64,000 nucleotides of DNA from assembly GCA_961205875.1 (NCBI GenBank), contig OY540814.1, positions 9,592,993 to 9,656,992 of the forward strand, given 5' to 3'. The DNA comes from Sialis fuliginosa (taxonomy: Eukaryota; Arthropoda; Insecta; Megaloptera; Sialidae). Every line of letters begins with the position of its first letter. Within the stretch, counting starts at the first letter, position 1. Below, piece after piece: positions 1 through 64,000 of this stretch. The notes below the pieces were generated by a model. That model was given only the letters and a program-made list of their open reading frames with translations. It made no database searches and was not told where the DNA came from. The position numbers were made by a program, and so were the translations under genes.

Positions 1-1439
1 AAGCCACTGGCTCGTTGACGGCACGACTTTACTGTTATCTCTGATCTGCCAACACTTTTCTCGACAATGTCGCATTACAACTGCTATTAATTTATTATTC
101 ACCCTTCTGCATCTACTCAGTGACTGTCAACATGTTTCTATAACACTGTACAAAATATTTTTAGAAACTAAAAACGTATTGAATTAATTGAAATGATATT
201 TGAAAATCAAGTATGTAAATAAGTCTTGATTAATTGATTTTATTACGATACAGTTTGCCATATTTTTTCTTTTCGTTTATTAATTTATATATAAATTAAA
301 ATAAGGAATAATTAAAAAGAAGTTTGCAGCCTTTTTTGTGTTCGCCTTTTGTCCGGATCCCATTAGAAAGCAAATAATAATTTTTTCAATTATTTTAAGC
401 TGATTCATTTGCCATAAAATGAGTGTTCAAATTATCTATGGTCACCTTATAACAATTAAAACTGAATGAGTATGATTTTACTTAAAAATATATTTTGGTG
501 AAATGACGAAGTACATAGGTACATATGTTTATAAAAAAAGCATAAGTACCTACACGGTTATTGTTTAATTTCTAAAAAAAAATGAACTTATATATAATTT
601 TCAAAATACAATTCTTTAATAACATCCCACACGTTTCAGTGATTTACTTTTTATTTCTATAACAAAAATGAAAACAATTTCTAAATGTTCTCTTTTTCAT
701 TTCATCTCTACATGTCACGTCATAATATTCTTTTATACAAGTGAACAAAGTATTTCAAAAATTTCATATAAAAACGTAACAATACTAGTTGTGTTCTTTG
801 TGGTAGTGAATGTGCTATTTTTATATTGATACGACACTGTCATAGAGAAATGTAAAGTGCTCACGACGATTTTAGATTGAAAATATTGTTTTGTTTTCCA
901 ACAATACAATACGTGTTTTTTCCACTACGTGTCACTGTCGGATATGTCATAGAGAACTTATATCAATGTAAATGGAATAGTCTGTTTGAATACAATTAAA
1001 CATTATATGTGATAAAAACACGAATAAATATACATGTCATCAAGTGTAATATAATTTTTATTATTGTCCCTAACTGCGATACCAGCAACATCTGCTTATC
1101 ACAATCTAGTTGATAACAAAGGTAATTTGAAACTGTGACAATATTTGATAAATAATTTATTTCTTACGTACAAACAAACAAAAATTTTATTCTATTTAAA
1201 AGCTGTTATTCATTAAAATTTAAAGTAATAGAAGACATAATAATATACAGTACAATACAGTAGGTACAGTATTGTACAGGATAGATAAAAATACATCTCT
1301 TGTTTGGATCTAGTAAATTAACCCACTTGCTTTTCGGATACCAATTATTAATGTACTACAGTTCAGTTAAAAAGCTGTAAATACTAAATGATTTAAAATT
1401 TTAATACTTATAACTAGACTAAAAAAACTTGTATGTGTG
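1..1439. other. AT-rich intergenic or intronic DNA, nothing recognised
   Basis: No open frame of note, no recognisable repeat end and no RNA gene was seen. Confidence 0.5.
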
Positions 1440-1489
1440 TATTTTTGAAGCCAGTTTTTTTCTGAAAGGGTTTTTTTGAGACCAGTTTT

Positions 1490-1850
1490 ATTTAATTTTT
1501 AAAGTTTTTTTCCCCTTTTGAGTGGCGCATCTAAGAAGTCCATAGTCAGTTTCTGATAAAATTTAAACGGTACTACCTTCATTCAATCAAAAAAAAGTTT
1601 CACCGAATAAATGCATATTTATCGGTGTTATGCCCAAAAATAAATAAAAAATATTGAAAAACCACCCTTTTTGAAGTCCTTGGTCAGATTTTGAAAAAAA
1701 AAATATGGGAGTTAAATAGGGAGTATACTATTTTAAACACAAAAAAATCACCCAAATCGGTGCATATTTGTTGGAGTCATGCCCGAACATACATAAAAAT
1801 ATATATAGACGAATTGAGAACCTTCCTCATTTTTTGAAGTCAGTTAAAAA
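1490..1850 (+). repeat. Duplicated LINE-type 3' tail
   Basis: Two diverged tandem units of about 170 bp can be aligned. Each has a GAAGTCC-TGGTCAG stretch, then an ATCGGTG..TATTT segment and a TGCCC-AA-ATA-ATAAA segment. The second ends in GACGAATTGAGAACC and TTTTTTGAAGTCAGTTAAAAA-like sequence. That ending is the kind of 3' tail I know from insect non-LTR retrotransposons, especially in moths. The LINE clade is not certain because no reverse transcriptase remains. Confidence 0.45.
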
Positions 1851-2119
1851 ATATATTAAGTTCATCTCGAAGATTTTGGGATCTATAGTTTCAGAGTACT
1901 TTGTCGACAGACAGGAGATATTTTTTATTAGTTTTTCGCCAAGGGTCTCCATAATTTCATAAAAATTATTAAAAAGAATTAATTATATTATTATTATAGT
2001 TCAACATAACATTTAAAAAAATTATTGCATCTATTATTTGACTAATAAAAATTTAAAATATTAAACTATTAAATGTAAGACATTTTTGCGAAGTGAAACT
2101 AATAATGTTAATTAAGTAA

Positions 2120-2400
2120 AACTAGTCTCATATAAATGGGACATCTTCGGGTGACGTTTGACTGGAAACTCGAGCAAGAGCATTGCAGAGATTTGGATGT
2201 AAAGTTGTCTGATATGTTCCTTACTTAATTTAGGGAATTCGGCGTCGTACGCGCCCGCGAGTGCATATGGGCGGGTGTGTTTACTATGTTCAGGGGGTGC
2301 GGTAAGTGGTAATAAATTACCACGGCTTTACACCATATGGGGCACCCTTCAACTGCAAACGGAAAGAAGAAATGCGCAATAGACAGTATGATGAACATCA
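2120..2400. promoter_or_regulatory. CpG-rich non-repetitive patch, possible regulatory DNA
   Basis: This stretch is much richer in G+C and CpG than its surroundings and has no repeat signature. It contains GCGCCCGCGAGTGCATATGG and, at 2306-2323, a perfect inverted repeat with arms GTGGTAAT and ATTACCAC around two bases. The arms carry TAAT cores of the kind bound by homeodomain proteins. No coding frame is convincing. It could be a conserved enhancer, a promoter or simply unique DNA. Confidence 0.3.
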
Positions 2401-4465
2401 GCTGTGTTTGTAGATTTACAAGAATTTTTCATTGTGACTTTTTTTGTGAGTAATAGTTTTTTTTTCTCTTTGCAGACATTTTATTTATACGTTTCAGTTG
2501 TGAAAGTAAGAAAATTTAAATTTATTTGAGCGAGTAAAGAAATTTGCATATGTATACATTTCAAAGCTTTAGCGAAATTGACTTCTTCTAAAATGCGTTC
2601 GGAATAAATTATTAGCTTATGTTTATCTACGTTACGTTTTAAAGATATTAATAATGCAATATGGATTTTATTATAAATGAGGATGTACGACCGAACTAAA
2701 TTATATTCTTTTGTAAAACATTCAATATTGACAAATGTTTCAAGTTTTAAATTTACAATTCTTATACATTCAAATATAGTATACTATTAATCACATATTA
2801 CAAAAAAATCCACATCTGACATGTATCAATTAATTCAAAAGAAAAATAACAATCTACATTCAATATAACAGTAATAAGAAGATTGTAACGTAAACCAGGT
2901 ATGTATGTACTAAAAAAACACTTGCACTGAAACTACCTAAAGTTGGGGATTTAGAAAGGTATACAAGCAACAAAGTTAATTTTAACAGAAAAAGATAATC
3001 ATCTCGTAACGGAAGACAAAGTTGCATACAAAGGATGAAATAATTAGCTAGTAATTAAGAAGATGGAACTGCTTTATCCTTTTATTTCTTTTAGAAAGAG
3101 ACAATTACCTGTTTTTAAATAGTAGATTTCAACCACATGCAATGCAGAAAAGTTAATAACATTTTTAATAAAAAAAATACATTTAACATTATGCATACCC
3201 ATATCAGTTAGGTTGGGTTATATTAATTATTGCTTCCTCGCCATATCGATCTTTCCGTTTCAGGTCAAGACAAACACTTTTTGTTCCGTGTTTGTTCGTC
3301 TGTCTGTCTCCTGAATCCATGTCACACACATAACTCATGAACCACTGAACCTATAATAACGAAAGTTCGTTGGTTGGTTGGGAGTGACTTGGGGACTGCC
3401 ACATTTCAAAATTATTAAAATCGTGTGCAAGGGGGAGGAGTGATATTCCAGAACAGTATTTTTTTAAGATCTCTCAAGAACGACACATGTAACGTGAAAA
3501 TTTTATAGCATCGTTTTTGTGGAGTATTCAATTTTCTATAATAAAAAAAATTGTAAAAAAATTAAGAATAAATTGAGAAAAATTTCGAATTAATATTTTA
3601 TAATAAAATTGTATAAAAATTAAATGGTTAACCAATGACAGATAATTCATCTGAATACTTTATTTATAAATACTTTTTTATTAAAATTGTTCAATGATTA
3701 TAATTAACTACATTTGGTGATTTAACATGAGCACATACATCTACTTGGCAGATGTTTTTGTTATTGTAAATTAAACGAAATAAAAAATCTTCAATGCAAA
3801 TATGTATTTTAAACAGATAAAACATAAAGTGTTTATTTCGTTTATTTAAATATTCCAGTATTATATATCAAAAATTTAAAACTCAAATACACACTGCACG
3901 AGTAAGTTGAAATATTTTTAAAATTAATGCAAATTTAATACCTTAATCCTGAATCTCATTACAGGAAAGTAACACTGGAAATTCCCAGTTATGAATCTAT
4001 TAAAAAAATTCATATTCATTGGTATTTGTTAGCGTTTGTGAAGTAGCGCCTCCACATTTATCCCGTCCCTCTTCACCGACGTAGCCCATTCCGAAAAACA
4101 AACATGAAGCAGTCGGTTGCCGTTTTAACAAGGAAAGTTAGGAATGTGTTGTAAATTCCATATTTCTGCGTTGATATTATATTTACAAACGGCGTTAGAA
4201 AATTCTCATATAAAATAATATTAATTCGTTCAACATAATCTTAAATCACATTTATTTTATTTATTTATATTTAATTCAATGGTTAATTAAACAACATAAT
4301 TTAATTCACGATACTTACATTTTAGTTTTATTTATAAATGACATTACCATTTATACAGATAGTACGAATATTCCAAACGAAATAACATACAAAATTAAAT
4401 CGCTATCAGAAAATTGTCAAACTACCAGTCGATCTATTAAGCAGAAATTATGGATATTCATAGGT
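2401..4465. other. AT-rich DNA, diverged repeats only
   Basis: Around 3270-3470 there is a GTCTGTCTGTCTCCTGAATCC-like stretch followed by a moderately GC-rich segment, which looks like an old interspersed repeat. A CpG-bearing stretch lies at 4040-4130. Nothing else is recognisable. Confidence 0.35.
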
Positions 4466-4600
4466 TGTACTATTGCTCTAGTGCTCTAGTGCTAAATCGA
4501 CTCGTTTTCGGACATGTGTTTATTAACAAAAAGCGATTGTTTTAATGTCCTTCACAACTTTTGAAAGATTGTTGGTATGTTTACGGGACACCCTGTATAT
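4466..4600 (+). repeat. Mariner-like end fragment, family W copy 1
   Basis: The block ends in GGGACACCCTGTATA, typical of mariner-type termini flanked by TA. It contains AACAAAAAGCGATTG and TTTTAATGTCC. The same sequence in the same order and orientation recurs at 33119-33240, so this is a dispersed family. I did not find the opposite terminus, so this is a fragment. Confidence 0.5.
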
Positions 4601-5554
4601 AGACATAATTAGTTGTTATATATTAAATGCTCCAATGAATATTTTAACCACGCAAAAAGTAAAGAGACTTTAAAATCTCACCTTTCATATTCAATAAATT
4701 TTATAGTGGGTAGATGTGCACGATAAAAGTTCGCAATATAAACTCACATAGTTTTCGAATCAGCAAATTCTAAACAAAACTCAAAAATAAAAATAGATGT
4801 AGCACGAGGGTAAAGTAAAAAATGATGATCATTCCAAATATAGGTGCTTTACCGTTTGAGATTTTCGTCGAGTAAAGTTGAAACGCATTCGCGAAAGCAA
4901 TATGTTTTAAAATCAGTCTTACTGACAACAGAACAGTACGCTATAAGTCTTGCCACAACAACTCACATCTTATTCGCCCATTTTTCTTTACTATTATTTC
5001 TCTGACTCGTTTGTGCATTCCACTCACATTTTTCTCCGTTCTTTCGTACTTTGATAAACTTTGTTTTATGGGTACCTTTTTCTTGCTTATGGTTACTTTC
5101 GTGTTACAATACAATATAGTTTTAGTTACTCGACAACAACTTTTATACGGACTTGATTTATATCATTAAATATGTAACAAATTATATATTTTTTTGCTAA
5201 CGAAAGTCAGTTTTTTTTTAAATTTAAGTAATAAATACATTTCATGAATAACACATTATTATAATTACTTACAAAAACAATTTCAAAGAGAATTTATTAT
5301 TTTCATCAAGGAGTTGTAGTTTCATGCATGACTAAATTATATAATTAGCTATGTATCTTTATTAAACTATACTAGACTGACTCCATCGACTTTCAACGGA
5401 ATATACATATTTAAAAAAAAAGTAAAAAAGTATCTCAGAAAATTTTTATTGCTGTCAAGAAAATGATTTTATTTTTGTGGAAAAATTATAGACAATAATA
5501 TTCTCTACAATATGTATTAAATGGTTTTTTTTAATGTAGTTAGGTACTAAACTG
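4601..5554. other. AT-rich DNA, nothing recognised
   Basis: No supported gene or repeat boundary was found. Confidence 0.5.
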
Positions 5555-6115
5555 GAAAGGGATGTTTATAATACCATGTCAATTTTTGAATTTTTTTAAT
5601 TTTTTTTGAAACGGTGCGAATAAGAAAAAAATGTTTGAGATAAATTTTGTCGAATGATTAGGCAGAAAGATGTTTTACATAATTAATTAATTAATAATGT
5701 ATAACAAAATCACATGGTACCTATGGTAAACACGTACATTGTTCAATCTTTGTAGTAGGTACGTATAAGAAAGTCCCATGACACACAATGCAGATATTTT
5801 TCTCTGTTATGAACTATTTGAAATTATTAATTTTCAAAAAATTGTTTTGAACCTATAATTTTTTTCTAATTCGCACCGTTTCAAATATAATTCGAAAAAT
5901 TTAAAAATTGACATCAGTAGGTACCTAAACATTCTTGGATAAAAATTAATCTTAAATATATAAAATTCACCCTTGTACAATTTGTCGTATCTGAACAGTG
6001 TCGACGGACCGACCGACAGACACACATACATCATGGCGAAAATAGTTAAAATAAAATCAAGGAAGTTCAAAATGGATAATTCCATCAAAATTCGGAATTC
6101 GAAAAAAATCGGCTT
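5555..6115 (-). repeat. Unclassified interspersed repeat, family F copy 1
   Basis: Read on the minus strand it aligns along its length with 30105-30600 on the plus strand. Shared landmarks in order are TTTTGATG-AATT-TCCATTTTGA, GCCATGATGT-TGTGTGTC, ATACGACAAAT and CATGGGACTTTCTTATACGTA. Short open frames in both copies are by-products of this shared sequence. The proximal part also folds back: 5577-5632 is partly complementary to 5866-5915 through the GAAACGGTGCGAAT segment. The class is unknown. Confidence 0.5.
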
Positions 6116-6149
6116 TACAATTACTTACTTATAAAATGTATATTTAATA

Positions 6150-6305
6150 TACATAGGTATAAGAAAGTAATACATAAACTAAAAATATACACCTTAACCA
6201 CAATAAAACAATGTCACTAGACACGTGTTTTATTGTGTATATTTGTAGTTTAAGTGACTAAAAAACCACAGTTTCTCCGTTTTTCCAGTAGTAAGAAAGT
6301 AATAA
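6150..6305 (-). mobile_element. Decayed hammerhead-satellite copy
   Basis: On the minus strand the order is ACACGTGTC, TAGTGACATTG, then TTATTGTGGTTAAGGTGTAT and TTTTTAGTTT, the same order as the intact hammerhead foldback at 63361-63511. Here the hammerhead is cut off within the conserved core and replaced by an inverted, imperfect copy of the box (about 6229-6258). The flank at 6259-6300, with CGTTTTTCCAGTAGTAA, also matches the flank at 63305-63360 in reverse, so the family is longer than the foldback. Confidence 0.6.
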
Positions 6306-6479
6306 CTCAAAATTGAGAAGTACTGATTTATTAGGATCTTTACTTATCAGGATTTTGATCGGCACCCATTTATTTTATGTATAATTTATTTTTTATTTTT
6401 GGTTATTCGGTTCTGCTGTTATATACAGAATAATATTAAATAAACAACAGTTGAATACTAAGTAATTTTACATCAGACT

Positions 6480-6830
6480 GTTTGATAGCTTTAAAGGTCA
6501 TCGCTTTCATTGTGTTAAAAATCCCGCCATAGTTTCCATAACATTCGGCAAACGTGTCGCTCGGTACGTGCGATGTTTATAAACTGGACGATCGGATATT
6601 TGCAACAACAACAACAAGAGTGGCGGTAGATGCACAACACTCGGCCGCACATATATTGGAAAAACGCAACACCTGGCGCTTGCACGTCCTGTACGCGAGA
6701 CAGTAATACCGAGCGAAGGCGATACGATATCCATACTTTGAATACAGAGAACCGAATAAGATGAACGGGCGCGCTATCGTTATTTGTTCTCGAATATATT
6801 CGTTCACGTGTGTGTTTATTATTTGTTTTC
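6480..6830. promoter_or_regulatory. CpG-rich patch, possible promoter or first exon
   Basis: About 300 bp is clearly richer in CpG and G+C than the flanks, with no repeat hallmark apart from a short CAA run near 6602. Two overlapping minus-strand frames of 75 and 76 codons cross it, but neither resembles a known protein. It could be a host promoter, a 5' untranslated exon or an enhancer. Confidence 0.25.
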
Positions 6831-7030
6831 TATATTGGATTTTATTAAACTAAATTTGTTTTATATTTAATATATCTATATTTTTAGTACCCATTTGTGC
6901 TCAGGTTTATTTGAAAGAATAATATTGTTTTTGGAATCAAAATATGGTAAATACGTTAAAGTGTATGTACCTATAACAAATAAATAATATTTTTATTAAA
7001 TAAAGATTGAAATTTATCTCTTCAATAATA

Positions 7031-7787
7031 CAGCCACACAAAAAAGTATGTGATACCAAAAATGCGACCTATATAGCATTGTAATACCTATTAATCGAGC
7101 ATAGTCGAAATCCAAATTTTTGTAATTTTCTGCTTACCAGTTTTTTTTTATTTGAGCTTGAATTTTATGTTTCGTTAACTATTTCCAAAAAAAGTGTGCG
7201 ATACCAAAAAATCGACCTATATACTGCCCTGCTAAGCACAAATATGGTATCTGCATTTAGATGAAAGTAGAGAAAATTCAGTTTCTATTTTTAAATTGTT
7301 GCCATGCATTTAATACTTGCTAACAATTATAAATAAAGTTTTTATCTAAAGTAATTTCTTCAGGTGAATTCTTTTTTTGAATTATAAATGTGAACAATAA
7401 GCCAATTTACTGTAACTACTCTTTACTTAAACGAAAACAAAAAGGTGGTTTTTATTAGAAAAAACAAGTATTTATACCATATTTAACACTAGTAAGATGA
7501 CGGAAGATATTGATAATGCCATTTTGTACTAAACTCAATTTTGACAAAATTGTCAGATACCACATTTGTGCTTAGCAGGGCAGTATAGCATTGTAGTATT
7601 GGTCGAGCATAGTCGAAATCCAGATTTTTTGAATTTTCTGCTTACTAGTTTTTTTTTCATTTGAGCTTAAATTTTGGGTTTAAGTTGAATTTTTTCAAGT
7701 TGGCTAAACCCAAAATTCAAGCTCAAATAAAAAAACAATGCTATATAGGCCGCTTTTTTGGTATCGCAAATTTTTTTTGTGTGACTG
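7031..7787. mobile_element. Mariner-like MITE with internal tandem duplication
   Basis: The termini are inverted: CAGCCACACAAAAAA on the left and the reverse of CAGTCACACAAAAAA on the right. The similarity continues for about 50 bp through GATACCAAAAA and CGACCTATATAGCATTG. Inside, the left half is present twice in tandem (about 7045-7180 and 7196-7680 without the nested insert), and an inverted copy closes the element. A TA precedes the left end; the right flank does not show a clean TA. No transposase is present, so the element is non-autonomous. Confidence 0.65.
7224..7583. mobile_element. Nested 360-bp TIR MITE
   Basis: It has near-perfect 30-bp inverted termini starting CTGCCCTGCTAAGCACAAAT. 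It is flanked by TATA, which fits a TA or TATA duplication. It interrupts the second tandem unit of the outer MITE. The first unit preserves the empty-site sequence CGACCTATATAGCATTG, so the insertion can be verified within this locus. No coding capacity. Confidence 0.8.
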
Positions 7788-9420
7788 TGTAATAAACTTG
7801 AATACGAATTACTGTACACCATTATATTGTATTTATGAATAAAAAATACTATCGAAAGTAATCTCTTGAAACATGACTTTTACTTTAAATAAATTGAATC
7901 TTATTTCTCACTCTCTTAATAATTTTTAAGTAGAATACCCCAGCCGCAAAAGGTTGTCAGAATCGACTTTTATTGTTCATCAGGTATATAAGATTTAGTA
8001 CCTATATTTTAACAACTAGAAATACGTCACTAGCTCTCCATCTATAAGTCAAAGCCTGACTAACTTGAATAAGTCAAACGAAACGTTAAACAGATAACTG
8101 ATACAACGTCTTCATGGTTCACTAGAACCAATATTTCACCATAGTTATCTACTAATATTTAATTAAAACACCAAACAGAACATATTTGTCATAGAATTAA
8201 TGATTTCTATATAAACAAAATTGGACTCTATAAATAACAATCTATATGTAAGTATATTACACTAGATGACTAAAAAAATCAATTTTTGTTTACTTATAAT
8301 AAAATATTTACAATTTATTCTCGCAGAAAATAATATTTTTTAAAGGTCATGTCATGCTCCTAATTCCAACAAATCTTGATAAAAGAAAATACTCACGAAG
8401 CATACAAATACAACAAGATGACAAACACAAATACATCGCCATCTGCTGATAACTAATAAAGCAACAGCGCTCATGCCATAACCTGCTAGAGACAAATGTA
8501 CGATTGTTAATAACATCGAATCTAAATCGTTACATTGGTAAATTACAGTGGAATTGTCTTGAAAAGAACGGTATCTGAGATCATTGAAAAACAATTTGTT
8601 CAGCCGACGACATCTGCCACTGATATCGTGTGTTATTTCGAGATATGCATTTCTCTTGTACACCGTATCTCCTGGATATACGATTACATATATGTGACAT
8701 GGAGTGGTGTATTGTTCAAGTAGAACTATGTATACACTCTAATAGTTTTTAAATTATTTAAATTAAATAAATATCATTTTAAATAGATACATATTAAAAG
8801 AATTTACACTATGAAGAATACAAAATTTGGGTTTATAGAAGGTAATTCTATCAATAACTACAGAAACATTAATTTTATTATAATTTTAAAATATAAAAAT
8901 GCATTATATTTTTTGCACATATTCCTGAAAATTTGTATTGTGGTTTTGTATCACATCGCTTGAATAACGTACAGTTCTCTAGTTATTCATAGGAAGGTAA
9001 AGTACTACCAAGATAAAAATCAAATTGACGTGACTTACATCCAGAAGTTAATATTCACAATAAATTATTTCCTAATCGCTAAAATTGTTTATTTACAAAA
9101 TTTGTGTTCGCGAACCTGTCTTAATACATCACTGATAGAATATGTAGGATTGTGCATTGTGCAATGTTTAATACATATTCTCTATTATTGCTACTATATC
9201 TATACATATTTGTTGATTTTATATTGATATAATGATTCGTTTTACTAAATATAAAAACATATTATTATTAAAATTAATGGTATGATAGTGTGTAGTTTGA
9301 AGTTTGTTTTTATAAAACTTTATTATGTTTTTTTTTTTTTTTTTTTATCGGGACATTTTTAATGTCAATTTGTAATAATTACAAAGCAAATTATATATAA
9401 TAATTAATATAAAAAATACT
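7788..9420. other. AT-rich DNA with one non-repetitive stretch
   Basis: At 8345-8700 the base composition is more balanced. A 103-codon minus-strand frame (8352-8663) has a hydrophobic segment and is followed by GTGAGT in the minus sense, a splice-donor-like hexamer. I do not recognise the protein, and a chance frame is as likely as a host exon. Short T-runs lie at 9331-9347. Confidence 0.25.
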
Positions 9421-9429
9421 GCTCAAGAT

Positions 9430-9865
9430 TTGATACTTTGATAGAGTTTCGAAGAAACCGTATTAATCTCACTTTGTCGTCCGTTCGTGTGTCCATCCGT
9501 CCAAAATATCTGGTAAGCTATATAAGCTAGAAACTTGAAATTTTTACTGAACATGATTAGTAATGCCCTATAAACAAATAAATAAAAATTAAAAAAATAA
9601 ACATTTTCAAGGACAGATAAAGCTAGACAAAAAAATATTTTTTTATACCAAGGCACATGGCATGTCAAAATGTATAACCAAACCAGTGCAATTTGACCCA
9701 CTTGACGTCTGCATAGGGGACTTTAAAGCGAATAAAAAAATTATACCAAGGCATGTCAAAATGTTTTTTTACTCAAAAATGGCTACATACAGTACACGTA
9801 GTACGTATTTCGGAATCCTTATGGCATATGTATATCTTGACCGAATTTTTTTAATTAAAGATAGA
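9430..9865 (+). repeat. Interspersed repeat, family R copy 1
   Basis: It begins with TTTCGAAGAAACCGTATTAA and TCTCACTTTGTCGTCCGT and ends near CGGAATCCTTATGGCATA and CTTGACCGAATTTTTTT. This layout resembles a very abundant moth repeat that starts with a run of GTCCGTCC and ends with a 'tacggaaccct...gaccg' stretch followed by T-runs. The front part recurs at 17663-17770. The two open frames that cross it are not genes. Confidence 0.45.
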
Positions 9866-11579
9866 TATTATGTTTAAATTCATTGTGTAACTGTATGAAT
9901 AGAAATTTATGCATGGTCGTTCATGATATATGATAAAATCTTGTCCTTGATAAAAAGTATAAATTTATTATCCTTTGTTTACGTCTAATTATAAATTCAG
10001 ACATATATACATTACAAATATAACATTAACATCTGTTTTATTAAAAGAACAGCCCAAAATTCAACAACGGTAAATAAACATTGCACACAAAGCGCGTAGT
10101 CCTGATTCACCGAAACAAATTTCTTTGGTTTTGTATAAATGGGCCGATTATTTAACAGAGAAAGCTTTGATTCGCTCTCTGGTGCTATTTATCTTTTAGC
10201 GGAGGTGAATTTTAGCGAGCCTTTTGTTTGAATTCCGCCTTTTCACGCAGCTTTACTGCCAGGTATTCCCGTTGTAATTAGGTCATTTGCTTCTTTATGT
10301 CCTGGTCATTAATTATTATTCGATACCAACGATGTTCATTACGCATTTTATTTTTCAACATTTCTTATTATGAACTTTTTTCGCGCTAGCATTAAGTAAG
10401 ATTTAAATTTTTTAATATATAAATAACTTGAAACGAATTTAATGAGAATATAGATTTTTTACCGTTAGATATTTTGTTTTCGACATTTTTTGCTAATTGG
10501 AAATTATATTGAAATATTGAACGAACGCTACATCTAAAATTTTATTTTGTATTAAATAAAGATCTGATATATAATTTTAAATAAGAATGAAAAATGGCTT
10601 TACTTAAGTTCTTCTTTTTAGAAATACGTCTGGTGTGACCAAAAGCTGAGTTTGATAATGTTTTATTGATTAAATGATTCAAAACTAAAACTGTCTAAAA
10701 ACGTCTAATTTGATTAACAGCATTATGTTATTTCCAGTTTTATTATACTAATAAATTGTTTTTTGTCTCTCCCGAAACTGTCTCAAAAATTTACTTACTT
10801 ACCAAGCGACAATTGGTATCTTAAAATTTTATATTTAATGTATTTTTTTTATATAGTATGTATATAAAAATGTCTAAAATCGAGATTTTAATGTAAATAG
10901 ATTTTTGATTTTCAAGATCTTTACCGAAGATCCAGTTGACAAAAAACACATAGAAGAAGAAGAAGAAAGATCTTTACCTACCATAAAATAACAAGACATC
11001 AAATAAAAAACGGTGTGTGAACATAGAAATAGTGCTTCACTTAAAGTTTAAGTTTCTTAAAGACGGATTTATGTCATCTTACATAAGATAATAATGTAGT
11101 CATGTTTGCCGTATAATAATTATAATATTATAATAATAATTAACAAAGTTATACTGTTTGAAATGTGTGTAAATGATATTATGTATTCAACAAACAAATT
11201 CATCGAACAACCTGATATATGTACAGTGCCGTAACAAGGGGGGATTCAATTCTTCCTCAAATTCTCGTTTTAATTAAACAACGCCAGTAAAAATACTATT
11301 TGAGTACGGAAAAGTCTGAGCTAGGGTTCTATTGGTTGTTCATGATATATACTCCGCCCCTCCACTTTATCCAAAAGATATTTCTGACTACAACGACAAC
11401 ACAGTACCAAAATAATCAAAAACCGTCTCTGTGAAATAACTCTTAGATGTTTACTTCACAATGCACTATACAGCGACGTCAGAATCTTCTAACGAATCTA
11501 GAACTCGTCTTATGTATTAACAGTTAGTAAATAACCAAACACATACAAACTAGTGAGCTGGATATACACTGAAAATAAA
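9866..11579. other. Mostly AT-rich DNA, one possible conserved patch
   Basis: At 10080-10300 there is a compositionally balanced, non-repetitive stretch with TTTAGCGGAGGTGAATTTTA and a GCTTTGATTCGCTCTC segment, which could be a conserved non-coding element. A GAA run lies near 10953. Elsewhere nothing is recognised. Confidence 0.3.
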
Positions 11580-11581
11580 TA

Positions 11582-12127
11582 CAGTGAAACTTCGATTTAA
11601 CGCTCCCGTTTATAATGCGATTTTGCCATGGTCCCGACCCCGAAACGTATATTAATACACAAATATTCCCGTTTTTAACGCCCACAAAACCCGTTGTAAA
11701 CGCGTAAAAGTTTGTTACCACCTTTTGTGTTGACAACGAAAAACCTTTGTCAAAATACTTCGACATTTGTTGTGCAAGTGTTGACCATTCCAAATTCTAT
11801 TTAGCGAAAAAAATGGTGATTGTACGAAAATGTGATGAAAACAAAGTGTTGAAATAAAAAGAATTAGCGAAGACTCTTGGAATTCCGGGTTCACTCCGAT
11901 CTATTCTTAAAAATCGTCAAGAAATCGAGAAAAATGCTTCAAGTACATAATCTACATAACGTATGTAATTTCTTCTTATATATTATAATGAAATTATGAT
12001 TCTTAATTTAAACATATTTTTAAGAAAAATATTTATTTTCTAATTTATTTCTCGCCTATTGCGCTATCCCGTTTATAACATGTTTTTCATCCGATCCGTT
12101 CAAGAGCGTTATAAGAAAGTTTCACTT
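11582..12127 (+). mobile_element. Tigger/pogo-like derivative with transposase remnant
   Basis: The termini are inverted, CAGTGAAACTTCGATTTAAC on the left against AAGTGAAACTTTCTTATAAC read inward from the right, and both are flanked by TA (11580-11581 and 12128-12129). These termini resemble those of Tigger/pogo elements. From 11811 a frame starting MVIVRKCDENKVLK hits a stop. The same frame resumes with KELAKTLGIPGSLRSILKNR and then stops again after about 12 codons. That matches the N-terminal CENP-B-like helix-turn-helix of pogo transposases. No DDE domain remains, so this is an internally deleted, non-autonomous copy. Confidence 0.75.
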
Positions 12128-12129
12128 TA

Positions 12130-15100
12130 AATTGAATATAAGAAAATGTTTTGTTAAATATTTTTTATTTAAAGAAATAGTTAAACAAATATTGGTAACG
12201 CGGTAGGTTTATTAAAACGCTTGGAATGCCTTCAGGATTTTCTTGAAATACATACATCAAAATGTAATGTAAATTTGTAGAAAGAAAAGAAACTTAAATT
12301 AAAAAGTAAATACTAGAAAATCATGATTTATTCTATTTTGTATTTAATTTGTTTTATTTGACTAGAAAGGGCGATGTCTGAGTCGCTACAATAATTTCAG
12401 GTATACAACGTATTAGACATACGGACTTAACAATCATATAATGGTTTTTTTTTATTCGACTGAGGCACGTACAAGAAGTTAATTTATGTACTTATATTGC
12501 ATATATATTAGTCTGCAAATCTTATAAATAAAAAATTTACTAAATAGAAAATACATCAATACTAGGTATATAGTATAAACATTTACGATGTCTGTCTGCG
12601 ATATTTGAATATTCTACGGTCACCTACATTTATGTTTGAATTTACTTGATTAACATTGTTATTATATGTAAAATTGTATAATATGTATGTGAATACACAA
12701 ATTCAATTAAATTCTTTCATTTGAAAATATATATTTACAAAATTATAAAAAACAGTAATTCGGCACAAACTGCTCAATTTTTGGAGTTTAAAAATTTGTT
12801 AGAGAATGTTAACATGCAATATAAAAAGTATAGCATACCTATTTGAAAACCCAGTGAGTAAATAAAAACCATGTTAGTCAATGTTACTCTAGGACTATTA
12901 ATGACATAAAGTTTGAAAAGGTCTTAAAAGGTATTATATAGCCTAGTAGTACGTTTTCCAATTCCAAATCAATGTCGTAAGCTGTTTTATGGGTACATTC
13001 TTTATGTAAAGTACTACGGAAACATCAGTGCCTGAGAAGTAGGTAGTATATTTGTCGGGTTAATATTTTATTAATGTTTACAATACTGCAATTATTGTTG
13101 TGTTTATTAAAATACAACAGAAAAGTTATAGGTAGTATTAAATATTTTTTTTATAAATTTGAATATCGTTTTTTGAATTAATTATAAACGAATATACACC
13201 AAATATAAATTTTTTACTTATATGTATAATTTAAGTGTCATAATTCAAGAAATCATTGGATTTATTAAATTAACAAAAAGTTCGATGAAAATTAGTGCAG
13301 TATTTGCATCTTATTTATTTGAAGATTTTTAGTTTCTAAATATTTTTTTTGGATTTCTTTAAAATAAAATTAAGTTAAATTAAATCATATTTACATAAAA
13401 ACATATGACATCTTTGAAACGTAGATATTTGCAGGCTATATAATTCAGAGCACATATCTACATATTATTTTTTAAATCAAACATAAAACAACTGACAAAT
13501 ACAGAGAGTTATATCAAAAGGTACTTATGTATTTCAAATTTTGATTGGTTTATTGTCAAAAAATAAGACGATATCTATTTCCTCTTAAAAAGGAAATGGG
13601 ATTCAAATCACAAATGATATAACAATTTTCAATCAAATTTAATATTTTTTTCATTCTGCAGTTCTTGTAATCATTCAGCTATGTAGTTTGCCAGACATAT
13701 AGAAGACAGACACAAAGGCCGACATAAGTATTTATTTAAACCTGAAAAGTATCTAAAATCTTGTGTTTTGGATAGTAAAGGTACGTCAAACTTTTTGACT
13801 GACAACAATACTAAGAGGATCTTACAAATATATTAAAACATTAAAATATATTGCTGGATATTCTTATATTAATCTACGGCTATACTATAACTTAAAAGTG
13901 ATGATTTACATTCCAACATGATTATTTAATTTATATTTATTTATTGATTTTAAATTACATTAATAGACTCTCACATGTTTCAATAGTAACGCTATCATGA
14001 CCAGAGTCTTAATGATACAGTGATTTTAAGACTGCATTTGATGTCATAACCATAACTTTTATCTGTTAGTTATTTAAATTAATAAATTTTATTATTAATA
14101 AAATTTATCACAGACTAATAGTATAAATAGCATTAGATTTTATAAAATATACGTATATATAAATGTTTAGAAAATCAAACCCGGGCGAAGTTGCGAGTGA
14201 GTCGCTAGTATTCTGTAATCAGTTTAAAAAAATATTACAAAATAAAACTGAAAAAGGCATGGTAATGTATGTATGTATTTAGAATAAAGAAAACGAAACA
14301 AATATACATGTTAAAATTAATTCAGTTAGTAATCTCAACAGGACGGAAATGATGTTGTCTAGTAGGTGTGTGTATGTAGCTCATTGACACTCGCAAACAT
14401 TATTCTGGAAACCAGATGAGACTTGCAGTGTGGGGAAATAGTGCATTCAATCCGTGTTTATAGAGATTTCCATCTGCGACGTGCAATAGAGAACATGTTA
14501 ATGGATTTGTTAGCTATACATATCAAGTATCCTTGTTTAATATACAGCGTCTTTGCCAACGAGATCTGATAAACAGATACTTGACAGCTTTCAGGTTCCC
14601 GTATATGTTTAGTACAATATGTGTGGAGTTTCATGGCTTTACGGTCGTTTTAAATCCTTTAAGGTCACGTGAAGTGCTATACGATCAATTTCATAAAATT
14701 TTATTACTCTAGGATACCTATGTACCTAGCTTTAACTATTTTTAGTGGTATTTCAAAAAGTTTTATGTTTCTGACATAGTTGGGAATTTTATTGGGTTAT
14801 TTTGTATTGCAGTGCTATTAATGAAGATAATTTCTTTAAAGATAAATCCTTGTGTTAATGGATAGGTACCCGTGTACCTTTTTCGATTTCATTTGACAAG
14901 TTTTGTATCTAATTATTTTATTTATTTTATAGGCATTCAGGAATATGAAGATTCATTTATTGTGATGCTATTTAAAAGGTTAAAATTATTTGAAAGTAAC
15001 AGATTTTTGGGCCTATGTAGATTTAAACGAACGTTGGTTAATGGATATTGAGATGAAATTTAGTATACGTACGTAGATTGATGGACTCTTAAAATGCAAC

Positions 15101-17000
15101 AAAAGTATTCTAGGAATTTTTGATTTTAACCCTGCAGTCACGAGAACAGAAAATAATATAACTAAGAAATTTATCTGTTTCGTCAAAAAATATAATATTA
15201 TTTACTTTCTAAATTGAACGGATGAAACGTATTTTTGATATTGAGCAATAATAATAAAATTTCAATCCTACTAATAATAATTTTTAATAATTAATAATTA
15301 ATAATTTTTGACATTCTTCTATATTCATCAAATACTATTAATTTTAAAAATACATTTTCGTTAAACAATTACTTGAGGAAAACTAAAACTAGTTTGTAAT
15401 ATTGAAAATGAATAATTTCCCACCACAAATGTTGTTTTGTTTTAATCCGTTTTATATTTTATATTGATTTATATTTCTTACTAATCCTAAATAAACATTC
15501 CGATAAAATATTCCACACACAGCTACATTTTAATAAAGATTGAGTCATATTTTAGTGTGAAACAATTAGTGAAGAAAAATGAATAACAACGCGAAGAGAG
15601 AAATGGGGAGCGATAACTAAGAACCATTATATCAAGTAGGCTTATAATCGAACAACTGACGATACAATATTTACACAATTTGTCATTTGCTTTTAATCCC
15701 CTACCTTCACGTAATGGATGACAATTAACAAGTTTACGTTACCTTTTATATTATTCGCTTTCTCTTTCCTTTCTATTGTTTGTTTATACCAAACCACACC
15801 TACGTTTTAGTTCTGGGGTTTGATGGTTTCACAATTTATGGATTAAAAAGTTGCACTTCCATTTTTAACAGAAGTTAGGAACTTATAAGTGGCGTGAGTT
15901 GAATAAATAAAATAAAATAATAATAAAATAAAAATATAATATTTACAATATTTTACCATTAATAAAATGATTACTATAAAATAGAAAATACAACTAAATG
16001 ATTTATAATTAACAACGATGTACAATGCTAATCTTAAAAAAATCAGTGCTATCAGTTACATAACTATGGCATCCAACTTTTTTTGAAAGACAACACATTT
16101 TTTATAGATCCTATGAGTAGATCTTAATTTTATGCATATAACATTTTTAATGAAATTGTATATGAAATTTTTTTTAGAAAAATTACTTTTATAATTTCTG
16201 ATCAAATTAATCCTTGAAAAATGACTTAACTTGTAAAACATATAAAAAAAATGTAACAACCTAATAAATTAATTTAAGAAATGTTCACTGTTGTCCAAAC
16301 ACATCTGTATTATTTTTATAAAAGAAACTTTTACATTATGTAAAGTAAGACAATTTTTCAGTCATTTTTCAAGGCTTAATTGGTCAAGTTGCAGTTAATG
16401 TGATCTGAGATTATAAAAGTTAATTTTTATATTTATATTTAATTTTCGTTTACAATATCATTAACATTTGACAAGGTTGTGTAAAAAAATATGATCTATT
16501 TATAGAATCAATAAAAATATGAAAATGAGCAATATCCCATATTTTTTACTCACGCTGTATATAATTCAAACAAAATTTCTTCGAGTATTCTAAAAACAAC
16601 ATCTAAATTTAAAAATAGGTCAACACGACTCGATTAAACATTGCCATGTTGTTGTAACCACAAATTTAAATTAGGTGGTAGTTTCATTGTAATTGAAATA
16701 TAAAAAAATAATTCTACTAAACATAAATTTTGTGATTTTACAACGCACCACGCGTGCGCATTTTAATAATTTTAGGTCTATTGATTCCACGCTTCTTGTC
16801 GGTAAAGAGATGGAAGTTTTGTTCATAAGACTTAGTTCAAATGCTCTTAGTGTGTACATAAATAAACAAATTAATATGTAGTTAAACGGTCTCTAATATC
16901 CGCTTAACGGTCCTTTGAATGTAATAAGTTGAGACATATTTTAAACATAAAAAATTATGGAAATACTTACCAGTCGATTTTTTATCTCATGCATTATTGT
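12130..17000. other. AT-rich DNA with minor repeats
   Basis: A degenerate Helitron-like 3' end, CCCGGGCGAAGTTGCGAGTG then GAGTCGCTAGTA, lies at 14179-14211. A perfect AT palindrome lies at 14085-14109. A compositionally balanced non-repetitive stretch lies at 14340-14680. Small open frames at 15843-16881 are in AT-rich sequence and are not supported as genes. Confidence 0.35.
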
Positions 17001-17124
17001 AAATTTTATAAGTATACATTATGACAAATAATAATAATAACTTGACTTATATTTTTATTAAATTTCAATATTTATATACTACTAGTATATTGTATACCTA
17101 TATAGCTGTTAGAGTTCGGTGTTA

Positions 17125-17271
17125 TCCGAAAATTACAAAATATAATATAACACTTCTGAGATTTCAAGGAAAACTTTTGTACAAGTTTCATCAAAATCTG
17201 TCCAGTAGTTATCGAGATTACTTCGGTCAAACACACACACAAACTTTCTGTCTTTATATATATTAGTATAG
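17125..17271 (+). mobile_element. RTE-like LINE or SINE 3' tail
   Basis: The stretch contains AAATCTGTCCAGTAGTTATC, GAGATTAC, a short CA run, then TTTCTGTCTTTATATATATT and AGTATAG. This order is the usual 3' end of RTE-clade LINEs and of SINEs that share their tails in insects. No reverse transcriptase remains upstream, so the copy is strongly 5'-truncated. Confidence 0.55.
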
Positions 17272-17275
17272 GGGA

Positions 17276-17646
17276 GCTGGACAAAAGACAGACAGACAAA
17301 AGACAAACTCCCAAAAGGCAGACATGGACAAAAGGCAGACATACACAAAAGGCAGACTCCCAAAAGGCCTATATGGACAAAAGGCCGACATCCAAAAGCA
17401 GACATGGACAAAAGGCAAACTCCCAAAAGGCCTATATGGACAAAAGGCCGACATCCAAAAGCAGACATGGACAAAAGGCAAACTCCCAAAAGGCAAACTC
17501 CCAAAAGGCAGACTCCCGAAAGGCCGATATGGACAAAAGGCAGACTCCCAAAAGGTCGACATGAACAAAAGGCAGACACCCAAAAGGCAGACATGGACAA
17601 AAGGCAGACATAGACAAAAGACCGACATCAACAAAAGGCAGACATG
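17276..17646. repeat. Minisatellite, about 15-17 bp units
   Basis: The core is AAAAGGCAGAC followed by either a TCCC or an ATGGAC spacer, giving units of 15 to 17 bp. A higher-order unit of 63 bp is repeated (compare 17361 and 17424). The array is open in several frames on both strands, giving overlapping frames of 61 to 155 codons, because the unit has no stop in most frames. Overlapping frames on both strands show that these are not proteins. It begins just after a LINE/SINE tail and ends just before a family R fragment. Confidence 0.9.
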
Positions 17647-17659
17647 ATTATGATTTTAT

Positions 17660-17780
17660 TTTTAAGGATTCCAAAGAAACCCTATTAATCTCACTTTGTC
17701 GTCCGTCTGTCATTTTCAGTCTAAGCAAGCAGTTCAGAAAATTTTAATACGATCTGTCGACAAACTAACTGTTCTTCTTA
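17660..17780 (+). repeat. Interspersed repeat, family R fragment
   Basis: It shares AAGAAACC-TATTAATCTC and ACTTTGTCGTCCGT with the copy at 9430. Only the first 100 or so bases are present. Confidence 0.5.
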
Positions 17781-17876
17781 TGAAATGAAAATTCGTAATT
17801 CAATATAGGTAGGTATGAACTGAAGTAAATGGATTTCGAATCCAATCGTAATTTTCTGTATTTAGAGAAGGATAGT

Positions 17877-18057
17877 TTTTTTTTCGGTGAGAAAAATGCG
17901 TCATGCACCGACAGGGGGCCTGCATAGCACCACCTGGTGTGTCGGACTCTAACTGACTAAAAACTCCCTGCAACAGACATTTATCCTCCTCGGAACCGCT
18001 GTTCACATTACCTCGATGAGGTGCCTCTGCTAAGCCCTAATGGAGTTCCGTCCTATA
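17877..18057 (-). mobile_element. Short retroposon (SINE or 5'-truncated LINE tail)
   Basis: A 181-bp insert ends, on the minus strand, in a poly(A) run (seen as T-run 17877-17883). It is flanked by a perfect 15-bp target duplication TTAGAGAAGGATAGT (17862-17876 and 18058-18072). The interior contains ACACCAGGTGGTGCTATGCA on the minus strand. It is more GC-rich than the host DNA. The 68-codon frame inside is likely incidental, or a remnant of a LINE C-terminus. Confidence 0.8.
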
Positions 18058-18174
18058 TTAGAGAAGGATAGTAATATATATTCTTCTATTAATGATCTAA
18101 TCATTTATTGTTCTGTAAAACGACTGAAATAAGCTTAAACACAGCTCCTTAAATGAATTGTAAGTGGTAAGGAT

Positions 18175-18252
18175 GAACATTTTTGAATTGTTTTTATTAT
18201 TTCGTAGAGCACTTGTAACATGTTCGCGGAACACCGGTTAAGAATCACTGGT
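18175..18252. mobile_element. hAT-like terminal fragment
   Basis: The stretch TTCGCGGAACACCGGTTAAG followed by AATCACTG has the form of a hAT 3' terminus. The right boundary would be followed by GTATAGTC, but no matching left duplication was found. Confidence 0.3.
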
Positions 18253-18800
18253 ATAGTCTATGAAGCTTAGTAATACTAACAACAAAATTTAAATTCATTT
18301 GTTCGAATAGTTTCGATGGAACAGACATTGTTCGTTTTATTAACTGTCCATATCATTACGTATCTCTCTTATATTTTGTTTTTTATTCTTGGAAATATTT
18401 TAATGATCAAATGGATTATCCAGATCTAATCAAACTAAGTCATATATATTTTTACATAGAGGAACACATTTACAGTTGTTTATCTAATTTACTTTTCAAA
18501 TAAATCCACCCATCAATAGTTTTCAATACTTATAATACATCAAAATCAGGCACACATTCTAACAAATATGTCGGTACAAATAAGTTTTGTATTTACATTA
18601 ACGAAGGGATGAAGTTGAATTGAAGCTGACATGAGATAGGGTCGCTAGAAATGGCACGGTTCTCTGAACATAGAATTACACCGTTTTCACTTAGTTTTGA
18701 CGTTCTCATTGGCGTATCGACCACATATACATTTATTTAATACCATCTTTTATACAATTGGAACAATTTTTCTTAAGGTATTATAATTTCCATGGATACA
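18253..18800. other. Unique-looking DNA, nothing recognised
   Basis: A slightly GC-richer stretch at 18600-18725 has no open frame of note and no repeat signature. Confidence 0.4.
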
Positions 18801-19800
18801 CAAATATTGCCCCGTATAACCACACTCAGCAATGATATTTTTGTCTTTGTTAAATTGCTGGCTTCAAAATATATTTATAACTGTCCTGTGTAACCACGGT
18901 ATTTTTTATTGACTGACTTGAATTTTTAAAATTGCCTATTGCCCAGCCAGAACGAACAATATTATTATTGCCGATTAGAATTTGTTATAATTATGCGGTT
19001 ATTATTTATTATTATGCCGAGAATCACAATGTAAAATTATCATATATTTTGATACGAAATTTAATTTTTATTTAATTACGCAAAGATGACATTAGAAATT
19101 TTCGACAATCCCCTCACCATTGTAAGGGTTGGGAATATTTATGTTAGCCCCTTTCCTTGTTCTTACGTATATAAGGTTTCCTATTTTTTTAATTACACAG
19201 AAAATTATTTAGCAAAAATTCATCAAAAATTGGCAATTATTTTCAGTTTAGCACTACATGTAACTCGGCCCCCGAGCGAGAATTTATATTTTTTTCAAGT
19301 CAATTCACATCCAGAATAACATCCCACTATTTTTGATATATTTAGTTTTTGATCAGCACAGTTTAATATATAATTTTTTTCGTGTAAAGATAAATAAATT
19401 ACTTTTACTGTATTGTATTGTATATTGTACATCATTTACGTGTATCGCGATTTTTCAAAGTTCAACCCCAATAAAGTTATAAAAATATTTTTATATTTTA
19501 TAAATTAGGTATATTAATGTTCATAAAAACAAAAATAACGCAGGCGAAGCCGTTGACAGGTAACTAGTTGAATATCAATAGCAACGAAAATATTTTCATC
19601 GCTAAGCGAATAATATTGCTTGTCGTCTAACCACACTCGACATGTTTTTGAGAAAAATGTCAGCGATTATATTCTAGCAATTTTTTTTACTGGCGGGCAA
19701 TGAAATTGCTTCTTCGTGTAATCACATGCAGCAATAATTTTTCTAGCAATTCAAAAAATTGCTGGAAATATTATTGCTCGACTATACCTTTACTGAGTTT
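18801..19800. repeat. Region of dispersed 'taaccacactcagcaat' units with a Helitron-like end
   Basis: A unit of the form ATTGC..CGT-TAACCACACTC then AGCAAT and TTGCTGG occurs near 18807, 18882, 19617 and 19705, partly degraded. This looks like subterminal or internal repeats of an old transposon. Between them, 19545-19567 has GCAGGCGAAGCCGTTGACAG then GTAACTAGT, which resembles a Helitron 3' end. Boundaries cannot be set. Confidence 0.35.
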
Positions 19801-21128
19801 ACATGTGTCTTTTATCGATTGCGTCCACATAACAGATTCTGCATAGAGAGTATTTTGTCTTATATGGATTGCACGCAATCTGAAACTACTTGAATATCCA
19901 AAAGTAACGTCACCTTTGGTTCCAGACGCATGTAGAAATCTAAAAATATCTCTTAGTTGAAGCATTATTATTTCATATGTATGTTCGAAGCTCTCCTGAA
20001 CAGCATATCATACCGATAGATATACGTAACTTTTAAGTACGAGTTGTAACTTCGGGGAATAGTGGTAATTGAAAATGAACGTAAAGTCGAAGAGCCGTAA
20101 CTCGGAGCATAACTGTACTAAAATTCTCTAGACAGCAAACTTATTATTCACTAGCAAGTAAATTTTTAGTATCTCGTAAAAATGGTTAATTTTACATTGA
20201 CTTGGAGTAAATTCTTTATAACGATGAACATTGAAACAATTCCTGTACAGTGTTTCAAAAATGACGTAAACCTGAAGTGAAACCTTATACATAATTAAAT
20301 TTTATGCCATAATATCAATCAGGTGGGAACATTGTGCTTAAAGTTAACTGCTTTTAGCCATTGAAATGAACTTGGCATGAACTAATCTCGCATAAGCATT
20401 TCTTACTTTATATTGACAGCTATGCCATTTACCACAGATGAGTGTGTATATTTTTGTTGATACTTATTGAATGTAAAAATAGTACAAAAGTTTGGGTTGA
20501 AATATCCTCAATCTGAAAATCGTAAAACAATATCTCATTTGATGAAAGAACCCAGGCTGATCATCACTATTAACTACCGACGTTTTTGATGATGTATGTC
20601 AACCATTAAGTAAGTCATTCACCCAGAAAATCTTTTAGAAAATTACCAACACAGATTAGACTGCCACCAGTTCAATCAGTCTCAACAAGTTATGTTTGAA
20701 AACCGTTCACTTTGAGTACAGTATTTTCATTTAACTCTAGATCGCTAAACATATTTTCAAGTTACAGTGTCATTAAATATTAGTCTGACTAAGGAAATGA
20801 AATATCAATATTTTTTTAATTATCATATTATTTATTAGTAAAAAGGTGGCTTACATTAGACCACATGTAGTTTTTACCTTAACACTATTCTAAAAGCTAA
20901 CTAAAGTTATTCTTTGCACTCATTGTAAACTGAAACAGAGTGTTCACCACAAACGGCCATGCTGCAGGAGTGACATGAGTACTTGATCATCCTGTACTTT
21001 TGGTATGGACAGAGAAACTACTATTTCGCGAAATCTCCGAAACTAAATACCGTGCGTACACGATAAGTATACGCGGGTCCTAATTTTCTCACTGAGCGCT
21101 GGCAGGCGGGGGTGCACTGGGAACACAC
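19801..21128. other. Non-repetitive DNA, nothing recognised
   Basis: Composition is more balanced than average around 20300-21100. No supported exon was found. Confidence 0.4.
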
Positions 21129-21132
21129 TTAA

Positions 21133-21306
21133 GGTCGATCCAGACTTTCGAGCCGGTCTCGCAATCAAATATAAATAAATAATAAACAATGAAATCATTC
21201 ACACTATAGGTATCGTCCAGAACTCGGTTCAATCACGCTCCGATACAGTATTACTATAATGAATATTTGACTGGAGCGAGAATGACTCGATAGTCTGAAT
21301 CGACCC
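21133..21306. mobile_element. TTAA-flanked MITE
   Basis: Inverted termini begin GGTCGATCCAGACTTTCGAG on the left and, read inward from the right, GGGTCGATTCAGACTATCGA. They extend for about 40 bp. TTAA lies at both ends (21129-21132 and 21307-21310), which fits a piggyBac-type target. There is no coding capacity. Confidence 0.7.
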
Positions 21307-21473
21307 TTAAACATCCAGGAAGTGAGACGTATGTAGTCTATGAGACTAATGTTTAGTGATTTGAGGTTTACTGATGATATGGCATAAATTTACTTACGTA
21401 TATGGTCTATTCACTTATCTCCCGGGTATATCCTTTTTGAAACAGCCTGTATAATAATCTTTATACTCTAGCA

Positions 21474-21644
21474 CGGTACTTAAAATTATATGGTCTAGGG
21501 ACCCCCTCTCCCGGATAGAAAAACAAACATGGTCGTTAAATACTAATTAATCACTGGTAAATAGAAATGTAAAACTACTTTAATTTATGCTAAACATGTT
21601 TCACGGACCCCCGGGTATCCGTGAACCAAGTTTAAGAATCACTG
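21474..21644. mobile_element. hAT-like MITE
   Basis: It is flanked by an 8-bp duplication CTCTAGCA (21466-21473 and 21645-21652). The right end, read inward, is CAGTGATTCTTAAACTTGG, and the left end keeps a degraded match GGTACTTAAA. Inside are GGACCCCCTCTCCCGG and GGACCCCCGGGTATCC, a C-rich pattern common in insect hAT elements. Confidence 0.65.
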
Positions 21645-21652
21645 CTCTAGCA

Positions 21653-23846
21653 CAATGTTTTTCAAAGTGTGTTATGCATACGTAGTAATTTTAAAAAGTA
21701 ATACATTTTTTTAATTAAAGCTTTTTTGAGTCGTCTGCTGCTCTAGTATTTTTTTTAATATGTACTCACACTAATTGTACATACCATCCAACTAAACAAC
21801 ATTTATTCGAACATATGTGTATCATCAGAAGATTACATACACTATGAATGTAGATACTATATAATACCGTTGCCTTTTGATATCCATTTTGTGTAAAATA
21901 TTATATATCAAATACGCCACTGTGTTTCAGATATAGTAGTTGAATGGACAGGGTAAATATCAGTTATATCCGAACATGTATACGTTACCTTCGATGGCAT
22001 AATTAGGAAGATGACGGTAAAGCTATCACTTTGACAGCCGAGGCAGAAACTCAAACAACCGATCTGTTCGCCTACCATGCTATACCATCTACATTTGTTC
22101 CTAATGAATTTTAATTTATATTACACGTGAGATTTATATATACGTGATGCGATTTTAAATGAGGAAAAATAATATTTGTCAGATTATTGTATATTTCATC
22201 TTTTTTATCAGTAAATGAAAATGTATGTTTTTATTTACAACATGAGAAATATTTTCTGAATTAGAAAACAAAAAATTGATGAAAGAATATAAGTTTGAAA
22301 ATTTTTCAATCAGGCCTAGCTTAACCTAAAAAAAACAAGTGTTTTTTTTTGGCAAAATAATTTTAAAAAACCCAATGTGTTTTTTTAAGTTAATATTAAA
22401 AGCTAAATTTAAAAGAAATGTTTTATTTATAAGAAAATTATTATAATACAATCATTTTAGATCTATATATTTTATTTATAATTATAATAATAGTAATAAT
22501 AGTACCTACATACATAATGTGATTTGAAAAGTTTCAACAATATAAAACTAGATTTATAATGATGTAAAAAATCTTGGTAACCCCAAACAAACAAAATCTT
22601 AAATACTTACCCCCAATGCTGGTGGATTATTTTTTTATTAATTATTAAAAAAAACTGCAATAATAAATGTTCAAAATGGTTTCTGTTACTTATTAGAAAC
22701 AGAGTCTGTTTTGAAACTCATAGATACATATTTTGAAATGTTCTCTAATCAAGGATTTAGCAATTTTTAATTAACTATCATTTGTCTTCTTTGGATATTT
22801 AATTTAAGTTGCACAATTTCAATATTTTTGCGCATATTTTATTTAATGCTAAATCTTTTACTCAAAAATACTAGGCTATTACCAGAGAAGCATTTAATAA
22901 TGTTTATCGAGATTCAAAACTGTCATTTTCTGGAAAATACCGGAAACCATTTCGAACAGTTAATTATATAGTTCATTTAAATATTGTAATATTTTTTTAT
23001 TTAGTACTTTAGGTAATTCAACAAACACATAATATTATTATAGGAAAGTATATTTGGAAATTTTAAAGACTTTTGTAGTTAATGAAAGTACTAAAGACAA
23101 TTTGTCTTTGTAAACTATATAAATATTGTAATTAAAAAAAAAAAAAAAAAAACATAAAATGCTGGGCTTTTTTTAAACAGATTTTTACCAATCCTGTTTT
23201 TAATAAAAATTTCAGATACAATTTGCTCAAATTTTTGTATCAACAAAAAACACTTAAACATGCATAATAACATATTGAAGAAATAAAATTGTTGACCTTT
23301 TTAATAAGAATCTCTTGAAGTGTATTCAATCATATTCTATCTGAATTGTCATTGAAATAACTTCAAACAACTTTGATTTGAGGAAAATTGTGTAAAAAAT
23401 TATAGAAAAAGTCAAAATATAGGTACGTGTATATAAGCGAATAACTTTTCAGAATATAACATTTATTATATTAATATTCTATATAAGCGGTTCTCAAACT
23501 TTTTTCGGGTGGCACATGGGGGTAAGTGACGTTACTATAATGGTCGTCAATTCGACCAAAGTTTTTTCACAAGCGGAAATTAACATCTTCTAGGTTACTT
23601 TACAAATTCACTAAAAAGACAAGATTTTTAATAATATAATATGGTTATAACAACAAATAATTGAAATTGTTGTCTTTCCTATAACCTATAATATATGTAT
23701 ATGTATATTGTATATGGTTTTAGGCAGAGCCGAATTCGAGCTCTAATACCGGTCCAGGCAAAAAGTAATGAACCGGTCTATATAAATAGTATAAGTTAAT
23801 CGATCGCCCAACATGGTGTGATTCTATGGAGAATTTTATTTATATG
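21653..23846. other. AT-rich DNA with a hAT-like left end
   Basis: At 23490-23525, GCGGTTCTCAAACTTTTTTC then GGGTGGCACA looks like a hAT left terminus, but no partner end or duplication was found. The remainder is low complexity, with an A run at 23134-23152. Confidence 0.35.
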
Positions 23847-24812
23847 TAGGGTAAAGACTCCAGTAGTCGGCCTTTTAACTAAAATCTCAAATTGAAATAA
23901 ATGTGTTTCTGCTGTTAAATGTATCAAAAAAATTAAAACAGTATGAAATGAACAGTCATTTATATGTCTTTTATAAGAAAATTTAACAATGTTTCTAAAC
24001 TTCTTCGAAAAAATTGTAAATAATATCAAACAAAATATAACAGTTTTTGCCAGTACTCAGCCTCTAAAATCTAATAGTCAGCCTTATCATGACCAGTACT
24101 CAGCCACCCTATAGTATTTGTATTTTATAATTTTTTTTTCATATAATATGAGATCCATGTAGTTTTATTATTTTTACGTTAAAAATTATTTAGGTACATG
24201 TATTTTACTTGCTTTTTCAATGCAGCAATTAATTAAATATTTCATGGCTGAATACTGGAATCACTAATCCCACTAGTCAGCCACCTTAACCATATAATTT
24301 TACAAGGGCTGACTACTGGGGTTTATCAAAATTCACTAAAAAACCAGAAGTCGGCCGGGGAGGCCGAGCATTGGCGTCGACGCTGAAATATGAAATCTAG
24401 TAGTCAGCCACGTGATTTTATTTAATAATTTACATTAAAAAGTATTTTTACTTATAAATTAAGATAGTTAAACACCTTGTTATGAATAAACATCCTTGAG
24501 TTATAAGACAATGATAATAAAATATAGAAATGTTTATCTAATTTGTGAGCACTTCTCGTTACAAAAAAAAACAGCGCGTCGTTCATATCCACAAATGTCA
24601 ACTGACAAACTTGGAATGAACTATGAACATTGATTTCTTTGTTGACCGAAAAGTTATTGCTTTGAATTTGTGTGTAACAGCCAATCATAAGTTAGAGAAT
24701 TATTTAAACTTAGTATTATTGTAGAATTCGTGTGTAAACGTTATTTATAATCACTTAAAGACCAAAAAGGCTGACTACTGGTGCATGGCTGACTATAGGT
24801 GTCGTTACCCTA
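23847..24812. mobile_element. Non-autonomous element with many subterminal repeats
   Basis: The ends are inverted: TAGGGTAAAGACTCCAGTAG on the left and, read inward from the right, TAGGGTAACGACACCTATAG. Inside, the motif AGTCAGCC or its reverse GGCTGACT occurs with small changes about a dozen times on both strands, often as CAGTA(G/C)TCAGCC. Such motif arrays usually bind a transposase near element ends; here they spread over nearly 1 kb. No clean target duplication is visible. The superfamily is not known to me, and the internal frames are not transposase-like. Confidence 0.6.
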
Positions 24813-25450
24813 TAGTAAGATACTATAAAATCGGTACCGATGGTTATGCCTAGCTATAATTTCTATACAGTGTACTTTTTGACAAGTTATATAAGGCTAT
24901 TATATGCAATGATTTAAAGATATATTTTAAATTTTGCAGCACCGGTTTTTGTCGTATTCAGGTCTTAAGTCATAACATGATAACTGAAAAAATGAAATTT
25001 ATCAGTAGAACAATTTGAGATTCAAGTTTTGTTCAGATATTATTAAATAACTATTTATTTCTCGAATAAATACGGATACCAAAATAGAATAAGAATATAA
25101 AAAACTAAATCGGATCTAGTGTTTATCAGGAAACAACAGAAGTTGGTTAATAATTAATTTATATTTAGTATGAATATTATTATTTATAATAAAAAAGTCA
25201 GTTTTATTCAAAAATTATCATTACACCTATTTATATATACATTTTAAAGATTTATAATTTACGCACGTGTAGATGCCACTACTAACCTCTAAAATTCGTA
25301 TGCTCAAATTACACATAAAGTCTCGTGAATAATTCTGCAAAACTTATTCCCACTTATGTACGTATAATCACACAAATGCCTGCGTGAATGAAAAAATACA
25401 TAAAGTACTTTGTAAATGTAAATATAATAAATACATAGAAAAATCACTCA
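24813..25450. other. AT-rich DNA, nothing recognised
   Basis: No gene or element boundary was found. Confidence 0.45.
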
Positions 25451-26068
25451 TCTATATTTTATATATAAAGCTCAACGTGTCTCTGTCTGTCTGTCCGTTA
25501 GTGCGCTTATCACTCGAGAACCACTTATCCGATTTTTTTTAATTCATAGGTACGTTCTCTAGTCAGGCTATAGGCTTTATTTTGTTACGTTAGGTAACAT
25601 AACAAATAAGCAGTGACGATAATAATAAATCAAATCGGAAAAAAATTTGCCGTCGGCGCGCTGTTTTGCAATACACTGCCTAAACCGTTCAATATTGAAC
25701 AAAATAATATGTTAAAGAATTGTGTAGAATCAAAAGATCTACAATAAAGTTCGCGACACCATATATCTAACATTTGTATTTAAGCCACAATGACTGCTTT
25801 TATGTTACAAAGAAAATTAAAAATATTTGGGTTCTATTTACGTGGACTTATGACCTGCAAAACATTAATCTTAAAACCCGTATCGCGGCGTGCGGCAATG
25901 AGAGAACGTGCCAACTAGACGCTGGACAGAGGGAACAGGCCGGTATTCTTTTGATTGTCAATTGTTTATTTTGTTTTCAATAATTAATTTTTAAATTTAA
26001 ATAGAACAAAAATTATTTTTACTTTTTGTTCTGATTCGCTTTTGTTAGGTAGGTAATTTTACAACTGG
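25451..26068 (+). mobile_element. Helitron-like element, copy 1 (3' end lost)
   Basis: It aligns with the two complete copies at 43481 and 54157 from the TATATATAAAGCTCAACG start, through ATCACTCGAGAACCACTTAT, GTTACGTTAGGTAACATAAC and GACTTATGACCTGCAAAACA, to the TTTTGTTAGGTA box near the 3' end. The terminal hairpin and CTAG are not preserved. A segment at about 25880-25945 has been replaced by a GC-richer sequence. The short frames inside are relics. Confidence 0.65.
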
Positions 26069-26768
26069 TCAAAATAACCGGCTGGTAGAGATAGGTATAT
26101 CACAATTAGTATATTATCTAGTGTTAAACATTAATTTTATTAAGTGATAAAGGACTTTTAAACAAAACTGTACATGCAAGTATCCACACGCACAAATACA
26201 CGGACATCATCATTGAGAACGTATGTATATGTGTATGTAAAATTCACAACACATGTCAAAGTTCCCAGTAGTCCCCGAGGCTCATGCGTATCCCGTCACA
26301 CGGCCAATCGGGAACTCACTCACATGTCCGCTGAGACGTTTTTGGTTACCACTCGTCTACAACATTTTTATTTTATTTTTTATTTAGTTATTACTGTCCT
26401 CGTGGAATTACTAGTTTTGGTTGCCGTATTTATTTAATGTTATTTTGTATTGAAAATTGTAAATTAATTAATTGTACCAGGCTCACAGGTAGTTTGAAAT
26501 TTTAGGAACTGATAGAAATAGTGATAATAGCTATTACATAAATAAATGAAGCAATTAATATATTTTTAACTTGACCCAGTGTTGTTTGATTTTCAAAACT
26601 TGTAATGGCTTCATTAATTCAACATTCAGCTTAACATTTTTTTTAATGAATAAACCTACTAATAATTTATTCATCTCTATTATAATGTCAAAAACATATT
26701 AATATTGAGAGTACATTTCAAAATTCAAAATTTTCTTGAAGTAATTATACATTATATATTATAATTTA
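26069..26768. other. Mixed DNA, nothing recognised
   Basis: A more GC-rich piece at 26170-26350 holds an 87-codon frame that resembles no known protein. It could be an old repeat or unique DNA. Confidence 0.35.
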
Positions 26769-26776
26769 ATTAATAT

Positions 26777-27082
26777 TAAGGGTGTACCGGAATTCCGGTT
26801 ACAGTTCCCGCCGGAACTGGTAAATTCCGGCCTGATATTGCCGGAATTTTGAAATTTAATTATTATTACTCTCTACTAAGAAGTTCATAAATAATATATG
26901 TTATTTTTGTTTAAAAAATTAAACATAAAAATAATAATTATGATATACTATTTTATTTACAAATTTAATGGAAACAATCAATCATAATAATATTTTATTA
27001 ATATTATTAATATAAATATAATTTTTAGAAAAATAATCCGGTTCCGGTCGTAATTGAAAATTCCACATTCGGTGCACCCCTA
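26777..27082. mobile_element. hAT MITE, 306 bp
   Basis: It is flanked by a perfect 8-bp duplication ATTAATAT (26769-26776 and 27083-27090). The termini are TAAGGGTGTACCGGAATTCC on the left and TAGGGGTGCACCGAATGTGG read inward from the right. The CCGGAA/TTCCGG motif repeats in both subterminal regions. There is no transposase. A decayed relative lies at 47995-48055. Confidence 0.85.
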
Positions 27083-27709
27083 ATTAATATTATATGGAAG
27101 ATATCAAATGTTCAGGTGTATCTTATTATCAGTATCATCAAACCGAAAAACATTTATACCGTTAACCCAGGATCACCGAGAGAAATTTTTAAGCCCATGA
27201 CAGGCTGTGTTTTGGTCCAAAGCTAAAAAATATGTACATCTATACAACTTTTTTTTAAACATTTGTTAAAAACAACGCAGAACAAATCACAGTACATTTT
27301 ACTTGAAAATAACAGTATACCAACATTACCTAAATATAATTTTTTTCCATGTAAAAATTATTTTTAATCAATTGGGCCGGATCCCTTTCGCGACCAGTTC
27401 CATGACAAATGCCTACATTTGTAAAACGTACATTTATGTATATTATATTTACTGTGCGATATCACAATAAGGATATAAGTGAGACACTTATCTATGATGT
27501 TGGAATTACGAATCCCACGGTCAATGATTTCTTACGGTTGTTTAACGACATCCTGAACTCTGCACTTAATTTGTTCTAATTATAAGGGTAAGGATTTAGC
27601 GACCCGTGACTGAAATCGAGTGCTTAGAAATTTGATGGAAAATAAATTATTACAGCAGATACACTGCTGGAAGTATATTTACTGTATTAATTAACGAATC
27701 ATGACATAC

Positions 27710-28296
27710 GCATTAGGGTGTGTCAAAAAAATTGAACATTCGCTCTCGTTAGGAAATAAGTTAGTTTATGACCTAAAATAAATCCTCGCCGAAGGATTAC
27801 CCTGTAATTTATTATCATTAATCAGTAATAACAACATTAGTACTAAAGAATAATTTTTTAATGTTATTTAAATGGAAAACGGGACCCCTCTTTGCGGTAC
27901 CTCTTAAAATTGAACTACAGGGTAATCTTTCGACAAGGATTTATTTTAGGTCATAAATAGAGATTGGAAAAATAGTTTTTCAACTATTGCGTAAAAACGC
28001 ATTTATTGTAATTTTTATTACATATCTCCACCGTTTTCAGAAAACTGGTTTGATTGAACACAATTTGAAATCTACCTTTCCAACTATTTTTAAACTATTT
28101 GCGACACTTTTTACGGCTTCGTTTGCACTAATTATTATTAAATCGTAAAAAAACTATTCATCAACTATTTTCCGAAAAAAAATTCAACTAGTAACTATTT
28201 CATTGAAAATAACAACTATTTTTCCAATCTCTAGTCATAAACTAAGTTATTCCGTAATGAGTAAAAAATATCGTTTTTTTTGACATACTCTAATGC
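27710..28296. mobile_element. Long-TIR foldback MITE (host of a nested hAT)
   Basis: The left arm starts GCATTAGGGTGTGTCAAAAA, and the right arm, read inward, starts GCATTAGAGTATGTCAAAAA. Complementarity continues for about 100 bp through TTAGTTTATGACCTAAAATA and GGATTACCCTGTA. Without the nested insert the element is about 300 bp. The superfamily is uncertain. Confidence 0.65.
27958..28233. mobile_element. Nested hAT MITE, 276 bp
   Basis: Inverted termini TAGAGATTGGAAAAATAGTT are perfect for about 20 bp. An 8-bp duplication GTCATAAA flanks it (27950-27957 and 28234-28241). It interrupts the right arm of the foldback element, and the uninterrupted left arm keeps the empty-site sequence TTTATGACCT. 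Confidence 0.85.
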
Positions 28297-30104
28297 GCAT
28301 GTGTTCCCAACTATCTTTAGTTAATATATACCTATGTAATTGTTAGTTAATTTTTTCCCATTTACTTGAATATCATTGTAGATCAAAATATACAACTTTT
28401 AGCTATGATCACAGAAATTAGATTTTTATTGGAACTTTGATCCCCCAGTCATTATTCCTTACTGAAAAAAATCCAAATTTGATATTTTAATCTGTCTCTC
28501 TGACTGTTTGAACGCTCTAAAGCCAAAAAGGCGAAAATTATCACTTAGTTTTTCATACTTTCGTTTTTAATATTAGTTACATAAATATTATTATCTGACT
28601 ATTTCTAGTATAACGAACCTTCTTCTAGATATTATTTCTATAAATATTTATTTAAATTCATTCTTCACAGTAATTCATAATTCTATTTTTAAATGAGAAA
28701 ATTACACGAAATTCAAATAAAAACTAGGATTATTTTAAATAATACGTGATATTTTTATATCGGTAAAAAACCAATCTTTCTGACTGCAGCTTTTTATAGA
28801 ACTCCCAAGATGTACAATATAATATGAAACTAAGAGTTATATAAAGATCCTCTGGGAGTCTGGCGTTCCAATGTTCAAATAAATTATTATTAATAATTCT
28901 GAAGAATTTAAAATGAAGTTTCTCTGAAATACACACATATTATTTTTAATATTTTTGTATGAACCTACATACATTTAGATTAAATGAGTTATATGTATAC
29001 CTATATTTATATACATAATAACAAAACATATTTCATGAATAGTAATTTACTAACAATTTTTTATACTTTAAATTATGCACACTCTGGTAAAACGTTGGTT
29101 CAAAATATAAATGTAAATGCGGGTTGAAAGAAACAAATATTAGATATATTATACATCTAACATTCTTTGCTTATTTAAACAACTAATTTTACTTGTTTGT
29201 TTACAGTTACCTTGTAATTATTAATAGGAAGTTGTAGAACTCTCACTAGGAAAATGCATTTTTGATTAATTATTTATAAGGTCGATCAATAACTTGTCTC
29301 AGCATTTTGGCGTCCCTTCTGAATTAATAAATATTTCGTTCGTTACTTAAGATTTATTAGTGAAAGGAGATAACAAATCTAGAGTTAACCTAAGAATTTT
29401 TATTACTATCTTTAAGTCAACTGATAATAGCTGGGCTAGGTTGATAAGTAATTATTTGAATTATCCATGATTTTATGCAAATTGTAAATTATATCAAACA
29501 GCACAATTGTCTCTAACCGTGATATATTTTCAACCGAATGTGAATAAAATGGTTGACCAAATAATTTTCACTTTGAAAATATATTGGGTTGACTCAATCT
29601 AATATATGTTCCAATTTACGAAAATCTTTAACAAGTAACCAAAATTCTGGTTGCTCGTATTTGATCAAAAAATATGGTTCAGTTTAACTATGGTAAGCAA
29701 ATTCATCTAATTATTTTTTTCAGTGTAAGCTAACAAGTATAGTAAAAACATGTTTTATATTATAGCATGTCTAGCTCCGTTTGAATTTAATTAATTAAGC
29801 TATTCTTGAAATCTGCATGGAATGATAACACTACCATTGACCCATATATGTAGAGGGATTGTTCAGAAACTGCACTGATAAGCCACAATATCATAAATCC
29901 GACCTCGCTTATGAATAATTATCTCATCTTCTTTACTGAAACCACTGCTACCAACTTGCTCGAGTAAATAATACCAGATTAATGAATCGTCTCTATCTAC
30001 CCTTCTATTCATACAGACACGTACAGTCATACACCTACAAATACACTAAAGTTTTTTATACCATGTATATGAAATATACATACAGTATATAGTGAAGTCA
30101 ATTT
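28297..30104. other. AT-rich DNA, nothing recognised
   Basis: A GTCTCTCTGACTGTTTGAAC stretch near 28493 may be an old repeat start. No gene supported. Confidence 0.4.
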
Positions 30105-30600
30105 TTTTTCGATATCCGGATTTTGATGAAATTGTCCATTTTGATCTTCTCTGAATCGATTATGATTATTTTCACCATGATGTCTGTGTGTCGGTCTGTA
30201 AGCGCTGTAACACAAATACGACAAATCGTAGAAGGGTGTCTGGAAAGTAAAGATCCTATTTTTGAAAACGATCTTTCAACCGGATACCGATGTTTACTGA
30301 GTTCGATTTTTGAGTTTTTCGAATTACTTTGAAACAGTTAGAATTAGAGAAAAATGGTCAGGTTAAAAATTGTAGATAATATTATTATCTATAATTTATG
30401 TTCTATTAATTTTTTCGAAATAAACAAATTTTTGAAAAAAAATTTTTTTATTATAATTCAAATGTTTCATAACAAAGAAGAAATATCTACCATGAGTGTC
30501 ATGGGACTTTCTTATACGTATTACAGAAGTTCAATAGTGTGCGTCTTTGCCATAGGTACCATGGGACTTTCTTATACTTAATACTGAGAGTGAACAGTGG
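30105..30600 (+). repeat. Unclassified interspersed repeat, family F copy 2
   Basis: It is the direct counterpart of 5555-6115 read in reverse. CATGGGACTTTCTTATACGT occurs at 30502, and a similar CATGGGACTTTCTTATACTT is found about 58 bp later. A reversed, degraded match lies near 30918-30960. The 69- and 75-codon frames are incidental. Confidence 0.5.
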
Positions 30601-31716
30601 GTGAATCTAAATAATTATTAAAAAAAAATTCTTTCTGACTAAATCATAAATGTTGGAAAAAATGTAGATGGAATAAATTATAACATACTCGACATTTTTT
30701 ATCTAAAATATTTTTTTTATTTCAAAAATAATTCAAAAATTTACAAGAGTATACATCCGTTTTGTTAAGTTATTACATCCAAAAAAAATTATTTGATGCA
30801 TAATGTATAGAATAATATTATCTACAGTTCATATCCCATTCATTTTATTTTATCTTTTATTAGTTTGTCAGAAATGTGTTTTAAATAAATTAAGAATCAC
30901 GTACACTGTCAAGATTACGTATAAGAAAGTTCCGTGGCTTCCATGGCAGATATTTTTCTAAATTGTAGATGCTATAACCTGTATTACAAAAATAACTAAA
31001 TATAAAAAAATACAATATAGGTATATTTTTTCTTTATATTCGTTCTTCTTAAGAGTTTCCTGCTCGTTTTTTATATCGGAAAACTTTTAAGTACAGATTT
31101 TCTTTATTCGATTCAAAGACCCAATCGTGTACAAATTAAGCTTGTTACATTTAACTTTTACTCTATTGTTTCTTTTATTGTGATGAAGTTGTAATTTTTT
31201 GGGTGAATTTCTTTTATGACCGAAATTTTCCTTGTTTACTGTCTTGTATAAAGTTTTATGCGCTTCTTATTTTTTCACTTCAAATTAAAATTATGTTTTA
31301 TTTTCTTTCTTAATTTACTTTGACTGTAATTTGCGATGACAGAAGAAAGAAAAATTTAAATTTATTTTAACATCTCATACATATTTCATAAAACTAGAAG
31401 ACGCTTTGATTTTTCAATTTATTCAACAATGGATGTATTTAAAGCTACCCCAAAGAACTAAATATTTAAATTATGCTATTATGAGTTTTCAAATATAATC
31501 GTGTAAAATTTCATATTTATAAGGTTTAATTAGTCCAAGTGATCAGAATGAAATTATTTAAACACTAATTTCACGAAGGTAAGAATTGTATTAACTGCTA
31601 TCCATCAAGCATTAAAGGAATAGTAAGCAATTCCATTCAACATTTTTTCGAGTAGATATTTTGGTACTTGAGCTTTGGAATCATTGAAGAACACATTTGA
31701 GTTGTAATAATTTAAG
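30601..31716. other. AT-rich DNA, nothing recognised
   Basis: No supported gene or repeat boundary. Confidence 0.45.
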
Positions 31717-31718
31717 TA

Positions 31719-32279
31719 AGGTAGAGTGGGGTAATCACGAACGTGGAGTAATCGTAAATTCAGTGGTTTCAGTGTGCTCTAAGAGGAAAAGTAATATTCC
31801 CTCTGCCAGGTAATAATTGATATGTAATTAAATAGTATTTGATATCAACAGTTTTGATTATAATATGATCCTAATCTCAAAAAAAAAAAATGTTTATTTT
31901 TTTATGCTCGTTGAGTAATGACGAACGAATTAAATGAGAAAATTCCAAATGTAAAAAAGACTGATGAAAACTAAAACTAGAAAAAGTGCGAGAAATCGCA
32001 ATATTTTTAAAGAAAATAACCAAATGAAAAAGACTAATGAAGTACCAAGTAAAAATGAAGAAGAAATGAAGATGTTGATAAAGAAAATAACTATGTGTGT
32101 TATTGTTATGAAAAATATCAAGATGTGTCGAGTAACATTGTTTTATTGTGGTTAAGGTATATATTTTTAGTTTAAATTGATTATATAACAATTTTAAACA
32201 ATTTATCTATTGGCTTCCTACTCAGATTTTAATTTATTTGATTTTTCCCTTAGGTGTTCGTAACTACCGCATTCTACCT
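31719..32279. mobile_element. TA-flanked MITE carrying a hammerhead-satellite remnant
   Basis: Inverted termini AGGTAGAGTGGGGTAATCAC and, inward from the right, AGGTAGAATGCGGTAGTTAC run for about 35 bp. TA lies at both ends. The pattern GGGGTAATC-CGAAC is one I know from abundant insect MITEs. Inside, 32113-32176 is a remnant of the hammerhead satellite. The three overlapping frames of 63 to 104 codons lie in low-complexity sequence and are not genes. Confidence 0.65.
32113..32176 (+). mobile_element. Hammerhead-satellite remnant
   Basis: GTGTCGAGTAACATTGTTTT, ATTGTGGTTAAGG, TATATTTTTAGTTTAA are shared in order with the foldback at 63361-63511. The catalytic core upstream is missing. It starts within the last part of the hammerhead, at about the stem III/cleavage position. 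Confidence 0.6.
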
Positions 32280-33118
32280 TACTACATTTAATGAAAATTA
32301 CTTTGTATTTTTTATTTAAAATCATGAGCCATTCAAAGAAATCATTTACATTCTATTCAAATCAAATATACGTAGCTCATATTATATAAGTACATACTTG
32401 TATGTTGCAGCAATCTAAGTAAATTTTAATTTGATTTTAAAGAGCGGGAGTCGCCGTCTCCCAAGCGGTACATCTCCATCTTCCAGTCCCAGTGTGCTTT
32501 CGCTTCACAACACTGAACGTTCTTAATGTAACTCCGAAGAGTAATCAAACATGATTTTGATCAAAGACCGTTCATACCCACCCCATATGTGACGGCTTCA
32601 ATAGTTCGCGCACAACATAGTTTGATTCTACAACCGTATTAATTTGTGACATATTTACACGGAAGTACATATTCTATACGTGCTTCTCAACCTGTTTCAG
32701 TTCGTAGATCTTGCAATCTTTCAATTTTTAACAACAAATTAAAAAAAAAATAACATAAATACATATTTATAGAACAAAAATTATAAATATAATTAAAAAA
32801 TGTATTGCAAATACGAAAAAAATATAAATAATAAAAACTTAAATGAGCCTGAAGTCTAAGTAGGTATGCTTGGGTGTTTTAAATCGTAACCGACTTGGTC
32901 AGAGTTTGATTTATTTAACAATAATTTTATTACAATTTTCCGCAATCCCCCTGTTAATATTTTATGGTTCATATGTTAAGAAATTCTGCTAAACATCAAT
33001 AATATGCAAAATTATACATTATACAAGTATATATAGTGTTTTTTATTACTATTATTTCCCTAAGCTACAAAAAATTTCAATCAAAAGGCAAAATCCATTG
33101 CTTTTGTGTGGGGTTCTT
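32280..33118. other. Mixed DNA, nothing certain
   Basis: A GC-richer non-repetitive stretch at 32440-32640 has no convincing frame. Confidence 0.4.
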
Positions 33119-33240
33119 TCTTTTGCTCTACTGCTAAACGGCTCGTTTGCGGGTATGGGTTTATTAACAAAAAGCGATTGTTTTAATGTCCTCGATAACT
33201 CCTGAAAGTTTTTCGGTATGTTTACGGGACACTCTGTATA
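33119..33240 (+). repeat. Mariner-like end fragment, family W copy 2
   Basis: It matches 4466-4600 through AACAAAAAGCGATTG and TTTACGGGACACTCTGTATA. As with the first copy, the opposite end is not visible. Confidence 0.5.
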
Positions 33241-33547
33241 TTTTCATAAATAATAAATGAATGTGTTAAAAAATGTCTCTTTTTAATTAAATTTGTTTAG
33301 GTAAATTTACATTTTGACTTTTTTAACACACAATACCCTTTATATAATACATTCAAATATTTAACAACAAATTTTTTTTCTCTGTAACTTTATTGGTGGG
33401 CAAACAAAAGTCTCGGGTCCCGTGAAGTTCCGGGGATAAATATTATCACGTCTCGAGTCCCGGTACTTTGAAAGCCGAGACTACAGAATCTCTAATTGCT
33501 ATATTAGTTAGTACTAGTACCGCCTAAGGTCGAAATTCGACCAATAT

Positions 33548-33892
33548 TTTACCTACCTTAATAACATTTTACACACATGATTTTTTTGTGCACACATCTA
33601 TGGCACAGTATCTATCCTAACCTTACATCAGATAACCGAACCTGCTCTTAATACAAAACTTTCCAAATAAAAACACTACAATTGAAGGAGAATTGAAACG
33701 CATTCTCTACGTTTGAAAGAAACCCAAAACTATTTATTTTTGCCGCTTGTGGCGCTAGGGGTATTGCTATGCTGTTGAACGATACAAGGGGAAATAAACA
33801 TACATAAATCGTGTGTGTATGTTAACTTTATTTTACCTGCCTTAACGGCAACATACACACATGATTTTTTTGTGCAAAATCTATGGCACAAC
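33548..33892 (+). repeat. Direct repeat pair, 281 bp apart
   Basis: About 63 bp recurs at 33548-33610 and 33829-33892. Each has ATTTTACCT-CCTTAA, ACACACATGATTTTTTTGTG and TCTATGGCACA. The spacer holds a GCCGCTTGTGGCGCTAGGGG stretch. This may be a tandem array or the two ends of an insertion. Confidence 0.45.
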
Positions 33893-34533
33893 ACCTTTCG
33901 AATGATATAAGTTTCATTTACCTCTTTTTATAATAAATACCAAAAAAACTTACGACATTTTTCAATGTTCACATATTAATACATAGATTTAACTGAATTA
34001 ATAATTTCTGAAGTTTTGTATCTATTATAAAAACTTATATATTAGATAGCGTCAGCTAAAAGATAAAAAATATACAATTTTACTTTGTGTTAAAAGCAAG
34101 ACAGTAAGTATTAAAACTATGAAAATATATCGCCTCAAAAGAATTTTTAAAGAGACTAACTGTTTTTATAGTCAAAGAATGGAACTTTTTAATAAGCTTT
34201 TTGTAAATTTTCTTACGAAGTTTTCACAAGATTATATATGATTATTTAATGTAAAGCTACTCTCATAAGATCATAGTTCATGTGTTTGTAGATACAGTGT
34301 AGCTCTATTCTGTTAAATGAATTCTTAGGTTCAATATTTATGATAAGTATCTTTGTATGTATATGTATACAAAAGAAAACTTTTTCGGTAAGATTTTTGC
34401 AATATATTTATGTATACTTACTTCTTTGAATTTAGCATTTAATGATGCTACTTATTTTGACATTGTTTATCTATTGTCAATTTTATTTTACGAAATATCA
34501 AATGTTTTTAGACATACCTACATATACATATGT
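33893..34533. other. AT-rich DNA, nothing recognised
   Basis: No supported feature before the Penelope insertion. Confidence 0.45.
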
Positions 34534-34547
34534 ATATGTAGGTACCT
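34534..34547. repeat. Target duplication, left copy
   Basis: ATATGTAGGTACCT here is identical to 42351-42364 at the far side of the Penelope pair. One to four terminal bases are ambiguous because the element end shares them. Confidence 0.8.
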
Positions 34548-35060
34548 TTATTATTGTTTCAAATTGGGATTTTTTTCCAAGGTCAAAATAAAGAAAATTT
34601 AAAAAAAAATTCTTATTTAATTACACATACGTGCATTTATTTCATAAAATAGCTATTTTTTCGAATGTTATAAACATTCTTCTTCAGTGCATAAATTTTT
34701 TTTTTTATATATATATCTACAAAATAATATCACAAAATTAGGAAAAATCCTTTTACAAAATTCAGATAGAAACAGAAAAACAATATTTATTCTACTTACG
34801 CTATGACATTGATCAATCAATTCAGAAAAGAAGGAAAAATATTAAAAATAAACAAAATTAAACTTCAAAAGCATTCTTGCAATTAACGAAAAATATAATT
34901 CTACTTAAAACTAAAAATATATATTCTATTTTAACCACATAATATTTTTCTCCTTCTCTTCCATTCCATCAGTTCCTTACACATTATATTATATTAACAA
35001 TTAATATTTTAAAACCACAAAAAAATTTTTTAAATAATATACGACCATGTGTTTTAAAGA
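34547..35060 (-). repeat. Pseudo-LTR, 3' side of minus copy
   Basis: Direct repeat of 37970-38483 with a constant offset of 3423 bp. It is the 3' part of the unit, ending at the target site. Penelope-like elements characteristically carry such pseudo-LTRs, which come from tandem or partial tandem copies. It includes one hammerhead-like fold. Confidence 0.85.
34635..34696 (-). ncRNA. Hammerhead-like ribozyme, copy 1
   Basis: Same sequence as the copy described at 42167-42228, read on the minus strand. Confidence 0.55.
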
Positions 35061-35233
35061 ATTAGCAAATGACAAGAAACGGAAATAATCAGGTTAAATT
35101 AGTGATGAAATAAACAACAACACACAAACTATTCAAATAGTTACCAACTTAAATTTAGCAAAAAAAAAAAAAAAAACATAGACATATGAAATGACATTTG
35201 TAAATATACAACTGACTTAACCTTTAAAAAAAT

Positions 35234-37957
35234 TCAATCATGAAGTAAATTATGATAATTTTGTTTTAAATAATTAATATTTTCTCTAGAATTAACACTT
35301 AGAGGGTCTTGAATAATATGAATGGACTCACTTATAAGTCTTTTTTTAAGGGACGTTTGATAATCCAATATTTTAACATCATCATAATCAAATTCATGCT
35401 TGAATTTTTGACAGTGGGTTTTTAAGGCTGTAACCTCATTTTTTGCATACTTATGGCTATTAATTCTATTAGAAAGATATTGTTTTGTTTGTCCAATGTA
35501 CGAGGCAGAACAATTATTACAGTTTATTTTGTATATCAAATTTGAGCGTTTACCTTTGTCAATCGGATTTTTAAGGTTAGAAAAAAAAATTTTTGACGTA
35601 TATGAATTTTTGTCAATTAATTTTAAGTTATATTTCTTACTAATCTTTTTTAACTTTTCAGAAAGAACTGGAATATATGGGAATGAAAAATAATTGTTAT
35701 TAGTATCAGTGCTATTATTATCAAGACTATTATTACTTTTGTTTTTTTCCTTAAAATGTGAATCGTTACTGTTAATATTTATGTTCTTTTTTTTATTAAT
35801 TTTATATAAAATACTCTTTAATCTGTTGTTAATAACTTTTTTTATAAATTCAATCGGATAATTATTTATTAAGAAAATATTGTAAACTTTTTTTATAATT
35901 TCTTTTTGATATTTCTGGTTTGTAAAGGTAATCGCTCTATCAAGGATAGCAATAATAACATTTCTTTTATGAGATATTGAAGATATAGAATTAAAATCTA
36001 AATATCTGCCTGACCAAGTATTTTTAGTATACCAAATTGTTTCAATATTACAACTTTTATTGACAATAAGTCTTATATCCAAAAAATTTATCTCCCTTTT
36101 ATCATTTTCAGTTTCAAAAGTAAATTGTAGTCTATTATGGTAAGAATTAAATAATTCACACACATATTCAATTTTATCAATAGGTAAACATGTAAGAATA
36201 TCATCCACATATCTTTAAAAAAAAGGAATATTAAAATTAAATTTTTTAAGTATATCTTCTTGTAAATCATTTAAAATTATATCGGCTAATACCACTGATA
36301 AGGATGAACCCATTGGAGCACCATAAATTTGCATGTAAAATTGATTTTCATATTGTAAATAAGAATTTTTGCAACAGAACTTTAAAGCATTAATAAAATC
36401 AATTTTTTCAATTTTTGTATATTCTTTAATACTTTCCCATTTATTTTCAATTATTTCTATTGTTTTGTCTATTGGTATGTTTGTAAACAATGATTTGACA
36501 TCTAACGATACTAATTTATATTTTGGTGGGATTTTATAGTTGTTGATAAAAGAATGAAATTGCCAAGAATCCTTAACAGTATGATCATTATTGGTTATAT
36601 TTTTTAATATGTTAGCTAGAAATTTAGATAATTTTTGAAAAGGGGAGTTAAATGATGCAACAATCGGTCTGAGTGGGTTGTTCTCTTTATGAATTTTAAT
36701 TAAACCATATATTTGTGGTGGAGTTGAGTTATGTATTTTTAGGTAATTGGCAGTGTTATTATCAATATATTTCTTATCCAGAAAGTTCTGCACTATAGAG
36801 TTATTTTTATTTTGAAAAACATTTGTTGGGTCTTTTTTAATCTTAAGATATGTGTTTTCATCATTAAGCAATTCTAACATTTTAATATTGTAATTATCTT
36901 GATTAATTATAACAGTTTTACTAGACTTATCAGCTTTAATAATTTTGAGGTGGGAATTAGTTTTTAAAAAGTTTTTGGTTTGATTTATGTCAAATAAAAG
37001 TTTTTTGTTACATTTATCCTTATTATTTTTTAAATTGTTGTAAAAATTGTTTAAATTATATGAGAATTCATTTCTAATATTACACTTCTCAATATCACTA
37101 TCTAATTGTTCAATGCCAGACTCAAATGATATTATAATATCCTTTATAGGCATTTTTTTGTAAGGTAGATTAAATTTAGGTCCTAATTTAAGGGTATTTA
37201 AAACGTTGTCAGGGATTACTTCGTTGGTTAAATTAACTACAAAATTATTTGAGTAATCTTTGCTAGGTTCAAATTTTAAATCTTCTGGGTAAATTATGCT
37301 ATTTTTATTCTTATTGAGATTAGTTTTATTAATTTTATTTTTACCTGGATTTGTTTCATTTATATCAGTAATTTCAAATTTTCCAATTATACTAAGTGAA
37401 CTGTTAATGTAATTTTTTTTATAAGATTCTTTTCTTTTATTCGAAATTGTTTTTAAGTTATTTAATTTTTTATGGACTTTATTAAATGAAATTTTGTATT
37501 GAGTCTGGAATGAACAATTTTCCAAATAGTAAACTTGATAAATTTCTTCAGTTGTAATTTTATTTTTAAGTGCATAATGATTTTTTTTAATATTATCAGA
37601 AATTTTTTTTAAATTAGTATAACATTCGGAAATTAAAAGTATTAACAATTTATATTTATAATTTTGAAGAATTTTAGCATATCTTTTTCTGTTTTTTAAG
37701 TTATTAGGTTGTATGAAATTGTTCATTTTATCAAATTTACTAATTAAAAACTTAGGAAAAATCTTATTAATTTTACATTGAATTAGAAAAAACTTTCTTG
37801 CTTCCAATCTGGCCTTTGCTACTTGCATCCTTCTCGCCTGTCCTATTAATTTGCAGATATCCTTCCGGTTCCTGTACTTCCATAGGTCTTCTTCTGTTAT
37901 CCATGATTTTCTTCCATTGGAATTTTTGAATATATTTTGGTTTATGTATATGACCAT
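35234..37957 (-). pseudogene. Penelope-like RT/GIY-YIG protein, minus copy, interrupted
   Basis: This is the same protein as the intact plus copy: a reverse transcriptase followed by a GIY-YIG endonuclease, acting in target-primed retrotransposition. It reads as 580 codons (36215-37957), then the rest in the same frame (35234-36208, 324 codons from a GTG). A single in-frame stop, a one-base difference in a T/A run, separates them. It falls just before the RYVDD codons, so the N-terminal product would lack the catalytic aspartates and the endonuclease. Otherwise the two translations agree over their full length. Neighbouring pseudo-LTRs and hammerheads are intact, so its RNA could still be mobilised by the other copy. 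Confidence 0.9.
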
Positions 37958-37969
37958 ATTGACGAATAA

Positions 37970-38483
37970 TTTATTATTGTTTCAAATTGGGATTTTTTTC
38001 CAAGGTCAAAATAAAGAAAATTTAAAAAAAAATTCTTATTTAATTACACATACGTGCATTTATTTCATAAAATAGCTATTTTTTCGAATGTTATAAACAT
38101 TCTTCTTCAGTGCATAAATTTTTTTTTTTATATATATATCTACAAAATAATATCACAAAATTAGGAAAAATCCTTTTACAAAATTCAGATAGAAACAGAA
38201 AAACAATATTTATTCTACTTACGCTATGACATTGATCAATCAATTCAGAAAAGAAGGAAAAATATTAAAAATAAACAAAATTAAACTTCAAAAGCATTCT
38301 TGCAATTAACGAAAAATATAATTCTACTTAAAACTAAAAATATATATTCTATTTTAACCACATAATATTTTTCTCCTTCTCTTCCATTCCATCAGTTCCT
38401 TACACATTATATTATATTAACAATTAATATTTTAAAACCACAAAAAATTTTTTTAAATAATATACGACCATGTGTTTTAAAGA
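37970..38483 (-). repeat. Pseudo-LTR, 5' side of minus copy
   Basis: It matches 34547-35060 over 514 bp. One A-to-T difference in the A7T6/A6T7 run near 38447 was noticed. It runs 96 bp further toward the centre than its mirror in the plus copy. Confidence 0.85.
38058..38119 (-). ncRNA. Hammerhead-like ribozyme, copy 2
   Basis: Same fold as the copy at 42167-42228, in the 5' pseudo-LTR of the minus copy. Confidence 0.55.
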
Positions 38484-38931
38484 GAAGGAGAAAAATATTA
38501 TGTGGTTAAAATAGAATATATATTTTTAGTTTTAAGTAGAATTATATTTTTCGTTAATTGCAAGAATGCTTTTGAAGTTTAATTTTGTTTATTTTTAATA
38601 TTTTTCCTTCTTTTCTGAATTGATTGATCAATGTCATAGCGTAAGTAGAATAAATATTGTTTTTCTGTTTCTATCTGAATTTTGTAAAAGGATTTTTCCT
38701 AATTTTGTGATATTATTTTGTAGATATATATATAAAAAAAAAAATTTATGCACTGAAGAAGAATGTTTATAACATTCGAAAAAATAGCTATTTTATGAAA
38801 TAAATGCACGTATGTGTAATTAAATAAGAATTTTTTTTTAAATTTTCTTTATTTTGACCTTGGAAAAAAATCCCAATTTGAAACAATAATAAATTATTCG
38901 TCAATATGGTCATATACATAAACCAAAATAT
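38481..38931 (+). repeat. Pseudo-LTR, 5' side of plus copy
   Basis: Matches 41904-42354 with an offset of 3423 bp. It includes the first nine codons of the reading frame, so the frame starts inside the repeat. Confidence 0.85.
38744..38805 (+). ncRNA. Hammerhead-like ribozyme, copy 3
   Basis: Same fold as the copy at 42167-42228. The predicted cleavage site would lie after base 38795, about 110 bp upstream of the start codon, and would set the RNA 5' end of the plus copy. Confidence 0.55.
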
Positions 38932-41629
38932 ATTCAAAAATTCCAATGGGAGAAAATCATGGATAACAGAAGAAGACCTATGGAAGTACAGGAACCGGAA
39001 GGATATCTGCAAATTAATAGGACAGGCGAGAAGGATGCAAGTAGCAAAGGCCAGATTGGAAGCAAGAAAGTTTTTTCTAATTCAATGTAAAATTAATAAG
39101 ATTTTTCCTAAGTTTTTAATTAGTAAATTTGATAAAATGAACAATTTCATACAACCTAATAACTTAAAAAACAGAAAAAGATATGCTAAAATTCTTCAAA
39201 ATTATAAATATAAATTGTTAATACTTTTAATTTCCGAATGTTATACTAATTTAAAAAAAATTTCTGATAATATTAAAAAAAATCATTATGCACTTAAAAA
39301 TAAAATTACAACTGAAGAAATTTATCAAGTTTACTATTTGGAAAATTGTTCATTCCAGACTCAATACAAAATTTCATTTAATAAAGTCCATAAAAAATTA
39401 AATAACTTAAAAACAATTTCGAATAAAAGAAAAGAATCTTATAAAAAAAATTACATTAACAGTTCACTTAGTATAATTGGAAAATTTGAAATTACTGATA
39501 TAAATGAAACAAATCCAGGTAAAAATAAAATTAATAAAACTAATCTCAATAAGAATAAAAATAGCATAATTTACCCAGAAGATTTAAAATTTGAACCTAG
39601 CAAAGATTACTCAAATAATTTTGTAGTTAATTTAACCAACGAAGTAATCCCTGACAACGTTTTAAATACCCTTAAATTAGGACCTAAATTTAATCTACCT
39701 TACAAAAAAATGCCTATAAAGGATATTATAATATCATTTGAGTCTGGCATTGAACAATTAGATAGTGATATTGAGAAGTGTAATATTAGAAATGAATTCT
39801 CATATAATTTAAACAATTTTTACAACAATTTAAAAAATAATAAGGATAAATGTAACAAAAAACTTTTATTTGACATAAATCAAACCAAAAACTTTTTAAA
39901 AACTAATTCCCACCTCAAAATTATTAAAGCTGATAAGTCTAGTAAAACTGTTATAATTAATCAAGATAATTACAATATTAAAATGTTAGAATTGCTTAAT
40001 GATGAAAACACATATCTTAAGATTAAAAAAGACCCAACAAATGTTTTTCAAAATAAAAATAACTCTATAGTGCAGAACTTTCTGGATAAGAAATATATTG
40101 ATAATAACACTGCCAATTACCTAAAAATACATAACTCAACTCCACCACAAATATATGGTTTAATTAAAATTCATAAAGAGAACAACCCACTCAGACCGAT
40201 TGTTGCATCATTTAACTCCCCTTTTCAAAAATTATCTAAATTTCTAGCTAACATATTAAAAAATATAACCAATAATGATCATACTGTTAAGGATTCTTGG
40301 CAATTTCATTCTTTTATCAACAACTATAAAATCCCACCAAAATATAAATTAGTATCGTTAGATGTCAAATCATTGTTTACAAACATACCAATAGACAAAA
40401 CAATAGAAATAATTGAAAATAAATGGGAAAGTATTAAAGAATATACAAAAATTGAAAAAATTGATTTTATTAATGCTTTAAAGTTCTGTTGCAAAAATTC
40501 TTATTTACAATATGAAAATCAATTTTACATGCAAATTTATGGTGCTCCAATGGGTTCATCCTTATCAGTGGTATTAGCCGATATAATTTTAAATGATTTA
40601 CAAGAAGATATACTTAAAAAATTTAATTTTAATATTCCTTTTTTTAAAAGATATGTGGATGATATTCTTACATGTTTACCTATTGATAAAATTGAATATG
40701 TGTGTGAATTATTTAATTCTTACCATAATAGACTACAATTTACTTTTGAAACTGAAAATGATAAAAGGGAGATAAATTTTTTGGATATAAGACTTATTGT
40801 CAATAAAAGTTGTAATATTGAAACAATTTGGTATACTAAAAATACTTGGTCAGGCAGATATTTAGATTTTAATTCTATATCTTCAATATCTCATAAAAGA
40901 AATGTTATTATTGCTATCCTTGATAGAGCGATTACCTTTACAAACCAGAAATATCAAAAAGAAATTATAAAAAAAGTTTACAATATTTTCTTAATAAATA
41001 ATTATCCGATTGAATTTATAAAAAAAGTTATTAACAACAGATTAAAGAGTATTTTATATAAAATTAATAAAAAAAAGAACATAAATATTAACAGTAACGA
41101 TTCACATTTTAAGGAAAAAAACAAAAGTAATAATAGTCTTGATAATAATAGCACTGATACTAATAACAATTATTTTTCATTCCCATATATTCCAGTTCTT
41201 TCTGAAAAGTTAAAAAAGATTAGTAAGAAATATAACTTAAAATTAATTGACAAAAATTCATATACGTCAAAAATTTTTTTTTCTAACCTTAAAAATCCGA
41301 TTGACAAAGGTAAACGCTCAAATTTGATATACAAAATAAACTGTAATAATTGTTCTGCCTCGTACATTGGACAAACAAAACAATATCTTTCTAATAGAAT
41401 TAATAGCCATAAGTATGCAAAAAATGAGGTTACAGCCTTAAAAACCCACTGTCAAAAATTCAAGCATGAATTTGATTATGATGATGTTAAAATATTGGAT
41501 TATCAAACGTCCCTTAAAAAAAGACTTATAAGTGAGTCCATTCATATTATTCAAGACCCTCTAAGTGTTAATTCTAGAGAAAATATTAATTATTTAAAAC
41601 AAAATTATCATAATTTACTTCATGATTGA
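38906..41629 (+). CDS. Penelope-like reverse transcriptase with GIY-YIG endonuclease
   Basis: An intact 907-residue polyprotein of a Penelope-like retroelement, a class related to telomerase reverse transcriptases. The N-terminal 300 residues are lysine- and asparagine-rich. RT motifs follow: KADKSSKTVI (about 341), PQIYGLIKIHK, PLRPIVASFNSP, LVSLDVKSLFTNIP with the first catalytic Asp near 486, YGAPMGSSLS (about 545) and RYVDDI with the Asp pair at 585-586. The C-terminal endonuclease spans about 805-890: LIYKINCNNC, SYIGQT, an Arg in LSNRINSHK, H and H of THCQKFKHEF, and the Glu of LISESIHI. The CxxC plus His pattern is typical of animal Penelope proteins. The ATG sits in the 5' pseudo-LTR. 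Length is slightly above the usual range I know for the group. Function is inferred from motifs only. Confidence 0.95.
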   Translation: MVIYINQNIFKNSNGRKSWITEEDLWKYRNRKDICKLIGQARRMQVAKARLEARKFFLIQCKINKIFPKFLISKFDKMNNFIQPNNLKNRKRYAKILQNYKYKLLILLISECYTNLKKISDNIKKNHYALKNKITTEEIYQVYYLENCSFQTQYKISFNKVHKKLNNLKTISNKRKESYKKNYINSSLSIIGKFEITDINETNPGKNKINKTNLNKNKNSIIYPEDLKFEPSKDYSNNFVVNLTNEVIPDNVLNTLKLGPKFNLPYKKMPIKDIIISFESGIEQLDSDIEKCNIRNEFSYNLNNFYNNLKNNKDKCNKKLLFDINQTKNFLKTNSHLKIIKADKSSKTVIINQDNYNIKMLELLNDENTYLKIKKDPTNVFQNKNNSIVQNFLDKKYIDNNTANYLKIHNSTPPQIYGLIKIHKENNPLRPIVASFNSPFQKLSKFLANILKNITNNDHTVKDSWQFHSFINNYKIPPKYKLVSLDVKSLFTNIPIDKTIEIIENKWESIKEYTKIEKIDFINALKFCCKNSYLQYENQFYMQIYGAPMGSSLSVVLADIILNDLQEDILKKFNFNIPFFKRYVDDILTCLPIDKIEYVCELFNSYHNRLQFTFETENDKREINFLDIRLIVNKSCNIETIWYTKNTWSGRYLDFNSISSISHKRNVIIAILDRAITFTNQKYQKEIIKKVYNIFLINNYPIEFIKKVINNRLKSILYKINKKKNININSNDSHFKEKNKSNNSLDNNSTDTNNNYFSFPYIPVLSEKLKKISKKYNLKLIDKNSYTSKIFFSNLKNPIDKGKRSNLIYKINCNNCSASYIGQTKQYLSNRINSHKYAKNEVTALKTHCQKFKHEFDYDDVKILDYQTSLKKRLISESIHIIQDPLSVNSRENINYLKQNYHNLLHD

Positions 41630-41903
41630 ATTTTTTTAAAGGTTAAGTCAGTTGTATATTTACAAATGTCATTTCATATGTCTATGTTTTTTTTTTTTTT
41701 TTTGCTAAATTTAAGTTGGTAACTATTTGAATAGTTTGTGTGTTGTTGTTTATTTCATCACTAATTTAACCTGATTATTTCCGTTTCTTGTCATTTGCTA
41801 ATTCTTTAAAACACATGGTCGTATATTATTTAAAAAATTTTTTTGTGGTTTTAAAATATTAATTGTTAATATAATATAATGTGTAAGGAACTGATGGAAT
41901 GGA

Positions 41904-42354
41904 AGAGAAGGAGAAAAATATTATGTGGTTAAAATAGAATATATATTTTTAGTTTTAAGTAGAATTATATTTTTCGTTAATTGCAAGAATGCTTTTGAAG
42001 TTTAATTTTGTTTATTTTTAATATTTTTCCTTCTTTTCTGAATTGATTGATCAATGTCATAGCGTAAGTAGAATAAATATTGTTTTTCTGTTTCTATCTG
42101 AATTTTGTAAAAGGATTTTTCCTAATTTTGTGATATTATTTTGTAGATATATATATAAAAAAAAAAATTTATGCACTGAAGAAGAATGTTTATAACATTC
42201 GAAAAAATAGCTATTTTATGAAATAAATGCACGTATGTGTAATTAAATAAGAATTTTTTTTTAAATTTTCTTTATTTTGACCTTGGAAAAAAATCCCAAT
42301 TTGAAACAATAATAAATTATTCGTCAATATGGTCATATACATAAACCAAAATAT
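41904..42354 (+). repeat. Pseudo-LTR, 3' side of plus copy
   Basis: Direct repeat of 38481-38931. It ends at the target duplication and includes a copy of the start codon region, as expected if the RNA template ran from one unit into the next. Confidence 0.85.
42167..42228 (+). ncRNA. Hammerhead-like ribozyme, copy 4
   Basis: The order is that of a type I hammerhead. Stem I 5' strand is ATTTATGCA. The core CTGAAGA (42176-42182) fits CUGANGA. One unpaired A follows, then stem II GAATGTT/AACATTC with a 3-base loop (42184-42200). Next come GAA (42201-42203), stem III AAAATAGCTATTTT, which is self-complementary, an A as the cleavage base (42218), and stem I 3' strand TGAAATAAAT. Stem I has an internal loop, as natural hammerheads do. 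Hammerheads are known in Penelope-like pseudo-LTRs. The extra A and the UUA cleavage triplet are departures from the best consensus. Confidence 0.55.
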
Positions 42355-42364
42355 GTAGGTACCT
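42351..42364. repeat. Target duplication, right copy
   Basis: ATATGTAGGTACCT, identical to 34534-34547. Confidence 0.8.
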
Positions 42365-43480
42365 ACATAGGTAATATATAATTGGGTTTTATAAATTTAG
42401 GATAATATATTCTATTCAAAGAATGTTGAAGAAAAATAAGACATGTCACATTTAAAGCAAAAAAGTTTTAGCAAAGAAAAAATGAATAATTTCACTTTCA
42501 CAAAGTTATGTTGCTTTCATAATAATAAATTTCTTTAATTTTTTCCTCACAAGTTCTTGTCTGAAATTAGAGCAGTTTGTTCAAGTTTTTCAACAAATAT
42601 ATTTCATGTAGAACTGTGATTAACAAGGCCGCTAAGGTGCCGTGTAAAGTAATTTATGGTGAGCCTGATGCTCGCAGTGTTTAGAGCAAGCCTTGCCATA
42701 TTTTTGTTTCATTTTTCTTCACGTTCTGTATAAATATACACATATACATACAAAAACATATTCGCTTTGCTGACGTGAAGCAAATACGGAATTGTTATAC
42801 CTGTACAATTTTCAATTAGTTGTTTCATTCAGCGTTTAGTTGTACTCTGGTAACGCGATGTTTTTTTGTATTTTTTCAACGAGAAAAAGTTTGTAGTGTT
42901 TACTAACTCGTTTTCTACTAGATATACATACATACAAGGTTTGTATTATGAGCGTAAAACTACCAGAATATTTTTATTTAATAACTGTATACTTAGTTGT
43001 TTTGAAATTTTATATTTGTTTAAATTTTTTATCGAATTAGAAAAAGTAATACCTAATTATAAAATTATGGATTTAAAAAATAATAACATCAGAATTTATT
43101 GAAGAGAAAAGTATTAATATATATTATAGTATTAGTATACATATATTTTAACGTCACTTTTATTATATGATTTAAAAAATATAAATCGATCTTACAAAAT
43201 TTATTATTTATAGGTACCTTTGTAATTTTTACTTCTTAACGAAAACACGGTTTATTGTTAGATTAATTTATCATTGTTAAATTCAACAAATATTTGGTTG
43301 AGTCAGTGGATATATTGATAAATTAATAATTGGTGTGTACTACTGACCCTATTTTTATATTTTTTCTAACTCAAAAATGTACCTGTGGCTCCAATCAGTA
43401 CTTAGGAATTATTATTCGTTACGATCTTTTTAACACCTTATATCAAGTCTGACACACTTCTTTACTTACATATATTTTCA
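42365..43480. other. AT-rich DNA, nothing recognised
   Basis: A somewhat GC-richer stretch at 42610-42690 and a 78-codon frame at 42866-43102 are not supported as genes. Confidence 0.4.
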
Positions 43481-43509
43481 TCCTTAATATATATAAAGCT
43501 CAACGTCTC

Positions 43510-43571
<62 letters not shown>

Positions 43572-44399
43572 CGTTAGTTACCTTATCACTCGAGAACCAC
43601 TTATCCGATTTACGAGTTTTTTTTTTAATTCATAGGTACGTTCTCTGGCCAGGTTATAGGCGATATTTTTTTACGTTAGGTAACATAACAACAAAGCAGT
43701 GACGATAATAGTAAATCAAGTCGGAAAAAATTTTGCCGTCGGCGCGCTGTTTTGTAATACGCTGCCTAAACCGTTCAATATAGAACAAAATAATGTAATA
43801 AAGAATTGTGTAGAATCAAAAGTTCTTCAATTAAGTCCGCGACACCATATGTCTAACTTTTATATTTTAGCCACAATGACTGCTTTTATGTTACAAAGAA
43901 AACATAAAATATTTGGGTTTTGTTTACATGGACTTATGACCTGCAAAACATTAATCCATATCGAAATAAATGATTTCATCGTCATAAGTACTTAATGTAG
44001 ATATAGTTTGCCATTTACAGCATCCAATTTGGTCGTATAGTTTAGAAAATATCTTAAAATATATTTATAAAGATAATATCTTAAATGTATGGTGTCGTGC
44101 CGCATCGAAGCAAGTACATCAGACTGGATTCGCGTACGCTCGGTTGTTATTCGGAGTCCCTCGGCTGATCGTTTGTGTTTATTTTGTTTTCAATAATTAA
44201 CATTTAAATTTAAACAGAACACAAATTATTTGTACTTTTTTCTTCTGATTCGTTTTTGTTAGGTAATTTAGGTATTGATAAATTATTATTACAATAATAA
44301 CTAATCGTGTTTGTACTTAATTATTTAAACTATATTTTTCAAAAATCCTAAACAATAATTCCGTAGTCTACGCGAGCGAAGCCGCGTGGGCCCAGCTAG
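43481..44399 (+). mobile_element. Non-autonomous Helitron, copy 2 (complete)
   Basis: It begins TCCTTAATATATATAAAGCT after an A and ends CTAG before a T, the Helitron A|T insertion pattern with no duplication. Just before the end lies the hairpin ACGCG-AGCGAAGC-CGCGT (44370-44387), followed by TGGGCCCAG and CTAG. Inside are ATCACTCGAGAACCACTTAT, GTTACGTTAGGTAACATAAC and GACTTATGACCTGCAAAACA, shared with the other copies. A 98-codon frame inside has no helicase or Rep motif, so the copy cannot move by itself. Confidence 0.8.
43504..43572. repeat. CTGT microsatellite inside Helitron copy 2
   Basis: About seventeen CTGT units in a row. The copies at 25451 and 54157 have only two or three units at the same place. 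Confidence 0.9.
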
Positions 44400-44499
44400 T
44401 ATTTAATATAAGTATCACAAACAACAAATATCATCATAAATCCAACCGTAAAAAACAGCTACTGAAAAAAACACAGTTCTAGCACCCAACACCACTATA

Positions 44500-45190
44500 T
44501 ATAGTATATCACAGGATAGATGTAACTAGAGGTCAAATGAACAAAAAAAATCGAATTTCGGAATGACATTTGGGAATCGAGTTCTGTTTGATGTAAAACT
44601 AACGTATTCCAAAAATTATTTGATTTGATCTTCTACAGGCTGTTTCATAAGCAAAGATGAAAAAATTGCCAAGAATAAAGCACCTTTATTTTTTTAAATT
44701 GGAAAAAACTTAATAAAAAATACCCAATTTCAGAAATAACTTAAAAAGAATTAAATGAAACAAATTAAATAAATTGCATTTTATTTTGAAAGATGCAATA
44801 AAAACAAACTTTTTTTTAAAACTTTGTTTTTGAGCTTGTTCTACATTGACGTAAAATAATAGATGATGAGATTGATAAGATGAGACAACGCCACATTTGA
44901 GAGATAGTTAATAACAAGTAAACTAAACTAAATAATGTATTTCTTTTGTTGTTACCATACCCTACTTTTCACTTCACAATAAAATATCTACTTAATTTAT
45001 TGAAAGTGTTAATTTCTTTTAACAAAATTTTTACAATATTGCATTCTAAAAAAAACAAAACACCCTGTAGAGGACCAAATTGACTGATTATTTTACATCA
45101 AGCAGGATTAAATCCCCAAATGTCATGCTAAATTAAAAAAAAAAAATTCATTAAACCTCTTGTTACATCTATCCTGGGACACACTGTATA
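44500..45190. mobile_element. Mariner-like element with long inverted termini
   Basis: The right end read inward starts TACAGTGTGTCCCAGGATAG and the left end has TATAGTATATCACAGGATAG. Complementarity extends about 150 bp through ATGTAAC-AGAGGT, TGACATTTGGG-AT, TTTGATGTAAAA and CTACAGG. TA lies at both ends. The interior is AT-rich with no transposase. Confidence 0.7.
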
Positions 45191-47990
45191 TTAATTAAAA
45201 ATGAAATCTATTTGATCTTAAAACGTTACATTACTGCCGTAGGATTAACATTACATTTAATCAATTGTTGTCAATAATCGGATAAATAGATAGATATACT
45301 CTCACCGTAAGCAATTAGAGTGTATTCTGACATCGACAATATCAATAGCTCCAATGTGAATATTACAGGTATGTTGGTATGTACGTATGTCAGTTGAATG
45401 TATTCTGAATTGTATGAACTGACAAACTGACAAAACCACACTTTTCAAACAATTGATATTTTCTAACGAGCATTTCCATATTTTCACTCAGGTTTCAGTA
45501 TTCAGTATTCATACGTCAGGTATGTTGATTTTAATTTAGCTTCAGGGTTGGTTACTGACTTTATCCCTGTTCTTATAATTGGTAACATCATGTATGTTTT
45601 ATGAATAAAAACAAAAAGCTGAAATGTTTTTTACGGTATGTGCGTATATTAATGTTCTGCTTTTTATTGCATAAATAATAATAATCATTCAAAACTGAAG
45701 CACGGTGTGATTAATTAACTTTTTAATAAATTTTTATGTATAATACATACAAAACAAAATATATTATATACCAGGCAATTTATCTGAACATTTTATCGGA
45801 TTTTATTTAAATTGATGGAATTGAGGAAGCACTGTGCATTTACTTCGCAAATGTTTTTTGTTTCGACTAAACACATAAATTATACTGGTTTTGATGAGAT
45901 TTTCGTTGTTAGAAAGTCGAAAATTCCATTTAAATACATTAAAATGACCGATAACCTTATCAAAATTATATGCCGGTATATCTATTTTTTGATCTTTTGC
46001 GCTGAATAACTCAAAAACTGTCCATTAATGGACTTTGTCCCCATGAAAACTTTTGACCGAGACAGTATGTACTACATCATGCTACATTTTTAACCAAATC
46101 GACTAAGTATTGCTGTGGTTGGACTGATGACAAGTCAAAAATAATAGAGTTTTAAATTCAAATTTGTCATTAGTATTCGTCAAATATATATAATACATTT
46201 CTTCGATACGCAAATACATGTAATTAACTTTAATTATCAAAACTTAATTCAATATATAAATAACAGTTAAATAAAGTAAAAATGATTTAATTAATAAAAA
46301 TAATAGATCGATATCTGTAGTTTAAATGATACTTGAAATTAGTGATTTTAAAGTATTATTAATTTAAATATTATAAACTCGCCACGTATTCATTTGAAAA
46401 ATTTGATACCTATAATAAAAACAAATTGCAAAATTAATGAATTTTCAGTTCTTAAGTGTTAAGCCCTGAAAAACTGAATTGTCAAAACGCACTCTCGACA
46501 GCTATCGAAATGCCAGCGACAGCTCGTAACCAAACATGTCATATTTGGTTTTTAATTAAATTATTAACCTTCATTCCAATTACTGGAATGTGAATTGATG
46601 GAGTTTAAAAACGTCAAGCATCCAAGATTATGAAATTTGATATTTTTGGGGTTTAGCTGATGATGAAATTGTAACATTTTCCATGTTGGTGTCTGTGGAG
46701 TTTATTAGAGATAATTGCATTATCTATGAAATGTTGGGAAAAAGGTAAATGAAAAATGTATGTAAATAAGCGAACCTTAAAATTGATGAAAATTTAAATA
46801 CTTGCAAATTATTTTAATAACTATACTTTGCATCAAAATGGTTATTTTTATACTTTGTTATACAAGTTATATTACTATAAAAACATGATTTTGAGAAAAT
46901 CGATTTTTTTTTTAATATTCAATGAATGCCCTAAACTGTCTAGAATAACTATATTCAAATTAAATACTCGACAGTTTTATATAAAATTGACATTCATTAA
47001 TTGTATTTTGATTTATTGTTAGTAAAAACCTTGCAATATAGATTTCAGTGTAAAGGCAAAATTATACGGCTTTATTGGACCAGATAGATTGGAAAATATC
47101 CTATATATGAGTCAAAAATTAAAAAAATCAACTTATTGTTAGTGTGTTTGTAAGTCGACGGTATAAATATAGTAAATTCGAATCTATTATTTATAAAAAA
47201 TCTTTAAAACTAATTTCACTATAAGTACAAGTTCTGGCCTTTTAAATACAAGTTGTATATTTTTCGTGAAATTTTTCAAGCAGTTACATATTTCTATAAT
47301 TAAAAAAAAACTTATAAACATAAGATGAAGATAAGACATACATGAATAAATTAAAAATATATAGTATAACATATTTTATGTACGTTAAGAGTATGTTTTA
47401 ATATAGAAAACACTAGTTGAGTAACAAGTGTATTAAATAATGCGATCGATATGTGTGGAATTTAGGTCAAGAAGCCGAGTTCGCTCTACCCTATTTCGAT
47501 ATATTGCACACAAGTTTTCTGTTTGACAAGACGACATTCTTTTATTCTGCTGGTTTAAAAATAGTTTGAAATATATAAAACGATAAGAAAATTGTGTTTC
47601 TAAAATATTTAAGAGTCACACGTTTCTGCTTAAATGAAAAAACTCGTCTGATTTCCATATGTTATACCTTATTATTAGCTATATGTTATTCTATAAATAT
47701 CAAACTTTCTTTTCAGTATTTTGTTTCGTATAATAAGGTACAGGAGCAAAGTTTACTGTCTTTTTAGGATTGATTGGTTTTTTGTAATACTCATGTGCTG
47801 ATGTTACTAATAAAACAATTACCGCTCTATTAAGCCTTTTAATTTAATTACCAAATTCCGCTAACATATATTTTTTTATTTATAGCCTTTTATTTTGTTC
47901 TTGTTTTATGTGTTCTCCAGTAATGAAAAAAGTAAAACTAGTAATAGTAAAAGTGATGAACATTTGCTAATAATTACAAAATAATAAGCT
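45191..47990. other. AT-rich DNA, nothing recognised
   Basis: Stretches at 45300-45500 and 46440-46530 are more balanced in composition. No supported exon, RNA gene or repeat end. Confidence 0.4.
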
Positions 47991-47994
47991 CTTT

Positions 47995-48055
47995 GTGAAT
48001 TCCGGCGATTCTGGTTCCGGCCGGAATTGAAAATTCCAGTTCCGGTACAGTCCTA
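47995..48055 (+). repeat. hAT MITE fragment
   Basis: TTCCGGCGATTCTGGTTCCG, GCCGGAATTGAAAATTCCAG and TTCCGGTACAGTCCTAATT match the right side of the hAT MITE at 26777-27082. Confidence 0.55.
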
Positions 48056-50178
48056 ATTATGATTTAGTAATGGCAGTAATCAAATATCAACAAATATATC
48101 TAATTGAGTACATTTTATTAAACAAATATCCAACATTGGGATATGATCCAAGACTGGTGCCAGTATCTTTTATTATTAAAAGGTATTAAGTGAGGTATTG
48201 CTAAAAACTGACTTAAAGAACAATACATCATAGTAAGCTAAATTAATTTAGCAAATATATAGATGCTTTTAGAATATATATGCGCTTTCAGGTATAAATC
48301 ACGACCTAATGGTTCTTATGACCTATTTACAATGCACGTAAGAATGGATGTCTTCTGGACTCGAAGATATATTCTACAAATTCCCATTACAACATTCTAA
48401 GGGATGTTAGTCATGAAAATAAAAGTTGTTTACAGTTGGAGCTTTAAGACCATTTTTCCTTTTCATATTTCAAGATTTTTTAGAATTATTTTATTTTGAC
48501 TGATAAAATAACATACTTTTTTCTAGGCATTTTGACATATAAATTCATTAAAATATTTAAAGCTTACATATTTTGGTAAAAATGGAAATAAATATGTTCC
48601 CGGTAATGTATAGAATTACTAGGTATTCTATAGAATGTCTAAAACCACCAGACAATGTATAAAATAAATGTAACTATAAATATTTCTTAGGCATTATATA
48701 GACTACCTAACTGATAGCCGGCAATGTATGAAATAAAAATATAAATAAGGATAAGGAATCTAAATCTCATTTAATACCAATTCGAACAAATATTTGACTG
48801 AATTGATTAGGTATACATTTTATTTAAGGTTCCGATATTGTTTCTATGAATTTGTTATTTTAACAATAAGGGTTTCAAATATTACCTAATACACGTCTGG
48901 GCTTAGCTTTATATTTATAATTTATTTATATATTTATATAATTTTATTTATATATTTATAAGCTGTAGCTTCTATATTTATATAACGTGTTAAATCTCTA
49001 CTTTTTAGTCATTTTTGTAAATTCTTTGTAAATTCTTTGTTAATTTTCGTCAAAATATGGATTATAGAGCAAACAAATTTTCTTTGTTAATTTTGATAGG
49101 GTACACTATACATGGCTAACAAAATGTTTTCAGACAAAATCTGTAATTTGAGCTTCAAAATGCATTTTTTAGATTTATTTTCCGGCTTTTCCCACAGAAA
49201 TATTAGATATCTAAAGATAGAACTTACGAATTAATTTGAAGTTAATGAATTCAGAAGTGAGTCAAAGTTGTCAAAAAGTAAGAACAAAATACAATTGTAT
49301 ATTTACGATATAAATTATTATATATAGATCGCGAAAAACCCTAAAGGTTGAATTTCCATTCATTTTCTACAGAGTAATGGGATTTTAAAGCAAGCAAAAA
49401 AAAATATCAAAGATTGTAAGCTTTGCGTGGGTGCATGGGGCGAAAAAGAATATACATATATAGACAAAATATGCCGATATCGTTCAAAAGCGTACAGTTT
49501 TTTCTTCAAACTGCTTATCCTAGATTTATGTTTCGATTTTTTTCATAAAGCTATTTGGAACTAAAGAAAAATTATTATTTTTGTTAATATCGAATAAACT
49601 ACACACTTCTAAATGATATTAAGAGATTTTATCTAAAAAAAAATTAATAACGAATTACCATTTCAAATAATCAATTATTTTAATTTAAAACATTCGTTCA
49701 AAGAACTACAATCCGAATCGAAACAAATAAAACGTGATTGCAGCAACTAACATTGTTAGTACACGATTCGACATGGCAATAATTGCATTTTCATTTGAGT
49801 GTGAAATTCACGAAGAATCATGTGTCTATCAAGCATACAATTAGCTTATATAGGGTAAATACAATTTGAACCACTGGCCGTCTGTGTAGAAGAATAGGAC
49901 CCTTTGTTCCATTATCCCATGTCCCGGAGTAGAAAACCGTGTTTATTTTAAAACGCTTCTCTCCCACTGTTTTAGATATAATTGAAAATAGGGTTTATTT
50001 ATTTTATATTTTGTTTCTAATAGAAAATGTACAGGTTTCAAATAAAGCTGTTAGATTTAATTCTGTTTCTGAGAACAAGCATTTATTTTTTATACGTAAG
50101 TTTACAAATATATTTAGTCTATAGTATCACTAGACAATAAACAAGAAGTGGGGTGTGACCCTTGAGATTCACAAAACC
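48056..50178. other. AT-rich DNA with short AT tandem repeats
   Basis: TTTATATATTTATA-type tandem units lie at 48910-48985. At 49320-49600 a TGCATGGGGCGAAAAAGAAT stretch stands out but has no second copy here. No gene is supported. Confidence 0.4.
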
Positions 50179-50808
50179 AACTTCCCAACATGGTATGACT
50201 ATCAATACTTGAATACTTATTATTTATTGTATCATGACATCTTGACAGTAAAAGGATCTAAAATATTAGTTAATACGCATTTTGATTATTTTTTTGAATT
50301 GATTAAATTATATCCAAGGTTTTCATATACATATAGTTTATGTGAATATGTTATTTTAATAATAGGGGCCTAAATATCACTTAATTAATATGATTTATAA
50401 ATCAATAATTATTATATTCAAGGTTTCAAAGTATTTCAAATATCGATTGCTACCAAAATAAATTATCTGATCTGATAAATCTTTTTCGAGAAATTCTGAA
50501 ATCTACTTTTTTCAGTTTTTGTTCTAACAAAAATACGACTAGACCGAATTTTATGAAATTTCATTCAGATTATATTCACGTCAAGACATTTCGATTGACA
50601 CCCCAACGAAATCAATAGCAATTTTTATTTGCGAGACTTCGTGCAGGAAAAAATGACACGCACGTAAGTACACACACGCACACACGCATACATGCACATT
50701 TTTTTGAAAATAGTATTAAATATATTATAGTGACTGAAACATAAAAATGTGTTGTCACTCTTGATTTCGATTTTCGGACCGATTACAATAACTCCCTGTT
50801 GGGAAGTT
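50179..50808. mobile_element. TIR element, about 630 bp, unclassified
   Basis: Perfect 12-bp inverted ends AACTTCCCAACA (50179-50190) and TGTTGGGAAGTT (50797-50808), with weaker similarity continuing inward. A clear duplication was not identified. The 72-codon frame at 50155-50373 crosses the left end and is incidental. Confidence 0.5.
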
Positions 50809-50917
50809 AAAAATGTTAATATTGTATATTAAATACAAATCTCCTAATCATAAAAATTACACATTTTTTAATAGCAAAACTATCAATATTAGACTACTGA
50901 AAAACAAAGAAACTAAA

Positions 50918-50980
50918 CTAAAAATATATACCTTAACCACGTTTAAGTGTATATTTTTAGTTTAAGTGATAAATATCAGA
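50918..50980. repeat. Hammerhead-satellite box in inverted arrangement
   Basis: CTAAAAATATATACCTTAAC followed by CACGTTTAAGTGTATATTTT and TAGTTTAAGTG: two copies of the box face each other with almost no loop. No hammerhead core remains. It is related to 6150-6305 and 63361-63511. Confidence 0.55.
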
Positions 50981-53400
50981 GTTTCAAAAGCTTGCATTCT
51001 AGTTATTTTTATTGTTGCTTTAAAACTTTAAAAGATTCAGTCTGTGAAGATAATACAATTTACTTCACATTTATTTACATTAAAAATTATTTAATGTAAT
51101 TTTGTTTAAATATTTATATCTATGATATAGACAAAAAGTAGATTAATAAATGCATGTACTATGGACTTCAGAAGTAGTCTGCTACCCTAAAGATCAGAGT
51201 CACTTACAACAGATTCCAAAATAATAAGACAAATAACATCGGTTATCTTTTTCTAGGATGAAGCTTATATAGCTACATCATTTTAAATAAAAACACAAAT
51301 ATACGTCCATTTCATTAATTAATTTTATATCAACTTTAACATATTTAAATACTAAAATTCGGAATATATTTTATTACCACAAAATTTACATATACAATTT
51401 TCAATAGATTACATAAAAATTTAATCGTACAAATATAATAATATAATATAATACTATAAACGAATATTACTTCTATATCTAGCAAATGAGTTTCAAAATA
51501 TCAGTCTTTGTTTGGTACCTACATGGAGAAATGATTTAAATATTATAATAATCGAATGGGAGGAGCCTACTAAGTTTGTGATAAGCGAAAATGAATGAAA
51601 ACTGGTCGACCACTTCTGCATGCGACTTTACATAATTCAGTGTTTTTTTTTTGTTTTTTTTTTTAAGAAAACATAAATTGAAAATACGGTGAAAATTAAT
51701 CACGTATTATGAGAGAGAATGAATATAATATGGTGTAAAATTCAAAAGTCACAACACGAATATAACACAATCATGGTCGCGAACTACTCCACCGAACCAA
51801 AATACAAATGTAACCGCGAGTTTTAGGTTATGTGTACGAACCGCTATATCAACCAGACAATTCATTTGAGAACAGCAACTATGTAGAGAGTAATTCTAAC
51901 TTGTATAACCCACCTGTCTATTGTTATCAGACGCAATTCTGGTAAACTTTAAACAGAGCTTAATGAAAACTGCTTTTAACCGGTTCTATGTACTTCGCCT
52001 TCTCTCAACAATACCTGACTATTTGTAACAGTTCAAATATTATTTATCGACTTTAGGTGTGAACAAGAAGCTAATAACGCAATATCTACTATTAATTTGT
52101 ACACCCTTTCTATTATTGTTTGTTTTATACAATCGCTTTAGAACAATTCGATTTCACGGATTATTTATAATAAAGGATTATTAAATTCTATTATGAAAAG
52201 ACAAATAACCGAGAAAATACTTTATGTAGGCACATATTACGTATAAATTAAATAAATAAGAAATTCAGAATAGTATTGAAATAATAATATTAATTTATGA
52301 TAAAAATCTTAAGTAAATTGTTTACATCTATAATTACAACTTTACACTTTGTTAATTTATGGTAACAAAGTACACACAATTAGTAATATGAATAAATTAC
52401 AAAGGCGATTAATTCATTCTTCTAAAATTATTTAAAATATCACTTGTGTTTAACATTAAGCGTGCACAATATAAAAGCAAAAACTGTTTTTAATGAAAAT
52501 GGATGCCTACAAGGAAAGTTTGTAAAATATTCCAAGAGACAGCATTATGAAGAGTTTTCCAAACTTACTTTTGAAGATTAAATTTGATAAGGGGAAAATT
52601 CACAGCTTCTCATCTTTAATAATCGATTGATAATAAAGTATCTCAAGCATAGCAGCTAATATCTTTAATCCTTGAACGCTGACTGTAGATGAAGATACAC
52701 TCCATTAGCGATGGTATCTGGTGAATATTTTCTAACCCATCGTCTTCTTCTGTTCACGGAATAACTAACATGTCTACGCAAAGTGCTTAATGTAAATCCT
52801 ATTGTGTGAGTAACGTAATTTAGTAGTGAAGTCAGATGCTGTTGATATTAAAAGCGTACATCTTAATTAAAGGTTTTAGAAGCTTGTGTCTTCGTCTCGT
52901 ACGTCTTCTTATCTTAGATAATTTCAAGGTAGGTGTTACTAAAGGGTTGATTATGTGTTTGTGCAAATATTCCTTTTGTTGACAAAATTCTTGTTATTAA
53001 GTCACTTTGTATGGGGTTTGTTTTTAGGATATATATTGCCATCTTTACATAATTAAGTCTCCGTGTTCATTTAGTGTTAAAATATCAGTTTGAGAAGGGG
53101 TACTTATTAACAGGAAACTATTTTCATGGACTTAATTAATTTTCTATTTACTTTATTATATAGTTTAAAACATCTTGCATCACGTAGTGTTACTTAAATT
53201 ATAGTTTAAACTACAATATATATTCAATACAGTTTCGAAAAAAAATAATAGATGATACGTCCATATTTGGAAAGTCGAGATGTTACCAGATAGAATTTTC
53301 GACCTTTTATATTTGATCAATGAAATGTCTGATTGGTATCGAAGCTATAAAGGAATTGCACAAAAATATATGTCCGAACAATTGGGCGATTAATAAAAAA
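50981..53400. other. AT-rich and unique DNA, nothing recognised
   Basis: Balanced, non-repetitive stretches at 51770-52010 and 52480-52930 could be conserved non-coding DNA. No supported frames. Confidence 0.4.
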
Positions 53401-53419
53401 TACATTTTCCTGTTTGCAT

Positions 53420-53707
53420 GTTTTACTTAACGGCGCATTTGGCAACATCACCGGTGTGATATATGAATTTATTGTTTCGACAGTTGAGAGCGGGCGGTTT
53501 TTGTAAAAAGGAGACAACACGACGTGCTAACGTGTATAAGTGATTTATCGCATTCACTTCACGCAGTTGGGGCGGAGCCACGTTTTGGAAGCCATGTGGC
53601 TTTCGGAAAAACCCGACGTGATTTATGTATTTATTCGGTGTCTGAAACTGTCAAGAGTCCTATTCCACGAGCCGATACTATTAGAATTATCGGAAAGACC
53701 GAGCTCG
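53420..53707 (+). other. Possible host first exon
   Basis: This CpG-rich stretch, starting near GGCGCATTTGGCAACATC, is non-repetitive. It ends at a good donor-like site, GAGCTCG|GTAAGTAG (GT at 53708). Two overlapping plus frames cross it: 63 codons from 53524 and 83 codons from 53540. Neither resembles a protein I know, so if it is an exon it may be untranslated or hold only a short leader. Chance is possible; there is no acceptor partner visible to me downstream. Confidence 0.25.
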
Positions 53708-54156
53708 GTAAGTAGTTTTCCATTATTCAAACTGACGAGGAAATTGGTAAGAGAAATAAAAGAGAAATGGTTAAACTATGATGATTTGTGACTATTTATT
53801 ATGTATTAAGACACTGACTTTCCCGTACCCGATATATGCGCTGCATATTAAGAAGTGTTTTATGTAAAACACATTTCTACAGTTCGCTTTTGCTTCATTC
53901 ATATGGATTTAATTATGACTCGTAGCCTCTGCGGTCGCTGCATCTCTGCTACTAAAACTTTTAACTTCTCGTGTTTTGTTTTCGTTTTGTTTATTTTTAT
54001 ACCATGATGTGGTAAAAATTTGTGAATTATTAATTATATTCCTTTTAAGGATAAATCTAAACACTTTAAACGAAGATAATGCAGGAGTCTTAATGAACAC
54101 ATTTACATTATTACCGTAGACCAATAAATAGGAACCAGATATTGTTCAAAGATTCA
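53708..54156. other. Unique DNA, nothing recognised
   Basis: If the donor at 53708 is real this would be intron sequence. Confidence 0.3.
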
Positions 54157-54989
54157 TCCTTAATATATATATATAGTTCAACGTCTGTATGTCTGTCCAT
54201 CCGTTATTGTGCTTATAACTCGACAACTACTTATCCGATTTACGTGTTTTTTTAATTCAAACACATGTTCCTGAACAGGTTATAGATTATATTCTGTTAC
54301 GTTAGGTAACATAAGGAATAAGTAGTTAATCAAGTCGGAAGAAAGTTTGCCGCCAGCGCGCTCTTTTGCAATACGCTGCCGAAACTGTTAAATATTGATA
54401 AATATAATGTATTAGAGATTTGTGTAAAATCAAAAGATCTAAAATAAAGTCCGTGATAGCATAATACCTAACTTATATATTTGTCACAATGACTGCTTTT
54501 ATGTTCCAAAGAAAATTAAAAAATGTTTTGTTGACGTGGATTTATGACCTGCAAAACAATAATCCTTAATATAAATGATTTCATCGTCATACATACTTAC
54601 TGTAGATATAATTTGCCCTTTACAGCATCCAATGTGGTCATATAGTTTAGGAAATAACTTTAAATAAGTTATATACAATAAAATATTATTAATAACGCAT
54701 GAACTAAGAAGTACTGTGTCGGCGCGGGGTAGAAAGAATGATTTACATATACTCTTTTGATTGTCAATTATTTATTTTGTTTTCAATAATTAACTTTTAA
54801 ATATAAGCAGAACAAAAATTATTTGTACTTTTTGTTTTGATTCGTTTTTGTTAGGTAATTTAGGTGTTGATTATAGTCATTATTACAATAATAACTAATC
54901 GTGTTTGTACTTAATTCAACAATATTTTTCAAAAATCCTAAACAATAATTCCGTAATCCACGCGAGCGAAGCCGCGCGGGCACAGCTAG
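54157..54989 (+). mobile_element. Non-autonomous Helitron, copy 3 (complete)
   Basis: Starts TCCTTAATATATATATATAG after an A and ends in the hairpin CGCG-AGCGAAGC-CGCG, GGGCACAG and CTAG before a T. It aligns with the copy at 43481 along its length, is shorter by 86 bp, and has just two CTGT-type units. No helicase or Rep coding. Confidence 0.8.
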
Positions 54990-55025
54990 TCTACCATAAT
55001 TTGTAGTCTTACTCAATCAGTCCAG

Positions 55026-55364
55026 CTACAAATCATACTTTAAAAATGACACAGGTACGGTTACATGTACAGGATACGCGATAGGGAACGCAGTAGCAGC
55101 CTGATGTCTCCTCGCATCCGGACCTTTCCTGGAGGGGCCTTCTGATAGATTAGGGAGAGTCCCAGCCGCGCCCCAGAACAAATGATCAATCGTGTTTTTC
55201 AAACACACACAGATCTCTAACACTTTTCCCATAGCATCTGCACAACTTTGCACATAAATTGTTAACCGCAATAGGTATAAATCAACGACATATGTTTTAA
55301 CGTATACAACTCTTGCACTAGGTGTGAAGCATATTAAATTTCTTCTGAATTTCATGTGCGTCAC
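55026..55364 (-). other. GC-rich stretch with a 112-codon open frame
   Basis: At 55060-55190 the DNA is unusually GC-rich for the window. A 112-codon minus frame covers it, with a proline/arginine-rich segment GPSRKGPDARRHQ. I recognise no domain. It lies between a Helitron and a solo-LTR candidate and could be a fragment of another retroelement, a host exon or chance. Confidence 0.2.
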
Positions 55365-55666
55365 GCATCATTTACTTTTGTTTTACTGCTTTTGTTCTTG
55401 TTATTTCACAGGTTGTTAGCCGTGTTTTTGTACAGATGTGTTTTAGCGGTTTCATGTCAAGTAATATATTGAATGGCCCACGCCATTTGCTACTGTTGAA
55501 AACTTTTTTTGCTACTAATTCATTAAAGAGACAGTGATTAAATGCGCTTAGTTTCATCTGTGTTTTATTACCTATTATATATAATAATGTTAAGAACAGT
55601 CGACACTAGAACTCTTACTTTAAATCTGTCAACTAAATTAGTATAAATGTTTATATACGTATATTT

Positions 55667-56899
55667 TGTGACTCACCTCTGCACGCGGCTCAGTGCTCAG
55701 GAGCGGGAATGGGTCAAATAATTTAGAGAGGTGGGGTAATCTTAAAAGAAACAAAAACATAAATACAATTTACACTTATAACAAAATATATTTACACAAA
55801 AAGAAACAAAATCAATTTCTATATTCACACAATTCTCGTAGTAATTACGTTAAACAAAAAATTATATATACTTATAACTATATGGGCGCCACATGTTTTA
55901 TCTATATACAACTTAACTTGTGGGGGAAAACACAAAACCCCTTTATTATTATATACACAAATCCCTTGAGTCAAAAAAAAATATATACACACGTGTCTCA
56001 ATCGATTTGTATAATTTATTACTAAGAATTTAAAATTAATTTGAGATATCTCTATAACTTCAAGATAAAGTATTCTTATTGCACCTAGTGCATACAAATA
56101 TATTCACATCACAACTTCACATAATTGTTTATAAAAATAATAATAATAATTAATATATATATAATAATAGTTACTTATAAAAAAAAATGAAATTAAAGGT
56201 ACGATACCAGTATCTCGGCTAGCACTGTGGTAAAAAAAAACGCACTAGCAGCCTTCACGTTCCACAGAGAGGAAAGATCCCGGTGTCTGGACTCTCGTTG
56301 AAAAAACTCTCCCCCACACCCACCTTCTCGCTCAGATGGCACCTCCTGGCTCCCACGCTTGTCTCGCGGATTTTCCACGACTCCCCGTCGTTGGACAAAT
56401 TCTTAACAATTTGATATATACGTCTACACATATATGTAGAATATACACAAACACAAATGACTTTATTTCTTGATTTGAAACTTGTAACTTTATATATTTT
56501 ATTTCGCGACACACGGTAAGGTTACACACTACACACGGTTCTTAATCCGTAACACGAACCCTGGATAGCCTTATAATCAAACAATACTCAAAAACGATAC
56601 TCAAAAAAAATAAATCTCAAAAGCAACCTCAGCACGTAGCGTCACCTTCGGCCGTCATACGCTCTCTCACTTGCCGGGAACCGCATCGAATCACCTAAAA
56701 TTTATTATCGCTAGATCTATGCTAAAACCAACAGGATCCGGCGAGACTGTCCCCGTGTTGCATACTTCAATTAAAATTTAATTAATTTGTACACAACGAT
56801 TTAAAATTTATAATAGAATAGGGACAAGGTGGTAAATAAAACCCTTCGATAAACTACAAAGAAAGTGGAATGTATATGACGGTTGATCAGGCCGTCACA
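55667..56899. mobile_element. Solo LTR candidate (Gypsy/BEL-type)
   Basis: The 1233-bp block starts TGTGAC and ends GTCACA, so it has TG...CA ends. It is flanked by ATTT on both sides (55663-55666 and 56900-56903), a 4-bp duplication typical of Gypsy-like elements. No internal region, second LTR or protein is visible, so it looks like a fossil solo LTR. Its orientation is not certain. The small frames in it are incidental. Confidence 0.45.
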
Positions 56900-56903
56900 A
56901 TTT

Positions 56904-57613
56904 TTTCTTAAATGAGTTTTTCGCCGTCTTAGTTGCAAATAATTGATTGTATCTTATGTTCTCCAAGAGAAATTTCCGTTGCCATTTATTATTGTCATGC
57001 CTTAATATGTTACTATAAAATAATGCTTTATCATGTCTCTTCTCAATAATTCGTTGACCACATTTCATGCTGTTCATGAAAATTAAACCTTTTAAAACTA
57101 AAAAGAAATAAATACTTTTTTTCCACTCCAACTAAAAATATTTTTAGTTAACTAAGAAATTATAATAATTACTTATTTAAAACTGTTTTGTACAAAAATA
57201 TTTTAAATAAGTAGATTATTTATAAAAGAAATCAATGTATTAATAAAGTAAAATATTACATTTCAATATATAATAGAAGTCTAAAACTAAGCTAAAAGGA
57301 AAAATGTAATTTTAATCAACCACGCTAATGCATCACGATAATGATTTTCAAGTTTTTTTAATAACATGAATCATATAGTATTACTAATCAGTATAATTGG
57401 CTTACCTTGTTAATGGTTTAAGGATAATCTTCTTCACTAACGATTACTTTTTTATCATTTGGTTTTTCAAGTTTTGTTATATAGAAAATTTTAATTAGTA
57501 ACTTGATAATAACGAGTAAAAGCAGATTATGTATATTATATAATTAAAATATTATATTTATGTATAATACAAATATTTCATACTGTATTTTATTATAAGT
57601 GATAAGAGTATTA
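56904..57613. other. AT-rich DNA, nothing recognised
   Basis: No supported gene or repeat. Confidence 0.45.
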
Positions 57614-57617
57614 TTAA

Positions 57618-58038
57618 CCCTTTAGACGCGAAAGTCGACTAAAGTCGATTGCATTTTTTTTCATTCGACCCGAAAATCGACTATAGTCCTCGAAAAATCA
57701 CCGTTGCACGCGTAAATCGACTTTTAATTTCTAAAAAAAATAATGTAAATGTCAGTGAAATATTCAGTAAAATCCTTCAACCCATCCTTTGTTTATTAAT
57801 TTTTATGTAAATTTTATATTTATGTAAAATAAAAATTATATTTTAAAAAATATTGTTTTACTAATACATTAATCCTTAATATACTACACACGAATAACAG
57901 CTTCCTTAAATATAATTTCATGCAAAATTGATGAAAGAGAAAATGTAAATAAAAAATAATTAGACGACTTTTATTTTTATCGGAAAATGTGCACATTTTT
58001 AGGAATAAATATTTCGCGACATGGTCGCATTCAAAGGG
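57618..58038. mobile_element. piggyBac-like MITE, TTAA-flanked
   Basis: TTAA lies at both ends (57614-57617 and 58039-58042). Termini are CCCTTTAGACGCG on the left and CCCTTTGAATGCG read inward from the right, a piggyBac-type pattern. Subterminal GTCGACTAAAGTCGA and CGACTATAGTC motifs are present on the left. No transposase. Confidence 0.75.
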
Positions 58039-58042
58039 TTAA

Positions 58043-60270
58043 AAAAAATTATTTGCTTATAGGTGTACGGCAGTAAAATACAATTTAATATATTTTAAAT
58101 AATTGTTTATTATATCCATATGTAGTAGGTACATTTGTATATAAATGTACATTATTATAAGGATTACTCGGACAAATTTTAGGTTAAAGTTTATATTACC
58201 ATCAATATAAAATTAACTGATTTATTTTGAAGATTTTTCTTTAATGGCAATTGAAATGTTTTTTGAAACAAGTTACAAAGAAAAAATATTTTAATAACCG
58301 CTTTTATGCGTACAAATAATATTTTGAAAAATATAAAGTGGGACAAATTGAAATTGTATGTAATTTTTTATATATACATATAATACATTTCTGTTTTATA
58401 AAAACTTCAATTCCATTTTGTAGCTGAGGTTTTGAACTATGCAAATATATTTTTTCTAACATTTTTATTTATTAACAATATTAAAAAATGTATTTTTTGC
58501 GAATATCTGACTTTAAGCCCCAAATTGCTTTGTCCGAGCTTAGAGCACCTTACCTTATGTACTAAATTAATCATTTCTCAGGATATCTTTAAAAATTATT
58601 GGGTATCTTGCAAAGATTCACAATATTGAAATAAGTTCAATTTTAGATAATTTGAAATGTTTATATTTATATTAATATTAATAAAGTATAAAATATATTT
58701 TTTAAAATTATTTTACATTTACAAAATAAATTTAAATTTCATATATATACAGATATAATTATAACAGAAAATTATCTGTATAGTAAATTCCAGAGTTTTA
58801 AATTCATATTCTAAGCCAATTTAACCAACCGTTGATAATAATGACTGATGTTGATGCATAAAGTTTTAAGAAATTTCATTTTCGTTGTCGTCTTTCCTAG
58901 TTAAAATTTCAGGCTATATATCCTCATTTAAAGGAACATACTGTTATCAGTGTCGAAAAAATAAATTTTTAAGTTGGAAAAGTTATTTTAATTAAGTTGC
59001 AAGATAAAGTGAGCTAGAACTGGGTAGCAGATTAAACAGTTTTTCTTGGTTAGCGTTTCTACACATTTCATTAAAATCCACAGAATGTTTTAACAACTTA
59101 CACTACAAAAATATTTTAGTATAATTATTTTAATGAGATTTCTGGTGTAATATCTTAGAGAACATTTAAATATAGTTGGAATTGTTGTTGAACAAAGAGT
59201 TTACCAACTAAAATACCATTTTTACCAAATTAAAAAACTATACGAAGTTAGTTCAAGAAAACTTAGCTTTAATTTTGCATTAAATGAGATTAAATTCATA
59301 GTTATGCACTTAAGAATTTATTACTTAACTTCCTGACTAAGATTTATTTAATATCTAAATTAAAAATAAAACTTTAAATTAGTTTAGTGATAATAATTAA
59401 TAATTCCATATAATGTTTACGTAATACATAATTTTCCATTGAAATACTATCTCTGAAAATAAAATAAATTATGGCTTTGAAAAAATCCTTTTCATTAACT
59501 TGGTTGTAAAGTTAACAAAAACTCCCACACTGACAAATCTCCATTAGCTGGACAAAAACATCACGGTTTTTGTGTTCATTTATATTAATCGCATATAATT
59601 TGTCTGATTTTTTTTAAAACGTATGTCCTTTTTATTCTGAAATACATTTACCATAGTTATTATTTTAATTTACGTCTTACAATTAATTTATTAATATTTT
59701 TAACTTTTATCGTTCATCTAAACTTTTCTTCGCGGCAAAAAACTTTACTGGAATATGAGAGTAACTTCTCTTTTGTTGAAAGTAGAGGCCGAAACGTTTT
59801 TATTATTTATAGGCAGAATATGTTCTCTCCCTGTCTTCGGCACTGCACAATAGAAACTGTATATATTTCTCCCTAATGGAGAACTTATGTTAATTTTACT
59901 GTTTTTTGACCTTTTAACTAACGATAAATTGTTTTTCGGTTAAAAGTCGTTTTAGAAACTCATGCATGAATTAACATTTTTTTATTTCCAGTACTATCTA
60001 AGCTGCATCTCCTTTCCTAGGAGTTATATTGGTATAATCGACTGAACCTGGGAATGAACCAAATTAAGGAGAAAAACTCTTTTTATGATCCTTCTAGAAT
60101 AAGTACGCGAAATAATTTTTTCGAAAATCTTGGTAATTATGAAAGTTCCTAGCCAAATATATGCTCGTTGCAAAATGTAATTTTTATCAACCTAAAAAGT
60201 TTTTAAAAGTGTATTTTATTTTAATTACATTATTCGACCTGGTTTCCATTATATCTAAAAAATAATACAC
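58043..60270. other. AT-rich DNA, nothing recognised
   Basis: No supported feature in this 2.2-kb stretch. Small frames such as 58432-58629 are AT-rich and unsupported. Confidence 0.45.
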
Positions 60271-60289
60271 CGATTAAATTAAAACAAGA

Positions 60290-60475
60290 TTCATTTGATT
60301 TCTATACAATTTATTTATATTATCGGGTTGTTGTTCACGCTGTCGCATTTTCTTACTTGATGTTTCGACACTCATCTTTGTGCCTTTTTCAGAAGTGTTT
60401 CTGAAATTGTTGCCCTCATCTCGCGCCGCGCCGGTGGTCCTTATATACCTGTGTTGTCTGTGGTCATGCATTATG
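60290..60475 (-). mobile_element. Possible decayed Penelope-like 3' end
   Basis: On the minus strand, CTGAAAAAGGCACAAAGATG followed by AGTGTCGAAACATCAAG has the spacing of a hammerhead core: CUGANNA-like, a GGCAC/GTGTC stem, then GAAAC. It lacks the G8 of the core and a clear stem III, so it would not be active. The locus is GC-richer than its flanks. A 68-codon frame overlaps it. Confidence 0.3.
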
Positions 60476-60479
60476 GACA

Positions 60480-63300
60480 ACGGTACTTATATTATTTTTC
60501 TGCATTTTAGACTAAATCAAAGGATGTATTCGCCACCTTAAAACATTACACCTAGATCGGATTTGAATACTAGAATTTTTAAAACCTGATATTTTAAAAA
60601 TAGTATGTTGAAAAGATAATAAATAAATCATATAACATGCAAGATAAAGAAGTTTTTTAATTAAAAAATCTCTTATTTTAGGATTTATTAAAGACAATAC
60701 CCTCTTACGAGAAATTTGGTAAAAAAATATTAACCGTATAACATATTTTTCATATATAGCACCAGTGTTGAACGGGGTATCTAATTATATTTTCTTTGTA
60801 ATTAATAAGAACAGTGAAAATTGAATTTACTAAAACACAGTTATTGGAACTGACCGTACAACGAAAACATATTGTTTTCTACTTATCGAGTATGTGCTAA
60901 AACATGAATAAATGACATACAAAAGTGAAGATACCCCGTTTAAAGTATTTACAAGCTACCATTCAACTTCTTTATAATATCGGACATAAAAATTTCATGT
61001 TTAAACATAATAACTTATGAAAGAAGTACAATTGATTTAATACACACATTTCAATGTTACTATGTATCAAAAAAAAAAAAAACAACGGTCATACATAGCA
61101 TAAATAATGTGTACATGGAACTAAATACAACCTAGCCATGATATGTAAAATGTACAAAAAAGTATACATTTTTAAAATTAATTCGAACATACATATATGT
61201 AAATGTAAACTGAAATGTATGTATATTTAATTAAAATATATTATATAGGTACTGTTTGCCTTTGGTTACATAATGTATACAGTATACATAAATTGGTACA
61301 AAAACATATAGGTATATAATGTAATCAATAATTGTCAAAATGTAACAATAATATTTATACACACACGAATTGTAAACAATCACACATGTATTATTTAGGC
61401 AGGCTTTTGTATGACTCACTCAAACCAACTGTTTACAAAATAAATGAAAAGTAAGGAACATACAGTCTATTATGTAAAATAACTTTATAAAAATGATGAG
61501 TTCATACATACAAATTAGTTGGCCTAAAAAAATTTGTTGCGAACTAGATTTAAACATTTTTGTACTATTATGTAAATAACCATAATTAAATATTACCGAT
61601 GCTAAATACAAACAGCTCCGCACAAAACCAATGTTAATTAGGGTACAATCAAATTGCTGAAACTGAAATATGATGTAGTTCGTGACTAGCTCATCAAAAG
61701 CTACCATGAGTGCAGGTTCTGAAAATGACTAGTTTTTTTTAGTTATTCAGGGTCATAGGTTAAGAATTCAAATATCTGCTGATCATGTTTGTACATTATT
61801 TTTTTAATCAATAAGATAAATGCAGATCTTCACGAAATTTTATCATTTTTATGTTTGTGTCTGTAGAGGAAGTTATGAAATGCCTATATGATTTAATTAT
61901 TGTAGAATATATGGGAAATTTGGCCAGTAAGTCACAAACTGAATCGTACTTCAGTTTCAGATAATTTAACTGTATCCTCATTTTCTTAGCTATTTAAATT
62001 CTTTACCTTTGTTTTTTTTATCGGTAAATCACGAATTATATTATTCTACAGTTTTAAGTTTTAACCAACTTTACTGTACTCTTATTTACATTGGTTTTTT
62101 GAGGGGTCCATAAGTATGTTTTATATTTTTAACTTTTTATTTTACAGTGAATAGAGAATAAAAAGCATTAACTAATGGTAGGTATAATCAAAATACAGAT
62201 TGATTAAAAAAACTGGTTGATTACGTAATATCTCGAAAGTTCGACGTATTTTTTTGTAGACAACATTTTTTTATAAAGTTAATATTTTACGTTGTAGAAT
62301 CAATGTTCCTTACTTTTTATTTATCTTGTATATTTTGCGAGGTTCTGTGTTTTTAGTACAGTTTTATCTAACAGCTTGTGTCTACAAAGAATACTACCTT
62401 TACGACAGTTTTTATTTCATGTAACTCCCTTCTCTTTACCTTATGCACACATTTTATAAAATGAAAGTGTAAAAAAAGATTTCGATAAAATATTTGGCAT
62501 TTTTACATAGAAATATAATATCAAAAGCAATAATTTTGATCATAAAATGAGCATTAATTTTATTAGCCCACTTGTTCGAAAATACACGTTAACGATTACA
62601 AAAAACAAAAATAATTCCTGAGGCTTTCGTAACCCCATAGAAATAACAGTAAACATATATACAGCTGTAAAGACTCAATGAGATACATTCCATTATTTTT
62701 TATACAACAAATCAGAACCAGCGATCTTATACGTCGTATAGTAGTGCTTCGTCGCATCTGTAATTTTTTACTGTCAGAAACATTACCTCACACTTTGTTT
62801 TACAGCGTTGCTATAAAAGAAGACCTGTTTATCTTGTTTACCTAATCTGATTCCGTTTTATGAGTGACACCAAATAAAACGATTGAGCCGCATGCGTGTA
62901 TGGAGGTGTCTGAAAATACCCCCTCCCTCACTCCACTAAAAATGTATGTATCTGGTATCGACAGGTGATCCTCAATCAATATAATGAGATATGGTACGCA
63001 GTAATTAACTATAGCTCATGTTTAATTGATTAGCTAATGTCTCTTACACGTGCGAGTACTGAAGAGTGAATATATATGTATGTACATAGGTAACATATAT
63101 AGTGACTATATAACTGTGATCTTAGTCATTTTTCTCCGGTCATAATATACCAATATTAGTGCAAAATACTGGAATTTCAGTATTTATAATTAGTATTAAA
63201 ATACATATAGGTGTATGTATACAATCAGGGCCACATACGAACTTCACCTCGATTTGATTTCTCGGGGAATTTTTTTTTGTTAGGAAGTTATGATTTACTT
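60480..63300. other. AT-rich DNA, nothing recognised
   Basis: A balanced non-repetitive stretch at 62640-62990 might be regulatory. Small minus-strand frames at 61231-61707 are unsupported. Confidence 0.4.
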
Positions 63301-63360
63301 TCTTATTTTCTTATCTTTAAGTTACTACTGGAAAAACCGAGAAACAGTGGTTTCTTAGAC

Positions 63361-63511
63361 ACTTAAACTAAAAATATACACCTTAACCACAATAAAACAA
63401 TGTTTACAGTTCCAGACTGTTAGGCTCCTGATGAGGACTTCTTGTGAAGTCGAAACACGTGTCGAGTGACATTGTTTTATTGTGGTTAAGGTGTATATTT
63501 TTAGTTTAAGT
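63361..63511 (+). mobile_element. Foldback hammerhead satellite (retrozyme-like)
   Basis: Perfect 42-bp inverted arms (63361-63402 and 63470-63511; box TTATTGTGGTTAAGGTGTAT then ATTTTTAGTTTAAG) enclose a 67-nt loop that contains a whole hammerhead. A left flank with GGAAAAACCGAGAAACAGTG (63310-63357) is shared, in reverse, with 6259-6300, so the family is longer than the foldback. There is no coding capacity. Short non-coding elements with type I hammerheads, probably moved by Penelope-like enzymes, are known in animals as retrozymes. Assigning this copy to them is inference. Confidence 0.65.
63416..63474 (+). ncRNA. Hammerhead ribozyme, type I
   Basis: Core CTGATGA (63428-63434), one unpaired G, stem II GACTTC/GAAGTC with loop TTGT (63436-63451), GAA (63452-63454), stem III ACACGTGT (63455-63462), cleavage base C at 63463 (GUC triplet). 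Stem I is CTC/GAG, then a GG bulge, then TGTTA/TGACA with one G-T pair. All conserved core bases are present. Only the extra purine before stem II is unusual, and it is shared with the Penelope copies. Confidence 0.75.
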
Positions 63512-64000
63512 ATCTTTAAGTTGATATGAACAAATAATCAAAATTCGTTCTTGGATCAGTAATGAATGCTATTAAATAGTTAATGATTTTTTAGAGCTTA
63601 TTTAAGACATAATAATATACAAATTTATATAAAATATTAAATAATACTAAATACAGAGTGGCGCCATTTGTTGGATTATTTCTTCCTTAAAATATAAGAG
63701 AATTCGAACGAGACCTAGACCTTTTAAATATTGATGCGATGAGACTAACCAAAACCTAGTTTCGTTTCGTTAACAAACAAACAAATAAGTTTACAGTTCA
63801 AATACATAACCAGTATTTTGAATAACACGCAGTTCAAAAAGAAACCAACAGATGACCCACCTTTTAGTTTGAATAATATTTAAAGAACTATGTTCATATT
63901 ACAGTAAAAAATATGTATTTACAATGATACCAAATATGACCTTTGTTGTTATTAAAAATATACTCCTTAAAAATTCATTTGAATTTTCAATTTACCTTAT
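63512..64000. other. AT-rich DNA to the window end
   Basis: A compositionally balanced stretch at 63650-63770 has no frame or repeat signature. Confidence 0.45.

What the first reader, a model, noticed from the sequence alone, without database searches (positions are those of the whole stretch)
63361..63511. Complete hammerhead in the loop of a perfect 42-bp foldback
The loop holds all conserved hammerhead bases, with stem II GACTTC/GAAGTC, a self-complementary stem III and a GUC cleavage site. The flanking arms are perfectly inverted, which is unlikely by chance. A ribozyme carried in the loop of a long hairpin could be presented or silenced by the hairpin. I do not recall this arrangement being described.
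Basis: partly seen in the sequence, partly recalled or inferred. Interest (0 to 1): 0.85.

Follow-up and report, generated by a model that had tools for sequence, protein, structure and literature searches.

The report
Hammerhead jumping element inserted head-to-head
The hairpin with a hammerhead ribozyme in its loop is one of several hundred copies of a tiny insect jumping element whose RNA appears to be copied into DNA from both ends of the cut target, so that most insertions leave a mirror-image pair; this links such ribozyme elements to the machinery of Penelope retrotransposons.

Summary
In detail: a type I-like hammerhead lies at 63424-63467 between 43-bp perfectly inverted arms (63361-63403/63469-63511). 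The core alone is chance-level and below Rfam's cut-off; copies make the case. The exact 36-nt core occurs 633 times in this insect genome (control 0).

The foldback is an insertion footprint: two DNA copies of one ~141-nt RNA (R), joined head-to-head at a junction that differs between loci (52 distinct of 67), between 12-nt target duplications. One end carries a 36-nt 'tail', the other does not (58 of 67; two tails in 0). In 40 loci picked by tail alone, 28 are such pairs and 6 are single copies starting at R1-4, so R is a stand-alone RNA. Head-to-head layout, one-sided tail and short duplications are published marks of Penelope-like elements; five of five such inserts examined here, one in this window, show one tail.

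Best reading: a non-autonomous hammerhead element inserted from both DNA ends by Penelope-type machinery. Driver identity and self-cleavage are unproven. Folding suggests this truncated foldback exposes the ribozyme and full palindromes bury it, as a by-product. New variant of a known kind.

The parts
63312..63323 (.). left target-site duplication TATCTTTAAGTT
   Evidence: 12-nt exact match to 63511-63522
63324..63360 (-). 'tail' (R106-141, 36 nt in the model, 37 nt here) of the first cDNA; holds the stem-loop AGAAAC-CACT-GTTTCT when read on the minus strand
   Evidence: BLAST of the R model, (R63-141 at 63403-63324)
63361..63403 (-). tail-side cDNA, R105 to R63: left arm of the foldback
63406..63419 (-). 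inner tip of the tail-side cDNA (antisense of R1-14); R15-62 is missing from this arm
   Evidence: read by eye from the sequence against the R model
63416..63511 (+). second cDNA without tail, R10-105: hammerhead plus right arm
   Evidence: 100% match to R10-105
63424..63467 (+). type I-like hammerhead; stem II 63436-63441/63446-63451, stem III 63455-63456/63461-63462, predicted cut after 63463
63469..63511 (+). right arm, perfect complement of 63361-63403
63511..63522 (.). right target-site duplication TATCTTTAAGTT (first T shared with the element end)
6161..6304 (+). second copy in the window: no-tail arm left, tail arm right, hammerhead core lost at the junction, 12-nt duplication AAGAAAGTAATA
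   Evidence: arms; duplication read by eye from the sequence printed
32125..32175 (+). single-armed fragment R53-103 ending at the no-tail site
50892..50985 (.). decayed copy, tail remnant at left; the right end is ambiguous: BLAST runs to R124, which could be a decayed second tail, or site 1 followed by a decayed duplication
   Evidence: R79-124 at 50941-50985, 85%; not resolved
34547..42354 (.). Penelope-like element pair, head-to-head; 38-nt tail only at the right end (42317-42354); flanks share about TATGTAGGTACC
38882..41629 (+). open frame of the Penelope-like element (915 aa from stop to stop, first ATG 38906): reverse transcriptase and GIY-YIG endonuclease
   Evidence: RVT_1 E 5.6e-11 and GIY-YIG E 1.1e-4, both over the cut-off, when its two domains are scanned apart; the whole frame gave no such hit
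38753..38781 (+). hammerhead-like core in the pseudo-LTR of the Penelope-like element (also at 42176 +, 38110 -, 34687 -)
   Evidence: exact places; recognised by eye, not listed by Rfam at E<=10

Best explanation
The foldback is one copy of a short non-autonomous retroelement. Its RNA (R, ~141 nt) starts at AGTCTGGAACTG, holds a type I-like hammerhead with its cut after R57, and ends in two reverse-transcription start sites: site 1 at R105 and site 2 at R141, 36 nt further on (the 'tail', with an AC-rich stem-loop). A Penelope-type endonuclease/reverse transcriptase makes a 12-nt staggered cut in AT-rich DNA and lets both 3' ends prime a cDNA on R. One cDNA starts at site 2, the other at site 1. 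Each runs towards the 5' end of R, stops or jumps at its own point, and the two are joined head-to-head. The result is tail - antisense R - sense R between duplications. The template is linear R that has not been cut by the hammerhead, since copies run through the cut site to R1-4. SHOWN by sequence: two opposite R copies, variable junctions, 12-nt duplications, one tail per insertion in the resolved loci, single R copies, arm variants shared within a copy. INFERRED: the driver is a Penelope-like protein; both DNA ends prime; the hammerhead cleaves; the truncated arm exposes it here.
For: (1) Sample chosen by tail only, the first 40 of the 80 exact-tail places listed for C1: 28 of 40 have a second opposite arm ending at site 1 (R99-114), 4 of 40 a second arm with another outer end, 8 of 40 no second arm scoring 24 bits or more; 6 of those 8 are single R copies starting at R1-R4; no 12-mer of an opposite tail in any of the 40. 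(2) In 67 unique loci found by foldback or hammerhead: one tail and one site-1 end in 58, both tails in 0, 52 distinct junctions of 67. (3) Duplications: longest exact flank match >=12 nt in 37 of 67, control 0 of 670 pairings of unrelated flanks; >=9 nt in 45 of 67 against 5 of 670. (4) Arms share variants within a copy: 87 mismatches over 50 loci, 10,000 permutations mean 117.9, minimum 102. (5) The same layout in the genome's own Penelope-like inserts: 5 of 5 examined (two families) are head-to-head with exactly one tail at the outer ends (read by eye). (6) Published Penelope marks match: one-sided 31-bp tail, mostly head-to-head inverts, 8-10 bp duplications (PMC3846280, passages); internal start at two sites with the tail between them, cutting and extension of both strands, uncut hammerhead RNA as the main template, start in an AC-rich stem-loop 111-118 nt into the frame with the hammerhead cut at 26, i.e. 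85-92 nt apart by subtraction (PMC11167929 main text). In R the sites lie 48 and 84 nt after the cut. (7) The window's element has RVT_1 and GIY-YIG.
Against: No autonomous Penelope-like element carrying R's own ends was found; R resembles the window's element only weakly (local score 32, reached by 2 of 300 shuffles). The in vitro Anolis work saw no difference in start site between top and bottom strands (PMC11167929), which does not predict a strict one-tail rule. Six of 67 loci (L052, L054, L061, L066, L070, L073) hold the tail arm plus only the inner part of the second arm, with flank matches of only 3-5 nt; two-ended priming on plain R does not make these unless the RNA read through from upstream. 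The decayed window copy at 50892-50985 may have two tails. A first, cruder arm comparison that counted deletions went the other way (within 0.099, between 0.085 differences per nt; 268 of 300 permutations at or below the observed). Only 2 of the 6 single full-length copies have a 12-nt flank match. One Penelope insert (C4) joins at nearly the same codon on both sides (residues 126/127), as self-priming would; it also holds a third, tandem copy. Four of the five Penelope inserts sit in (TA)n, which R copies mostly do not, by eye. GIY-YIG was found in the window's element but not in the end pieces of the two other families. Rfam lists no hammerhead in the Penelope stretches at E<=10 (one search also misses the one in R), and R itself prefers a non-hammerhead fold by 11 kcal/mol.
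Confidence: 0.78

Rival explanations
1. The whole foldback is the transcribed unit: a ~240-nt hairpin RNA is reverse transcribed from its 3' tail, and the polymerase jumps across the hairpin, giving variable central deletions.
For: Explains the single tail, the shared arm variants and the six loci with only the inner part of the second arm.
Against: 6 of 40 tail-selected copies end at R1-R4 with no second arm; a hairpin RNA truncated at random would not stop there so often. The Penelope inserts, with much longer arms (about 3.8 kb in the window), show the same one-tail rule with different junctions.
Confidence: 0.12
2. Self-priming: a cDNA or antisense RNA snaps back and copies itself, as proposed for rotifer Penelope elements.
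For: Published proposal (PMC3846280, passages); near-palindromic Penelope insert on C4; 27 of 60 resolved junctions overlap by 1 nt or more.
Against: Snap-back would give both outer ends the same start site, or run on into inverted flanking DNA. Instead the ends lie at two fixed sites 36 nt apart, one per side, and flanks are direct 12-nt repeats.
Confidence: 0.06
3. A foldback DNA transposon (MITE) that happens to carry a hammerhead.
For: Short, dispersed, long inverted repeat, duplication of nearly constant length.
Against: The two ends differ (tail versus no tail), so there is no terminal inverted repeat; inner junctions differ between copies; single-armed copies exist.
Confidence: 0.03
4. 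Chance: a hammerhead-like string inside an unrelated inverted repeat.
For: The loose descriptor hits 34.5% of shuffles; Rfam score below threshold.
Against: 633 exact copies of the core, control 0; loci with at least one intact core on some strand: 59 of 67 (selected by hammerhead or foldback) and 24 of 40 in the tail-selected sample.
Confidence: 0.03

Closest known systems
Animal non-LTR retrozymes (Cervera and de la Pena 2020, PMC7229834; results parts 1-2 and discussion read)
   Same: Non-autonomous, small, non-LTR, type I hammerhead, many copies, duplications longer than 4 bp; Penelope-like elements suspected there as the driver.
   Different: Retrozymes sit in tandem repeats and give circular RNA; here copies are mostly head-to-head pairs or single, and the template looks linear with a fixed 5' end. 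One tandem locus (176-nt units, L082) was met.
Penelope-like elements (PMC11167929 main text, PMC3846280 passages)
   Same: Head-to-head inverted copies, one-sided ~30-40 nt tail, short duplications, hammerhead upstream of two internal start sites.
   Different: R codes for nothing; 12-nt duplications against 8-10 in the rotifer passages; dispersed AT-rich sites rather than the (TA)n of four of the five Penelope inserts examined.
Hammerhead type I, Rfam RF00163
   Same: All core bases and stem order; a 2-bp stem III with a tetraloop as reported for the second axolotl family, and a self-complementary tetraloop as in the first (PMC7229834).
   Different: One extra purine between A9 and stem II; scores 17.7 bits against a cut-off of 34.
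L1 twin priming (recalled)
   Same: Both ends of the cut prime cDNA, giving an inverted junction.
   Different: In L1 the two cDNAs come from different parts of the RNA and inversions are a minority; here the same stretch is copied twice from two fixed sites.

Membership tests
Hammerhead ribozyme type I (RF00163) | conserved core CUGANGA..GAA and NUH with three stems | tested here: met
   63424-63467
Hammerhead ribozyme type I (RF00163) | covariance-model score over gathering | tested here: not met
   17.7 bits against 34; hence hammerhead-like, not filed as a member
Hammerhead ribozyme type I (RF00163) | self-cleavage | not testable with these tools
   needs an RNA assay
Animal non-LTR retrozyme | type I hammerhead in a small non-coding element with duplications over 4 bp | tested here: met
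   (hammerhead-like)
Animal non-LTR retrozyme | tandem repeats of the unit | tested here: not met
   by exact cores, 1 of 87 hammerhead loci on C1 is a tandem array, 8 are opposite pairs and 78 single
Animal non-LTR retrozyme | circular RNA | not testable with these tools
   no RNA data; the fixed R1 end speaks for a linear template
Penelope-like element | reverse transcriptase plus GIY-YIG frame | tested here: not met
   R is non-coding; the window's 34547-42354 pair does meet it
Penelope-like element | head-to-head copies with a tail on one side only | tested here: met
   58 of 67 and 28 of 40 loci; 5 of 5 Penelope inserts examined
Foldback DNA transposon | matching terminal inverted repeats | tested here: not met
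   one end is tail, the other is not, in 58 of 67 loci

The most novel reading that the evidence does not exclude
Two-ended, asymmetric target-primed reverse transcription is the normal integration mode of Penelope-type machinery. A protein dimer cuts both strands and starts one cDNA at site 2 and the other at site 1 on two RNAs, so every complete insertion is a head-to-head pair with exactly one tail. A 141-nt hammerhead RNA with only these sites is a sufficient passenger, kept uncut by a competing hairpin (R46-72) until insertion leaves a foldback that frees the ribozyme. (Lowered from 0.40 to 0.36 on re-check: the published assay saw no strand difference in start site, and one decayed copy may have two tails.)
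Probability: 0.36. Interest if true: 0.8.

Novelty: new variant of a known kind. Interest (0 to 1): 0.63.

Why it matters
Who mobilises the hammerhead elements of animals is open: Cervera and de la Pena name Penelope-like elements a 'strong candidate' on co-occurrence (PMC7229834 discussion). How Penelope-like elements integrate is open too: self-priming was hypothesised and said to need further experiments (PMC3846280, passages), while the in vitro work leaves the later steps unvalidated (PMC11167929). A ~141-nt passenger present in hundreds of copies carries what looks like the whole cis set in one short sequence and records each insertion's start and stop points, so it makes the mechanism directly testable. 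The one-tail rule is a sharp statement that assays can break.

Tried and rejected
Rejected: a designed switch (junctions differ between copies, single copies exist); foldback transposon (ends differ); a viroid-like palindromic circle (in the copies looked at, R1 is not preceded by the R 3' end); RT stops clustering in the competing hairpin R46-72 (apparent in the foldback-selected set, not on inspection of the hammerhead-only set; not claimed). The upstream repeat of L082 turned out to be a separate MITE-like family.

Led nowhere: Pfam on the whole 915-aa frame gave nothing significant, NCBIfam nothing, PDB by sequence only weak hits; scanning the domains apart worked for the window's element. 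AlphaFold of the Penelope protein was unusable (mean pLDDT 33.6) and was not searched. An exact 29-nt core in viral contigs: 0. Of three contig-end stretches fetched for telomere repeats, one read N and two lay in Penelope arrays. The 2014 and 2017 papers on Penelope hammerheads are not held, so overlap with them is unchecked.

Full report
WHAT IS THERE. Arms 63361-63403 and 63469-63511 pair perfectly over 43 bp. The loop holds a hammerhead-like core with one extra G between A9 and stem II and a 2-bp stem III with loop ACGT. On its own the motif is weak: a loose descriptor hits 34.5% of 200 shuffled windows and Rfam scores it at 17.7 bits against a cut-off of 34.

IT IS A REPEAT. The window lies in a 392-Mb genome in 20 contigs. 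The host is an insect, on 42 matches to the odorant-receptor family 7tm_6 (that the family is insect-specific is recalled). The foldback query gave 1370 first-look candidates, of which 40 were scored and matched. The exact 36-nt core occurs 633 times and an exact 24-nt piece of the tail 535 times, both with control 0.

ANATOMY. Aligning copies showed that the foldbacks consist of two opposite copies of one sequence. I modelled it as R, 141 nt: 5' end (C)AGTCTGGAACTG, hammerhead, cut after R57, site 1 at R105, then a 36-nt tail to site 2 at R141. In the window copy the minus-strand arm is R141-63 plus the tip R14-1 (by eye), and the plus-strand arm is R10-105. So the 'loop' is the hammerhead of one copy whose partner arm lost R15-62.

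TESTS ON 67 LOCI (40 by the foldback query, 27 by the hammerhead-only query; 3 duplicates dropped). One end at site 1 and one at site 2: 58; other plus tail: 6; other plus site 1: 2; site 1 twice: 1; tail twice: 0. By set: 40 of 40 and 18 of 27. Distinct junction pairs: 52 of 67. Flank matches peak at 12 nt (25 loci) and 13 nt (10 loci); >=12 nt in 37 of 67 against 0 of 670 control pairings. Of the 60 junctions resolved as one left and one right piece, 27 overlap by 1 nt or more, 13 are blunt and 20 carry extra letters. These loci were chosen by query, so the completeness of one arm is partly ascertainment.

TEST FREE OF THAT BIAS. I took the first 40 of the 80 exact-tail places listed for C1; the list itself is the first 100 of 535. 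By the rows, 28 of 40 have a second, opposite arm ending at R99-114; 4 of 40 have one ending elsewhere (R68, R85, R94, R94, the last cut by the fetched stretch); 8 of 40 have none of 24 bits or more, so a very short tip would be missed. Of those 8, six start at R1-R4 (L110, L130, L135, L137, L138, L140) and two are truncated at R69 and R93. No 12-mer of an opposite tail occurs in any of the 40. The six singles are the key: R is a unit by itself, and its RNA runs through the hammerhead cut site. Only L110 and L135 of the six have a 12-nt flank match. Among the 100 exact tails listed, the closest two are 1,804 bp apart, so no pair with two exact tails shows there. On C1, 37 of 87 exact-hammerhead loci have one exact tail within 300 bp, 50 none and 0 two. 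One decayed copy in the window (50892-50985) is ambiguous and may have two tails.

ONE SOURCE FOR BOTH ARMS. In 50 loci where both arms cover R62-101, arms of one copy differ at 87 places, against a permuted mean of 117.9 and a minimum of 102 in 10,000 permutations. At R92, 11 of 11 left-arm variants recur in the right arm (which has 13). A cruder count that included deletions within arms gave the reverse; I trust the restricted one because internal deletions swamp the other. Both arms thus come from the same RNA or sister RNAs.

THE PENELOPE CONNECTION. The window holds a Penelope-like element as a near-identical head-to-head pair, 34547-42354. Its protein has RVT_1 (E 5.6e-11) and GIY-YIG (E 1.1e-4), both over the curated cut-offs when the domains are scanned apart; for a second family RVT_1 was found (E 1e-9), while GIY-YIG was not found in the end pieces of the second and third. 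The right end has a 38-nt tail and the left none; the flanks share about TATGTAGGTACC. Of the further inserts listed I looked at the outer ends of four, in two families: each has exactly one tail and lies in (TA)n; one of them (C4) holds a third, tandem copy. All three Penelope families have hammerhead-like cores upstream of the frame with the same extra purine and different but pairing stem II (by eye); Rfam does not list them. The published Anolis protein cuts and extends both strands, starts inside the RNA at two sites with the tail between them, and mainly uses RNA not cut by its hammerhead; it showed no start-site difference between strands (PMC11167929, main text read). The rotifer paper reports one-sided tails, 8-10 bp duplications and mostly head-to-head inverts, and proposes self-priming (PMC3846280, passages). 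It also reports a gene mobilised by pseudo-LTRs in trans, so passengers are possible.

WHY NOT THE RIVALS. A hairpin-RNA master does not explain singles that stop at R1-R4. Self-priming predicts equal outer ends or inverted flanks. A DNA transposon needs matching ends. None fits the one-tail rule with 12-nt direct duplications as well as two separately started cDNAs. Against my reading stand six loci with only the inner part of a second arm, one near-palindromic Penelope insert, and the missing autonomous partner. L082, whose RNA carried an upstream MITE-derived stretch, shows that read-through templates occur, which could account for the six.

DOES THE HAIRPIN MATTER. In secondary-structure predictions R prefers a hairpin (R46-72) that uses up the GAAA strand and the cut site: hammerhead-fold probability 1.3e-8. 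In the window foldback the arms tie up the competing strand and it rises to 7e-4. In three full palindromes (both strands) it falls to 6e-58 to 7e-58. Loop-loop contacts and folding kinetics are not modelled. So presenting and silencing are plausible consequences, not shown functions.

NOVELTY. Eight full-text searches, judged by their listings, showed no paper that describes a non-autonomous hammerhead element with Penelope-type head-to-head insertions; most subscription papers and the two key Penelope-hammerhead papers are not held. I rate it a new variant of a known kind.

Noticed in passing
L082 (G000:C1:39235900-39237200), 260-966: Four near-identical 176-nt tandem units joining MITE-derived sequence to R2-83 with an intact hammerhead; looks like a retrozyme-style array arising from one read-through copy.
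   Followed up: partly
G000:C10:1622-41441 and places near the ends of C3, C5, C7, C9: Penelope-like units, in part as long tandem arrays of ~3.6-kb units and often head-to-head, lie within about 150 kb of contig ends; possibly subtelomeric.
   Followed up: partly
L083-L087 around the match: Another dispersed short repeat with MITE-like ends (AGAGGTGTACCGGAATTCC), 993 first-look candidates.
   Followed up: no
window 17280-17647: Minisatellite of 16/32/63-nt periods (CAAAAGGCAGACATGG) that is open over 164 codons on the minus strand.
   Followed up: no
window 7647-7740: Hairpin on the minus strand hit weakly by several microRNA families, all below their cut-offs.
   Followed up: no
window 25477-26051, 43553-44400, 54183-54990: Three copies of a dispersed repeat beginning in a GTCT-rich tract; two of them end in GCGAGCGAAGCCGCG..GCTAGT.
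   Followed up: no
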